From Isoetes taiwanensis (taxonomy: Eukaryota; Streptophyta; Lycopodiopsida; Isoetales; Isoetaceae): a stretch of 64,000 nucleotides of DNA. A program made the translations under genes and the position numbers. The notes under the pieces are model-generated. The model saw only the letters and a list, made by a program, of their open reading frames with translations. It made no database searches and was not told where the DNA came from. The stretch is taken from NCBI GenBank assembly GCA_021234155.1, contig JAJEKV010000010.1, forward strand, positions 11,084,511 through 11,148,510. Reading direction: 5' to 3'. Positions 1 to 64,000 of this stretch are shown here, piece by piece (position 1 is the stretch's first letter; the number at the start of each line of letters is the position of its first letter).

Positions 1-3000
1 ACAAGTATTGGAGCCTTGTGTGGATTACATCACAACAAGATGCACATGCCAAGGTGCATGTTGACACTCCTGCACCTCCCATGGAATTGCCAGGCTCCTT
101 CATAAGCTATAAGATTATGCCTCCCATCTAGATTCCAGAGTCTATCCTGAAAAACCTAAAGAGGTTTTTTCTATCCATGTTGTATCGAGCATCATTCAAA
201 TTAGCATAAAAGCACAAAGGATAGCAGCCTCACTTTGAATCTTGAGAGGGCAGCTTAGGGGCTTCTTTCATGTCATTGATGTAGCCATATCTAGTGTTCG
301 TTGGGAACGGATGGAAGTGCCGTTATCCGAGCTCTATATTCTGCGTTCTCACATGAGCCTTACGAGAACTCTTCTTAAGAAACCATGACTTCATAGAGGA
401 TCTCATTAAGGGCCTCCTATGGATTAGATATATGTTGTTCTTTAGAAAAGTTACTTGCTAAATAGTATATGTGTATATTTCTTGCTTTAGCATATGTACA
501 TATTTCTGCATTATCTATATGCATTCTCCTTGAGATAGAAATTATAGCATCACTATTTATTTTATCACATGTTATTACTAATCCATTCATTAGCCCTTGT
601 TGGCCTTTTGAAATGTACGAGATCTGTAGTTGACCATTTACATTGTCAAGGTGTTATGAGAACACATTTTAAATCTCTGTATGAGGCCATTCAAAGCCCC
701 GTAGACTGGTCCTTTAAGCCTCCTGGTGTGATATTAGTGTACAAAGCCCTAAAAACAATTAGCTTCATTATTTTGAGGGCTTAGTTGGTTATTGCATGAA
801 GGATGTAGATAAAATGTATTATATTTATCATCTTCACCATATTATAAAGGCTCAGGTTGAGAGAGCTAATGGCCTACATTTACTTTGGAAAGCAGGAGAT
901 GTGAAGAACTTGGTTGTCATGGACAACAAGAACTTGTTGAATAGTATCCCCTATTTTGTGCCATACCATGGGCATATAAGGCTCACTACAAGCCTAGCAC
1001 TTATAAAATAAGTAGAATGTTGATGAGTGGCAAGTTCATTCTCTTTGGTGAATGGATCATCCCTAGCGATACTGCGCATATTAATGAGCGTATATAGGGC
1101 CAGGGCAACTTCAAAGATCTTGATCAATCTTTGCCATTGCATGCCCTCTGATATGAGGACTATTCTCTTTGGATTGCCAGCTAGTTTATACACCTCTAGA
1201 ACGTGTTGGTCGGGCCCGTAGAAGGTATTGGGATGGTAATGCCCACCATGATGAATGATGAGTTTCCAAATTCACGATGATTCTTACAAAAAGGATATGT
1301 TACAAGAATTGGAGCCTTGTGTGGATTACATCACAACAAGATGCACATGCCAAGGTGCACGTTGACACTGTTGCACCTCCCATGGAATTGCCAGGCTCCT
1401 TCATAAGCTATAAGATTATGCCTCCCATCTAGATTCTAGAGTCTATCCTGAAAAACCTAAAGAGGTTTCTTCTATACAGTATACATGTTGTATCGAGCAT
1501 CATTCAAATTGGCATAAAAGCACAAAGGATAGCAGCCTCACTTTGAATCTTGAGAGGGCAGCTTAGGGGCTTCTTTCATGTCATTGATGTAGCCATATCT
1601 AGTGTTCGTTGGGAACAGATGGAAGTGCCGTTATCCGAGCTCTATATTCTGCGTTCTCACATGAGCCTTACGAGAACTCTTCTTAAGAAACCATGACTTC
1701 ATAGAGGATCTCATTAAGGGCCTCCTATGGATTAGATATATGTTGTTCTTTAGAAAAGTTACTTGCTAAATAGTATATGTGTATATTTCTTGCTTTAGCA
1801 TATGTACATATTTCTGCATTATCTATATGCATTCTCCTTGAGATAGAAATTATAGCATCACTATTTATTTTATCACATGTTATTACTAATCCATTCATTA
1901 GCCCTTGTTGGCCTTTTGAAATGTACGAGATCTGTAGTTGACCATTTACATTGTCAAGGTGTTATGAGAACACATTTTAAATCTCTGTATGAGGCCATTC
2001 AAAGCCCCGTAGACTGGTCCTTTAAGCCTCCTGGTGTGATATTAGTGTACAAAGCCCTAAAAACAATTAGCTTCATTATTTTGAGGGCTTAGTTGGTTAT
2101 TGCATGAAGGATGTAGATAAAATGTATTATATTTATCATCTTCACCATATTATAAAGGCTCAGGTTGAGAGAGCTAATGGCCTACATTTACTTTGGAAAG
2201 CAGGAGATGTGAAGAACTTGGTTGTCATGGACAACAAGAACTTGTTGAATAGTATCCCCTATTTTGTGCCATACCATGGGCATATAAGGCTCACTACAAG
2301 CCTAGCACTTATAAAATAAGTAGAATGTTGATGAGTGGCAAGTTCATTCTCTTTGGTGAATGGATCATCCCTAGCGATACTGCGCATATTAATGAGCGTA
2401 TATAGGGCCAGGGCAACTTCAAAGATCTTGATCAATCTTTGCCATTGCATGCCCTCTGATATGAGGACTATTCTCTTTGGATTGCCAGCTAGTTTATACA
2501 CCTCTAGAACGTGTTGGTCGGGCCCGTAGAAGGTATTGGGATGGTAATGCCCACCATGATGAATGATGAGTTTCCAAATTCACGATGATTCTTACAGTCC
2601 AGATGTTACAAGAATTGGAGCCTTGTGTGGATTACATCACAACAAGATGCACATGCCAAGGTGCACGTTGACACTGTTGCACCTCCCATGGAATTGCCAG
2701 GCTCCTTCATAAGCTATAAGATTATGCCTCCCATCTAGATTCCAGAGTCTATCCTGAAAAACCTAAAGAGGTTTCTTCTATACAGTATACATGTTGTATC
2801 GAGCATCATTCAAATTGGCATAAAAGCACAAAGGATAGCAGCCTCACTTTGAATCTTGAGAGGGCAGCTTAGGGGCTTCTTTCATGTCATTGATGTAGCC
2901 ATATCTAGTGTTCGTTGGGAACAGATGGAAGTGCCGTTATCCGAGCTCTATATTCTGCGTTCTCACATGAGCCTTACGAGAACTCTTCTTAAGAAACCAT

Positions 3001-4436
3001 GACTTCATAGAGGATCTCATTAAGGGCCTCCTATGGATTAGATATATGTTGTTCTTTAGAAAAGTTACTTGCTAAATAGTATATGTGTATATTTCTTGCT
3101 TTAGCATATGTACATATTTCTGCATTATCTATATGCATTCTCCTTGAGATAGAAATTATAGCATCACTATTTATTTTATCACATGTTATTACTAATCCAT
3201 TCATTAGCCCTTGTTGGCCTTTTGAAATGTACGAGATCTGTAGTTGACCATTTACATTGTCAAGGTGTTATGAGAACACATTTTAAATCTCTGTATGAGG
3301 CCATTCAAAGCCCCGTAGACTGGTCCTTTAAGCCTCCTGGTGTGATATTAGTGTACAAAGCCCTAAAAACAATTAGCTTCATTATTTTGAGGGCTTAGTT
3401 GGTTATTGCATGAAGGATGTAGATAAAATGTATTATATTTATCATCTTCACCATATTATAAAGGCTCAGGTTGAGAGAGCTAATGGCCTACATTTACTTT
3501 GGAAAGCAGGAGATTTGAAGAACTTGGTTGTCATGGACAACAAGAACTTGTTGAATAGTATCCCCTATTTTGTGCCATACCATGGGCATATAAGGCTCAC
3601 TACAAGCCTAGCACTTATAAAATAAGTAGAATGTTGATGAGTGGCAAGTTCATTCTCTTTGGTGAATGGATCATCCCTAGCGATACTGCGCATATTAATG
3701 AGCGTATATAGGGCCAGGGCAACTTCAAAGATCTTGATCAATCTTTGCCATTGCATGCCCTCTGATATGAGGACTATTCTCTTTGGATTGCCAGCTAGTT
3801 TATACACCTCTAGAACGTGTTGGTCGGGCCCGTAGAAGGTATTGGGATGGTAATGCCCACCATGATGAATGATGAGTTTCCAAATTCACGACGATTCTTA
3901 CAGTCCAGATGTTACAAGAATTGGAGCCTTGTGTGGATTACATCACAACAAGATGCACATGCCAAGGTGCACGTTGACACTGCTGCACCTCCCATGGAAT
4001 TGCCAGGCTCCTTCATAAGCTATAAGATTATGCCTCCCATCTAGATTCCAGAGTCTATCCTGAAAAACCTAAAGAGGTTTCTTCTATACAGTATACATGT
4101 TGTATCGAGCATCATTCAAATTGGCATAAAAGCACAAAGGATAGCAGCCTCACTTTGAATCTTGAGAGGGCAGCTTAGGGGCTTCTTTCATGTCATTGAT
4201 GTAGCCATATCTAGTGTTCGTTGGGAACAGATGGAAGTGCCGTTATCCGAGCTCTATATTCTGCGTTCTCACATGAGCCTTACGAGAACTCTTCTTAAGA
4301 AACCATGACTTCATAGAGGATCTCATTAAGGGCCTCCTATGGATTAGATATATGTTGTTCTTTAGAAAAGTTACTTGCTAAATAGTATATGTGTATATTT
4401 CTTGCTTTAGCATATATATAGAAATTATAGCATCAC
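1..4436 (+). repeat. A-unit block 1 (partial unit plus copies at 569, 1877, 3183)
   Basis: This block holds one partial and three near-identical A units. Short open frames of 60-80 codons occur at the same place in every unit on both strands, but no frame spans a unit and none matches a family I know. One stretch (796-1011; 101 codons in other copies, such as 7182-7487) has protein-like composition and may be the remnant of a captured coding region. The third unit is interrupted at about 4436 by segment B1. Confidence 0.93.
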
Positions 4437-5876
4437 AGATTTTTCCCTCAATTTAATTTTCTAAGGTTTTGGGATATTTTGGCTGCCGGAAATCTTTCCG
4501 ATTTGCCGCGATTTTTTTTTTGCTATGATTCAGATTTTTATTCTAAATCTCGGTCATATCGGCATGCATCTATCTATCTATCGACCCATCTATCTAAAAC
4601 CATTTTTCTTCAGATCTTTAGATTCTGAAATCTGATAGTGGGTTCTTCGTTATCTTGCAGGTTGCAAGCTTGCAAGCCGAATTGGCCATCGTTGAAGCTC
4701 AACTCGAACGCAGATTGGCAGTTGCAACACTGAACCAGCAACACTGCAGCGGCATGGCCAATAATGCAAGCTTCTACGACAATTCCATGCCAAGCCGTGA
4801 TTTGCCTCCTTTTTCTGTGCAAAGGCGCTAATCGAGATGCGGCCATGGGTCGGATTCAGAGCAGGAATACCATTCATAAGGTATGGTTCTTTCTCTTTTT
4901 TTGGTTGATTGATCTTTGTTTTTGTTGATACAAGATCCGTAGGAGGTTTTTTCATGGATTCATACAGGTCGAGATGGATATCCGACTCATAAGATGGTTT
5001 CAAGAGCTAAATTTTGCAACAAATATGGGTCTACGGCTTGGTTTCAAACCTGTGCTCTGGATATGCTATCATCAGCAATTCAGGATTTAAAGGCCCGGTA
5101 TGTCCAAATGCTCCTTTCTTTGTGCTAATTTTTTGTTCCAACAATCATGCATTTGTAGAAGTTTCTTTGAAGGATCCCCATCCTTCAGACCTTGCCTCCA
5201 TTTTCAGATAAGATGGCACTCCTTTGATAATATGTCCTTAACTGAGGATTAGGTAAAGAACTAAGAGTTGAGTTTGTTGTAGCGCAGCATTAGGATTTGC
5301 AATCTCACACAGTGCGCATGCATATTTTTTATGCATGATTCTAACAGGAGTAGCTGCTACTCCTCACAATGGCAGAGGTACATGTTCTTCTTTGTAAGTA
5401 AATCCGTGGTACATTCTTCTTTGATACATTCGTGACGATCATTCTTTGATACATTCTTCTTTGATACATTCCGATGATCTTCCTCATTACAAATCTTTGT
5501 TCTTCCTTTATAGGTACCAAGCTTTTGTCCAGTGCAAAACCTTTATCCGATTCTTACTGTCAGCATTTGGAACTTGCACTCTTGACATATTCGTGATGAT
5601 CATGCTCATTACGTTTGTCCTTCCTTTATAGGTACCAGGCTTTCGTCCCATGCAAAACCTTCATCCGATTCTTACTGTTTTGATGGTTCAGGTCAAAGTA
5701 GATTAGCATGGACCTCATTATGTTTATAAGTCTTTGCCCTCTCCTGTAATCTTTCTACTGTGGCTCAATAACCCAAGACCAGGGCTTTTATTGTGCTACA
5801 TCATGACGTGCATGTTATTTTCGCTGCCGATTTTCACTCCCACTGCCCGGACCAAGAAGGCCTTTTGTACCTGCTC
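4437..5876 (+). mobile_element. B1: 3'-truncated Helitron fragment (5' terminus also lost)
   Basis: Matches the first ~1.47 kb of the full Helitron at 32647, minus its first ~65 bp. The join to the A unit is GCATCAC|AGATTTTTCCC. The right end carries a ~45-bp stretch (GATTTTCACTCCCA... CTGCTCT) that is not contiguous in the full Helitron, then rejoins the A unit at GAAGGATGTAG. The flanking A sequence shows the same micro-deletion (TAGCATATATATAGAAATT) as every other B copy. Confidence 0.88.
4661..4831 (+). pseudogene. LOB-domain-like exon, copy in B1
   Basis: Same acceptor and coil as the full Helitron copy. The frame here closes after 56 codons with a C-terminal tail containing NNASFYDNSMPSRDLPPF. 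The differing frame between copies comes from small indels at CTGCAGCG, so I cannot tell which tail is ancestral. No promoter or LOB N-terminus is present. Confidence 0.5.
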
Positions 5877-8207
5877 TGAAGGATGTAGATAAAATGTATT
5901 ATATTTATCATCTTCACCATATTATAAAGGCTCAGGTTGAGAGAGCTAATGGCCTACATTTACTTTGGAAAGCAGGAGATTTGAAGAACTTGGTTGTCAT
6001 GGACAACAAGAACTTGTTGAATAGTATCCCCTATTTTGTGCCATACCATGGGCACATAAGGCTCACTACAAGCCTAGCACTTATAAAATAAGTAGAATGT
6101 TGATGAGTGGCAAGTTCATTCTCTTTGGTGAATGGATCATCCCTAGCGATACTGCGCATATTAATGAGCGTATATAGGGCCAGGGCAACTTCAAAGATCT
6201 TGATCAATCTTTGCCATTGCATGCCCTCTAATATGAGGACTATTCTCTTTGGATTGCCAGCTAGTTTATACACCTCTAGAACGTGTTGGTCGGGCCCGTA
6301 GAAGGTATTGGGATGGTAATGCCCACCATGATGAATGATGAGTTTCCAAATTCACGACGATTCTTACAGTCCAGATGTTACAAGAATTGGAGCCTTGTGT
6401 GGATTACATCACAACAAGATGCACATGCCAAGGTGCACGTTGACACTCCTGCACCTCCCATGGAATTGCCAGGCTCCTTCATAAGCTATAAGATTATGCC
6501 TCCCATCTAGATTCCAGAGTCTATCCTGAAAAACCTAAAGAGGTTTCTTCTATACAGTATACATGTTGTATCGAGCATCATTCAAATTGGCATAAAAGCA
6601 CAAAGGATAGCAGCCTCACTTTGAATCTTGAGAGGGCAGCTTAGGGGCTTCTTTCATGTCATTGATGTAGCCATATCTAGTGTTCGTTGGGAACAGATGG
6701 AAGTGCCGTTATCCGAGCTCTATATTCTGCGTTCTCACATGAGCCTTACGAGAACTCTTCTTAAGAAACCATGACTTCATAGAGGATCTCATTAAGGGCC
6801 TCCTATGGATTAGATATATGTTGTTCTTTAGAAAAGTTACTTGCTAAATAGTATATGTGTATATTTCTTGCTTTAGCATATGTACATATTTCTGCATTAT
6901 CTATATGCATTCTCCTTGAGATAGAAATTATAGCATCACTATTTATTTTATCACATGTTATTACTAATCCATTCATTAGCCCTTGTTGGCCTTTTGAAAT
7001 GTACGAGATCTGTAGTTGACCATTTACATTGTCAAGGTGTTATGAGAACACATTTTAAATCTCTGTATGAGGCCATTCAAAGCCCCGTGGACTGGTCCTC
7101 TAAGCCTCTTGGTGTGATATTAGTGTACAAAGCCCTAAAAACAATTAGCTTCATTATTTTGATGGGTTAATTGGTTATTGCATGAAGGATGTAGATAAAA
7201 TGTATTATATTTATCATCTTCACCATATTATAAAGGCTCAGGTTGAGAGAGCTAATGGCCTACATTTACTTTGGAAAGCAGGAGATGTGAAGAACTTGGT
7301 TGTCATGGACAACAAGAACTTGTTGAATAGTATCTATCCCCTATTTTGTGCCATACCATGGGCACATAAGGCTCACTACAAGCCTAGCACTTATAAAATA
7401 AGTAGAATGTTGATGAGTGGCAAGTTCATTCTCTTTGGTGAATGGATCATCCCTAGCGATACTGCGCATATTAATGAGCGTATATAGGGCCAGGGCAACT
7501 TCAAAGATCTTGATCAATCTTTGCCATTGCATGCCCTCTGATATGAGGACTATTCTCTTTGGATTGCCAGCTAGTTTATACACCTCTAGAACGTGTTGGT
7601 CGGGCCCGTAGAAGGTATTGGGATGGTAATGCCCACCATGATGAATGATGAGTTTCCAAATTCACGACGATTCTTACAGTCCAGATGTTACAAGTATTGG
7701 AGCCTTGTGTGGATTACATCACAACAAGATGCACATGCCAAGGTGCACGTTGACACTCCTGCACCTCCCATGGAATTGCCAGGCTCCTTCATAAGCTATA
7801 AGATTATGCCTCCCATCTAGATTCCAGAGTCTATCCTGAAAAACCTAAAGAGGTTTCTTCTATACATGTTGTATCGAGCATCATTCAAATTAGCATAAAA
7901 GCACAAAGGATAGCAGCCTCACTTTGAATCTTGAGAGGGCAGCTTAGGGGCTTCTTTCATGTCATTGATGTAGCCATATCTAGTGTTCGTTGGGAACAGA
8001 TGGAAGTGCCGTTATCCGAGCTCTATATTCTGCGTTCTCACATGAGCCTTACGAGAACTCTTCTTAAGAAACCATGACTTCATAGAGGATCTCATTAAGG
8101 GCCTCCTATGGATTAGATATATGTTGTTCTTTAGAAAAGTTACTTGCTAAATAGTATATGTGTATATTTCTTGCTTTAGCATATATATAGAAATTATAGC
8201 ATCACTA
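5877..8207 (+). repeat. A-unit block 2
   Basis: The A sequence resumes at GAAGGATGTAGATAAAATG, part-way into the unit, so the B1 junction removed the first ~230 bp of that copy. A new unit begins at 6955 and is cut by the B2 Helitron start at 8208. The copy at 6955 has TATCTATCCCC where block 1 has TATCCCC. The extra 4 bp extends one open frame to 101 codons. Confidence 0.92.
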
Positions 8208-9724
8208 TCCTATTCTATCCTATTGTTTAAATTCGGTTTTTCCGGGGTCCCGAAAACTTTTTAGAATTTTCCCTCAATTTAATTTTCTAAGGTTTTGGGA
8301 TATTTTGGCTGCCGGAAATCTTTCCGATTTGCCGCGATTTTTTTTTTGCTATGATTCAGATTTTTATTCTAAATCTCGGTCATATCGGCATGCATCTATC
8401 TATCTATCTATCGACCCATCTATCTAAAACCATTTTTCTTCAGATCTTTAGATTCTGAAATCTGATAGTGGGTTCTTCGTTATCTTGCAGGTTGCAAGCT
8501 TGCAAGCCGAATTGGCCATCGTTGAAGCTCAACTCGAACGCAGATTGGCAGTTGCAACACTGAACCAGCAACACTGCAGCGGCATGGCCAATAATGCAAG
8601 CTTCTACGACAATTCCATGCCAAGCCGTGATTTGCCTCCTTTTTCTGTGCAAAGGCGCTAATCGAGATGCGGCCATGGGTCGGATTCAGAGCAGGAATAC
8701 CATTCATAAGGTATGATTCTTTCTCTTTTTTTGGTTGATTGATCTTTGTTTTTGTTGATACAAGATCCGTAGGAGGTTTTTTCATGGATTCATACAGGTC
8801 GAGATGGATATCCGACTCATAAGATGGTTTCAAGAGCTAAATTTTGCAACAAATATGGGTCTACGGCTTGGTTTCAAACCTGTGCTCTGGATATGCTATC
8901 ATCAGCAATTCAGGATTTAAAGGCCCGGTATGTCCAAATGCTCCTTTCTTTGTGCTAATTTTTTGTTCCAACAATCATGCATTTGTAGAAGTTTCTTTGA
9001 AGGATCCCCATCCTTCAGACCTTGCCTCCATTTTCAGATAAGATGGCACTCCTTTGATAATATGTCCTTAACTGAGGATTAGGTAAAGAACTAAGAGTTG
9101 AGTTTGTTGTAGCGCAGCATTAGGATTTGCAATACGATTCTGGTAGGGGTCTCACACAGTGCGCATGCATATTTTTTATGCATGATTCTAACAGGAGTAG
9201 CTGCTACTCCTCACAATGGCAGAGGTACATGTTCTTCTTTGTAAGTAAATCCGTGGTACATTCTTCTTTGATACATTCGTGACGATCATTCTTTGATACA
9301 TTCTTCTTTGATACATTCCGATGATCTTCCTCATTACAAATCTTTGTTCTTCCTTTATAGGTACCAAGCTTTTGTCCAGTGCAAAACCTTTATCCGATTC
9401 TTACTGTCAGCATTTGGAACTTGCACTCTTGACATATTCGTGATGATCATGCTCATTACGTTTGTCCTTCCTTTATAGGTACCAGGCTTTCGTCCCATGC
9501 AAAACCTTCATCCGATTCTTCTTGTTTTGATGGTTCAGTCAAAGTAGATTAGCATGGACCTCATTATGTTTATAAGTCTTTGCCCTCTCCTCGTAATCTT
9601 TCTCTTTGTGGCTCAATAACCCAAGACCAGGGCTTTTATTGTGCTACATCATGACGTGCATGTTATTTTCGCTGCCGATTTTCACTCCCACTGCCTGGAC
9701 CAAGAAGGCCTTCTGTACCTGCTC
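8208..9724 (+). mobile_element. B2: 3'-truncated Helitron fragment with intact 5' end
   Basis: Starts CACTA|TCCTATTCTATCC, the same boundary as the full-length Helitron. It ends with the same filler and A-unit junction as B1, so the truncation happened once before amplification. Confidence 0.9.
8491..8661 (+). pseudogene. LOB-domain-like exon, copy in B2
   Basis: Same 56-codon frame as the B1 copy and identical over the coil. Fragment only. Confidence 0.5.
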
Positions 9725-11407
9725 TGAAGGATGTAGATAAAATGTATTATATTTATCATCTTCACCATATTATAAAGGCTCAGGTTGAGAGAGCTAATGG
9801 CCTACATTTACTTTGGAAAGCAGGAGATGTGAAGAACTTGGTTGTCATGGACAACAAGAACTTGTTGAATAGTATCTATCCCCTATTTTGTGCCATACCA
9901 TGGGCACATAAGGCTCACTACAAGCCTAGCACTTATAAAATAAGTAGAATGTTGATGAGTGGCAAGTTCATTCTCTTTGGTGAATGGATCATCCCTAGCG
10001 ATACTGCGCATATTAATGAGCGTATATAGGGCCAGGGCAACTTCAAAGATCTTGATCAATCTTTGCCATTGCATGCCCTCTGATATGAGGACTATTCTCT
10101 TTGGATTGCCAGCTAGTTTATACACCTCTAGAACGTGTTGGTCGGGCCCGTAGAAGGTATTGGGATGGTAATGCCCACCATGATGAATGATGAGTTTCCA
10201 AATTCACGACGATTCTTACAGTCCAGATGTTACAAGTATTGGAGCCTTGTGTGGATTACATCACAACAAGATGCACATGCCAAGGTGCACGTTGACACTC
10301 CTGCACCTCCCATGGAATTGCCAGGCTCCTTCATAAGCTATAAGATTATGCCTCCCATCTAGATTCCAGAGTCTATCCTGAAAAACCTAAAGAGGTTTCT
10401 TCTATACATGTTGTATCGAGCATCATTCAAATTAGCATAAAAGCACAAAGGATAGCAGCCTCACTTTGAATCTTGAGAGGGCAGCTTAGGGGCTTCTTTC
10501 ATGTCATTGATGTAGCCATATCTAGTGTTCGTTGGGAACGGATGGAAGTGTCGTTATCCGAGCTCTATATTCTGCGTTCTCACATGAGCCTTACGAGAAC
10601 TCTTCTTAAGAAACCATGACTTCATAGAGGGTCTCATTAAGGGCCTCCTATGGATTAGATATATGTTGTTCTTTAGAAAAGTTACTTGCTAAATAGTATA
10701 TGTGTATATTTCTTGCTTTAGCATATGTACATATTTCTGCATTATCTATATGCATTCTCCTTGAGATAGAAATTATAGCATCACTATTTATTTTATCACA
10801 TGTTATTACTAATCCATTCATTAGCCCTTGTTGGCCTTTTGAAATGTAATGAGATCTGTAGTTGACCATTTACATTGTCAAGGTGTTATGAGAACACATT
10901 TTAAATCTCTGTATGAGGCCATTCAAAGCCCCGTGGACTGGTCCTCTAAGCCTCTTGGTGTGATATTAGTGTACAAAGCCCTAAAAACAATTAGCTTCAT
11001 TATTTTGATGGGTTAATTGGTTATTGCATGAAGGATGTAGATAAAATGTATTATATTTATCATCTTCACCATATTATAAAGGCTCAGGTTGAGAGAGCTA
11101 ATGGCCTACATTTACTTTGGAAAGCAGGAGATGTGAAGAACTTGGTTGTCATGGACAACAAGAACTTGTTGAATAGTATCTATCCCCTATTTTGTGCCAT
11201 ACCATGGGCACATAAGGCTCACTACAAGCCTAGCACTTATAAAATAAGTAGAATGTTGATGAGTGGCAAGTTCATTCTCTTTGGTGAATGGATCATCCCT
11301 AGCGATACTGCGCATATTAATGAGCGTATATAGGGCCAGGGCAACTTCAAAGATCTTGATCAATCTTTGCCATTGCATGCCCTCTGATATGAGGACTATT
11401 CTCTTTG
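9725..11407 (+). repeat. A-unit block 3
   Basis: Remainder of the unit after B2, plus the start of a new unit at 10800. It ends at the TTTG (11404-11407) that forms the left target duplication of element C1. Confidence 0.92.
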
Positions 11408-13561
11408 AACAAAGTTTAAAATGAAATGCACTTATTTGCTGCAAACGCACTTCAAAAGGAATCTTTGAAAGATTCCCTAAAATTCCCTTAAAAAAGTCCA
11501 TTTTTAAGATTTTTTTGTGACAGGTGTGACAATTTAAGTAATTTAGGTACCATTTTTGAGGGGTTGATTGAACATAACTTTCATGCAAAAATTCTAAATA
11601 GCAATTTTCATCCTCCTAAACTAGAATAAAAAATAGTTACTTTTATAAAGTGTAGCAAAAAAGGGGCAATAAAAAAAATAGCAAGGGTAGTAGAGTGACA
11701 AAGAAGTGACATATTCAAGGTTGTGAAAATTGTACAAAATTATGAAGAAAATTGTCAAAAATATAGGACATTTTGACATTGCCTCATCGAAGCAAACATT
11801 TTCACATGAAAGTATGCCTCATTGAACAAACTTACACTTTGAAGTGCAAGTTGGAGTCGAAGACGCCGCTTCATCTCATCTTATATACTTGCTCTTATTT
11901 GCTCATCCGTCTTGCTATAGACCGATGTATACCGCGATGACAATGCGTGGACATAACGTCTTCAAAATAAATTTCTAGATGGTATAAATTTATACTACAA
12001 TAGATAGTGTTGTGTGGATATAACATGCCGTAGAGTTCGCATGGTATAAATTTATACCGCAAGTGGACTCGGCGGTATAAATTTATACCACGAGAGAGCT
12101 CTCATTCATCGAGAGAGCTCTCACCATAAATTTATACCGAGAGCTCCCTGTTATAGCGAGAGAGCTCTCTGGTATAAATTTATACCGTTGAGAGCTCTCG
12201 GTATAAATTTATACCGCATAAACCTTCGGACAACCAATTTATATACATATATGTGTATATATATATAATATATACACATACTTACATATATATATCCCAC
12301 AAGAAAAGAGAACTCTTTATGGTATAAATCTATATGGAGAAACCAAGATAAATTTATACCGAATTGCATATATATATAAGACTTTTATATATATATATGT
12401 ATATATATATGCAGTCCAGAGGCAAAATATATATCGTGTAAAATCTTTTGGGGTCTTTCTTGCTCGCCAAAGCGTTTGGCAACTGAAAACTACTAAAGTA
12501 ACACACATAAGGGATAATTTTACACACTTTTCTTGGTTTTTTAGTCTAAAAAGTTCTAAAACTGTTCTAAATTTTCTAAGCTTGTAATGCAATGTTAGAG
12601 CATAAAGTAGTCGAATCATGTTGTTATTTCTACTTTTTTTTCTCTATATACATGCGAACTTCACTTCAGGTAGCTCAAAAATTGCTACTAAAGGCAAAGA
12701 ACTCCAAAATGTTATGGTGACACAGGTATTTGACGAAAAGGAAACTACATGGTTTATCCAGAGGGGTGCGAGGAGTAGAAACCCCTCGAGAAGTTTACCT
12801 ATTTATTTGCAAATATATAGGAAAGGGTAAGGCGATACTTCAATGCGCCAGAGAAATGTGCATGGTGCCCACTGCTACAGATGACGTAATTGTGATGAAT
12901 ATGCTCAACATTACTAAAGAGATTGACTATCTTCTAAGCATCACCATGTTGTAGAAAGACATGTGCGTTCAAAAATACATCTCCGAGAATAAAAAAGGAG
13001 GGCATGTAATCACAGGGCTTCATTACTTCAACTTGTGTATCCTCGGTATAAATTTATCTTTGCATCATCAACTAAAACTTCAAATTTTAGCTACAAGATA
13101 TCGTGGGATGTATTGGCATTTATAATACTATGTGATGCAAAACAATGGTTTGTCATTCAAGAAGTTTGTTCAACTGCCTCCCAATGTGTTTTAAGGTCCA
13201 TTAGGATGTTTAGCAAAAATGGTTGTGAAATAACAAATTTCTTGTCTTCTAAAAAGACTAATATAAAAGTTTTCAGGGATAAGGTACAAAAGCATCTAAT
13301 TTCTTCATACGAATTTGCCCCATAGTAAATCTTTGAATTTCATTGTAGTTCTTTCCCCCTCTAAAATGGGATTTTTTTTGTTTTGTGTTTTTCCTTAATA
13401 CTAAGTCTTCTTAAAATGTCTGTTTTCACGAGCAATTTTATAAATCTTTGGACTAATGGTAATAAAAGGGCCCTTTTAGAGGGATTTTAGAATTTTATAA
13501 ATTTTCAAAGGAATCTTTCAAACGCTTTCTTAAATAAGTGCGTTTCATTTTAAACCTTGTT
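11408..13561. mobile_element. C1: 2.15-kb terminal-inverted-repeat element, TTTG target duplication
   Basis: The insertion splits an A unit between ...CTCTTTG and GATTGCC. TTTG is present on both sides (11404-11407 and 13562-13565). The left end reads AACAAAGTTTAAAATGAAAT and the right end is its inverse with one or two mismatches. Looser inverted similarity continues for another ~40 bp (GCACTTATTT, GGAATCTTT). Inside lie an AT-rich palindrome field (11981-12360) and a low-grade coding-like stretch (12618-13325). I see no recognisable transposase, so it is probably non-autonomous. A 4-bp duplication does not point clearly to a common plant superfamily. Confidence 0.85.
11981..12360. repeat. 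Palindrome field in C1 (GGTATAAATTTATACC and GAGAGCTCTC)
   Basis: The perfect 16-bp palindrome GGTATAAATTTATACC occurs at 12043-12058, 12074-12089, 12171-12186 and 12200-12215. Imperfect copies lie at 11981, 12123, 12321 and 12347, with a further partial one at 13045. GAGAGCTCTC-type palindromes lie between them at 12092-12103, 12111-12122, about 12157-12169 and 12190-12199. The two motifs alternate. A further AT-rich run of TATATA/TACATATATG self-complementary sequence lies at 12239-12295. Confidence 0.9.
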
Positions 13562-14211
13562 TTTGGATTGCCAGCTAGTTTATACACCTCTAGAACGTGT
13601 TGGTCGGGCCCGTAGAAGGTATTGGGATGGTAATGCCCACCATGATGAATGATGAGTTTCCAAATTCACGACGATTCTTACAGTCCAAATGTTACAAGTA
13701 TTGGAGCCTTGTGTGGATTACATCACAACAAGATGCACATGCCAAGGTGCACGTTGACACTCCTACACCTCCCATGGAATTGCTAGGCTCCTTCATAAGC
13801 TATAAGATTATGCCTCCCATCTAGATTCCAGAGTCTATCCTGAAAAACCTAAAGAGGTTTCTTCTATACATGTTGTATCGAGCATCATTCAAATTAGCAT
13901 AAAAGCACAAAGGATAGCAGCCTCACTTTGAATCTTGAGAGGGCAGCTTAGGGGCTTCTTTCATGTCATTGATGTAGCCATATCTAGTGTTCGTTGGGAA
14001 CGGATGGAAGTGTCGTTATCCGAGCTCTATATTCTGCGTTCTCACATGAGCCTTACGAGAACTCTTCTTAAGAAACCATGACTTCATAGAGGGTCTCATT
14101 AAGGGCCTCCTGTGGATTAGATATATGTTGTTCTTTAGAAAAGTTACTTGCTAAATAGTATATGTGTATATTTCTTGCTTTAGCATATATATAGAAATTA
14201 TAGCATCACTA
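13562..14211 (+). repeat. A-unit block 4 (unit remainder between C1 and B3)
   Basis: It picks up exactly where block 3 stopped (TTTGGATTGCC) and runs to the CACTA|TCC junction with B3. This shows that C1 sits as a clean insertion inside an A unit. Confidence 0.92.
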
Positions 14212-15721
14212 TCCTATTCTATCCTATTGTTTAAATTCGGTTTTCCCGGGTCCCAAAAACTTTTAGATTTTTCCCTCAATTTAATTTTCTAAGGTTTTGG
14301 GATATTTTAGTCTGGAAATCTTTCCGATTTGTCTGCGATTTTTTTTGCTATGATTCAGATTTTTATTCTAAATCTCGGTCATATCGGCATGCATCTATCT
14401 ATCTATCGACCCATCTATCTAAAACCATTTTTCTTCAGATCTTTAGATTCTGAAATCTGATAGTGGGTTCTTCGTTATCTTGCAGGTTGCAAGCTTGCAA
14501 GCCGAATTGGCCATCGTTGAAGCTCAACTTCGAACGCAGATTGGCGGTTGCAACACCAACCAAAGAACACCGCGGCGGCATGGCCAATAATGCAAGCTTC
14601 TACGACAATTCCATGCCAAGCCGTGATTTGCCTCCTTTTTCTGTGCAAAGGCGCTAATCGAGATGCGGCCATGGGTCGGATTCAGAGCAGGAATACCATT
14701 CATAAGGTATGGTTCTTTCTCTTTTTTTGGTTGATTGATCTTTGTTTTTGTTGATACAAGATCCGTAGGAGGTTTTTTCATGGATTCATACAGGTCGAGA
14801 TGGATATCCGACTCATAAGATGGTTTCAAGAGCTAAATTTTGCAACAAATATGGGTCTACGGCTTGGTTTCAAACCTGTGCTCTGGATATGCTATCATCA
14901 GCAATTCAGGATTTAAAGGCCCGGTATGTCCAAATGCTCCTTTCTTTGTGCTAATTTTTTGTTCCAACAATCATGCATTTGTAGAAGTTTCTTTGAAGGA
15001 TCCCCATCCTTCAGACCTTGCCTCCATTTTCAGATAAGATGGCACTCCTTTGATAATATGTCCTTAACTGAGGATTAGGTAAAGAACTAAGAGTTGAGTT
15101 TGTTGTAGCGCAGCATTAGGATTTGCAATACGATTCTGGTAGGGGTCTCACACAGTGCGCATGCATATTTTTTATGCATGATTCTAACAGGAGTAGCTGC
15201 TACTCCTCACAATGGCAGAGGTACATGTTCTTCTTTGTAAGTAAATCCGTGGTACATTCTTCTTTGATACATTCGTGACGACCATTCTTTGATACATTCT
15301 TCTTTGATACATTCCGATGATCTTCCTCATTACAAATCTTTGTTCTTCCTTTATAGGTACCAAGCTTTTGTCCAGTGCAAAACCTTTATCCGATTCTTCT
15401 TGTCGATTTTTGGAACTTGCACTCTTGACATATTCGTGATGATCATGCTCATTACGTTTGTCCTTCCTTTATAGGTACCAGGCTTTCGTCCCATGCAAAA
15501 CCTTCATCCGATTCTTACTGTTTTGATGGTTCAGGTCAAAGTAGATTAGCATGGACCTCATTATGTTTATAAGTCTTTGCCCTCTCCTGTAATCTTTCTC
15601 TGTGGCTCAATAACCCAAGACCGGGGCTTTTATTGTGCTACATCATGACGCATGCATGTTATTTTCACGCCGATTTTCACTCCCACCGCCTCGGACCAAG
15701 AAGGCCTTACAGACTGCTTTC
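14212..15721 (+). mobile_element. B3: 3'-truncated Helitron fragment
   Basis: Same left boundary (CACTA|TCCTATTC) and same right junction as B2, with scattered indels near CG and CTG sites. Confidence 0.9.
14486..14657 (+). pseudogene. LOB-domain-like exon, frameshifted copy in B3
   Basis: One extra T (CAACTTCGAACG against CAACTCGAACG) shifts the frame after the coil, and translation from the acceptor stops at about 14590. The downstream tail survives in another frame. Confidence 0.5.
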
Positions 15722-17406
15722 TCAAGGATGTAGATAAAATGTATTATATTTATCATCTTCACCATATTATAAAGGCTCAGGTGAGAGAGCTAATGGCCTA
15801 CATTTACTTTGGAAAGCAGGAGATTTGAAGAACTTGGTTGTCATGGACAACAAGAACTTGTTGAATAGTATCCCCTATTTTGTGCCATACCATGGGCACA
15901 TAAGGCTCACTATAAGCCTAGCACTTATAAAATAAGTAGAATGTTGATGAGTGGCAAGTTCATTCTCTTTGGTGAATGGATCATCCCTAGCGATATCAAG
16001 CATATTAATGAGCGTATATAGGGCGGGGGCAACTTCAAAGATCTTGATCAATCTTTGCCATTGCATGCCCTCTGATATGAGGACTATTCTCTTTGGATTG
16101 CCAGCTAGTTTATACACCTCTAGAATGTGTTGGTCGGGCCCGTAGAAGGTATTGGGATGGTAATGCCCACCATGATGAATGATGAGTTTCCAAATTCACG
16201 GCGATTCTTCTTACAAATTCCGGATGTTACAAGAATTGGAGCCTTGTGTGGATTACATCACAACAAGATGCACATGCCAAGGTGCACGTTGACACTCCCC
16301 GCACCTCCCATGGAATTGCCGGGCTCCTTCATAAGCTATAAGATTATGCCTCCCATCTAGATTCCAGAGTCTATCCTGAAAAACCTAAAGAGGTTTCTTC
16401 TATACATGTTGTATCGAGCATCATTCAAATTGGCATAAAAGCACAAAGGATAGCAGCCTCACTTTGAATCTTGAGAGGGCAGCTTAGGGGCTTCTTTCAT
16501 GTCATTGATGTAGCCATATCTAGTGTTCGTTGGGGAACAGGATGGAAGTGCCAAGTATCCGAGCTCTATATTCTGCGTTCTCACATGAGCCTTACGAGAA
16601 CTCTTCTTAAGAAACCATGACTTCATAGAGGATCTCATTAAGGGCCTCCTATGGATTAGATATATGTTGTTCTTTAGAAAAGTTACTTGCTAAATAGTAT
16701 ATGTGTATATTTCTTGCTTTAGCATATGTACATATTTCTGCATTATCTATATGCATTCTCCTTGAGATAGAAATTATAGCATCACTATTTATTTTATCAC
16801 ATGTTATTACTAATCCATTCATTAGCCCTTGTTGGCCTTTTGAAATGTACGAGATCTGTAGTTGACCATTTACATTGTCAAGGTGTTATGAGAACACATT
16901 TTAAATCTCTGTATGAGGCCATTCAAAGCCCCGTGGACTGGTCCTCTAAGCCTCTTGGTGTGATATTAGTGTACAAAGCCCTAAAAACAATTAGCTTCAT
17001 TATTTTGATGGGTTAATTGGTTATTGCATGAAGGATGTAGATAAAATGTATTATATTTATCATCTTCACCATATTATAAAGGCTCAGGTTGAGAGAGCTA
17101 ATGGCCTACATTTACTTTGGAAAGCAGGAGATGTGAAGAACTTGGTTGTCATGGACAACAAGAACTTGTTGAATAGTATCTATCCCCTATTTTGTGCCAT
17201 ACCATGGGCACATAAGGCTCACTACAAGCCTAGCACTTATAAAATAAGTAGAATGTTGATGAGTGGCAAGTTCATTCTCTTTGGTGAATGGATCATCCCT
17301 AGCGATATCTAGCATATTAATGAGCGATATAGGGCCGGGGCAACTTCAAAGATCTTGATCAATCTTTGCCATTGCATGCCCTCTGATATGAGGACTATTC
17401 TCTTTG
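15722..17406 (+). repeat. A-unit block 5
   Basis: Unit remainder after B3, then a unit starting at 16801, interrupted by C2. Scattered multi-base differences from other copies occur near CTGCG, CAGTCCAG and CGG sites (for example ATACTGCGCAT read as ATATCAAGCAT at about 15994). Confidence 0.9.
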
Positions 17407-17977
17407 AACAAAGTTTAAAATGAAACGCACTTATTTGCTGCAAACGCACTTCAAAAGGAATCTTTGAAAGATTCCCTAAAATTCCCTTAAAAAAGTCCAT
17501 TTTAAAGATTTTTTTGTGACAGGTGTGACAATTTAAGTAATTTAGGTACCATTTTTGAGGGGTTGATTGAACATAACTTTCATGCAAAAATTCTAAATAG
17601 CAATTTTCATCCTCCTAAACTAGAATAAAAAATAGTTACTTTTATAAAGTGTAGCAAAAAAGGGGCAATAAAAAAATAGCAAGGGTAGTAGAGTGACAAA
17701 GAAGTGATATATTCAAGGTTGTGAAAATTGTACAAAATTATGAAGAAAATTGTCAAAAATATAGGACATTTTGACATTGCCTCATCGAAGCAAACATTTT
17801 CACATGAAAGTATGCCTCATTGAACAAACTTACACTTTGAAGTGCAAGTTGGAGTCGAAGACGCTCGCTCTTCATCTTATATACTTGCTCTTATTTGCTC
17901 ATCCGTCTTGCTATAGAGACCATGTATACCGCGATGACAATGCGTGGACATAACGCCTTCAAAATAAATTTCTAGAT

Positions 17978-18400
17978 GGTATAAATTTATACTACAATAG
18001 ATAGTGTTGTGTGGATATAACATGCCGAGAGTTCGCGATGGTATAAATTTATACCGCTAAGTGGACTCGGCGTATAAATTTATACATTGAGAGGACTCTC
18101 ACTCAAATAAATTTATACTGCGAGAGCTCTCTCGATTCAACTGCGAGCTCTCACGGTATAAATTTATACCGCGAGAGCTCCCTCGTTATATCATGAGAGC
18201 TCTCTGGGTATAAATTTATACCGCACAGAGCTCTCTGTATAAAATTTATACCGCTAGACAACCTTCGACAACCAATTTATATACATATATGTGTATATAT
18301 ATATAATATATACACATACTTACATATATATATCCGACAAGAAAAGAGAACTCTTTGGCGGTATAAATCTATACGGAGAAACGGTATAAATTTATACCGA
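17978..18400. repeat. Palindrome field in C2
   Basis: Counterpart of the C1 field. GGTATAAATTTATACC is exact at 18040-18055, 18155-18170 and 18207-18222, with imperfect copies at 17978, 18071, 18233 and 18381. GAGAGCTCTC-type palindromes lie between them. Confidence 0.88.
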
Positions 18401-18630
18401 ATTGCATATATATATAAGACTTTTATATATATATGTATATATATATGCAGTCCAGAGGCAAAATATATATCGTGTAAAATCTTTTGGGGTCTTTCTTGCT
18501 TTCGCCAAAAAAGCGCTTGGCAACCTAAAACTACTAAAGTAACACACATAAGGGATAATTTTACACACTTTTCTTGGTTTTTAGTCTAAAAGTTCTAAAA
18601 CTGTTCTAAATTTTCTAAGCTTGTAATGCA

Positions 18631-18993
18631 ATGTTAGAGCATAAAGTAGTCGAATCATGTTGTTATTTCTACTTTTTTTCTCTATATACATGCGAACTTC
18701 ACTTCGTAGCTCAAAAATTTGCTACTAAAGGCAAAGAACTCCAAAATGTTATGGTGACACAGGTATTTGACGAAAAGGAAACTACATGGTTTATCCAGAG
18801 GGGTGCGAGGAGTAGAAACCCCTCTGAAGTTTACCTATTTATTTGCAAATATATAGGAAAGGGTAAGGCAGACGAATACTTCACTGCCAGAGAAATGTGC
18901 ATGGTGCCCACTGCTACAGATGACGTAATTGTGATGAATATGCTCAACATTACTAAAGAGATTGACTATCTTCTGAGCATCACCATGTTGTAG
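18631..18993 (+). CDS. Hypothetical 120-codon frame inside element C2
   Basis: This is the longest coherent frame in the C family. The same protein-like stretch is split by frame changes in C1 (12618-12954) and C3 (26041-26334). After its stop, similar-looking sequence continues in another frame to an 'ISSYEFAP' ending (19167-19361 here, 13035-13325 in C1, 26482-26703 in C3). This suggests the remnant of one longer protein or of two exons. The composition is unremarkable and I see no zinc finger, DDE or other transposase motif. It may be a decayed element protein or a captured host fragment. I do not recognise it. Confidence 0.25.
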   Translation: MLEHKVVESCCYFYFFSLYTCELHFVAQKFATKGKELQNVMVTQVFDEKETTWFIQRGARSRNPSEVYLFICKYIGKGKADEYFTAREMCMVPTATDDVIVMNMLNITKEIDYLLSITML

Positions 18994-19600
18994 AAAGACA
19001 TGTGCGTTCAAAAATACATCTCCGAGAATAAAAAAGGAGGGCATGTAATCACAGGGCTTCATTACTTCAACTTGTGTATCCTCGGTATAAATTTATACTG
19101 CATCATCAACTAAAACTTCAGCTTAGCTACAAGATATCGTGGATGTATTGGCATTTATAATACTATGTGATGCAAAAACAATGGTTTGTCATTCAAGAAG
19201 TTTGTTCAACTGCCTCCCAATGTGTTTTAAGGTCCATTAGGATGTTTAGCAAAAATGGTTGTGAAATAACAAATTTCTTGTCTTCTAAAACAGCTAATAT
19301 AAAAGTTTTCAGGGACAAGGTACAAAAGCATCTAATTTCTTCATACGAATTTGCCCCATAGTAAATCTTTGAATTTCATTGTAGTTCTTTCCCCCTCTAA
19401 AATGGGATTTTTTTTGTTTTGTGTTTTTCCTTAATACTAAGTCTTCTTAAAATGTCTGTTTTCACGAGCAATTTTATAAACCTTTGGACTAATGGTAATA
19501 AAAGGGCCCTTTTTAGAGGGATTTTAGAATTTTATAAATTTTCAAAAGGAATCTTTCAAACGCACTTCTTAAATAAGTGCGTTTCATTTTAAACCTTGTT

Positions 19601-20257
19601 TTTGGATTGCCAGCTAGTTTATACACCTCTAGAACGTGTTGGTCGGGCCCGTAGAAGGTATTGGGATGGTAATGCCCACCATGATGAATGATGAGTTTCC
19701 AAATTCACGACGATTCTTACAGTCCAAATGTTACAAGTATTGGAGCCTTGTGTGGATTACATCACAACAAGATGCACATGCCAAGGTGCACGTTGACACT
19801 CCTACACCTCCCATGGAATTGCTAGGCTCCTTCATAAGCTATAAGATTATGCCTCCCATCTAGATTCCAGAGTCTATCCTGAAAAACCTAAAGAGGTTTC
19901 TTCTATACATGTTGTATCGAGCATCATTCAAATTAGCATAAAAGCACAAAGGATAGCAGCCTCACTTTGAATCTTGAGAGGGCAGCTTAGGGGCTTCTTT
20001 CATGTCATTGATGTAGCCATATCTAGTGTTCGTTGGGAACGGATGGAAGTGTCGTTATCCCAGCTCTATATTCTCATGCGTTCTCACATGAGCCTTACGA
20101 GAACTCTTCTTAAGAAACCATGACTTCATAGAGGGTCTCATTAAGGGCCTCCCCTCATTGGATTAGATATATGTTGTTCTTTAGAAAAGTTACTTGCTAA
20201 ATAGTATATGTGTATATTTCTTGCTTTAGCATATATATAGAAATTATAGCATCACTA
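19601..20257 (+). repeat. A-unit block 6 (between C2 and B4)
   Basis: Counterpart of block 4 in the second higher-order repeat. It begins at the right-hand TTTG of C2 and ends at CACTA before the B4 Helitron start. Confidence 0.92.
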
Positions 20258-21756
20258 TCCTATTCTATCCTATTGTTTAAATTCGGTTTTTCCGGGTCCC
20301 AAAACTTTTAGATTTTTCCCTCAATTTAATTTTCTAAGGTTTTGGGATATTTTGGTCACGGAAATCTTTCCGATTTGTCATTTTTTTTTTTTTGCTATGA
20401 TTCAGATTTTTATTCTAAATCTCGGGCCATCATATCGGCATGCATCTATCTATCTATCGACCCATCTATCTAAAACCATTTTTTCTTGATCTTTAGATTC
20501 TGAAATCGATAGTGGGTTCTTCGTTATCTTGCGTGTTGCAAGCTTGCAAGCCGAATTGGCCATCGTTGAAGCTCAACTTCGAACGCAGATTGGCGGTTGC
20601 AACACCGAACCAAAGAACACCGCAAATTGCGGCATGGCCAATAATGCAAGCTTCTACGACAATTCCATGCCAAGCCGTGATTTGCCTCCTTTTTCTGTGC
20701 AAAGGCGCTAATCGAGATGCGGCCATGGGTCGGATTCAGAGCAGGAATACCATTCATAAGGTATGATTCTTTCTCTTTTTTTGGTTGATTGATCTTTGTT
20801 TTTGTTGATACAAGATCCGTAGGAGGTTTTTTCATGGATTCATACAGGTCGAGATGGATATCCGACTCATAAGATGGTTTCAAGAGCTAAATTTTGCAAC
20901 AAATATGGGTCTACGGCTTGGTTTCAAACCTGTGCTCTGGATATGCTATCATCAGCAATTCAGGATTTAAAGGCCCGGTATGTCCAAATGCTCCTTTCTT
21001 TGTGCTAATTTTTTGTTCCAACAATCATGCATTTGTAGAAGTTTCTTTGAAGGATCCCCATCCTTCAGACCTTGCCTCCATTTTCAGATAAGATGGCACT
21101 CCTTTGATAATATGTCCTTAACTGAGGATTAGGTAAAGAACTAAGAGTTGAGTTTGTTGTAGCGCAGCATTAGGATTTGCAATCTCACACAGTGCGCATG
21201 CATATTTTTTATGCATGATTCTAACAGGAGTAGCTGCTACTCCTCACAATGGCAGAGGTACATGTTCTTCTTTGTAAGTAAATCCGTGGTACATTCTTCT
21301 TTGATACATTCGTGACGATCATTCTTTGATACATTCTTCTTTGATACATTCCGATGATCTTCCTCATTACAAATCTTTGTTCTTCCTTTATAGGTACCAA
21401 GCTTTTGTCCAGATGTGCAAAACCTTTATCCGATTCTTCTTGTCGACATTTGGAACTTGCACTCTTGACATATTCGTGATGATCATGCTCATTACGTTTG
21501 TCCTTCCTTTATAGGTACCAGGCTTTCGTCCCATGCAAAACCTTCATCCGATTCTTACTGTTTTGATGGTTCAGGTCAAAGTAGATTAGCATGGACCTCA
21601 TTATGTTTATAAGTCTTTTTTCTCCTCGTAATCTTTCTCTTTTGTGGCTCAATAACCCAAGACCGGGCTTTTATTGTGCTACATCATGACGCATGTTATT
21701 TTCATTTGCCGATTTTCACTCCCACCGCCTCGACCAAGAAGGCCTTCAGACTCGCC
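20258..21756 (+). mobile_element. B4: 3'-truncated Helitron fragment
   Basis: Same boundaries as B2. The splice-acceptor-like TTGCAG before the LBD-like exon reads TTGCGT here, and several other CAG/CTG sites are altered. Confidence 0.9.
20535..20711 (+). pseudogene. LOB-domain-like exon, copy in B4 with damaged acceptor
   Basis: Same extra T as the B3 copy, further changes after the coil, and CAG replaced by CGT at the acceptor. Confidence 0.45.
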
Positions 21757-24749
21757 TCAAGGATGTAGATAAAATGTATTATATTTATCATCTTCACCAT
21801 ATTATAAAGGCTCAAAGGTTGAGAGAGCTAATGGCCTACATTTACTTTGGAAAGCAGGAGATTTGAAGAACTTGGTTGTCATGGACAACAAGAACTTGTT
21901 GAATAGTATCCCCTATTTTGTGCCATACCATGGGCACATAAGGCTCACTACAAGCCTAGCACTTATAAAATAAGTAGAATGTTGATGAGTGGCAAGTTCA
22001 TTCTCTTTGGTGAATGGATCATCCCTAGCGATCATCACAAGATATTAATGAGCGTATATAGGGGCGGGGCAACTTCAAAGATCTTGATCAATCTTTGCCA
22101 TTGCATGCCCTCTAATATGAGGACTATTCTCTTTGGATTGCCAAAGTTTATACACCTCTAGAACGTGTTGTTCGGGCCCGTAAAGGTATTGGGATGGTAT
22201 GCCCACCATGATGAATGATGAATTTCCAAATTCACCAATTCGATTCTTCAAATCCGGATGTTACAAGTATTGGAGCCTTGTGTGGATTACATCACAACAA
22301 GATGCACATGCCAAGGTGCACGTTGACACTCCTGCACCTCCCATGGAATTGCCAGGCTCCTTCATAAGCTATGAGATTATGCCTCCCATCTAGATTCCAG
22401 AGTCTATCCCGAAAACCTAAAGAGGTTTTTTTCTATCCATGTTGTATCGAGCATCATTCAAATTAGCATAAAAGCACAAAGGATAGCAGCCTCACTTTGA
22501 ATCTTGAGAGGGCAGCTTAGGGGCTTCTTTCATGTCATTGATGTAGCCATATCTAGTGTTCGTTGGGAACGGATGGAAGTGCCGCTATCCGAGCTCTATA
22601 TTCTCAAGTCTCACATGAGAGCCTTACGAGAACTCTTCTTAAGAAACCATGACTTCATAGAGGATCTCATTAAGGGCCTCCTATGGATTAGATATATGTT
22701 GTTCTTTAGAAAAGTTACTTGCTAAATAGTATATGTGTATATTTCTTGCTTTAGCATTTAGCATATGTACATATTTCTCCCATTATCTATATGCATTCTC
22801 CTTGAGATAGAAATTATAGCATCACTATTTATTTTATCACATGTTATTACTAATCCATTCATTAGCCCTTGTTGGCCTTTTGAAATGTAATGGATCAGTA
22901 GTTGACCATTTACATTGTCAAGGTGTTATGAGAACACATTTTAAATCTCATGAGATGAGGCCATTCAAAGCCCCGTGACCGGGTCCTTTAAGCCTCCTGG
23001 TGTGATATTAGTGTACAAAGCCCTAAAAACAATTAGCTTCATTATTTTGAGGGCTTAGTTGGTTATTGCATGAAGGATGTAGATAAAATGTATTATATTT
23101 ATCATCTTCACCATATTATAAAGGCTCAGGTTGAGAGAGCTAATGGCCTACATTTACTTTGGAAAGCTGGAGATGTGAAGAACTTGGTTGTCATGGACAA
23201 CAAGAACTTGTTGAATAGTATCCCCTATTTTGTGCCATACCATGGGCATATAAGGCTCACTACAAGCCTAGCACTTATAAAATAAGTAGAATGTTGATGA
23301 GTGGCAAGTTCATTCTCTTTGGTGAATGGATCATCCCTAGCGATATTAGCGATATTAATGAGCGTATATAGGGCCAGGGCAACTTCAAAGATCTTGATCA
23401 ATCTTTGCCATTGCATGCCCTCCGATATGTTTATTCTCTTTGGATTGCCGGGCTAGTTTATACCTCTAGAACGTGTTGGTCGGGCCCGTAGAAAGGTATT
23501 GGGATGGTAATGCCCACCATGATGAATGATGAGTTTCCAAATTCACGGCGATTCTTACAAATTCGATGTTACAAGTATTGGAGCCTTGTGTGGGTTACAT
23601 CACAACAAGATGCACATGCCAAGGTGCACGTTGACACTGCTGCACCTCCCATGGAATTGCCAGGCTCCTTCATAAGCTATAAGATTATGCCTCCCATCTA
23701 GATTCCAGAGTCTATCCTGAAAAACCTAAAGAGGTTTCTTCTATACATGTTGTATCGAGCATCATTCAAATTGGCATAAAAGCACAAAGGATAGCAGCCT
23801 CACTTTGAATCTTGAGAGGGCAGCTTAGGGGATTCTTTCATGTCATTGATGTAGCAATATCTAGTGTTCGTTGGGAACAGATGGAAGTGCCGTTATCCGA
23901 GCTCTATATTCTGCGTTCTCACATGAGCCTTACGAGAACTCTTCTTAAGAAACCATGACTTCATAGAGGATCTCATTAAGGGCCTCCTATGGATTAGATA
24001 TATGTTGTTCTTTAGAAAAGTTACTTGCTAAATAGTATATGTGTATATTTCTTGCTTTAGCATATGTACATATTTCTCGCAGATTATCTATATGCATTCT
24101 CCTTGAGATAGAAATTATAGCATCACTATTTATTTTATCACATGTTATTACTAATCCATTCATTAGCCCTTGTTGGCCTTTTGAAATGTACGAGATCTCT
24201 GTAGTTGACCATTTACATTGTCAAGGTGTTATGAGAACACATTTTAAATCTCTGTATGAGGCCATTCAAAGCCCCGTGGACTGGTTCTCTAAGCCTCTTG
24301 GTGTGATATTAGTGTACAAAGCCCTAAAAACAATTAGCTTCATTATTTTGATGGGTTAATTGGTTATTGCATGAAGGATGTAGATAAAATGTATTATATT
24401 TATCATCTTCACCATATTATAAAGGCTCAGGGTTGAAAGAGCTAATGGCCTACATTTACTTTGGAAAGCGGGAGATGTGAAGAACTTGGTTGTCATGGAC
24501 AACAAGAACTTGTTGAATAGTATCTATCCCCTATTTTGTGCCATACCATGGGCACATAAGGCTCACTACAAGCCTAGCACTTATAAAATAAGTAGAATGT
24601 TGATGAGTGGCAAGTTCATTCTCTTTGGTGAATGGATCATCCCTAGCGATCTTCGCATATTAATGAGCGTATATAGGGCGAGGCAACTTCAAAGATCTTG
24701 ATCAATCTTTGCCATTGCATGCCCTCTAATATGAGGACTATTCTCTTTG
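21757..24749 (+). repeat. A-unit block 7 (copies at 22841 and 24142)
   Basis: Unit remainder after B4, one complete unit (22841-24141) and the left part of a third, interrupted by C3. This block has the highest density of small multi-base differences in the array. They are concentrated at CG and CTG/CAG sites. Confidence 0.9.
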
Positions 24750-26942
24750 AACAAAGTTTAAAATGAAACGCTTGTTATTTGTTGCAAGGTACTTCAAAAG
24801 GAATCTTTGAAAGATTCCCTAAAATTCCATAAAAAAGTCCATTTTTAAGATTTTTTTGTGACAGGTGTGACAATTTAACCAAAATTTAGGTACCATTTTT
24901 TGAGGGGTTGATTGAACATAACTTTCATGCAAAATTCTAAATAGCAATTTTCATCCTCCTAAACTAGAATAAAAATAGTTACTTTTATAAAGTGTAGCAA
25001 AAAGGGCAATAAAAAAAATAGCAAGGGTAGTAGAGTGACAAAGAAGTGATATATTCAAGGTTGTGAAAATTGTACAAAATTATGAAGAAAATTGTCAAAA
25101 ATATAGGACATTTTGACATTGCCTCATCGAAACAAACATTTTCACATGAAAGTATGCCTCATTGAACAAACTTACACTTTGAAGTGCAAGTTGGAAGCCT
25201 TTCCGCTCTTCATCTTATATACTTGCTCTTATTTGCTCATCCGCCTTGCTATAGACCGATGTATACCGCGATGACAATCTCGTGGACATAACGTCTTCAA
25301 AATAAATTTCTAGATGGTATAAATTTATACTACAATAGATAGTGTTGTGTGGATATAACATGCCGTAGGAGAGAGTTAAGCATGGTATAAATTTATACCG
25401 GGAGTGGACTCGGCGGTATAAATTTATACCGTGAGAGGACTCTCTATCGGTATAAATTTATAGCATGAGATCTCTCTCGATTCAACTGCGTTGAGCTCTC
25501 ACGGTATAAATTTATACCAAAAGGAGAGCTCCTTATCTACTCAAGAGCTCTCTGTATAAATTTATACTTGCGAGAGAGCTCTCTTATAAATTTATACACA
25601 TGAACAACCTTCGGGACAACCAATTTATATACATATATGTGTATATATATATAATATATACACATACTTACATATATATATCAAGAAAAAAAGAGAACTC
25701 TTAATGTATAAATCTATCACGGAGAAACGGTATATAAATTTATACGAATTTATATATATATAAGACTTTTATATATATATGTATATATATATATGCATCC
25801 ATCGAGCAAAATATATATCGTGGTAAAATCTTTTGGGGTCTTTCTTGCTTTCCAAAGCGTTTGTAACCTAAAACTACTAAAGTAACACACATAAGGGATA
25901 ATTTTACACACTTTTCTTGGTTTTTAGTCTAAAAGTTCTAAACTGTTCTAAATTTTCTAAGCTTGTAATGCAATGTTAGAGCATAAAGTAGTCGAATCAT
26001 GTTGTTATTTCTACTTTTTTTTCTCTATATACATGCGAACTTCACTTGTGTAGCTCAAAAATTGCTACTAAAGGCAAAGAACTCCAAAATGTTATGGTGA
26101 CCACAGGTATTTGACGAAAGGAAACTACATGGTTTATCCAGGAGGGGTCGCGAGGTTTAGAAACCCCTCGAAGTTTACCTATTTATTTGCAAATATATAG
26201 GAAAGGGTAAGGCAGACGAATACTTCACTGCCAGAGAAATGTGCATGGTGCCCATTGCTACAGATGACGTAATTGTGATGAATATGCTCAACATTACTAA
26301 AGAGATTGACTATCTTCCGAGCATCACCATGTTGTAGAAAGACATGTAGTTCAAAATACATCTCCGAGAATAAAAAAGGAGGGCATGTAATCACGGGGCT
26401 TCATTACTTCAACTTGTGTATCCTCGGTATAAATTTATACTTGCATCATCAACTAAAACTTCACTTAGCTACAAGATATAAGTGGATGTATTGGCATTTA
26501 TAATACTATGTGATGCAAAAACAATGGTTTGTCATTCAAGAAGTTTGTTCAACTCCTCCCAATGTGTTTTAAGGTCCATTAGGATGTTTAGCAAAAATGG
26601 TTGTGAAATAACAAATTTCTTGTCTTCTAAAACAGCTAATATAAAAGTTTTCAGGGACAAGGTACAAAAGCATCTAATTTCTTCATACGAATTTGCCCCA
26701 TAGTAAATCTTTGAATTTCATTGTAGTTCTTTCCCCCTCTAAAATGGGATTTTTTTTGTTTTGTGTTTTTCCTTAATACTAAGTCTTCTTAAAATGTCTG
26801 TTTTCACGAGCAATTTTATAAATCTTTGGACTAATGGTAATAAAAGGGCCCTTTTTAGAGGGATTTTAGAATTTTATAAATTTTCAAAAGGAATCTTTCA
26901 AACGCACTTCTTAAATAAGTGCGTTTCATTTTAAACCTTGTT
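24750..26942. mobile_element. C3: third copy of the TTTG terminal-inverted-repeat element
   Basis: Same ends and site as C1 and C2, with TTTG at 24746-24749 and 26943-26946. It is the most degraded of the three copies, with many small changes in the GGTATAAATTTATACC repeats and at CG positions. Confidence 0.85.
25316..25745. repeat. Palindrome field in C3
   Basis: Counterpart of the C1 field with more decayed copies. GGTATAAATTTATACC or close variants occur at 25316, 25384, 25415, 25449, 25503, 25552 and 25580, with GAGAGCTCTC relatives between them. Confidence 0.85.
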
Positions 26943-27593
26943 TTTGGATTGCCAGCTAGTTTATACACCTCTAGAACGTGTTGGTCGGGCCCGTAGAAGG
27001 TATTGGGATGGTAATGCCCACCATGATGAATGATGAGTTTCCAAATTCACGACGATTCTTACAGTCCAAATGTTACAAGTATTGGAGCCTTGTGTGGATT
27101 ACATCACAACAAGATGCACATGCCAAGGTGCACGTTGACACTCCTACACCTCCCATGGAATTGCTAGGCTCCTTCATAAGCTATAAGATTATGCCTCCCA
27201 TCTAGATTCCAGAGTCTATCCTGAAAAACCTAAAGAGGTTTCTTCTATACATGTTGTATCGAGCATCATTCAAATTAGCATAAAAGCACAAAGGATAGCA
27301 GCCTCACTTTGAATCTTGAGAGGGCAGCTTAGGGGCTTCTTTCATGTCATTGATGTAGCCATATCTAGTGTTCGTTGGGAACGGATGGAAGTGTCGTTAT
27401 CCGAGCTCTATATTACTCAAGTTCTCACATGAGCCTTTTAACTCTCTTCTTAAGAAACCATGACTTCATAGAGGGTCTCATTAAGGGCCTCCTGTGGATT
27501 AGATATATGTTGTTCTTTAGAAAAGTTACTTGCTAAATAGTATATGTGTATATTTCTTGCTTTAGCATATATATAGAAATTATAGCATCACTA
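26943..27593 (+). repeat. A-unit block 8 (between C3 and B5)
   Basis: Third counterpart of blocks 4 and 6. It starts at the right target duplication TTTG of C3. Confidence 0.92.
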
Positions 27594-29095
27594 TCCTATT
27601 CTATCCTATTGTTTAAATTCGGTTTTTCCGGGGTCCCGAAAACTTTTTAGATTTTTCCCTCAATTTAATTTTCTAAGGTTTTGGGATATTTTGGCTGCCG
27701 GAAATCTTTCCGATTTGTCACATTTTTTTTTTTGCTATGATTCAGATTTTTATTCTAAATCTCGGTCATATCGGCATGCATCTATCTATCTATCGACCCA
27801 TCTATCTAAAACCATTTTTCTTCAGATCTTTAGATTCTGAAATCTGATAGTGGGTTCTTCGTTATCTTGCAGGTTGCAAGCTTGCAAGCCGAATTGGCCA
27901 TCGTTGAAGCTCAACTCGAACGCAGATTGGCAGTTGCAACACTGAACCAGCAACACTGCAGCGGCATGGCCAATAATGCAAGCTTCTACGACAATTCCAT
28001 GCCAAGCCGTGATTTGCCTCCTTTTTCGTACAAAGGCGCTTAATCGAGATCTTGCGCCATGGGTCGGATTCGAAGAGGAATACCATTCATAAGGTATGAT
28101 TCTTTCTCTTTTTTGGTTGATTGATCTTTGTTTTTGTTGATACAAGATCCGTAGGGAGGTTTTTCATGGATTCATACAGTCGAGATGGATATCCGACTCA
28201 TAAGATGGTTTCAAGAGCTAAATTTTGCAACAAATATGGGTCTACGGCTTGGTTTCAAACCTGCGTGGCTCGGATATGCTATCATCGACAATTCAGATTT
28301 AAAGGCCCTGGTATGTCCAAATGCTCCTTTCTTTGTGCTAATTTTTGTTCCAACAATCATGCATTTGTAGAAGTTTCTTTGAAGGATCCCCATCCTTCGG
28401 ACCTTTGCCTCCATTTTCAGATAAGATGGCACTCCTTTGATAATATGTCCTTAACTCGAGGATTAGGTAAAGAACTAAGAGTTGAGTTTGTTGTAGCAAA
28501 GATTAGGATTTGCAATCTCACCGCAGTCGCATGCATATTTTTATGCATGATTCTAACAGAGTAGCTGCTACTCCTCACAATGGCAGAGGTACATGTTCTT
28601 CTTTGTAAGTAAATCCGTGGTACATTCTTCTTTGATACATTAGTTTGTGGACGATCATTCTTTGATACATTCTTCTTTGATACATTCCGATGATCTTCCT
28701 CATTACAAATCTTTGTTCTTCCTTTATAGGTACCAAGCTTTTGTCGATGCAAAACCTTTATCCGATTCTTCTTTGTCGGCATTTGGAACTTGCACTCTTG
28801 ACATATTCGTGATGATCATGCTCATTACGTTTGTCCTTCCTTTATAGGTACCGAAGCTTTCGTCCCATGCAAAACCTTCATCCGATTCTTCTTGTTTTGA
28901 TGGTTCAGGTCAAAGTAGATTAGCATGGACCTCATTATGTTTATAAGTCTTTGCCCTCTCCTGTAATCTTTCTCTTTGTGGCTCAATAACCCAAGACCGG
29001 GGCTTTTTATTGTGCTACATCATGACGTGCATGTTATTTTCACACGATTTTCACTCCCAATTGCTCGACCAAGAAGGCCTTCTCAGACCTGCTCA
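27594..29095 (+). mobile_element. B5: 3'-truncated Helitron fragment
   Basis: Same boundaries as B2. The first half is close to B1 and B2; the second half (28030-29095) has many small differences, again mostly at CG and CTG/CAG. Confidence 0.9.
27873..28043 (+). pseudogene. LOB-domain-like exon, copy in B5
   Basis: Close to the B1 and B2 copies through the coil. The last residues differ (ending SYKGA) because of an indel near TTTTTCTGTGC. Confidence 0.48.
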
Positions 29096-32000
29096 AAGGA
29101 TGTAGATAAAATGTATTATATTTATCATCTTCACCATATTATAAAGGCTCAGGTTGAGAGAGCTAATGGCCTACATTTACTTTGGAAAGCAGGAGATTTG
29201 AAGAACTTGGTTGTCATGGACAACAAGAACTTGTTGAATAGTATCCCCTATTTTGTGCCATACCATGGGCACATAAGGCTCACTACAAGCCTAGCACTTA
29301 TAAAATAAGTAGAATGTTGATGAGTGGCAAGTTCATTCTCTTTGGTGAATGGATCATCCCTAGCGATACTGCGCATATTAATGAGCGTATATAGGGCCAG
29401 GGCAACTTCAAAGATCTTGATCAATCTTTGCCATTGCATGCCCTCTAATATGAGGACTATTCTCTTTGGATTGCCAGCTAGTTTATACACCTCTAGAACG
29501 TGTTGTTCGGGCCCGTAGAAGGTATTGGGATGGTATGCCCACCATGATGAATGATGAATTTCCAAATTCACGACGATTCTTACAGTCCAGATGTTACAAG
29601 TATTGGAGCCTTGTGTGGATTACATCACAACAAGATGCACATGCCAAGGTGCACGTTGACACTCCTGCACCTCCCATGGAATTGCCAGGCTCCTTCATAA
29701 GCTATGAGATTATGCCTCCCATCTAGATTCCAGAGTCTATCCTGAAAAACCTAAAGAGGTTTTTTCTATCCATGTTGTATCGAGCATCATTCAAATTAGC
29801 ATAAAAGCACAAAGGATAGCAGCCTCACTTTGAATCTTGAGAGGGCAGCTTAGGGGCTTCTTTCATGTCATTGATGTAGCCATATCTAGTGTTCGTTGGG
29901 AACGGATGGAAGTGCCGTTATCCGAGCTCTATATTCTAAGGTTCTCACATGAGCCTTACGAGAACTCTTCTTAAGAAACCATGACTTCATAGAGGATCTC
30001 ATTAAGGGCCTCCTATGGATTAGATATATGTTGTTCTTTAGAAAAGTTACTTGCTAAATAGTATATGTGTATATTTCTTGCTTTAGCATATGTACATATT
30101 TCTGCATTATCTATATGCATTCTCCTTGAGATAGAAATTATAGCATCACTATTTATTTTATCACATGTTATTACTAATCCATTCATTAGCCCTTGTTGGC
30201 CTTTTGAAATGTACGAGATCTGTAGTTGACCATTTACATTGTCAAGGTGTTATGAGAACACATTTTAAATCTCTGTATGAGGCCATTCAAAGCCCCGTAG
30301 ACTGGTCCTTTAAGCCTCCTGGTGTGATATTAGTGTACAAAGCCCTAAAAACAATTAGCTTCATTATTTTGAGGGCTTAGTTGGTTATTGCATGAAGGAT
30401 GTAGATAAAATGTATTATATTTATCATCTTCACCATATTATAAAGGCTCAGGTTGAGAGAGCTAATGGCCTACATTTACTTTGGAAAGCAGGAGATGTGA
30501 AGAACTTGGTTGTCATGGACAACAAGAACTTGTTGAATAGTATCCCCTATTTTGTGCCATACCATGGGCATATAAGGCTCACTACAAGCCTAGCACTTAT
30601 AAAATAAGTAGAATGTTGATGAGTGGCAAGTTCATTCTCTTTGGTGAATGGATCATCCCTAGCGATATTGCGCATATTAATGAGCGTATATAGGGCCAGG
30701 GCAACTGCTAGTTTATACACCTCTAGAACGTGTTGGTCGGGCCCGTAGAAGGTATTGGGATGGTAATGCCCACCATGATGAATGATGAGTTTCCAAATTC
30801 ACGACGATTCTTACAGTCCAGATGTTACAAGTATTGGAGCCTTGTGTGGGTTACATCACAACAAGATGCACATGCCAAGGTGCACGTTGACACTGCTGCA
30901 CCTCCCATGGAATTGCCAGGCTCCTTCATAAGCTATAAGATTATGCCTCCCATCTAGATTCCAGAGTCTATCCTGAAAAACCTAAAGAGGTTTCTTCTAT
31001 ACATGTTGTATCGAGCATCATTCAAATTGGCATAAAAGCACAAAGGATAGCAGCCTCACTTTGAATCTTGAGAGGGCAGCTTAGGGGCTTCTTTCATGTC
31101 ATTGATGTAGCCATATCTAGTGTTCGTTGGGAACGGATGGAAGTGCCGTTATCCGAGCTCTATATTCTGCGTTCTCACATGAGCCTTACGAGAACTCTTC
31201 TTAAGAAACCATGACTTCATAGAGGGTCTCATTAAGGGCCTCCTATGGATTAGATATATGTTGTTCTTTAGAAAAGTTACTTGCTAAATAGTATATGTGT
31301 ATATTTCTTGCTTTCGCATATGTACATATTTCTGCATTATCTATATGCATTCTCCTTGAGATAGAAATTATAGCATCACTATTTATTTTATCACATGTTA
31401 TTACTAATCCATTCATTAGCCCTTGTTGGCCTTTTGAAATGTACGAGATCTGTAGTTGACCATTTACATTGTCAAGGTGTTATGAGAACACATTTTAAAT
31501 CTCTGTATGAGGCCATTCAAAGCCCCGTGGACTGGTTCTCTAAGCCTCTTGGTGTGATATTAGTGTACAAAGCCCTAAAAACAATTAGCTTCATTATTTT
31601 GATGGGTTAATTGGTTATTGCATGAAGGATGTAGATAAAATGTATTATATTTATCATCTTCACCATATTATAAAGGCTCAGGTTGAAAGAGCTAATGGCC
31701 TACATTTACTTTGGAAAGCAGGAGATGTGAAGAACTTGGTTGTCATGGACAACAAGAACTTGTTGAATAGTATCTATCCCCTATTTTGTGCCATACCATG
31801 GGCACATAAGGCTCACTACAAGCCTAGCACTTATAAAATAAGTAGAATGTTGATGAGTGGCAAGTTCATTCTCTTTGGTGAATGGATCATCCCTAGCGAT
31901 ACTGCGCATATTAATGAGCGTATATAGGGCCAGGGCAACTTCAAAGTTCTTGATCAATCTTTGCCATTGCATGCCCTCTAATATGAGGACTATTCTCTTT

Positions 32001-32646
32001 GGATTGCCAGCTAGTTTATACACCTCTAGAACGTGTTGTTCGGGCCCGTAGAAGGTATTGGGATGGTATGCCCACCATGATGAATGATGAATTTCCAAAT
32101 TCACGACGATTCTTACAGTCCAGATGTTACAAGTATTGGAGCCTTGTGTGGATTACATCACAACAAGATGCACATGCCAAGGTGCACGTTGACACTCCTG
32201 CACCTCCCATGGAATTGCCAGGCTCCTTCATAAGCTATAAGATTATGCCTCCCATCTAGATTCCAGAGTCTATCCTGAAAAACCTAAAGAGGTTTCTTCT
32301 ATACATGTTGTATCGAGCATCATTCAAATTGGCATAAAAGCACAAAGGATAGCAGCCTCACTTTGAATCTTGAGAGGGCAGCTTAGGGGCTTCTTTCATG
32401 TCATTGATGTAGCCATATCTAGTGTTCGTTGGGAACGGATGGAAGTGTTGTTATCCGAGCTCTATATTCTGCGTTCTCACATGAGCCTTACGAGAACTCT
32501 TCTTAAGAAACCATGACTTCATAGAGGGTCTCATTAAGGGCCTCCTGTGGATTAGATATATGTTGTTCTTTAGAAAAGTTACTTGCTAAATAGTATATGT
32601 GTATATTTCTTGCTTTAGCATATATATAGAAATTATAGCATCACTA
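29096..32646 (+). repeat. A-unit block 9 (copies at 30165 and 31395)
   Basis: Unit remainder after B5, a unit at 30165 with a ~70-bp deletion at about 30706 (GGGCAACT joined directly to GCTAGTTTATAC), and a unit at 31395 that runs to the 5' end of the full-length Helitron. Its last base, A 32646, is the Helitron target A. Confidence 0.92.
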
Positions 32647-32925
32647 TCCTATTCTATCCTATTGTTTAAATTCGGTTTTTCCGGGGTCCCGAAAACTTTT
32701 TAGAATTTTCCCTCAATTTAATTTTCTAAGGTTTTGGGATATTTTGGCTGCCGGAAATCTTTCCGATTTGCCGCGAATTTTTTTTTGCTATGATTCAGAT
32801 TTTTATTCTAAATCTCGGTCATATCGGCATGCATCTATCTATCTATCGACCCATCTATCTAAAACCATTTTTCTTCAGATCTTTAGATTCTGAAATCTGA
32901 TAGTGGGTTCTTCGTTATCTTGCAG

Positions 32926-33147
32926 GTTGCAAGCTTGCAAGCCGAATTGGCCATCGTTGAAGCTCAACTCGAAAGCAGATTGGCGCTTCGCGACCTGAAC
33001 CAAAGAACAACTGCAGCGGCATGGCCAATAATGCAAGCTTCTACGACAATTCCATGCCAAGCCGTGATTTGCCTCCTTTTTCTGTGCAAAGGCGCTAATC
33101 GAGATGCGGCCATGGGTCGGATTCAGAGCAGGAATACCATTCATAAG
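32926..33147 (+). pseudogene. Captured LOB-domain-like exon in the full Helitron
   Basis: A TTGCAG acceptor precedes GTTGCAAGC. The frame then reads VASLQAELAIVEAQLESRL, resembling the C-terminal leucine-rich coil of LOB-domain (LBD/AS2-like) plant transcription factors. Those genes have an intron just before this coil, after a LQQQ-type stretch. In this copy the frame stays open to a GTATGA donor at 33148. The upstream zinc-finger-like CX2CX6CX3C block of the LOB domain is absent, so the fragment could not bind DNA as an LBD. The identification rests on a short coil and the splice position, so another coiled-coil gene is possible. Confidence 0.5.
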
Positions 33148-34191
33148 GTATGATTCTTTCTCTTTTTTTGGTTGATTGATCTTTGTTTTTGTTGATACAA
33201 GATCCGTAGGAGGTTTTTTCATGGATTCATACAGGTCGAGATGGATATCCGACTCATAAGATGGTTTCAAGAGCTAAATTTTGCAACAAATATGGGTCTA
33301 CGGCTTGGTTTCAAACCTGTGCTCTGGATATGCTATCATCAGCAATTCAGGATTTAAAGGCCCGGTATGTCCAAATGCTCCTTTCTTTGTGCTAATTTTT
33401 TGTTCCAACAATCAAGCATTTGTAGAAGTTTCTTTGAAGGATCCCCATCCTTCAGACCTTGCCTCCATTTTCAGATAAGATGGCACTCCTTTGATAATAT
33501 GTCCTTAACTGAGGATTAGGTAAAGAACTAAGAGTTGACTTTGTTGTAGCGCAGCATTAGGATTTGCAATACGATTCTGGTAGGGGTCTCACACAGTGCG
33601 CATGCATATTTTTTATGCATGATTCTAACAGGAGTAGCTGCTACTCCTCACAATGGCAGAGGTACATGTTCTTCTTTGTAAGTTTGTTCGTGGTACATTC
33701 TTCTTTGATACATTCGTGACGATCATTCTTTGATACATTCTTCTTTGATACATTCTGATGATCTTCCTCATTACAAATCTTTGTTCTTCCTTTATAGGTA
33801 CCAAGCTTTTGTCCAGTGCAAAACCTTTATCCGATTCTTACTGTCAGCATTTGGAACTTGCACTCTTGACATATTCGTGATGATCATGCTCATTACGTTT
33901 GTCCTTCCTTTATAGGTACCAGGCTTTCGTCCCATGCAAAACCTTCATCCGATTCTTACTGTTTTGATGGTTCAGGTCAAAGTAGATTAGCATGGACCTC
34001 ATTATGTTTATAAGTCTTTGCCCTCTCCTGTAATCTTTCTACTGTGGCTCAATAACCCAAGACCAGGGCTTTTATTGTGCTACATCATGACGTGCATGTT
34101 ATTTTCGCTGCCGATTATAGATTAGGGTATATTGTGAATTCTTTATGGAATTATTGTGATGTTATTTGTTCTTACTACATTTTAGTTTCAG

Positions 34192-34253
34192 GCATGCATA
34201 CGATGTTGGAGATGGCGGCGATTTGCTTTCTTTCAGACCTTATGCAAAGAGTG
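34192..34253 (+). pseudogene. Captured exon candidate a in the Helitron
   Basis: Bounded by TTTCAG and GGTACAT, 62 bp, with an open frame reading AYDVGDGGDLLSFRPYAKS. Spliced to 34632-34678 the frame is kept. I do not recognise the parent gene. It is listed because splice sites, frame and protein-like composition agree. Confidence 0.3.
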
Positions 34254-34631
34254 GTACATACCTTTTATTACTATGCAATTCTGCTTTAGATTTGAGGTAA
34301 AAATGGATTGAAGAAATTATTCCTTCTCTTTATTACATCCTTTTGTGCTATTCTAGATACGAGCTTATATTTTACCAATGGATATCATCTTGCAGATTTG
34401 GTACTAAATAAACCAATTTGGTATTGACTGGCATATTGCCAATTTGTTACTACAGAAAAACGTGCATGGATTCATTCCTTACATGTAGTCTTACCATTCT
34501 TTCTATTCACTGTGTTTTTATAGTAAGAGTGGTAGAGGAAATTGTTAAGAATGTCTAGCAGGCGTGGCACTATGTAGGAACTCTGTATAGTTGGTGACTA
34601 TTGCTAATTCTTATAACTGGATATATTTCAG

Positions 34632-34678
34632 GCATAGTTCTTACTCTTGGCACCAACATTACAAGCTCAAATCTTAAG
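34632..34678 (+). pseudogene. Captured exon candidate b in the Helitron
   Basis: Bounded by TTTCAG and GTACAACA, 47 bp, continuing the frame of candidate a as IVLTLGTNITSSNLK. The downstream continuation is unclear, and the next plausible acceptor (before 34958) leads to early stops. Confidence 0.3.
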
Positions 34679-35270
34679 GTACAACATATACGTTTTGCAA
34701 TTAAAGGTCTCTTCACTGCAAAGTAGTGTATTTGATGGTCTATTTAGGCCCATGAATGTGATGCATAATGGAACTGTATGCCTTAAATTAAGACTTTTTT
34801 AATAGTAAGAGAGGTGGGAAGCGGACTGCATATGGTACACATTTGCATTTTGAAAAAAGTGAATTTCTTTGCTGAGTTTTGTGAGGGGTTTGGGTTGTTT
34901 TTACATTTCTGGAAGTTTCTTAAGTGGTTTATAAGTCTATTCTTTTTTACATGTAGCTGAGTTCTTGCATGAGAAGAAGTGCTTGCAATTAGTGATGAGG
35001 GAAGCGATGAGAGCATAGAACCAAGTGAGGTCATATCTTTCTCTGATTTCTGTGTTTTGCTTATTTCTTAGAACAATGGGTCTCTTCTGACAGTTTTCCT
35101 TCATACTTGAGCTTTGCGAACCTTTTAGCTTTAAGAAAACATCATTTATAGATGGACTAGGTTCTTTCCAATTGTCGCGCTTTGAGAGAATATCTGTTAT
35201 GGGTGGATTGAGTTGTTTTCAAATTGCCACAAAAATGTTGCGACTTCGTTCACAAGTTTAATCACTCTTT

Positions 35271-35582
35271 TTGTTACTATGTTTCCAAGCTGGGACGTCA
35301 TCAATTTGTTGCAAATTTCTACCTGTTTTGATTTCCTCTAGATATGGCTGCTGCTTCCTCCTCGATCATAAATTCCACTTGGATGTGGATCCTTCTACAA
35401 ATAGTTTTTCAAAAGCATTAGAGGAATATATATCATATTCAGTTGATGCTCTCTTTTTATTTGCCATTGCCGTAGATCATGGCAATCAAGTTACAGATGC
35501 TATAGTCTGTTGTTCGTGCTTCTCTAGAAGCAAGAAGTTAAAATTTCCAGTAACAGAGTTTGCCTGTTTCTTTTCAGGATAA
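35271..35582 (+). other. Unrecognised 103-codon frame in the Helitron interior
   Basis: The second half of this frame (from about 35340) has a balanced composition and an acidic-hydrophobic pattern, followed by a TTTTCAG-like acceptor at 35578. It may be another captured exon or chance. No family recognised. Confidence 0.15.
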
Positions 35583-38027
35583 AGAGTATTTCGGCTCAAG
35601 TAATATCAGCATTTATGCCAGGTGATATCTATTGTTTTGTCCTAGGTGTGAATTGGATAAGAGCATGATCTTACAAGAGCTGAAGCTTTTGATATTTTGT
35701 ATGTAAATTGATGAGCATTATCTTGGATTTTATACTGCCCATTTTTTAAAGGTGAAAAAATAAAAAATACATAATGCTTGATGCATCCAGCTACCTATGT
35801 GAGGCTATTGATTTGAAGTTATAGGCTCTGATCCCTTTTTCTCAATAATTATGATTATCACCACCAGATTCTTAAAAGAATTCCCTGAGCAGGCACCATG
35901 CTATTTTGTTTAAAGAACTTGGAGTTGTTCATCCTTCCATCATTTCAAGCACATCTGATAAAGATATGATTATCCAAGTTGTTGTTCCACAACCATTTGG
36001 TGACGCGTTCAGTGTAGGCATTGCTAAACGATCCTTCAAATCTAAAATGACCACACACGAAAATGCAGATGTGCACATGTGCACTTTTATGTGCTAAATC
36101 TAGTTGTATCCAGTAGAGGTTGCTTGCGAAGACATGTCTTCTCTGATCCACCATTCAAATATATTCCCTTTTTGGGTTCCTTTTCGTATGTCTTTAGACT
36201 TCATATCCCATTGGATTGTTTTTAACTTGAGATATAACTCCTAAATACTACACGAACGTGATCCATGAGCAAGGGCCCTTCTAGACGTGAATAAGCAGAG
36301 ATGAACAATGCTATAGATTTGTCAAACATTAATACTAGGCACCTTATCTGGTAGAATTTATCCACTTGAATATGTAAAGATACAACACTATATCACTCAT
36401 AGCTTTGTTGTTGTTGCTTTTTTTCAGTTTGCAAGAATTAGTTTGACTTTTGTCTATCATCAAAATTGCAGACTAGACTAAACTTTGAGATGTCAAAGTA
36501 GAACGACTGATTCTTGCATGCTCTTCTATTATTTGCTCATTGTGGCCTGTTATGGCCAAGTCTTGATTCATATATGTTGAAAGTGATTCATATATATTTC
36601 ATGGCTGCTTCATATTGATCTGGATTATTTCCCAGGTGGAGAGGTTATGTTTGAGAAGATTTGGAGCTTTTGTTATGGTAAAAAAATCCCTGTTGATCCC
36701 TGTTGTGACGAAGTTCGTTGGAATGCAAACGATGCCCAAATCCGGACTGCATAACTTAGAAATGCTTTTTTTTGCAAAATAGAGGTCTATGTGGATAATG
36801 TTGCTTGCAGATCTATGTTTATTATTCATGATATATCAATTGACACCAATTAGATGCTACATTCTGATAGCTAATATTCCATAAGATTTGTTGGCATTAG
36901 AGGTGTATGTAGATGTTGCAAAGTAGAGGTCTATGTGCATAATATTGCTCCAGGTCCCTGCAATAGTAGTTAACTTGGTTTGACATGTCAATTTAGTGTT
37001 AGCAATCGCATTTAATCTAGGCAATAGATTAACAATTGACCATATATAAATCAATGCATCTTATTCACTAAGAAATTATACTAAATTTACAACTAACCAT
37101 AATCATTTTGGACCTCTGTATTATGTGTTTCAATTTGTTCTTTGGTTTCATTGGAATAGATAAATGAATACATACAATATGATGTACACAAAGGCTACAA
37201 TGACCAACTTTCAATGTATACAAATGTTGCAACGATCAACTTTAAATTGACAACTTCCAATTCACAAAATTACAATGATCACCTTTAAATCAACAACTTC
37301 TAATTTATAGTGCAAGACATTCTTTAATGGAAATGCCCCAACAATTCTATCAAACATCCCAAGGAACAAAGTTATAACACATCAAGACAAACAAATGCCA
37401 CAACAATCTATGAAGTTATAATATGTCAAGAAACAATCACGAGATGCCATCCACTTTGCAAAAACGTCCTCTCACATTAGACAATATACTTAAAGCATGG
37501 CAACAACACGTACTCTATATCACTTCATTTTGTCCTTGCTGTAAGCAGCTGCATATAATAGAATGTACTTATGTAAGCAGTTGCATATATCATAATGTTC
37601 CCTGGACATGCAACTTGCCAAATCGAAATACCCAATGCTCCTTTTCTTCACCCAATATCCTCAAAACAATGATCTTCGAAAAAACAGACACTTTTTTGTC
37701 CATACACCATTCTCCATATAACATTTCATAGTTAAGGCCATACATTGCGACATATCATTTGCTTATGGTTAATTTTCTCCATTCTACAGACCAAAATTCC
37801 TTATCTAATATAATTTTCTTTTTCCTAATTACACAGATGAACAACTAACACGTAAGACTATTCTAAGTCTCATCTCAAACTATTCTTACCCGACAATAAT
37901 AATCTACAGCAAATCAACACAAAATATGCCACTAACACCCCCTAAATACCATTTGACAAATACAAAAATTTCCACAATCTTTACGGTAGCGAACAATTGA
38001 ACAACCACTATTTCAAATAGTAGTAAA

Positions 38028-38055
38028 GCCCGGCAACGCCGGGCACCATAACTAG
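38028..38055 (+). other. Helitron 3' terminus: hairpin plus CTAG
   Basis: GCCCGGC (38028-38034), loop AAC, GCCGGGC (38038-38044), then seven bases and CTAG (38052-38055). A perfect 7-bp GC stem just upstream of CTAG matches the known Helitron transposition terminator. Confidence 0.93.
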
Positions 38056-41000
38056 TTTATTTTATCACATGTTATTACTAATCCATTCATTAGCCCTTGT
38101 TGGCCTTTTGAAATGTACGAGATCTGTAGTTGACCATTTACATTGTCAAGGTGTTATGAGAACACATTTTAAATCTCTGTATGAGGCCATTCAAAGCCCC
38201 GTGGACTGGTCCTCTAAGCCTCCTGGTGTGATATTAGTGTACAAAGCCCTAAAAACAATTAGCTTCATTATTTTGAGGGCTTAGTTGGTTATTGCATGAA
38301 GGATGTAGATAAAATGTATTATATTTATCATCTTCACCATATTATAAAGGCTCAGGTTGAGAGAGCTAATGGCCTACATTTACTTTGGAAAGCAGGAGAT
38401 GTGAAGAACTTGGTTGTCATGGACAACAAGAACTTGTTGAATAGTATCTATCCCCTATTTTGTGCCATACTGGGCACATACGGCTCACTACAAGCCTAGC
38501 ACTTATAAAATAAGTAGAATGTTGATGAGTGGCAAGTTCATTCTCTTTGGTGAATGCATCATCCCTAGCGATACTGCGCATATTAATGAGCGTATATAGG
38601 GCCAGGGCAACTTCAAAGATCTTGATCAATCTTTGCCATTGCATGCCCTTTGATATGAGGACTATTCTCTTTGGATTGCCAGCTAGTTTATACGCCTCTA
38701 GAACGTGTTGGTCGGGCCCGCAGAAAGTCCAGATGTTACAAGTATTGGAGCCTTGTGTGGATTACATCACAACACGATGCACATGCCAAGGTGCACGTTG
38801 ACACTCCTGCACCTCCCATGGAATTGCCAGGCTCCTTCATAAGCTATAAGATTATGCCTCCCATCTAGATTCCAGAGTCTATCATGAAAAACCTAAAGAG
38901 GTTTCTTCTATACATGTTGTATCGAGCATCATTCAAATTAGCATAAAAGCACAAAGGATAGCAGCCTCACTTTGAATCTTGAGAGGGCAGCTTAGGGGCT
39001 TCTTTCATGTCATTGATGTAGCCATATCTAGTGTTCGTTGGGAACGGATGGAAGTGCCGTTATCCGAGCTCTATATTCTGCGTTCTCATATGAGCCTTAC
39101 GAGAACTCTTCTTAAGAAACCATGACTTCATAGAGGGTCTCATTAAGGGCCTCCTATGGATTAGATATATGTTGTTCTTTAGAAAAGTTATGTGCTAAAT
39201 AGTATATGTGTATATTTCTTGCTTTAGCATATGTACATATTTCTGCATTATCTATATGCATTCTCCTTGAGATAGAAATTATAGCATCACTATTTATTTT
39301 ATCACATGTTATTACTAATCCATTCATTAGCCCTTGTTGGCCTTTTGAAATGTACGAGATCTGTAGTTGACCATTTACATTGTCAAGGTGTTATGAGAAC
39401 ACATTTTAAATCTCTGTATGAGGCCATTCAAAGCCCCGTGGACTGGTCCTCTAAGCCTCCTGGTGTGATATTAGTGTACAAAGCCCTAAAAACAATTAGC
39501 TTCATTATTTTGAGGGCTTACTTGGTTATTGCATGAAGGATGTAGATAAAATGTATTATATTTATCATCTTCACCATATTATAAAGGCTCAGGTTGAGAG
39601 AGCTAATGGCCTACATTTACTTTGGAATGCAAGAGATGTGAAGAACTTGGTTGTCATGGACAACAAGAACTTGTTGAATAGTATCTATCCCCTATTTTGT
39701 GCCATACTGGGCACATAAGGCTCACTACAAGCCTAGCACTTATAAAATAAGTAGAATGTTGATGAGTGGCAAGTTCATTCTCTTTGGTGAATGGATCATC
39801 CCTAGCGATACTGCGCATATTAATGAGCGTATATAGGGCCACGGCAACTTCAAAGATCTTGATCAATCTTTGCCATTGCATGCCCTCTGATATGAGGACT
39901 ATTCTCTTTGGATTGCCAGCTAGTTTATACACCTCTAGAACGTGTTGGTCGGGCCCGTAGAAGGTATTGGGATGGTAATGCCCACCATGATGAATGATGA
40001 GTTTCCAAATTCACGACGATTCTTACAGTCCAGATGTTACAAGTATTGGAGCCTTGTGTGGATTACATCACAACACGATGCACATGCCAAGGTGCACGTT
40101 GACACTCCTGCACCTCCCATGGAATTGCCAGGCTCCTTCATAAGCTATAAGATTATGCCTCCCATCTAGATTCCAGAGTCTATCATGAAAAACCTAAAGA
40201 GGTTTCTTCTATACATGTTGTATCGAGCATCATTCAAATTAGCATAAAAGCACAAAGGATAGCAGCCTCACTTTGAATCTTGAGAGGGCAGCTTAGGGGC
40301 TTCTTTCATGTCATTGATGTAGCCATATCTAGTGTTCGTTGGGAACGGATGGAAGTGCCGTTATCCGAGCTCTATATTCTGCGTTCTCACATGAGCCTTA
40401 CGAGAACTCTTCTTAAGAAACCATGACTTCATAGAGGATCTCATTAAGGGCCTCTTATGGATTAGATATATGTTGTTCTTTAGAAAAGTTACTTGCTAAA
40501 TAGTATATGTGTATATTTCTTGCTTTAGCATATGTACATATTTTTGCATTATCTATATGCATTCTCCTTGAGATAGAAATTATAGCATCACTATTTATTT
40601 TATCACATGTTATTACTAATCCATTCATTAGCCCTTGTTGGCCTTTTGAAATGTACGAGATCTGTAGTTGACCATTTACATTGTCAAGGTGTTATGAGAA
40701 CACATTTTAAATCTCTGTATGAGGCCATTCAAAGCCCCGTGGACTGGTCCTCTAAGCCTCCTGGTGTGATATTAGTGTACAAAGCCCTAAAAACAATTAG
40801 CTTCATTATTTTGAGGGCTTACTTGGTTATTGCATGAAGGATGTAGATAAAATGTATTATATTTATCATCTTCACCATATTATAAAGGCTCAGGTTGAGA
40901 GAGCTAATGGCCTACATTTACTTTGGAATGCAAGAGATGTGAAGAACTTGGTTGTCATGGACAACAAGAACTTGTTGAATAGTATCCCCTATTTTGTGCC

Positions 41001-43257
41001 ATACCATGGGCACATAAGGCTCACTACAAGCCTAGCACTTATAAAATAAGTAGAATGTTGATGAGTGGCAAGTTCATTCTCTTTGGTGAATGGATCATCC
41101 CTAGCGATACTGCGCATATTAATGAGCGTATATAGGGCCACGGCAACTTCAAAGATCTTGATCAATCTTTGCCATTGCATGCCCTCTGATATGAGGACTA
41201 TTCTCTTTGGATTGCCAGCTAGTTTATACACCTCTAGAACGTGTTGGTCGGGCCCGTAGAAGGTATTGGGATGGTAATGCCCACCATGATGAATGATGAG
41301 TTTCCAAATTCACGACGATTCTTACAGTCCAGATGTTACAAGTATTGGAGCCTTGTGTGGATTACATCACAACACGATGCACATGCCAAGGTGCACGTTG
41401 ACACTCCTGCACCTCCCATGGAATTGCCAGGCTCCTTCATAAGCTATAAGATTATGCCTCCCATCTAGATTCCAGAGTCTATCATGAAAAACCTAAAGAG
41501 GTTTCTTCTATACATGTTGTATCGAGCATCATTCAAATTAGCATAAAAGCACAAAGGATAGCAGCCTCACTTTGAATCTTGAGAGGGCAACTTAGGGGCT
41601 TCTTTCATGTCATTGATGTAGCCATATCTAGTGTTCGTTGGGAACGGATGGAAGTGCCGTTATCCGAGCTCTATATTCTGCGTTCTCATATGAGCCTTAC
41701 GAGAACTCTTCTTAAGAAACCATGACTTCATAGAGGGTCTCATTAAGGGCCTCCTATGGATTAGATATATGTTGTTCTTTAGAAAAGTTATGTGCTAAAT
41801 AGTATATGTGTATATTTCTTGCTTTAGCATATGTACATATTTTTGCATTATCTATATGCATTCTCCTTGAGATAGAAATTATAGCATCACTATTTATTTT
41901 ATCACATGTTATTACTAATCCATTCATTAGCCCTTGTTGGCCTTTTGAAATGTACGAGATCTGTAGTTGACCATTTACATTGTCAAGGTGTTATGAGAAC
42001 ACATTTTAAATCTCTGTATGAGGCCATTCAAAGCCCCGTGGACTGGTCCTCTAAGCCTCCTGGTGTGATATTAGTGTACAAAGCCCTAAAAACAATTAGC
42101 TTCATTATTTTGAGGGCTTACTTGGTTATTGCATGAAGGATGTAGATAAAATGTATTATATTTATCATCTTCACCATATTATAAAGGCTCAGGTTGAGAG
42201 AGCTAATGGCCTACATTTACTTTGGAATGCAAGAGATGTGAAGAACTTGGTTGTCATGGACAACAAGAACTTGTTGAATAGTATCCCCTATTTTGTGCCA
42301 TACCATGGGCACATAAGGCTCACTACAAGCCTAGCACTTATAAAATAAGTAGAATGTTGATGAGTGGCAAGTTCATTCTCTTTGGTGAATGGATCATCCC
42401 TAGCGATACTGCGCATATTAATGAGCGTATATAGGGCCACGGCAACTTCAAAGATCTTGATCAATCTTTGCCATTGCATGCCCTCTGATATGAGGACTAT
42501 TCTCTTTGGATTGCCAGCTAGTTTATACACCTCTAGAACGTGTTGGTCGGGCCCGTAGAAGGTATTGGGATGGTAATGCCCACCATGATGAATGATGAGT
42601 TTCCAAATTCACGACGATTCTTACAGTCCAGATGTTACAAGTATTGGAGCCTTGTGTGGATTACATCACAACACGATGCACATGCCAAGGTGCACGTTGA
42701 CACTCCTGCACCTCCCATGGAATTGCCAGGCTCCTTCATAAGCTATAAGATTATGCCTCCCATCTAGATTCCAGAGTCTATCCTGAAAAACCTAAAGAGG
42801 TTTCTTCTATACATGTTGTATCGAGCATCATTCAAATTAGCATAAAAGCACAAAGGATAGCAGCCTCACTTTGAATCTTGAGAGGGCAGCTTAGGGGCTT
42901 CTTTCATGTCATTGATGTAGCCATATCTAGTGTTCGTTGGGAACGGATGGAAGTGCCGTTATCCGAGCTCTATATTCTGCGTTCTCACATGAGCCTTACG
43001 AGAACTCTTCTTAAGAAACCATGACTTCATAGAGGGTCTCATTAAGGGCCTCCTATGGATTAGATATATGTTGTTCTTTAGAAAAGTTATGTGCTAAATA
43101 GTATATGTGTATATTTCTTGCTTTAGCATATGTACATATTTTTGCATTATCTATATGCATTCTCCTTGAGATAGAAATTATAGCATCACTATTTATTTTA
43201 TCACATGTTATTACTAATCCATTCATTAGCCCTTGTTGGCCTTTTGAAATGTACGAG
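38056..43257 (+). repeat. A-unit block 10, right end of the array
   Basis: It begins with the target T directly after the Helitron CTAG. Units start at 38069, 39306, 40607 and 41906, plus a last 53-bp stub at 43205. The unit at 38069 lacks about 60 bp near 38724 (GGGCCCGCAGAAAGTCCAG). The last three are nearly identical to each other and share private changes (AATGCAAGAGATG, GGCCACGGCAAC, CACAACACGATG), so they arose by recent local duplication. Array identity stops at 43257 (ACGAG|CTACGACAAG). Confidence 0.93.
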
Positions 43258-43475
43258 CTACGACAAGCATTATCTATTATGTCAGATGTAAAATAACCCA
43301 TTAGATGATTTGAGTTTGAAGCCTTAACCTTTATGATAATCTAAGAACAAAGGGGGGTGTGGAAGAAGGTATTTTGAAAGCAATGAAGTGCATATGTTCT
43401 AAATAACAAGCATTTATTTGTCAATTAAGCATATGATATGTCTTTATATGCCTAATATCTTATGGCATGCGATAT
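43258..43475. other. Array edge and 3' flank of the PLAT gene
   Basis: Single-copy AT-rich sequence between the last A-unit stub and the PLAT stop codon. It probably contains the gene's 3' untranslated region. No further feature seen. Confidence 0.5.
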
Positions 43476-44129
43476 CTAGCACATATTAACTTCGGCAGTA
43501 GTAGAATAAGGGGATTCATCAAGGGCCAACCATCGATTGACATTAAATCGCTTGGCAGCAGCTCCATCCTTTGAAACATCTATAAAGTTCAAATACCACC
43601 CAGGTTTGTCGCCGGTTTGTCGCCTGTATTATCATGCCATACACGCATGCGACAAATTCCATGAATGCATGCACCTTGCCTAGTGAAGGTATCATAGTTG
43701 CACTTCTCAAAGTCATTACGATTATGAGCATTTAGGTTGTTGAAAGTCACAGAGTGACCAGCAGCATTATAAAATTGTACACTTACGTTGGCATCTGTAC
43801 CGGCATTTTCTCGACAATCGGTCTTGACAGCGATTGAATAAGTGCAACCCTGCAATAGCAAATACCTTAGACACGAAAAGAGGAAAATGGTCTAAACAAC
43901 ATCAAGCCCCATCATTAGCAATACATGCATATGCATTCCAGCATACTCTATGCAACACTTGGAAATAATCTAAGCACCACTTCTTAATATGCAACCCTTT
44001 GAAAATGATTTCACCATGCACTTTCTTGATAAGAAATCACAAATTCTAAAAGATGCAATTTCTTACAAATGCAACTTTGGTGGTCATAAGCAAGAGTACA
44101 AGGATGCCATAGCTTTGTAGTCGAGCCAT
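43476..44129 (-). pseudogene. Secreted PLAT/LH2-domain gene, two exons, frame broken by 11-bp duplication
   Basis: Exon 1 (44129-44067) encodes 21 residues starting MARLQSYGILVLLL, a clear signal peptide, and ends at GTAAGA. Exon 2 (43849-43476) begins after TTGCAG in phase with CTYSIAVKTDCRENAGTDAN and continues through GACIHGICRMRVWHDNTGDKP to GWYLNFIDVSKDG, the classic order of a plant PLAT (polycystin-1, lipoxygenase, alpha-toxin) stress protein. Such proteins are extracellular or ER single-domain beta-sandwiches linked to abiotic stress. The tandem 11-bp repeat GGCGACAAACC (43614-43624 and 43603-43613) shifts the frame just before the GWYL motif and gives a stop at 43589. Without the duplication the two exons would make a normal-looking 141-residue protein. 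This is either a fresh null allele or an assembly error. Confidence 0.82.
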
Positions 44130-44439
44130 GCTTGTCTTTAGATATAGGGATGAATTTCTCATGCTTTCTACTAGCTTTATACTAAGGAAGGCAGAAGTTG
44201 GACGTGACTTGTCCAGCAGACAACCACAGAAAAGGAATAAGGTTTGCAAATTATCCCAGGCATAAGGTTTTGGCAGTGGTTGACCGATAAGGGTTTCCAC
44301 AAAATTATTTCTTTTTTTAAATATTTACCACGTGAGCCTTTATGGCGCCTTGACTATCCCACGCCGCCCTTTCCACACGGACGCCCGACATTAAGGCGCA
44401 CGTCCATCGAGCGCACGTCACTCAAAATTCAAATTTTGA

Positions 44440-44492
44440 GTGGAAACCCTTCCCGATTTCCTTGCATGATGGAAATTGGGAAGGGTTTCCAC
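44440..44492. repeat. 22-bp-arm hairpin with GTGGAAACCCTTCCC core
   Basis: Left arm 44440-44461 starts GTGGAAACCCTTCCC. The right arm 44471-44492 is its inverse with one mismatch, and the loop is 9 bases. An adjoining imperfect palindrome (CTCAAAATTCAAATTTTGAG, 44421-44440) extends the structure leftwards. The same core forms a hairpin at 48067. Confidence 0.88.
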
Positions 44493-44585
44493 AGGAGGAG
44501 GAAAATAGGAAGGGTTTCCACAGGAGGAGGAAAACAGGTTAGGTTTCCACATGAGGAGGAAAATAGGTTAGGTTTCCACATGCAG
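44481..44585 (+). repeat. 29-bp tandem repeat, about 3.6 copies
   Basis: Units start at 44481, 44510, 44539 and 44568, each beginning RRGGTTTCCACA and followed by GAGGAGGAAAA. The first unit overlaps the right arm of the 44440 hairpin, so the tandem growth started from that arm. Confidence 0.9.
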
Positions 44586-45477
44586 TTAGAAACTCCATGG
44601 GGTAAGATTAACTAAGAATTGAGACCAGCTTTAATCTCAAAAATTCTAGCACTCAACACCCAATATAACATGACCTCAAAAATTCTGGCACTTCACATGG
44701 TTTGATGTGTTATGATAGTGTGTTGGCATTGTGATGATGCCAGCACACATGCTGTGGTTTGATCTTGTATCCAGGTTATGCTATTTTGAGTATATGACAT
44801 GCTTGGATCGTCTACAGTTTTCTTTGCTAGGTTGGTTGCAACTGAGTCTTGACAGCCTATATTTCGTATGAATATGTAATATGCAAAACTAGTTGTGTGA
44901 GGCCTAAGGAAGTCTATCTTAGACAAAAGGAGGAATGTGGTATATGTAGGGATTCCAACACTAAAGTCGTAAGAGAAATCGAAGACATAACAAACAATTT
45001 GAAGGATCGAAGACAAGTTGCTAAAATCATAATCTATTGCATTCCAATTCAAATTTAAAGTCATTCCATTCATCACTACCAATTCATGAGGGCAACCCAT
45101 AGTGCCACAACACTTTGTTAATAGTTTCATAGTTTTCATTCTTCAATCTATCTTTTTATGATTTAATTAAAAACTTGCATGCAAACATTGTTCTGTTGTG
45201 ACCTAGAAGCTATTACATGCAAGAAGGGTCTAAAGAAACAATTCAGCGGTTAAAATGACCTAGAAAAGGTATGCAAGAAAGAGAAAGATTAGGCCACAAC
45301 ATTCTAACATATACTTATACTGCAGATGCAGATGATAATGGAACTCATCCAATGCCAACAAGATCAAAGAACTCATCCAATGCACGTAAAGAGAGAACTC
45401 TAAGAGCCCAAGCAGCGAGGTGATTTGTGATATTTAAATACAATGCAAAAGCAGACCTGTAAGCAAAAATAACTTCT
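44586..45477. other. No gene recognised
   Basis: AT-rich sequence. A 148-codon minus-strand frame (44693-45139) is open but has biased composition and no family resemblance, so I do not call it a gene. The 3' end of the downstream minus-strand gene may reach into 45420-45477. Confidence 0.4.
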
Positions 45478-45620
45478 TCAGGGTCCAAATGCCTCAGGTG
45501 GAGGAGGCTCAAGGTTTAAACCGCGTGTATCTAACAACTGAACAAGAATAAGGTAAAGCATAACTGCAATTGCTCCAGTGACCACTGCTGTAATTTGGCC
45601 CTTCTTTGTAGCAGCTTTGG
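45478..45620 (-). CDS. Last exon of a small conserved single-pass membrane protein
   Basis: After a TTTTGCAG acceptor (45623-45621) the frame reads KAATKKGQITAVVTGAIAVM, then a hydrophobic run to LVQLLDTRG and a proline-rich end LEPPPPEAFGP, with stop at 45480-45478. One membrane helix with basic residues before it and a PPPPEAFGP tail looks like a short plant protein of unknown function that I have seen conserved, but I cannot name the family with certainty. The two bases before the first full codon mean an upstream exon must supply one base. The upstream exons are not clearly identified; 47113-47266 is a candidate. A PPR pseudogene lies just upstream on the same strand, within what would be this gene's intron. 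Confidence 0.6.
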
Positions 45621-45649
45621 CTGCAAAACAACCATATCATCCACCTATT

Positions 45650-46240
45650 TTAAAGTGACAAAAACGCTGATTTCTCCAGAAGATTAAAGGTATGTTTTCC
45701 ACCCTCATCATTAGAATATGACGCAATTATAGCATTCCAAGAAACTATACTCCTATTGGACATATGGTCAAATACTTTAAATGCATCCTTTCGCGCACCA
45801 GCAGCAATTGTACAATCAGCCATATTCTTAATCAAAGCATGAACCAACTTACCCTCTTCAAGAGTGGTGCATGCACCTAAAATAGCAATAAGGGTAACAA
45901 CATTCGGTTTAAAACCAGAAGACTACATTTTGTCTAATAAACAGATGGTTTCTCTACTGTTCCCAATATATGCATATGTGGAAATAATGGCTGTCCAGGA
46001 AATTACATCTCTCTGATGCATCTTCTCAAATACTGTTTGTGCATCGCCTACAGCCTCGCAATTATTATACATAGAAATCAATGCGTTTCCAACATTAACT
46101 TCTTTGTCTAGCCCAACTTCAATACTATAGGCATGAATAAGCCTACCCTCTGTTATGAACTCAAAACTGGTGCATGCACTCAGCACGGTCATAGCAGTGA
46201 CGTTTTGTTTGGATGCATATTCTCCAGCTGCATTTCACAT
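45650..46240 (-). pseudogene. PPR (pentatricopeptide repeat) gene fragment, interrupted
   Basis: Read from 46240 downward, it shows PLS-type PPR motifs: TVLSACTSFEFITEGRLIHA, GNALISMYNNC, DAQTVFEKMHQRDVISWTAI, then an in-frame TAG at 45923-45925, then KPNVVTLIAILGACTTLEEG and DAFKVFDHMSNRSIVSWNAI. Part of one motif is missing between KLVHALIKNMADCTI and AAGARKDAFKVF. PPR proteins bind organellar RNA for editing, splicing or stability. This piece has no start, no organelle-targeting peptide and no C-terminal E/DYW domain, so it is a decayed fragment. Confidence 0.85.
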
Positions 46241-47112
46241 AGTAAAGGGTGATAAGAGTGGCGAGCTTTTATGAGCTTGGAATATCTATGTTTAGCAGCC
46301 TCTTAAACGCCTACATAAACCAAGGAAAATTAGATTATAGTGGGCATTTAGAAGCACCCTTGAAGAATGCCAAATGTTCACTCACAAGTTTAGCACAATA
46401 GAACCACCACAAGGTCAAAACCACACTTTATGCACACCAAACATAGTCTTACATGCGAAGGAAGACCAGCAGTATTTTTAAAACCTCAGTGGGCATCATA
46501 TCTAAGACCTTAACAGGACAAAGTCCTTCTGTATGCCTGCAAGTGAAACTCCATAATTGCATGTGAAAGCAGAAACACACCATGCCGACTACTAACAAAT
46601 ATGCACAAGGTGGAAACGAAGCAACATTAACTTGTATTTCCACGAGAAAAAAATAGAGAAATTATAGAAAGGTTACCTTAACTTCATGATATGCACTGGA
46701 TAGTTTGAGAAATTATAGGCTGCAATATAAGGCTAGTTAGTTTCAGAAAAGCTTGTTACTGGATAACAAATAAGAGACGAAAATATGCTCATTCAAATGC
46801 TGCACCTTGGCACAAATTCATCCTGTGATATCACCATTCAAGTTGAGATAAAACTCATAGAAAGATCTGCAAGCACAAGTATTTAGTGTTAAATCCAGTC
46901 AATGTTACAGGCTAGATGGTTCCAAAATATGGATCATATGGAATTTACTTTGCAAAACAATTTCTGTGTATATTTAATGCGCCTAACCTTCTCAAATTCA
47001 TCTTATGCTGTTCAGAAACATAACTGACTTTAACTGAAGAAGAACATCATACATGAGGAAGAAAAGAAGCTGTAAGAACTTTGACATCTAGATACTTCGC
47101 ATGAGGTCAAGG
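46241..47112. other. Probable intronic or intergenic sequence, no coding exon confirmed
   Basis: Several acceptor/donor-like pairs exist on the minus strand (for example acceptors near 46538, 46722 and 46872), but the segments between them have stops in the frames needed to link the neighbouring exons. I make no gene call. Confidence 0.4.
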
Positions 47113-47266
47113 TTAAATCACTGACCAGATTTTTGAGTGGCCTTGAGCTCCAGAACCTGAAGTCTCGGTGGATGACAAATGTCCATGGGGATTCATGCCG
47201 CCCCCCACACCAGGAAGCTCCAGCTGCAGAAGATACCGATGGACCAGCTGCTTCGTCAGAAGCCAT
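47113..47266 (-). CDS. Candidate first coding exon (MASDEAAGPSV...), frame uncertain
   Basis: ATG at 47266 opens MASDEAAGPSVSSAAGASWC, a small-residue-rich start typical of a short soluble N-terminus. A run of six G (47202-47207) follows. If one G is spurious, the frame continues GMNPHGHLSSTETSGSGAQG up to a GTCAGT donor near 47125; otherwise it becomes an unlikely Arg/Trp-rich stretch. It could be the first exon of the gene ending at 45478, but the splice phases do not join directly, so a further exon or another gene is needed. I do not recognise the family. Confidence 0.35.
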
Positions 47267-48066
47267 AATGGATATCCGAAATCTTTCTTTGGCAAAGAAC
47301 TATAATATCCTGCCTGTTGGCACTTGAACCCTACCGCAAAACCTGACCATATGTCTTTAAGGTAATTCGTTTTGTTCCTATTTGTTGCCCTTACTGCATT
47401 AGTCACCCAGAACCCATGTTCATAATTTAACAGAATTCCCATCTGCACTCATTTTCAACAGTGGTCGATAGATATTCTCTGAAACTTTAAAAGAGGACCA
47501 ACTTGCAAATTGGACAGGATAGATCGATGGCTACTTGCACATTTGGAAGAATGCGAGGATACATGTCTGAAAAAAAGCAAGAAAAAGAGGCGGGCATGAG
47601 GCAGACAAGAGGCAAGATCAAGAGGTAGCTTGTGCAGCTAGATAAAAGGGCCAACAAAAAGAATTAATAATCGCCCACATCAGAACAGAACTGCCCAGCC
47701 TCTGAATTTGATTGATACTACTTCTAAACATGCCCCAGCTGCCGCTGTTGTACACCCTCGCCCTCTACTCTCATCTCTGCTGCAAATCCGTGGACCTCGA
47801 AAAAATTTTCTGAACCCCTCTGCTCCAATCCGGCAAAACGAAATGCGCAAAGGCGAAGCTCTAAAACATGGCCGAATCCGTCACCCATAGAACCATAAAC
47901 GGAATGCAAATCTGTATTAAGCGCTGCCCAAAGAATCTGTGACACCGGAGAAGACGTGAGAAGAAAAAAAAATCTTTCTAAAAAGCCTCTTCGAAATAGC
48001 CGTGGGAATTAAATCTGGTCATTAATTAACGGCGGCGGATTTCTTGTTCCGAAAAATTCCAATTTC
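47267..48066. other. Probable 5' flank of minus-strand gene, GC-richer patch
   Basis: No gene called. The patch 47690-47940 is less AT-rich than its surroundings and contains short open frames on both strands, consistent with a leader or promoter region of the minus-strand gene. No motif is decisive. Confidence 0.3.
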
Positions 48067-48140
48067 AGTGGAAACCCTTCCGGGGTTCTAATATGGAAAC
48101 CCTTCCGGGTTTCCATGTAGAACCCGGAAGGGTTTCCACT
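48067..48140. repeat. Nested double hairpin with GTGGAAACCCTTCC core
   Basis: The outer arms 48067-48090 and 48118-48140 are inverse copies with a single one-base indel. Between them, 48093-48116 is itself a hairpin: ATGGAAACCC, loop TTCC, GGGTTTCCAT. The core is shared with the hairpin at 44440 and the repeats at 44481-44585. Confidence 0.9.
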
Positions 48141-48289
48141 AATTTATTTAATAACCTCAATCGGGGGAGATAGTGTGAGCGTAAAATTTAGGTTGCAATG
48201 AATGGTTCGGAAATAGAACTTGCTGGCTTCAGAAATAGAACTTTCTTTGGGTCGGCATCCGAGCACGAGCATGGCGGGGCGACAAAAAC

Positions 48290-48520
48290 GGCATGGCGAT
48301 TACAGACTTACAGGCAAAAACGCCATAGCTAGGCATCGGAATAGCTAAGCAAAAACGCTTACAGGCAAAAAATGCTTACAGGCAAAAACGCCATAGCTAG
48401 GCAAAAACGCCATATGGTATGCCAAGAACAATCCCAAGCACTTCCTTCTCGCGGGATAAATCCGGCACTTCCTTTCTAATGTTTCTAATGTTGCAGGATA
48501 AATCCGGCACTTCCTTTCTG
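48290..48520. repeat. Short degenerate direct repeats
   Basis: CTTACAGGCAAAAACGCC and CATAGCTAGGC recur several times at 48307-48415, and GGATAAATCCGGCACTTCC occurs twice (about 48454 and 48496). This is locally duplicated low-complexity sequence. Confidence 0.75.
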
Positions 48521-49345
48521 CTGTGGCCCCTGTTTCGGATTTTGTAGGGCGAGGTTTAGAATCAGGTTTACAAGCTGTGCTTTAGATTATGCAGCACAGG
48601 CTGTGCTCAGTGGCAGGTAGGGCGGTTGATGTTGAATGTGGCGGTTGATGTGGAAGCATGCTGAGGCTTATGGAGCCTTCTACTGTGGCCGATTTTTTGC
48701 ATGAAGCTTGGGGGGAGCCTTATGGCTATGGTTTCCAGGGATTGTTGCTGGCGATGGGGCTCAGGATAGGCATGACTGTAGAAGATAATCCAGTATCTTG
48801 TTCCGATGGAGATAAGCCAGGACTGCCCCCTGTGTTGCAGTTCTTCTTTGAGCAAATTTGAGAACCTAGTTTGCTGAGTTTTGTTGTTCAAGCATGTACT
48901 TACTTTGTGCTGAAATTTCTAATGAAATTGCAGTGTTGTTTGTGCTAAGGCACGTTCTGAGTAAATGCTCTTGACTCTAAGTTCTTATCTGTTTGTCACT
49001 CTTCTTTGTTCTTATGTCTGTTGTCAATGCAATGGTGTTCGTGCATTCTTTATGAGTATAGACTGAAGTATATGATGTATGTAGATACGTATAATAGCTG
49101 CAGCCTCCTACAATGCTCCAGGTCTTGTGCTTTTGTAGAAAAATAACTTACCTCATAGGAAAACTTCTTCCCCAATCCAATTACAAATACCAACCATTAT
49201 TGGTTAGCGTAATCCATAAGCAATCAAAGGGGACCAAAAAGTAACCTATGACAGCATATAAATTAGTTTCAAAGGATTTGTGCACTTGTTTCTTCACCAC
49301 AAAGTTGCAAAATGGTAATTGAAATGCACACTTTCATACATGTCC
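48521..49345. other. No gene recognised
   Basis: A 67-codon plus-strand frame (48658-48861) containing WGEPYGYGFQGLLLAMGLRI has protein-like composition but no recognised family and no clear start context. The rest is AT-rich intergenic sequence. Confidence 0.3.
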
Positions 49346-50820
49346 TCACAAATGCCTTGACTCATCTAGGCAACCACATTTTGCATACATATCAACAAGT
49401 GCATTTCCAACAACATCAGAGTCAAGTCCATGTTTTAAGATCTGGTCATGCATAAGTCTACCATTCCCTGTAGCTCCTAAACTACCAAACACTTTTAAGA
49501 TGATTGAAAATGTGAAGTTATCTGGCTCTATGCCCTCTAATTGCATTTTCTCAAAGCAGTCAAAAGCCAAAAGACTATCATTCTGTGCGTATCCTGCAAT
49601 GATTACATCCCAGGACAGCACATCTCGACTCCACAAGTTGTCAAACACTTTACAGGACTGTTCTGAACTATTGCACTTGGCATACATGTCAACAAGAGTG
49701 TTTCCCACAATGGTATCTGCTTAAAGCCCAAGGCTAATAAGACTACCATGAATAAGTCTGCCTTGCTGAATTGCTTTACTCTTGATACATGCTTTCAAGA
49801 TACTTGGAAATGTAACTTTATCTCGCTTTATGCCCTCTTCTTGCATCCCATGAAATGATTCCAGGGCAAGAACCCCTTCGTCGTGCTATACATAACCTGT
49901 AATAACTGTATCACAAGCTACAACGTCCTTAACAGTCATGTTTCTGAATACTTTGTGTGATTCCCGCAAACTGCCACATTTTGCATACATATCAACAAGG
50001 GTACTTTCCAGAGGCGCATCAGATATAAGTCTGCCTTGTTCAATGCATTCAATATGACCACATGCTTTTAATGTGCTTAGAAATATAACTTTGTCTGCCC
50101 TAACGCCATCCTTTTGCATCTTCTGAAAACAATCTAGGGCAAGAGAATCTCCGCCATATTCTGCACACCCTGAAATCATGGCCCCCAAAGATACCACATT
50201 CGTGAGTTTGTAAACCTTCCAAGACATCACGTGATTCTTCTAAGCTTCTGCATTTTGCGTACATATTGATAAGGGTGCTTCCAATGGCAACATCAAAATC
50301 AATTCCACTTCCAAGAACCTGATGATGGATTTCCCTTCCTTGTTGGAGAGCACCTATCATGCCACATCCTTTAAGAATAGCAAGATAAACACATTTATCG
50401 GCTTTTGATGCCCGAAAGTTGCATTTTGCTATATAGAAGAAGGGCATCGCACCACTCCCAAGATTAGCATGAGCTGAGATAATTGCACTCCATGAGTACA
50501 CACTTGGGTGCAAAATTTTATAAAATGCTTGATTAGCTTCATCCAAACATCCACAGAAGCAAATAGATCGAATAAGGTGGTTGCCCGTAATTTCAACGAG
50601 AATCAATTTTGGCAAAGACCATAAGGGACCGCACTTGCTTGCCTCTATCCCGGTCCTTATTTCTCGCTACACTTGCTAAAGAAGGCGTAATGCATTGTCT
50701 CGGGATATGGGGACATGCTCCAGCTCCAAAAGCTCAAGTGCTCCATCTAAACGTCCTGTCTTGCATAGACTGCTCAGGTAGTCCAAAACCCTGTACAGGA
50801 GGAGCAACGACAATATGGGC
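49346..50820 (-). pseudogene. PLS-type PPR pseudogene with stops and a frameshift
   Basis: Read from 50820 downward, it carries an N-terminal motif (LDYLSSLCKTGRLDGALELL), two stops near 50677-50667, then GNHLIRSICFCGCLDEANQA, VYSWSAIISAHANLG, INMYAKCRSLEESRDV, a frameshift near 50220, GAMISGCAEYGGDSLALDCF, VDMYAKCGSLRESHKVF, a stop at 49886-49888, another near 49721, GNTLVDMYAKCNSSEQSCKV, LSWDVIIAGYAQND, and a last GNALVDMYAKCGCLDESRHL before a stop at 49346. At least six PPR repeats are visible, with no E or DYW domain. Intact relatives act on organellar transcripts. This copy cannot be translated through. Confidence 0.9.
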
Positions 50821-51045
50821 CAACGTTCAGATGAAAATAGAGTGAAAACATATACCTGGGGGAGGAAGCAGAAGCGAGGGCCTTTTCTATGTGCCCTGCT
50901 AGCATTATTTATCCCATTCTTGCGTCTTAGGAATTAAACATGGAATTAAACCAGCCTCATTTCAAATTTTGGGACAGATTTTGAGAAGGAAAACTAATGG
51001 GATCTTTAACAAAGAGATCAGTCAACTGCTTTTAATCTCTAACTA
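50821..51045. other. Spacer between PPR pseudogene and pyrimidine-rich element
   Basis: Nothing recognised beyond the 5' flank of the PPR pseudogene. Confidence 0.4.
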
Positions 51046-51056
51046 ATGCCACGGTC

Positions 51057-51186
51057 TAGAACCGACATTCCTTGGATGGGGACGTCCCTTTGTCACTCAT
51101 CCTATTTATTCAGCCTCTCTTCATTGTTCTATCATCGGCGTTCTCTTGAGCTAGTTTTCTCCTTCTTCTCTATCCTATCAGTTTCC
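51057..51186 (+). repeat. 130-bp direct repeat, left copy
   Basis: Nearly identical to 57508-57637; differences include TTTATT/TCTATT and TTGAGC/TTTAGC. Confidence 0.95.
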
Positions 51187-53357
51187 TATATGGACACCTC
51201 ATACTACCGATTTCTAGATGTTCTCTGTTTGTTCAGCCTTGCTGGATGATTGATTTCTTGTAGATGGTTGATTTCTCCTCCGATGGGAATTTGGCGGTCG
51301 TGGTTTATGATTCTCTGTTTATTCTAGATTGTTCTAGCTTAGTTAATCATGTTCGTTACAGCTGGTTGATCTCTCCTCCGATTGGGTTTTAGGGGTCGTT
51401 GTTTTCGAGAGATCTAGTTGTTTTTGGCCTTTTAACTTTGCTATAGGGTTTCTTTCTGTTTCTTGCTTCTTCTATTTGCAGGAAATCGTGGAAGGCGGCG
51501 AACATTTAGTTCCAGTGCAGTGATTAGGATTCTGGTCGGCCGTTGCAACGGATGTCTTTAACGACTAAGCAGCTCAATTCATTTGGTAACGATCTGTTCG
51601 TGCCAATTTATTATATTTCTTTGTGTTCTTTTTTTTCCAGATGGGGCTCCCTTTCGGCATGTTCATAGCTTTGATGCAGATTGAATAAGAAGCTATAACA
51701 TCGACACAATAGTCTGCAGTGGCTAAGAAGCTGGGGTTTTTCTGGAAATTTCCTGGCGGGATCTGCTGCCTCCGCAAATCTTGTCTCTCCACTGCACATG
51801 CCATAGATCTCAAAGTGGCTTCTAAATTTTCTGGGTGCTTCTCGGTGCCCCTCTGTATTCTTGAAGTCGTCGAATCAACTTCTGGAGTTCCGGTGAGTTT
51901 TTGAGCAATGAAGGAGGTATTTCTCTTTTGGGTCCTGAGATTTTTTGCAGGTTTAGACCATGATTGATCACTACAAGGTTCTTTTCTTCTTGGTTATATC
52001 TATTTCATCTAGTTTTTTCTGCTTGACTTAACTTCCGTCTGCATCCCTTTTGTGCTTGATTCCAGCCTGCTTTATTTCTGGATTGCAATCTGTATGTAAA
52101 AGTCCTATTTCATTTTCGACTTGGCCCAGACCTTACCAGAGTACCTTTTGTTCTTCAATCATTTTTCTGTGACAGATTAGCTGCTCTTGATCTTGATCTG
52201 GTATGCCAGCTTCAAATTCCGTATGTTCCTTGAGATTAAGAAGCTTCTTACTTAGGTGCTTCAATTACTTGTGTGCTTATGTAAGCAAGGGATCCAGCGG
52301 CGACGACCATAGCTGCTTCTTGTTTTGCCGTTGCAGTGATAAGTAGGGCTTTGCGCAGAGCTACTTACTGCTTTAGTCTGTGACAGGGAATTTATGACGG
52401 ATATATAAAATTCCAAATAACAATAATTCATGTCTAGTTTGTTGGTCGTTTGGTTGGCTCCATCGTTTCTTGTGGTGGGTGCCAGGGTTCGAATCCTTCC
52501 TGCTTCAAACCACGCTTTAAATTTTTCATAAGGTGAGCTTTTATGTTTTAAATTCTAATATTCCTCATCGTTTGGTTGGTCGCCTTTTGTGGTGGATGCC
52601 AGGGCCATAGGTTTCTCCTTGTTCGGTGTGCTAGGAGATTCTGGGTGCCTTCATAAGGATGCCCAAATGTGATTGATCGTAGTGGGCTGCAAGGTTATGG
52701 TTCGGAAATACTTCTTTAGTGATGGCATGCATCTCTCTTCTTCGTTGGACTCACGATAGTGGAGGTAATGGTCCTTTGTTATCTTCCAGATTTGCTCCCA
52801 TTCTAGGTTGGTTCGATCTTGCACGGTTGCTTGTGGTACTCATTACATCATGCCATTATGCGTTGGACGTTTTTGATGCATGTTATAGTTGATGCATTGC
52901 CTTCATGACTCGTTGCATCAATTATGGTTGCATCGATTTGGTCCATTCCCACCATTCTATACATTTGATCATTTTTTCGGCGTGTCAAATTGCTGCATTT
53001 TCTATCTATTGGGGGATATCATTGATTAGGTGGATATTTAGTCTTGGCTTTGCCCTCATAGATTATTTTCTTTATTTATTATTTTTCTCAATGGTTGGTC
53101 CTTTCTCTGTTCTTGGGCTTTTGTTTTAGTCTTATATAGTTCTCAGATAATTTTCAATGTTTTGCTTTCGATGCCCTTCGGCTGTACTCTCTTCTCACTT
53201 CTATGTGCCTAAACATTATCTTTTGTAGATCATAGCATGTCTTGTTCCTGTCATTTTCTCTCTTTGATTGTCTGATTGCGTTTTTCTCTATCATAATTCC
53301 CTAGTCTTTTTTATCTAATTGCTCGTAGTCCTCCATTAGCCTGTCTCTTTGCTTTGT

Positions 53358-53505
53358 TAGTATTATTTATCATGTTTCCTTTGGTTCCGTTCATCTCCCT
53401 GGTCATTACTTGCTCCTTTTTTCTCGTTTGCTAGTATTATTTGTCATGTTTACTTTGCTTCCATTCATCTCCCTGGTCATTACATGCTCCTTTTTTCTCA
53501 ACTAC
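53358..53505 (+). repeat. 74-bp tandem duplication in the pyrimidine-rich element
   Basis: TAGTATTATTTATCATGTTT...CTCCTTTTTTCTC recurs with a 74-bp period (starts at 53358 and 53432). Confidence 0.85.
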
Positions 53506-56500
53506 TTCTTTCTACTACTTTGCTCCGTCTAATTCGTTTTTTCTCTATTACACCATACTGGGTAACTCTTACTTCATATCTCATTTTTACGATTTTACAC
53601 AATGTGCTCTTATTATTCATTGTTCTTACCATATTCAAAAAATATGTGCTTGCATTTTTGCCATGTTGTCTTTTTGCCGTCCCCAGTGATATATCTTGTT
53701 TTATATTGACATGGCCAAAGTTATGTGCTTGTGCCCCTAATTTTGCACTAGGATCTTATTTAGTTAAAACCTTGGTGCTAACTCCTTTCGTCCTTTGATC
53801 CCCTGTGCTGCATACTTCAGTTTAGTCGTTTGATTCACATTCAGTTGCTTATGCCATTTGCCCATTTGCTCCATGTTTGTATTTTGTTCCATTGGTGTCA
53901 TTGCTCTGGTGGCTTTGGGCTTAGTTGAGTAGAGTTGTGCCCAGTTGTCCTTTCGTCCGGGTTGTTCTATAGTTCCATTGATGTCATTGTTTTAGTTGCT
54001 ACATATTCTTATCAATTTTCTTTGTCACATTAGTCCTATATTCTTATCATTTCTCCTCGTTACATTGGTCCCATTGGTCCGGTATTCTTATCGTTGTTTC
54101 TTCGTTATATTGGCCCTATCTATTTTTTGATTCATTAGTTTCAATTTTTAATCAATAGCCTCCTGCTCTTTAGTTCCATTTTAGTTCAAGTGCTATTTAC
54201 AAGTTGTTGTCATTCTTTGACTTTGTTTGGTGCTTTATTCGCATACCTAGGCCCATCTAGGTTCGCTCTTTTATATGCTCATTACATATTTGCATGGGTT
54301 GTTCATGGTACCCACTTTTCATGCATTTGATTCGATGCATGTATCTGATATTGAATGTTTTTCATCGAGTTTCTCCATAATGTCGCACATTTCTATATGC
54401 TTCTTATTCTAGACCATGCTTGTGCTTTGTTTTGTCATACGCATAGGTACATCCTTTCCATCCATTCTTTAGGTAAGTGCACACTCCTTTCTCGATTAGT
54501 TTTGGATTTCTCTCGTTGATGTCTTTGGGGGCGTAGATTTTCTCTCTATCAAATTTTCTCAGATTTTTCATGGATGCCTTTGAGTGCCTTTTAGGCATCT
54601 GCAGTGGGTGACCTTGGTTGCTTTGAATTCCTATTTTTTCATTCTCCTCAATAGGTTCACGTCGTATTTCTATAGATATCTCATAGGATGTCTTGCCTTC
54701 ATATCAGTTTTATGGTATTGCCTTTTTATTGACTTGGATTTTCTCATTTGCACACAATTTTTTCCCTCTTGAGTGGCTTAGTGACAGGCTTTATGCTCCC
54801 TGTAACATATACGTATCTATCTATCTATCTATTTATCTATCTTTCCTGATTTTGTTCGGAGGTGCTCTTGCACAGGTTGCTTGTGGTACTCGCTTTCCTT
54901 GGTTCCCTTTTTTGTGCTATTTGCTGCTGATGTGGAACAAGAAGACCTACAAGGATTTTAAGTCCTTTGCCAAGCCAGCCTTCTGTAGTTCTCGAGCAAC
55001 TTAGCTGACTACAGCACGGGTGAACCTATAGCTATAGCCAAACCTTGTTTCTCTTCTATTCTATTTCTATTATGTACAAATCGTGCACAAAAGCAATGCA
55101 ATCCTTTGTGCATGTCCTCTCTCTCTCTCCATGTCTCCCGAAATCTTTCAGTACATATGGCGTAAGACGATTTCACATATCGAGGTCGGGATGGGATCGG
55201 GTGTTTTCACGTCTTACCGGCTGCTTGCTGTGTTCAGTGACTTACTTGATTATGGTCATGTACATAGCAATTCTTCGATATTGCATACATTTAATTCTTT
55301 CTTCAAATTGCACTATTTGGTATGTTTGATCTGGGGTTGCTCATCGTTTCTATTATATCTATTTTCAAGTACTTTATGCCTTTATTTCGTTCATTCCATT
55401 TTGTCGGGAGATTTATTCGTTTCTAGGTGTGCTCTTTGCTCCCTTTAACTGTTTCTATGTTCTTGGCTTTCACCCTTTGTTATCTCCGTTTTTAGATCCA
55501 TTGTGCTCGCTCTATCAGCCTCATCTGTGCATCATGTTTCATTTTGTTCCATTGACACTTGTAGGCTCATTTCTTATTTTCTTTATACCATATTTTCAAT
55601 TGTCCCCCTTTCTTGGCTTTGCATTACTCATGCCGTCCTTCTTTCACGGTAGCTCTTAAGGGCAGTTTATAGTTCTTCTATCACGATTTTTTCTTTGGTG
55701 ATTGCTTGTGACGGCATTATGGTGATGCGTTTTTTGTTGGCCTATTCAACACGGTGTCTTTACTTGGCTTCTTTTTGCTCTATGTCAATTTTTATGCATT
55801 CGCATGGGTTCATCTATTTTAGTGCATCTGATCCCTTGGTTCATAAGATATTGGTGTAGATAAAGAATCATCTTGCATGTTGCATCTTTGCTAGTTTTCC
55901 TTTGGTGCTTTCCTTCTCGTTGTAAAGCTTTTATTACATAGTTCTTCTCCACCATTGTTCTTTCCAAATTTTTGAGTTGTCTCTACTTGTCATAGTTTAT
56001 TTTATCTATCTTATTGGCATTGGAATCTTTGTGGGTGTTTGTTTGCGTTGGGACCTTTGACTTTATTTTCCAGTTGAAGACACATATTTAGGTCATCCTG
56101 ATTGAGCCATTCATTTATAGCGTCACCTATCCGGTTGTTTGTCATGTTATTCCTAGTTCTCTATCTTTCGCTTTAGTCATCCTATTTGCAGTTGCATTCG
56201 CCCTTTTTGGGAACCCCTTTTTTGCTTCGATACTCTTGCCTTTGTGCTCTTGCTCCCTATATGTGTAGTTTTGGATACTATTAATTTTCCACCTATTGGA
56301 TTAATTTTCTACCTATTGGTCCGTCCCGTTTGGTGCCATGTTAGTCATGTTTTTCTGGTCTCTAGCTCATTTTTTGTTCACTCTCTGTTTGGCAATTTTG
56401 TTGACTTCTTGTCGTCAGTTATCGTTTAATCACTTTTAGTTTTGGTGTTGCTGGGCTCTTTTCTCCACTCCACTTCTTTGCCATGTCTATTCTATCTTCT

Positions 56501-57445
56501 GACTTGGTCTATTGTGGTTTGTTCCGCTCCAGTTGCTATACGCTGCTCGTTATCTTGGTGGCTCCATTTGATGTCACTTCTCTATTCGGTTGTATTTGCA
56601 TTGTTTCCTTCATTAAGTTCCTTTGGCTTGTGTTCCGTTTAACTTTGTTGACGTTATAGCTCCTTTAGTGGCTTCAGTTTCTTCTTTGGTTTTTGTTTTC
56701 TTGCTCCTTTTTCTATTTGCCAATTAGGTTAGTTCATTTCACTGTCTGTGTTAGTGTAGTAGTTACTGGTATGTTCTTGAGAACTTTAATTTGTTGGGGT
56801 CGTCATGTTCGTGGTTTTGTATGCTGCTATCCCATAGGTTCTTTACCCCATCTCAAGTTCTTTTTCTATCTCCCACTGCATTGTTCCATTGTGTCCCTTC
56901 ATTTTAGGCATCCCATTGTTCGGATTTTAGCTTACTTGCTCATTCTATTTCTTCATTGCTCCATTTGTTCCGTTTTCTCTTTATCCCCTTTTTTGCTCCA
57001 TTTTCTTGGTTTCCTCTTCCTTCCATTTACTCGGGCTGCTTTGGTTCCTCTTTTGTTCTCGATAAGCCATCTCCTCTGGTACTTTGGTAACCCTTGCTTG
57101 CCCCTTCTGCTTCATGTGTCCCTATACTCTTCTCGTTGTCTCATTATCCTCTTTTATCTCTGTTATCTCATATATTCCTTGATCCTTTGTATTCTAGCCA
57201 TTCTATTTGTCGTTTCCTCCATTTATTTGTTCCTTCCTTTCTCCTCATGTCAACCTAGTTGCTCTATTTTTCTTAGTTTCCTCTTCCTTCGTTTTACTCT
57301 GATTGCTATCAGCCTTATCTATGCATTCTTTTCTAGTAACCTTGTAGACTCGTTTCTCCCTTTCTTTATACTATTTTTCTCTTTAGCTTCTCTTCCTTTT
57401 CAGTTTCCATGCTGAGTAGTTTTTTGAGTTTGTTCCTCTTCTATC

Positions 57446-57483
57446 GGCCAGTATATGCCTATCATAGGACCCATCCTAGGAAT
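57446..57483 (+). repeat. 38-bp direct repeat, first copy
   Basis: GGCCAGTATATGCCTATCAT... to CCTAGGAAT, identical to 58419-58456. Confidence 0.95.
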
Positions 57484-57522
57484 GCCACGGTTCTATTGCG
57501 ACAGCAATAGAACCGACATTCC
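57479..57522. repeat. Hairpin at the junction of the two element copies
   Basis: GGAATGCCACGGTTCTATTG, a short loop, then CAATAGAACCGACATTCC: an inverted repeat with a small internal mismatch. At the left end of copy 1 the related sequence is ATGCCACGGTCTAGAACCGACAT, in which the loop and inner stem are missing. Confidence 0.85.
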
Positions 57523-57637
57523 TTGGATGGGGACGTCCCTTTGTCACTCATCCTATCTATTCAGCCTCTCTTCATTGTTCTATCATCGGCGTTCTCTTTA
57601 GCTAGTTTTCTCCTTCTTCTCTATCCTATCAGTTTCC
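57508..57637 (+). repeat. 130-bp direct repeat, right copy
   Basis: Second copy of the sequence at 51057-51186, 6.45 kb away. Confidence 0.95.
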
Positions 57638-57723
57638 CTCACCCTCCCTCCCTTGATGGTTTTTTCATTTGATCGTATTCGTTATTTCTTTTTCTATGTC
57701 CTTTACATTTGCATTCTTTATTC

Positions 57724-58046
57724 CCTCAGCGTGGCTTTGTAGCCTCTGAGGCGTACTTATTGGTTTACTCTTTCTCGGCATGGCACTAGTATTTTATTTA
57801 TTCATTCATGTTTTCTCTCAGTCTGGCATTGTAGCCTCTGAGTCAATATTTATTATTCATATTTTCTCTCGGCGTGGCGCTGTTGCCTCCGAGATCATAT
57901 TTATTGTTTTTTCTCGACGTGGCGCTGTAGCCTCCGAGGCAGCACTAATCGGTTGTTTTTTTTTTTCCCGCGATGGTCATTCCGTGGATGGTTCCTGATT
58001 GGTCGGCTGTTGTTTTCTTTCTCGGCGTGGCCCTGGAGCCTCCGAG
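57724..58046 (+). repeat. Five copies of a 26-bp hairpin motif
   Basis: Copies at 57724-57751, 57817-57842, 57868-57893, 57913-57938 and 58021-58046, each beginning CTCGGCGTGG and ending GCCTCCGAG or a close variant, so the ends pair (CTCGG/CCGAG). The changes in the outer arms are partly compensatory: CTCAG pairs with CTGAG in the first two copies. A partial copy lies at 57774. Confidence 0.88.
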
Positions 58047-58418
58047 TCTTCTGGCCTATGGCATCTAACTCATTGACGGGTTATTTTTCTTTCAGCCTTG
58101 ATTCTGCAGGATTATTTAAGGTTTTGTGGTTGCCATAGTGCATGGGGTCGTGCTTCAACTATTTGCTTGGGTTTCCTCAAAAATCTAGGAGGGCGTGGTT
58201 CTTCGTCCCGTGGAGGAGCCCTCACCGAGTCTTCTCATCTTTGCATCGACCAAGTGGCGGAGAAAACCATCTTTTATGTTGTATTCTTCAGTTTCATCAT
58301 GCTCTCGATGATTGTCTAGTTTCGGAGTATTTAAAGTGCATATTTTTTCAAATCCCTAGTGAGGGATCTATTTTGTACTCAATATTTTACAAAGCTCAAT
58401 GAGAACACCACTTCACTT

Positions 58419-58456
58419 GGCCAGTATATGCCTATCATAGGACCCATCCTAGGAAT
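58419..58456 (+). repeat. 38-bp direct repeat, second copy
   Basis: Identical to 57446-57483; marks the right end of the short element copy. Confidence 0.95.
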
Positions 58457-59069
58457 AGAAATTACTGAGGTGTCTACTTAATCAAGGCCAAAAATAATTT
58501 CTGATATCAAAAGTTATTTATTGCAGGCCAAGCTTTCCCATTTTTTCTGGCATCTTCTGCACTGACCATTTGCGTCTATGGGCTGCAGGTCCTGCTTTAT
58601 TTTATTAGAGGTCGTATTCTTGTGTAACTTCCTTTCCTGTTCTGGGTATATCACACAGGCATAAAAGTTTTCGCCATTGCTTAAGAGGCACATAAAACTG
58701 CTCGTAATCATGTTTTGTACATCATATTGATCACATTCACATGTTCATAAGACTTATAAATAATAGCACCATCCCGCATGCTCATTTGTATGGATATAAC
58801 CACCCTTTTCTTTCTTCTCACCAGATAAAATCCAAATCAAGTCCCTATGGATCTCAGTTCAAACGCCCAGACTAAAGAGGATACACTATACCCTTTTGAC
58901 ATCATTTGGAAGCAAAGACCAGTAATGCAAAGTAGTAACTTGTTGTTTACAAAATATAATCCAAGATAAAATAGCCGATGAATGCAATTTAAAGATTACA
59001 CACTTCATGCAAAAAAGCTACACGCTGAATTGAAATGAACATAAAAAGCATAACAAATATTACACTTAC
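58457..59069. other. No gene recognised; flank of mitochondrial carrier exon
   Basis: AT-rich single-copy sequence. The segment adjoining 59069 is the intron that follows the GTAAGT donor of the carrier exon. Confidence 0.4.
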
Positions 59070-59262
59070 TGCTATGCCTGAAAGTCCACCACTGCAAACT
59101 CCAATCATGCCTTCTACAACAAATTGAGGAACTGCATTCCATGTTCCTCTCTGGTATTCTTGTCCTCCTGTACTTAAAATAGACTTCAAGTAGTTCCGTG
59201 TAACCTCATATGTGGTGAAAAAGCAAGCATTTCCAATAGACTCCCTAAATTCCAATAGACTC
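59070..59262 (-). CDS. Mitochondrial carrier family exon (partial gene)
   Basis: The frame reads ESIGNACFFTTYEVTRNYLK, then a linker, then VVEGMIGVCSGGLSGIA up to a GTAAGT donor (59069-59063). GNAxFFxxYE and GGLSGIA are typical of successive repeats of the mitochondrial carrier family (six-helix inner-membrane solute exchangers), and the donor sits where the next exon would continue the odd-numbered helix. The 5' edge is uncertain because TCCAATAGACTCCCTAAAT is duplicated in tandem (59232-59250 and 59251-59269), repeating a possible TTTAG acceptor. No other exon of the gene was found within the window, so this may be a fragment moved by a transposon. The substrate cannot be inferred. Confidence 0.65.
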
Positions 59263-59273
59263 CCTAAATACTA

Positions 59274-59708
59274 TTGCCATCCACCCGCAAAATACTCCCC
59301 TCATCTAGATATGATAATCCTGGGGATAAGAAATGGCGGATAGTGGTTCATTCACAACCAACTTCTCGAAGAGGTATTGCCCTGCCTGTCCTCAATGATA
59401 CTAATTGTGACACACAAGGATCGTCAACTGATAGACTCCCGCTTCCTCATGAGTTGGAGTTGATCAACCCAGTCGAAGAAATCATTGATCACGAGCATGA
59501 TTCACAATTAGAGGACCATCAAGACCTTCAGTTAAGGTCTCCAATAATGCATAGCCCAGAACATCAGATATTTGATGATTACTTTGACGAGGAGGGGCGA
59601 TAGAAAAAATCGACGGAGAGACATGAATCACGGCTCTTTTTGCAATTAGATGATGATGAAATAGAAGAGGTTGAGCGTGATTTGCTATATGACATAACTG
59701 AAGACTAA
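59274..59708 (+). other. Acidic protein-like frame, possibly the C-terminus of an element protein
   Basis: A 109-codon frame (to 59603) is Asp/Glu/His-rich towards its end (HSPEHQIFDDYFDEEG). About 30 bases later another frame gives FLQLDDDEIEEVERDLLYDI and a stop at 59708, suggesting one acidic C-terminal tail split by a frameshift. Acidic tails like this occur in plant transposase-derived proteins, but I see no diagnostic domain. Confidence 0.25.
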
Positions 59709-60062
59709 TTCAATTAGTTCTTGAAGTATGTTTAATTGTCGTTAGTTGATATTGTATTGAGATACTCTTCATACAATTGCTAATAATATGTATTGAAGAA
59801 GTTTTGAAGCATATGAGATAAATAAGATAATGCACAAGTTATGGCATATTCATAGCCTTGGTAATCTCTTTCTAGCCACATAGGATGATATGAAATGAAG
59901 ACTTTGAGAAAGTGAAAAAACTAGAGAAGCAATAATTATATTAAGGGTCGAGAGGCAAATGGCTCTTTATATAGATGGCAAGTGAGTTCTTTTTTGGTAT
60001 CTTTGCATATGAGAATATTCAAAAAAATTTAAAACCTATAGTAAAAAGCGCCGACTAGTCGT
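59709..60062. other. No feature seen
   Basis: AT-rich sequence without recognised genes. Confidence 0.4.
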
Positions 60063-60640
60063 TCTACTATATGAGTCACCATATATAACTGAACATAAAA
60101 TCCATGATAGCATCAAATCTAGAGATAGTGTACAGACAAGAGTGAGGTCACATGTTAGCACGAATAGTAGACTTCATAATACTATTGTATGAGTCAATGT
60201 AGCACCAGACATAGGGTTAGTTGTAGAGTCAGTAGTAGCATCAAGCGTAAAGTCGGTGGTAGAGACAGAATTCAAACCAAAAGAAGGAAAAAAATGCTCA
60301 GAACATTTCCTCATGCCCTCATCTCCAAAATCGCATTTGGAGAGCAGCCGTGTCTACTATATGAGTCAGTCATATATAACTGAACATAAAATCCATGATA
60401 GCATCAAATCTAGAGATAGTGTACAGACAAGAGTGAGGTCACATGTTAGCACGAATAGTAGACTTCATAATACTATTGTATGAGTCAATGTAGCACCGCA
60501 CATAGGGTTAGTTGTAGAGTCGAGAGTAGCATCAAGCGTAAAGTCGGTGGTAGAGACAGAATTCAAACCAAAAGAAGGAAAAAAAAATGCTCGAACATTT
60601 CCTCATGCCCTCATCTCCAAAATCGCATTTGGAGAGCGAA
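60063..60640 (+). repeat. 290-bp tandem duplication (two copies)
   Basis: TCTACTATATGAGTCA begins at 60063 and again at 60353, and similarity continues to GGAGAGC near 60638. Differences are single bases or 1-3 base indels (CACCAGAC/CACCGCAC, GTCAGTAG/GTCGAGAG), again at CAG/CG sites. No function seen. Confidence 0.93.
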
Positions 60641-61619
60641 GGCCTCGAATCCCAAAGACTCAAATGATGTGAAGCTAAATTTTTGTGTAAAGTCGGTAAG
60701 GCAAAGTTTATGATGCCGAGTACCTTTCACCGACAACATCATCCCCGCTTGCGTAACCATTGCACACCCGACATTAGAACTGGGCTAAAAGTATTCCATG
60801 CAAATCCGGCATTCGAATTGGCAAGGAAAGGCGCCCTCAATCGCATCAACCAACGCAGAAGGAAAACCGGGATGAGGGCTCATACCAACTTTCGCTTACC
60901 CTTCTTCTTTGGCATGCCGATCCCGGATAAATGACTTACGCCAACTTGCTTTTTATCCTTCTTTGAAATGCTAATATTGAATAAATGACAAGCCGTAACA
61001 TACTTCTCTTGCCGCCAATGGTCCCTCGCATACATTAATGATCACAGTGCCGACCGTCTCTTAATTGAAGCTCACCTCTGTTTTTTCTACATAGAGGTGA
61101 TTCCGTGCAAAATGTATGATTCCTGTTTTTCGAGCATAGATGATGCCAAATGCAAATATCCGGGCCTTGATCAACCTTCCAAACTTTTACCGTCGGACGT
61201 AAGCTCAATATTCTGTTTAGGTGGTCATCTCTTTCTTCTTTATGCATTATTGGTTCTGGCCCAGACAAGGAAGGAGATGCAGCAGATCCTCGCATGTGTT
61301 GATTTGAGAAGCAAGTGCATGGATTCTTCATCTTCAAACTTGCAAGATATCGAAAATGACATCGAAAAAATACCTTTTTTCTCAATCGGCTAATATTCTT
61401 GTTCTTGGCATATCCAATTACCATCAAAGATTTCATTCCAAAGACCTTTTGATTGTTGGAGAAAAAAAAAAGGAAAAGTAGCACCATCAAATATTGAGCA
61501 TGCATTATCTATGCACTTAAACTTCCCATAAAAATCAGTAAGAGAAGAAGCTACAAATAACTTTTATCTCAACACCACAATCAATGATAGAAGCATAAAT
61601 CTATTGTGCTTTTGTCATG
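60641..61619. other. No gene recognised
   Basis: Open frames of up to 156 codons (minus strand, 61035-61505) and 98 codons (plus strand, 61097-61393) overlap each other and match nothing I know. A patch at 60850-60935 reads like a basic protein tail but has no family signature. Confidence 0.35.
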
Positions 61620-61861
61620 CTAGTTTGAAGAGAACATACATGCAGAATCGTTGCAAAAGCAACACTTGGCATAATGCTTTCATGCTGCATTATCTGAACA
61701 AGTTCAAGAGCTTCCTTATCATACCCATTTTGAACATGTCCTGAAATTATGGCAGTCGAGGAGATAACATTCGGTTTTAAGATTCCATTAAGGCTTCCAA
61801 TTCATCATCCAGACATGCATTATCTGGTATTTCTATAAATAGTTCCCAAGCATCATGCAAC

Positions 61862-62565
61862 CAGGGATAGGTTCAATACTGTATACGTTTTATACGCAAT
61901 ACGTATTTTTCGTTTGATACGACACAAATTTGACGTTTAATACATCAAAAATACGGCTAAAAAAATTTCCGGCGTCGAAAACTTTCGCGTAAGCGAAAAC
62001 AACTATTTCGCTTACGCGAAGTCTGGTTCGCGTAAGCGAAACAGTATTTTTCGCTTACGCGAACCAGAAATAGTTTCGCGTAAGCAAAATGAACTGTTTC
62101 GCTTACGCGAAAACATCTTCGCGTAAGCGAAACAGTCAACTTCGCGTAAGCGAACGCGCCTCGAAATATATATAGAAAACTTCGCGTAAGCGAAAACTTC
62201 TGCTTCGCTTACGCGAACCGCCCTTCGCGTAAGCGAAATGCAAAGAATGCTTACGCGAACAAAAAAAAGTTTCGCGTAAGCGAACCTTTATACTTCGCTT
62301 ACGCGAAAAGAGTTTCGCGTAAGCGAACATTAAGGCTTCGCTTACGCGAAAGCCGGCGAGGGGATTCGCGTAAGCGAAAACTTAGACTTCGCTTACGCGA
62401 AAGAAAGTTCGCGTAAGCGAAACAGAAGGTTTCGCTTACGCGAAACTTTTTTTTTTCCGGCCGGCGAGTATTAAATATGAAAAATACGTATTTTTCCCAA
62501 AAATACGTATTTTTGCACTTTATACGTCTGAAAAAATAGTTTCATACGTACAGAACCTATCCCTG
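61862..62565. mobile_element. hAT-type non-autonomous element, 704 bp
   Basis: Terminal inverted repeats CAGGGATAGGTTC (61862-61874) and GAACCTATCCCTG (62553-62565) are exact over 13 bp. The 8-bp target duplication CATGCAAC is exact (61854-61861 and 62566-62573). An 8-bp duplication plus CAGGG-type ends are diagnostic of the hAT superfamily. Subterminal copies of ATACGTATTTTT and TATACG occur near both ends, resembling transposase-binding repeats. There is no transposase. The interior is almost entirely the palindrome array described separately. Confidence 0.93.
61984..62444. repeat. Array of 20 alternating 14-bp hairpin motifs (TTCGCGTAAGCGAA)
   Basis: Motif starts, F = TTCGCGTAAGCGAA and R = TTCGCTTACGCGAA: 61984F, 62007R, 62027F, 62050R; 62075F (one mismatch), 62098R, 62118F, 62141F; 62181F, 62204R, 62224F, 62246R (first two bases and one more altered); 62271F, 62294R, 62314F, 62337R; 62365F, 62388R, 62408F, 62431R. 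Start-to-start spacing in every set of four is 23, 20, 23 (one 22). Each motif has 5-bp arms around a 4-base loop, and neighbouring F and R motifs are complementary over all 14 bases. Confidence 0.96.
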
Positions 62566-62880
62566 CATGCAACATACCTCTGTGGCCATAAGCAGCAAGC
62601 AAAATATTCCACAAGTATATGTTCCTATTGAATATAATGTCAAAGATATCTTGCATCACAAACAGCTCTGCGTTTACCATACATGAGCAAGAGGAGATTT
62701 TGCAAGAATCTAAAATCATTTTTGATTCCGCAATGTAAGATGTGGGAATGTATCAACTTGCCTTCTGGAAGAGTTTCTGTATAAGAATTGATTTATAAGA
62801 GAAGCATAGCTAAAAGGTGTAATCTTCAAGCTCTCATGCTCAGACTCCTTGCTTACCTTTGAGCTTCCGTGTGAAGAAAA

Positions 62881-63125
62881 CAATCTGCTACTCCAAATAT
62901 TGCCGTCAGCATGGAAGGGAGAGGAAATCCATATGCAACATTTGAGACTCCATTTCTGCCAGCATCTCCGAAACTTAAACCAGTGCATGAATTTGTCATG
63001 TTCGACTTGTGAAATTAGGGTTCCAAATCGAGTGAAAACTGTAAACTACGAATTTGAAAAACGATGATAGAAAGGTGAAGTTTTGATTAAGAAACGCCTT
63101 GCTTAACGGCAAACTGCAGAAGAAC
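62881..63125. other. 5' flank of the PPR pseudogene
   Basis: The minus-strand frame (62988-62716) and plus-strand frame (63067) here are short and unrecognised. Nothing else seen. Confidence 0.35.
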
Positions 63126-63147
63126 CACAACAAGAAAATGGTCATTT

Positions 63148-63364
63148 AGCGACGTCTATAGCGACGTCTGAGCGACGTCTATGCGACGCCGTCGACGGCT
63201 ACGTCGCACGGCGCCTCCACGACGTCGTTGTGCGTATTATCGCCGCATGCGACGCGGCGTCGCGATGCGACGCCGGCGCGCGCCGCCGCCGTCGCGCAGA
63301 CGTGACTCAGACGTCGCGTGCGACGTGACATCGCGTGCGACGTGACGTCGCGTGCGACGTGGTG
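63148..63364. repeat. GCGACGT subterminal repeat array
   Basis: GCGACGTC occurs at 63149, 63160 and 63171, then GCGACGCC, CGTCGC and GCGTGCGACGT variants in both orientations to 63361. The stretch is very GC-rich in an AT-rich neighbourhood. Multiple short inverted and direct copies next to the terminus are typical of CACTA subterminal transposase-binding regions. Confidence 0.85.
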
Positions 63365-63367
63365 GAC

Positions 63368-63402
63368 GAAAAAAAAATAAAAAAAAAAATTTAAAAAAAA
63401 AA

Positions 63403-63431
<29 letters not shown>
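63368..63431 (+). repeat. A-rich tract
   Basis: Almost pure A with a few T, about 64 bases. Its position after the GC-rich array and before coding-like sequence suggests expansion within the element. Length is unreliable in any assembly. Confidence 0.9.
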
Positions 63432-63433
<2 letters not shown>

Positions 63434-63608
63434 AAAGAATTTTAATAGTTAGTTACAATATCATATACAAGAGGCAAGAGGCGAGTAGTGGCTATCTTTA
63501 CGTGTTCCCTATTAGGGGTAAACCCGTATAGCCAATTCTATAACAATACGACCAATATTAGACAATGACATTGAAAGTTAACGTGAACTAAGAGTTTATA
63601 GCACTTAC

Positions 63609-63725
63609 GAATCTATTTCGGCCGCCAGAACCCAAGTGAGACGGAATTCGTTTGCTTGAAGTTGTCTTGGCAAAACTGCGGAGGCGATGTTTTTCCTTGG
63701 AATCCTTTGCACGTTCGAAAGTGAT
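63609..63725 (-). CDS. Transposase-associated exon candidate 2
   Basis: Between an AATCAG acceptor and a GTAAGT donor, the frame ITFERAKDSKEKHRLRSFAK ... SHLGSGGRNRF resembles the Lys/Arg-rich stretch followed by a His-x-Gly-Ser segment seen in the plant En/Spm-associated Transposase_24 family. The resemblance is by eye and weak. The splice phase with the next exon upstream does not match cleanly. Confidence 0.3.
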
Positions 63726-63801
63726 CTGATTGCAAGGAATACAACATGACAAGTTAAATGTCTTATTTCGAATTGAACGAATGGCAACAAATAACAAATA
63801 C

Positions 63802-63908
63802 CTTGATATCTTCCTTATGGACAGATTAAGTGGTTTAGGGACCTTTGACCAATCGCCTCCCAATTTTTTGGCATTCGACTTCAATTTTGCAATCACTCTT
63901 TGCCTTTT
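63802..63908 (-). CDS. Transposase-associated exon candidate 1
   Basis: Between a TTATAG acceptor and a GTATTTG donor, the frame KRQRVIAKLKSNAKKLGGDW and PKPLNLSIRKIS is basic and open. A further exon end (AAAAAAAGAAG followed by GTACGT) lies at about 63973-64000, so the gene continues off the window. Role inferred only from its position inside a CACTA-like element. Confidence 0.3.
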
Positions 63909-64000
63909 CTATAAATCGATAGATTAACACAAAACAAAAGAATAAAAATAAGACTATGACTAGGTCACGTACCTTCTTTTTTTGAAGCAGCTCCCCATCA

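Follow-up and report, generated by a model that had tools for sequence, protein, structure and literature searches.

What could maintain a regularly spaced array of 20 near-identical palindromes inside a short transposable element that appears to code for no protein, and what, if anything, reads it? The question arises from an element at positions 61862–62565 of the stretch of Isoetes taiwanensis DNA analysed here (64,000 nucleotides, hereafter the window), and it bears on two open problems, namely how elements that code for no protein secure transposase at the expense of their autonomous partners, and for what reason hAT transposases assemble into large multimers. With its 20 almost perfect sites at nearly constant intervals, a single short element would lend itself directly to tests of these problems; if the binder is instead a host factor, the element would be a mobile array of regulatory sites. 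We assessed the ends, the interior and the surroundings of the element, and weighed the explanations that could account for its array.

Results

Ends of the element and hAT assignment

The element is 704 bp long and is bounded by exact 13-bp terminal inverted repeats (TIRs) and an exact 8-bp target-site duplication (TSD), in agreement with a previous reading made from the sequence only. The left TIR, CAGGGATAGGTTC (61862–61874, plus strand), is mirrored by its complement GAACCTATCCCTG on the right (62553–62565, minus strand), and the TSD CATGCAAC flanks the element at 61854–61861 and 62566–62573 (no strand is assigned to features except where one is given). hAT transposons are recognised structurally by an 8-bp duplication together with short ends of the CAGGG type. 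The TIRs here have a CAGGG-type start, and the subterminal regions are packed with short repeats, TACG and CGTA together occurring 13 times in the 243 bp of the two ends compared to 0.76 expected from the window. Based on this structure of TIR, 8-bp TSD and repeat-packed ends, we consider it nearly certain that the element is a non-autonomous hAT, and the superfamily named by the sequence-only reading is thereby supported. None of the seven listed open reading frames (ORFs) of at least 75 aa that overlap the element had a Pfam match (E threshold 0.1 for six of them and 0.001 for the seventh), and the element, which appears to code for no protein and would need the enzyme of a partner, is also MITE-like in being short and non-coding with a TIR and a TSD. 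The exactness of both TIRs and TSD suggests that the insertion is recent.

Other element classes fitted less well. CACTA elements have CACTA ends and a 3-bp TSD, and foldback elements have long, internally repetitive TIRs, whereas the element has CAGGG ends, an 8-bp TSD and an exact TIR of 13 bp, with ends that differ beyond it. Nor did the element fit the Ac/Ds subfamily, as AAACGG subterminal repeats are absent from the element (0 occurrences) and its TIR follows what we take to be the 11-bp Ac TIR over the first 7 bases only, after which the 13-bp TIR differs.

Read on the minus strand, the sequence flanking the element on the right closes with NRNIYLWNILLAAYGHRGMLH and that on the left opens with LHDAWELFIEIPDN. 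Inspected by eye, the two resemble fragments of a single pentatricopeptide repeat (PPR), and the insertion site thus appears to be PPR-like; Pfam gave no match for the right-hand flanking ORF (E up to 0.001). PPR gene pieces in several frames were also observed on the minus strand at 45650–46234 and 49346–50666 of the window, where five ORFs had Pfam PPR matches, pointing to a land-plant source.

Elsewhere in the window, a tandem array with a basic unit of ~1.3 kb and 20 unit starts occupies positions 1–43000; its 19 intervals comprise ten of 1231–1310 bp, eight of 2466–3504 bp and one of 6609 bp, and the unit at 22263 contains short scrambled patches unlike the other units, which could be an assembly error. 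Adjoining the end of this array is a minus-strand ORF (43589–43891) with a match to embryo-specific protein 3/PLAT (ATS3, E 7.8e-13), for which tblastn detected no second copy in the window. Repeats resembling GGAAACCCTTCC are arranged in tandem at 44471–44585 and in both orientations at 48060–48140, and T exceeds A very strongly on the plus strand across 52001–58000 (AT skew −0.40, −0.40 and −0.53 in three 2-kb bins).

Geometry of the interior array

Between 61984 and 62444 we found 20 copies of a 14-bp imperfect palindrome, present either as TTCGCGTAAGCGAA (F) or as its complement TTCGCTTACGCGAA (R). Eighteen were exact in one orientation or the other, and those at 62075 and 62246 carried one and three mismatches, respectively (4 of 280 motif positions differing). 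Scanning both strands with up to 3 mismatches returned 39 rows on these 20 sites, compared to a mean of 2.20 and a maximum of 7 in shuffled sequence. The previously described 20 near-perfect copies in five sets of four were therefore recovered in full. The assertion that two thirds of the element is motif holds for the span of the array (461 bp), while the motif letters amount to 280 of 704 bp (40%).

Set 1 (61984–62063) comprises motifs at 61984 F, 62007 R, 62027 F and 62050 R with gaps of 9, 6 and 9 bp, and the same gaps separate those of set 2 (62075–62154), at 62075 F (the copy with one mismatch), 62098 R, 62118 F and 62141 F (flipped). Set 3 (62181–62259), with motifs at 62181 F, 62204 R, 62224 F and 62246 R (three mismatches), has gaps of 9, 6 and 8 bp, and the 9, 6 and 9 bp arrangement returns in set 4 (62271–62350; 62271 F, 62294 R, 62314 F, 62337 R) and set 5 (62365–62444; 62365 F, 62388 R, 62408 F, 62431 R). 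Gap lengths within sets thus fit a 9/6/9 plan in 14 of 15 cases, and start-to-start steps are 23, 20 and 23 bp in four sets, as proposed earlier, and 23, 20 and 22 bp in set 3, where the proposal fails at the last step. Gaps between sets measure 11, 26, 11 and 14 bp, placing set starts 91, 106, 90 and 94 bp apart, in line with the separations of about 91–106 bp first reported. The alternating order F-R-F-R is followed by 19 of the 20 motifs, and the exception at 62141 is the one that had already been pointed out; such a fit has a probability of ~4e-5 if orientations are independent, which duplication would make them not be. A regular set reads as the same plan from either strand, R being the complement of F.

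The steps of 20 and 23 bp had further been suggested to place the motifs on similar faces of the helix. Across all 20 sites the Rayleigh R was 0.05 at 10.5 bp, with values of 0.53 at 10.3 bp and 0.57 at 11.5 bp when periods were scanned. Within a set R reached 0.79 (0.88 in set 3), a value equalled or exceeded by 21 of 121 alternative gap choices. These figures do not support the suggestion, or two turns of DNA as the cause of the spacing, and we reject an alignment on one helix face over the array as a whole.

Searches for relatives of the element returned little. Matches to the 13-bp TIR elsewhere in the window all had 3 mismatches and were fewer than chance would give (8 in all compared to 12.36 expected), and no second copy of the element was found in the window, where no resemblance exceeded 15 aligned bases. 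Motif pairs (F, a gap of 4–30, R) occurred in 0 stretches of viral contigs and 0 of prokaryote genomes, neither collection being of plants, and the element had no match among plasmid and phage records, which as non-plant collections carry little weight. Rfam models at gathering scores gave 0 matches over the whole window. Literature searches with the letters of the motif, its inverse, the TIRs and an end repeat gave no paper that by its title concerned a hAT element, and a search by topic gave no hAT with such an interior among the matches listed (titles and the starts of abstracts), in a search that left most subscription journals outside and from which we do not claim absence from print.

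Conserved motifs and divergent gaps

We compared the gaps at the 9-nt positions using the nine of ten that are equal in length (the 8-bp gap of set 3 was dropped). Mean identity was 0.414 when gaps of the second pair were complemented, compared to 0.269 when letters were shuffled within gaps (0 of 10,000 shuffles reached the observed value), and 0.383 compared to 0.274 when gaps were read directly (3 of 10,000). As identity exceeds that of the shuffles, the 9-nt gaps keep a trace of a common source, while the 6-nt gaps showed no trace of common ancestry (0.20 compared to 0.22). In comparisons with one gap shifted by 1 base, 35 of 512 orientation choices were at least as good as the symmetric one, and gaps in first and third position did not separate as groups (56 of 252 splits were as good). 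The gaps have probably diverged by mutation from a common unit. Jukes-Cantor distances were ~1.14 substitutions per site for gaps and 0.028 for motifs, a ratio near 40 within a single copy that is rough, coming from very short sequences, and meaningless if the gaps had no common unit. Regardless of how the gaps descended, motifs are intact, gap lengths are near-constant and gap letters differ. The proposal that selection or recent amplification has acted on the motif is upheld to this extent, that within one copy the motifs differ roughly 40-fold less than the 9-bp gaps.

The CpGs of the motifs are also intact (58 of 60) in a window that is CpG-depleted overall (ratio 0.57). The ends of the element outside the array are CpG-rich as well (ratio 2.6), so CpG richness extends over the element as a whole and may in part be owed to its young age. 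No compensatory variants occurred among the 20 motifs, and this, together with 18 of 20 being identical letter for letter, favours a sequence-specific site over a hairpin. This contrast within the element is the strongest signal found, and it fits selection on a spaced, putative sequence-specific binding site better than it fits hairpins or plain expansion; of the roles suggested earlier, protein binding is favoured over hairpin formation.

Subterminal repeats and the TACG core

The left subterminal region (61875–61983) contains TACG at 61884, 61893, 61900, 61918 and 61952 and CGTA at 61902, and the right (62445–62552) contains TACG at 62485, 62504, 62523 and 62545 and CGTA at 62487, 62506 and 62547. 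The longer form ATACG is found 12 times in the two ends compared to 0.22 expected. TACG spacing is 19, 19 and 22 bp at the right end, near the 20–23 bp steps of the array, and irregular at the left (9, 7, 18 and 34 bp). The tetramer is also present on one strand in all 20 motifs, giving 33 occurrences in the element (18 TACG, 15 CGTA). There is thus a hint that one protein may read both the ends and the array through TACG; the link is weak because 12% of shuffled motifs hold TACG or CGTA by chance.

Discussion

Considering the array as a whole, we propose that the interior is a binding-site array kept by selection on mobility, with a hAT transposase as the binder, a reading to which we assign a probability of about 0.42. 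A binding site is supported because conservation is letter for letter and because 14 of 15 gap lengths within sets are kept even though their letters differ; selection rather than conversion as the force that maintains the motif, and the transposase as its binder, are presumed. Under this proposal the element would be a non-coding hAT whose interior consists of sequence-specific protein-binding sites preserved by selection on mobility, and each 14-bp imperfect palindrome would offer a pair of sites to the zinc-finger (BED) domains of a hAT transposase supplied in trans. With gaps close to 9/6/9 throughout, a multimeric transposase would meet four such double sites at a time, one four-site set possibly serving one tetramer of dimers, and the array would capture or concentrate the enzyme, supplementing the TACG-rich sites of the two ends. 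The position of the array counts against the docking of transposase in the interior, as it begins 122 bp inside the left end and the hAT sites known to matter lie near element ends. Further points against it are that the conservation is that of a single copy, that the TACG link is weak, that the left-end cores are irregularly spaced, that the 6-nt gaps carry no sign of shared origin and that gaps in first and third position do not separate; within the window, no transposase of the family was found. The proposal also gains nothing from orientation or phase, since the motifs share no common helix face and one of them is flipped.

Published systems, which we cite from portions of each paper, provide points on both sides. 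The transposase of the insect hAT Hermes, a tetramer of dimers, engages an imperfect palindrome through two BED domains that bind cooperatively and with rigid spacing; the Hermes right end, in contrast, is bound by no BED domain, which counts against docking (PMC10368747). The Ac transposase binds repeated subterminal AAACGG hexamers cooperatively, but Ac excised none of the tested Ds-l elements, most of which contain AAACGG, so the hexamers are insufficient for mobility (PMC3260210). Proteins derived from hAT transposases have varied DNA preferences, often for CGG or CGC (PMC8097297). We found no comparable interior array in the portions of the hAT literature examined. A more ambitious version of the proposal would be that a hAT lineage turned its interior into a docking lattice for transposase, consisting of five four-site quasi-palindrome modules, each laid out identically on either strand, suited to a transposase that is a tetramer of dimers and allowing non-coding copies to out-compete others for the enzyme; we regard this as decidedly improbable.

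The main rival binder is a host nuclear protein (a transcription, replication or chromatin factor), whose site the element might have amplified to stay open or expressed. Motifs conserved letter for letter at almost constant spacing would suit any protein that binds a specific sequence, and the motif has no obvious match to the end repeats beyond TACG. The E2F site, which we take to be TTTSSCGS, does not supply an identity for the motif, as all nine occurrences in the window lie outside the element. Amplification of transcription factor binding sites by plant MITEs, hAT MITEs included, is established (PMC12595863, PMC13317346). We consider a host binder unlikely.

The array could also be filler without function, in which an inverted pair expanded in the manner of a minisatellite and was captured by, or grew inside, a non-autonomous hAT; the motifs would then be alike through recent expansion or gene conversion and the gaps either different from the start or mutated. 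Tandem Repeats Finder reported arrays with periods of 43 and 91–94 (61–86% matches in the period rows), CCGGCG recurs at three set borders, as in block duplication, and Ds elements often contain filler DNA (PMC3260210). Expansion would, however, copy gaps together with motifs, yet the gaps differ ~40-fold more, and gap lengths hold where letters do not. Conversion tracts would need to stop at the edge of each 14-bp motif, 20 times. A minisatellite in the strict sense, with head-to-tail units alike in their gaps as well, does not describe an array with motifs alike and gaps unlike, and filler in the broader sense we find doubtful.

A process acting genome-wide, through replication, repair or assembly error, might change the stretches between palindromes while the palindromes stay, and is kept as a rival because the window holds two other palindrome-rich stretches, both with sequence different from the element's motif. 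One is a block of alternating palindromes present in three copies (11822–12300, 17820–18340 and 25162–25690), which contain 5, 5 and 7 copies of TATAAATTTATA and 4, 2 and 1 copies of GAGAGCTCTC. The other, at 63147–63431, is built on GCGACGTC and GACGTCGC, with palindromes over 63147–63361 and an A-rich run at 63369–63431. In the three-copy block, columns were identical at 64 of 78 positions in TATAAATTTATA and 211 of 249 in the surroundings compared to 84 of 158 in the stretches between (alignment gaps counted as differences), so its TATAAATTTATA cores are about as conserved as their surroundings and the between-stretches much less. Its GAGCTC columns are nevertheless not conserved (25 of 45), and its gap lengths and copy numbers vary, unlike the near-fixed 9/6/9 plan, and we judge such a process very unlikely to explain the element.

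That structure itself is what counts, with alternating copies forming long RNA or DNA hairpins as a source of small RNA or as a cruciform, is equally remote: the whole element folds at −341.7 kcal/mol as RNA compared to −181.15 for 20 shuffles and at −235.1 compared to −109.59 as DNA, motif pairs fold at −21.9 and −22.4, and MITE transcripts can feed siRNA (PMC12595863), yet any array of inverted copies would fold strongly, and folding strength is rejected as proof of hairpin function, a selected hairpin would permit paired motif changes of which none was seen, and one motif is flipped.

The closest known systems share some features with the element and differ in others. The maize Ds elements (Ac/Ds family: Ds1, Ds2, Ds-l4) are likewise short non-coding hATs with an 8-bp TSD, a short TIR, CG-containing subterminal repeats and an unrelated interior, but they differ in their AAACGG repeats and in having variable filler where the element has a regular array (PMC3260210). 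The Hermes left end, with quasi-palindromic BED sites, shares an imperfect palindrome, rigid spacing and many short sites. Every motif of the element holds AAGC, the weak Hermes half-site, which did not bind in isolation, and the Hermes sites lie near the end (bp 11–27) compared to 20 interior copies of other sequence in a plant host (PMC10368747). In the soybean CACTA element Tgm, one motif is repeated many times in both orientations (24 repeats in the right border), and its copies form stem-loops and are thought to be read by a TNPA-like protein, binding by which that paper did not show; Tgm belongs to another superfamily with a 3-bp TSD, and its motifs are subterminal and less regular (PMC2613891). 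Galileo of Drosophila also carries tandem repeats inside the element, which are secondary transposase-binding sites (some tested by EMSA), but it is a P-superfamily element with a THAP domain and long TIRs that hold these repeats (PMC3688188). Plant MITEs with amplified sites for E2F and other factors, hATs among them, are similarly short and non-coding and carry protein-binding motifs; theirs include E2F sites, compared to no TTTSSCGS in the element, and no 5 × 4 geometry is described for them in the portions consulted (PMC12595863, PMC13317346). Coral CMITEs are related to piggyBac, with interiors that are conserved between families and not described, in the portion consulted, as a motif array, and they resemble the element in that their interior is more conserved than expected, for which a role in transposition has been proposed (PMC2872659).
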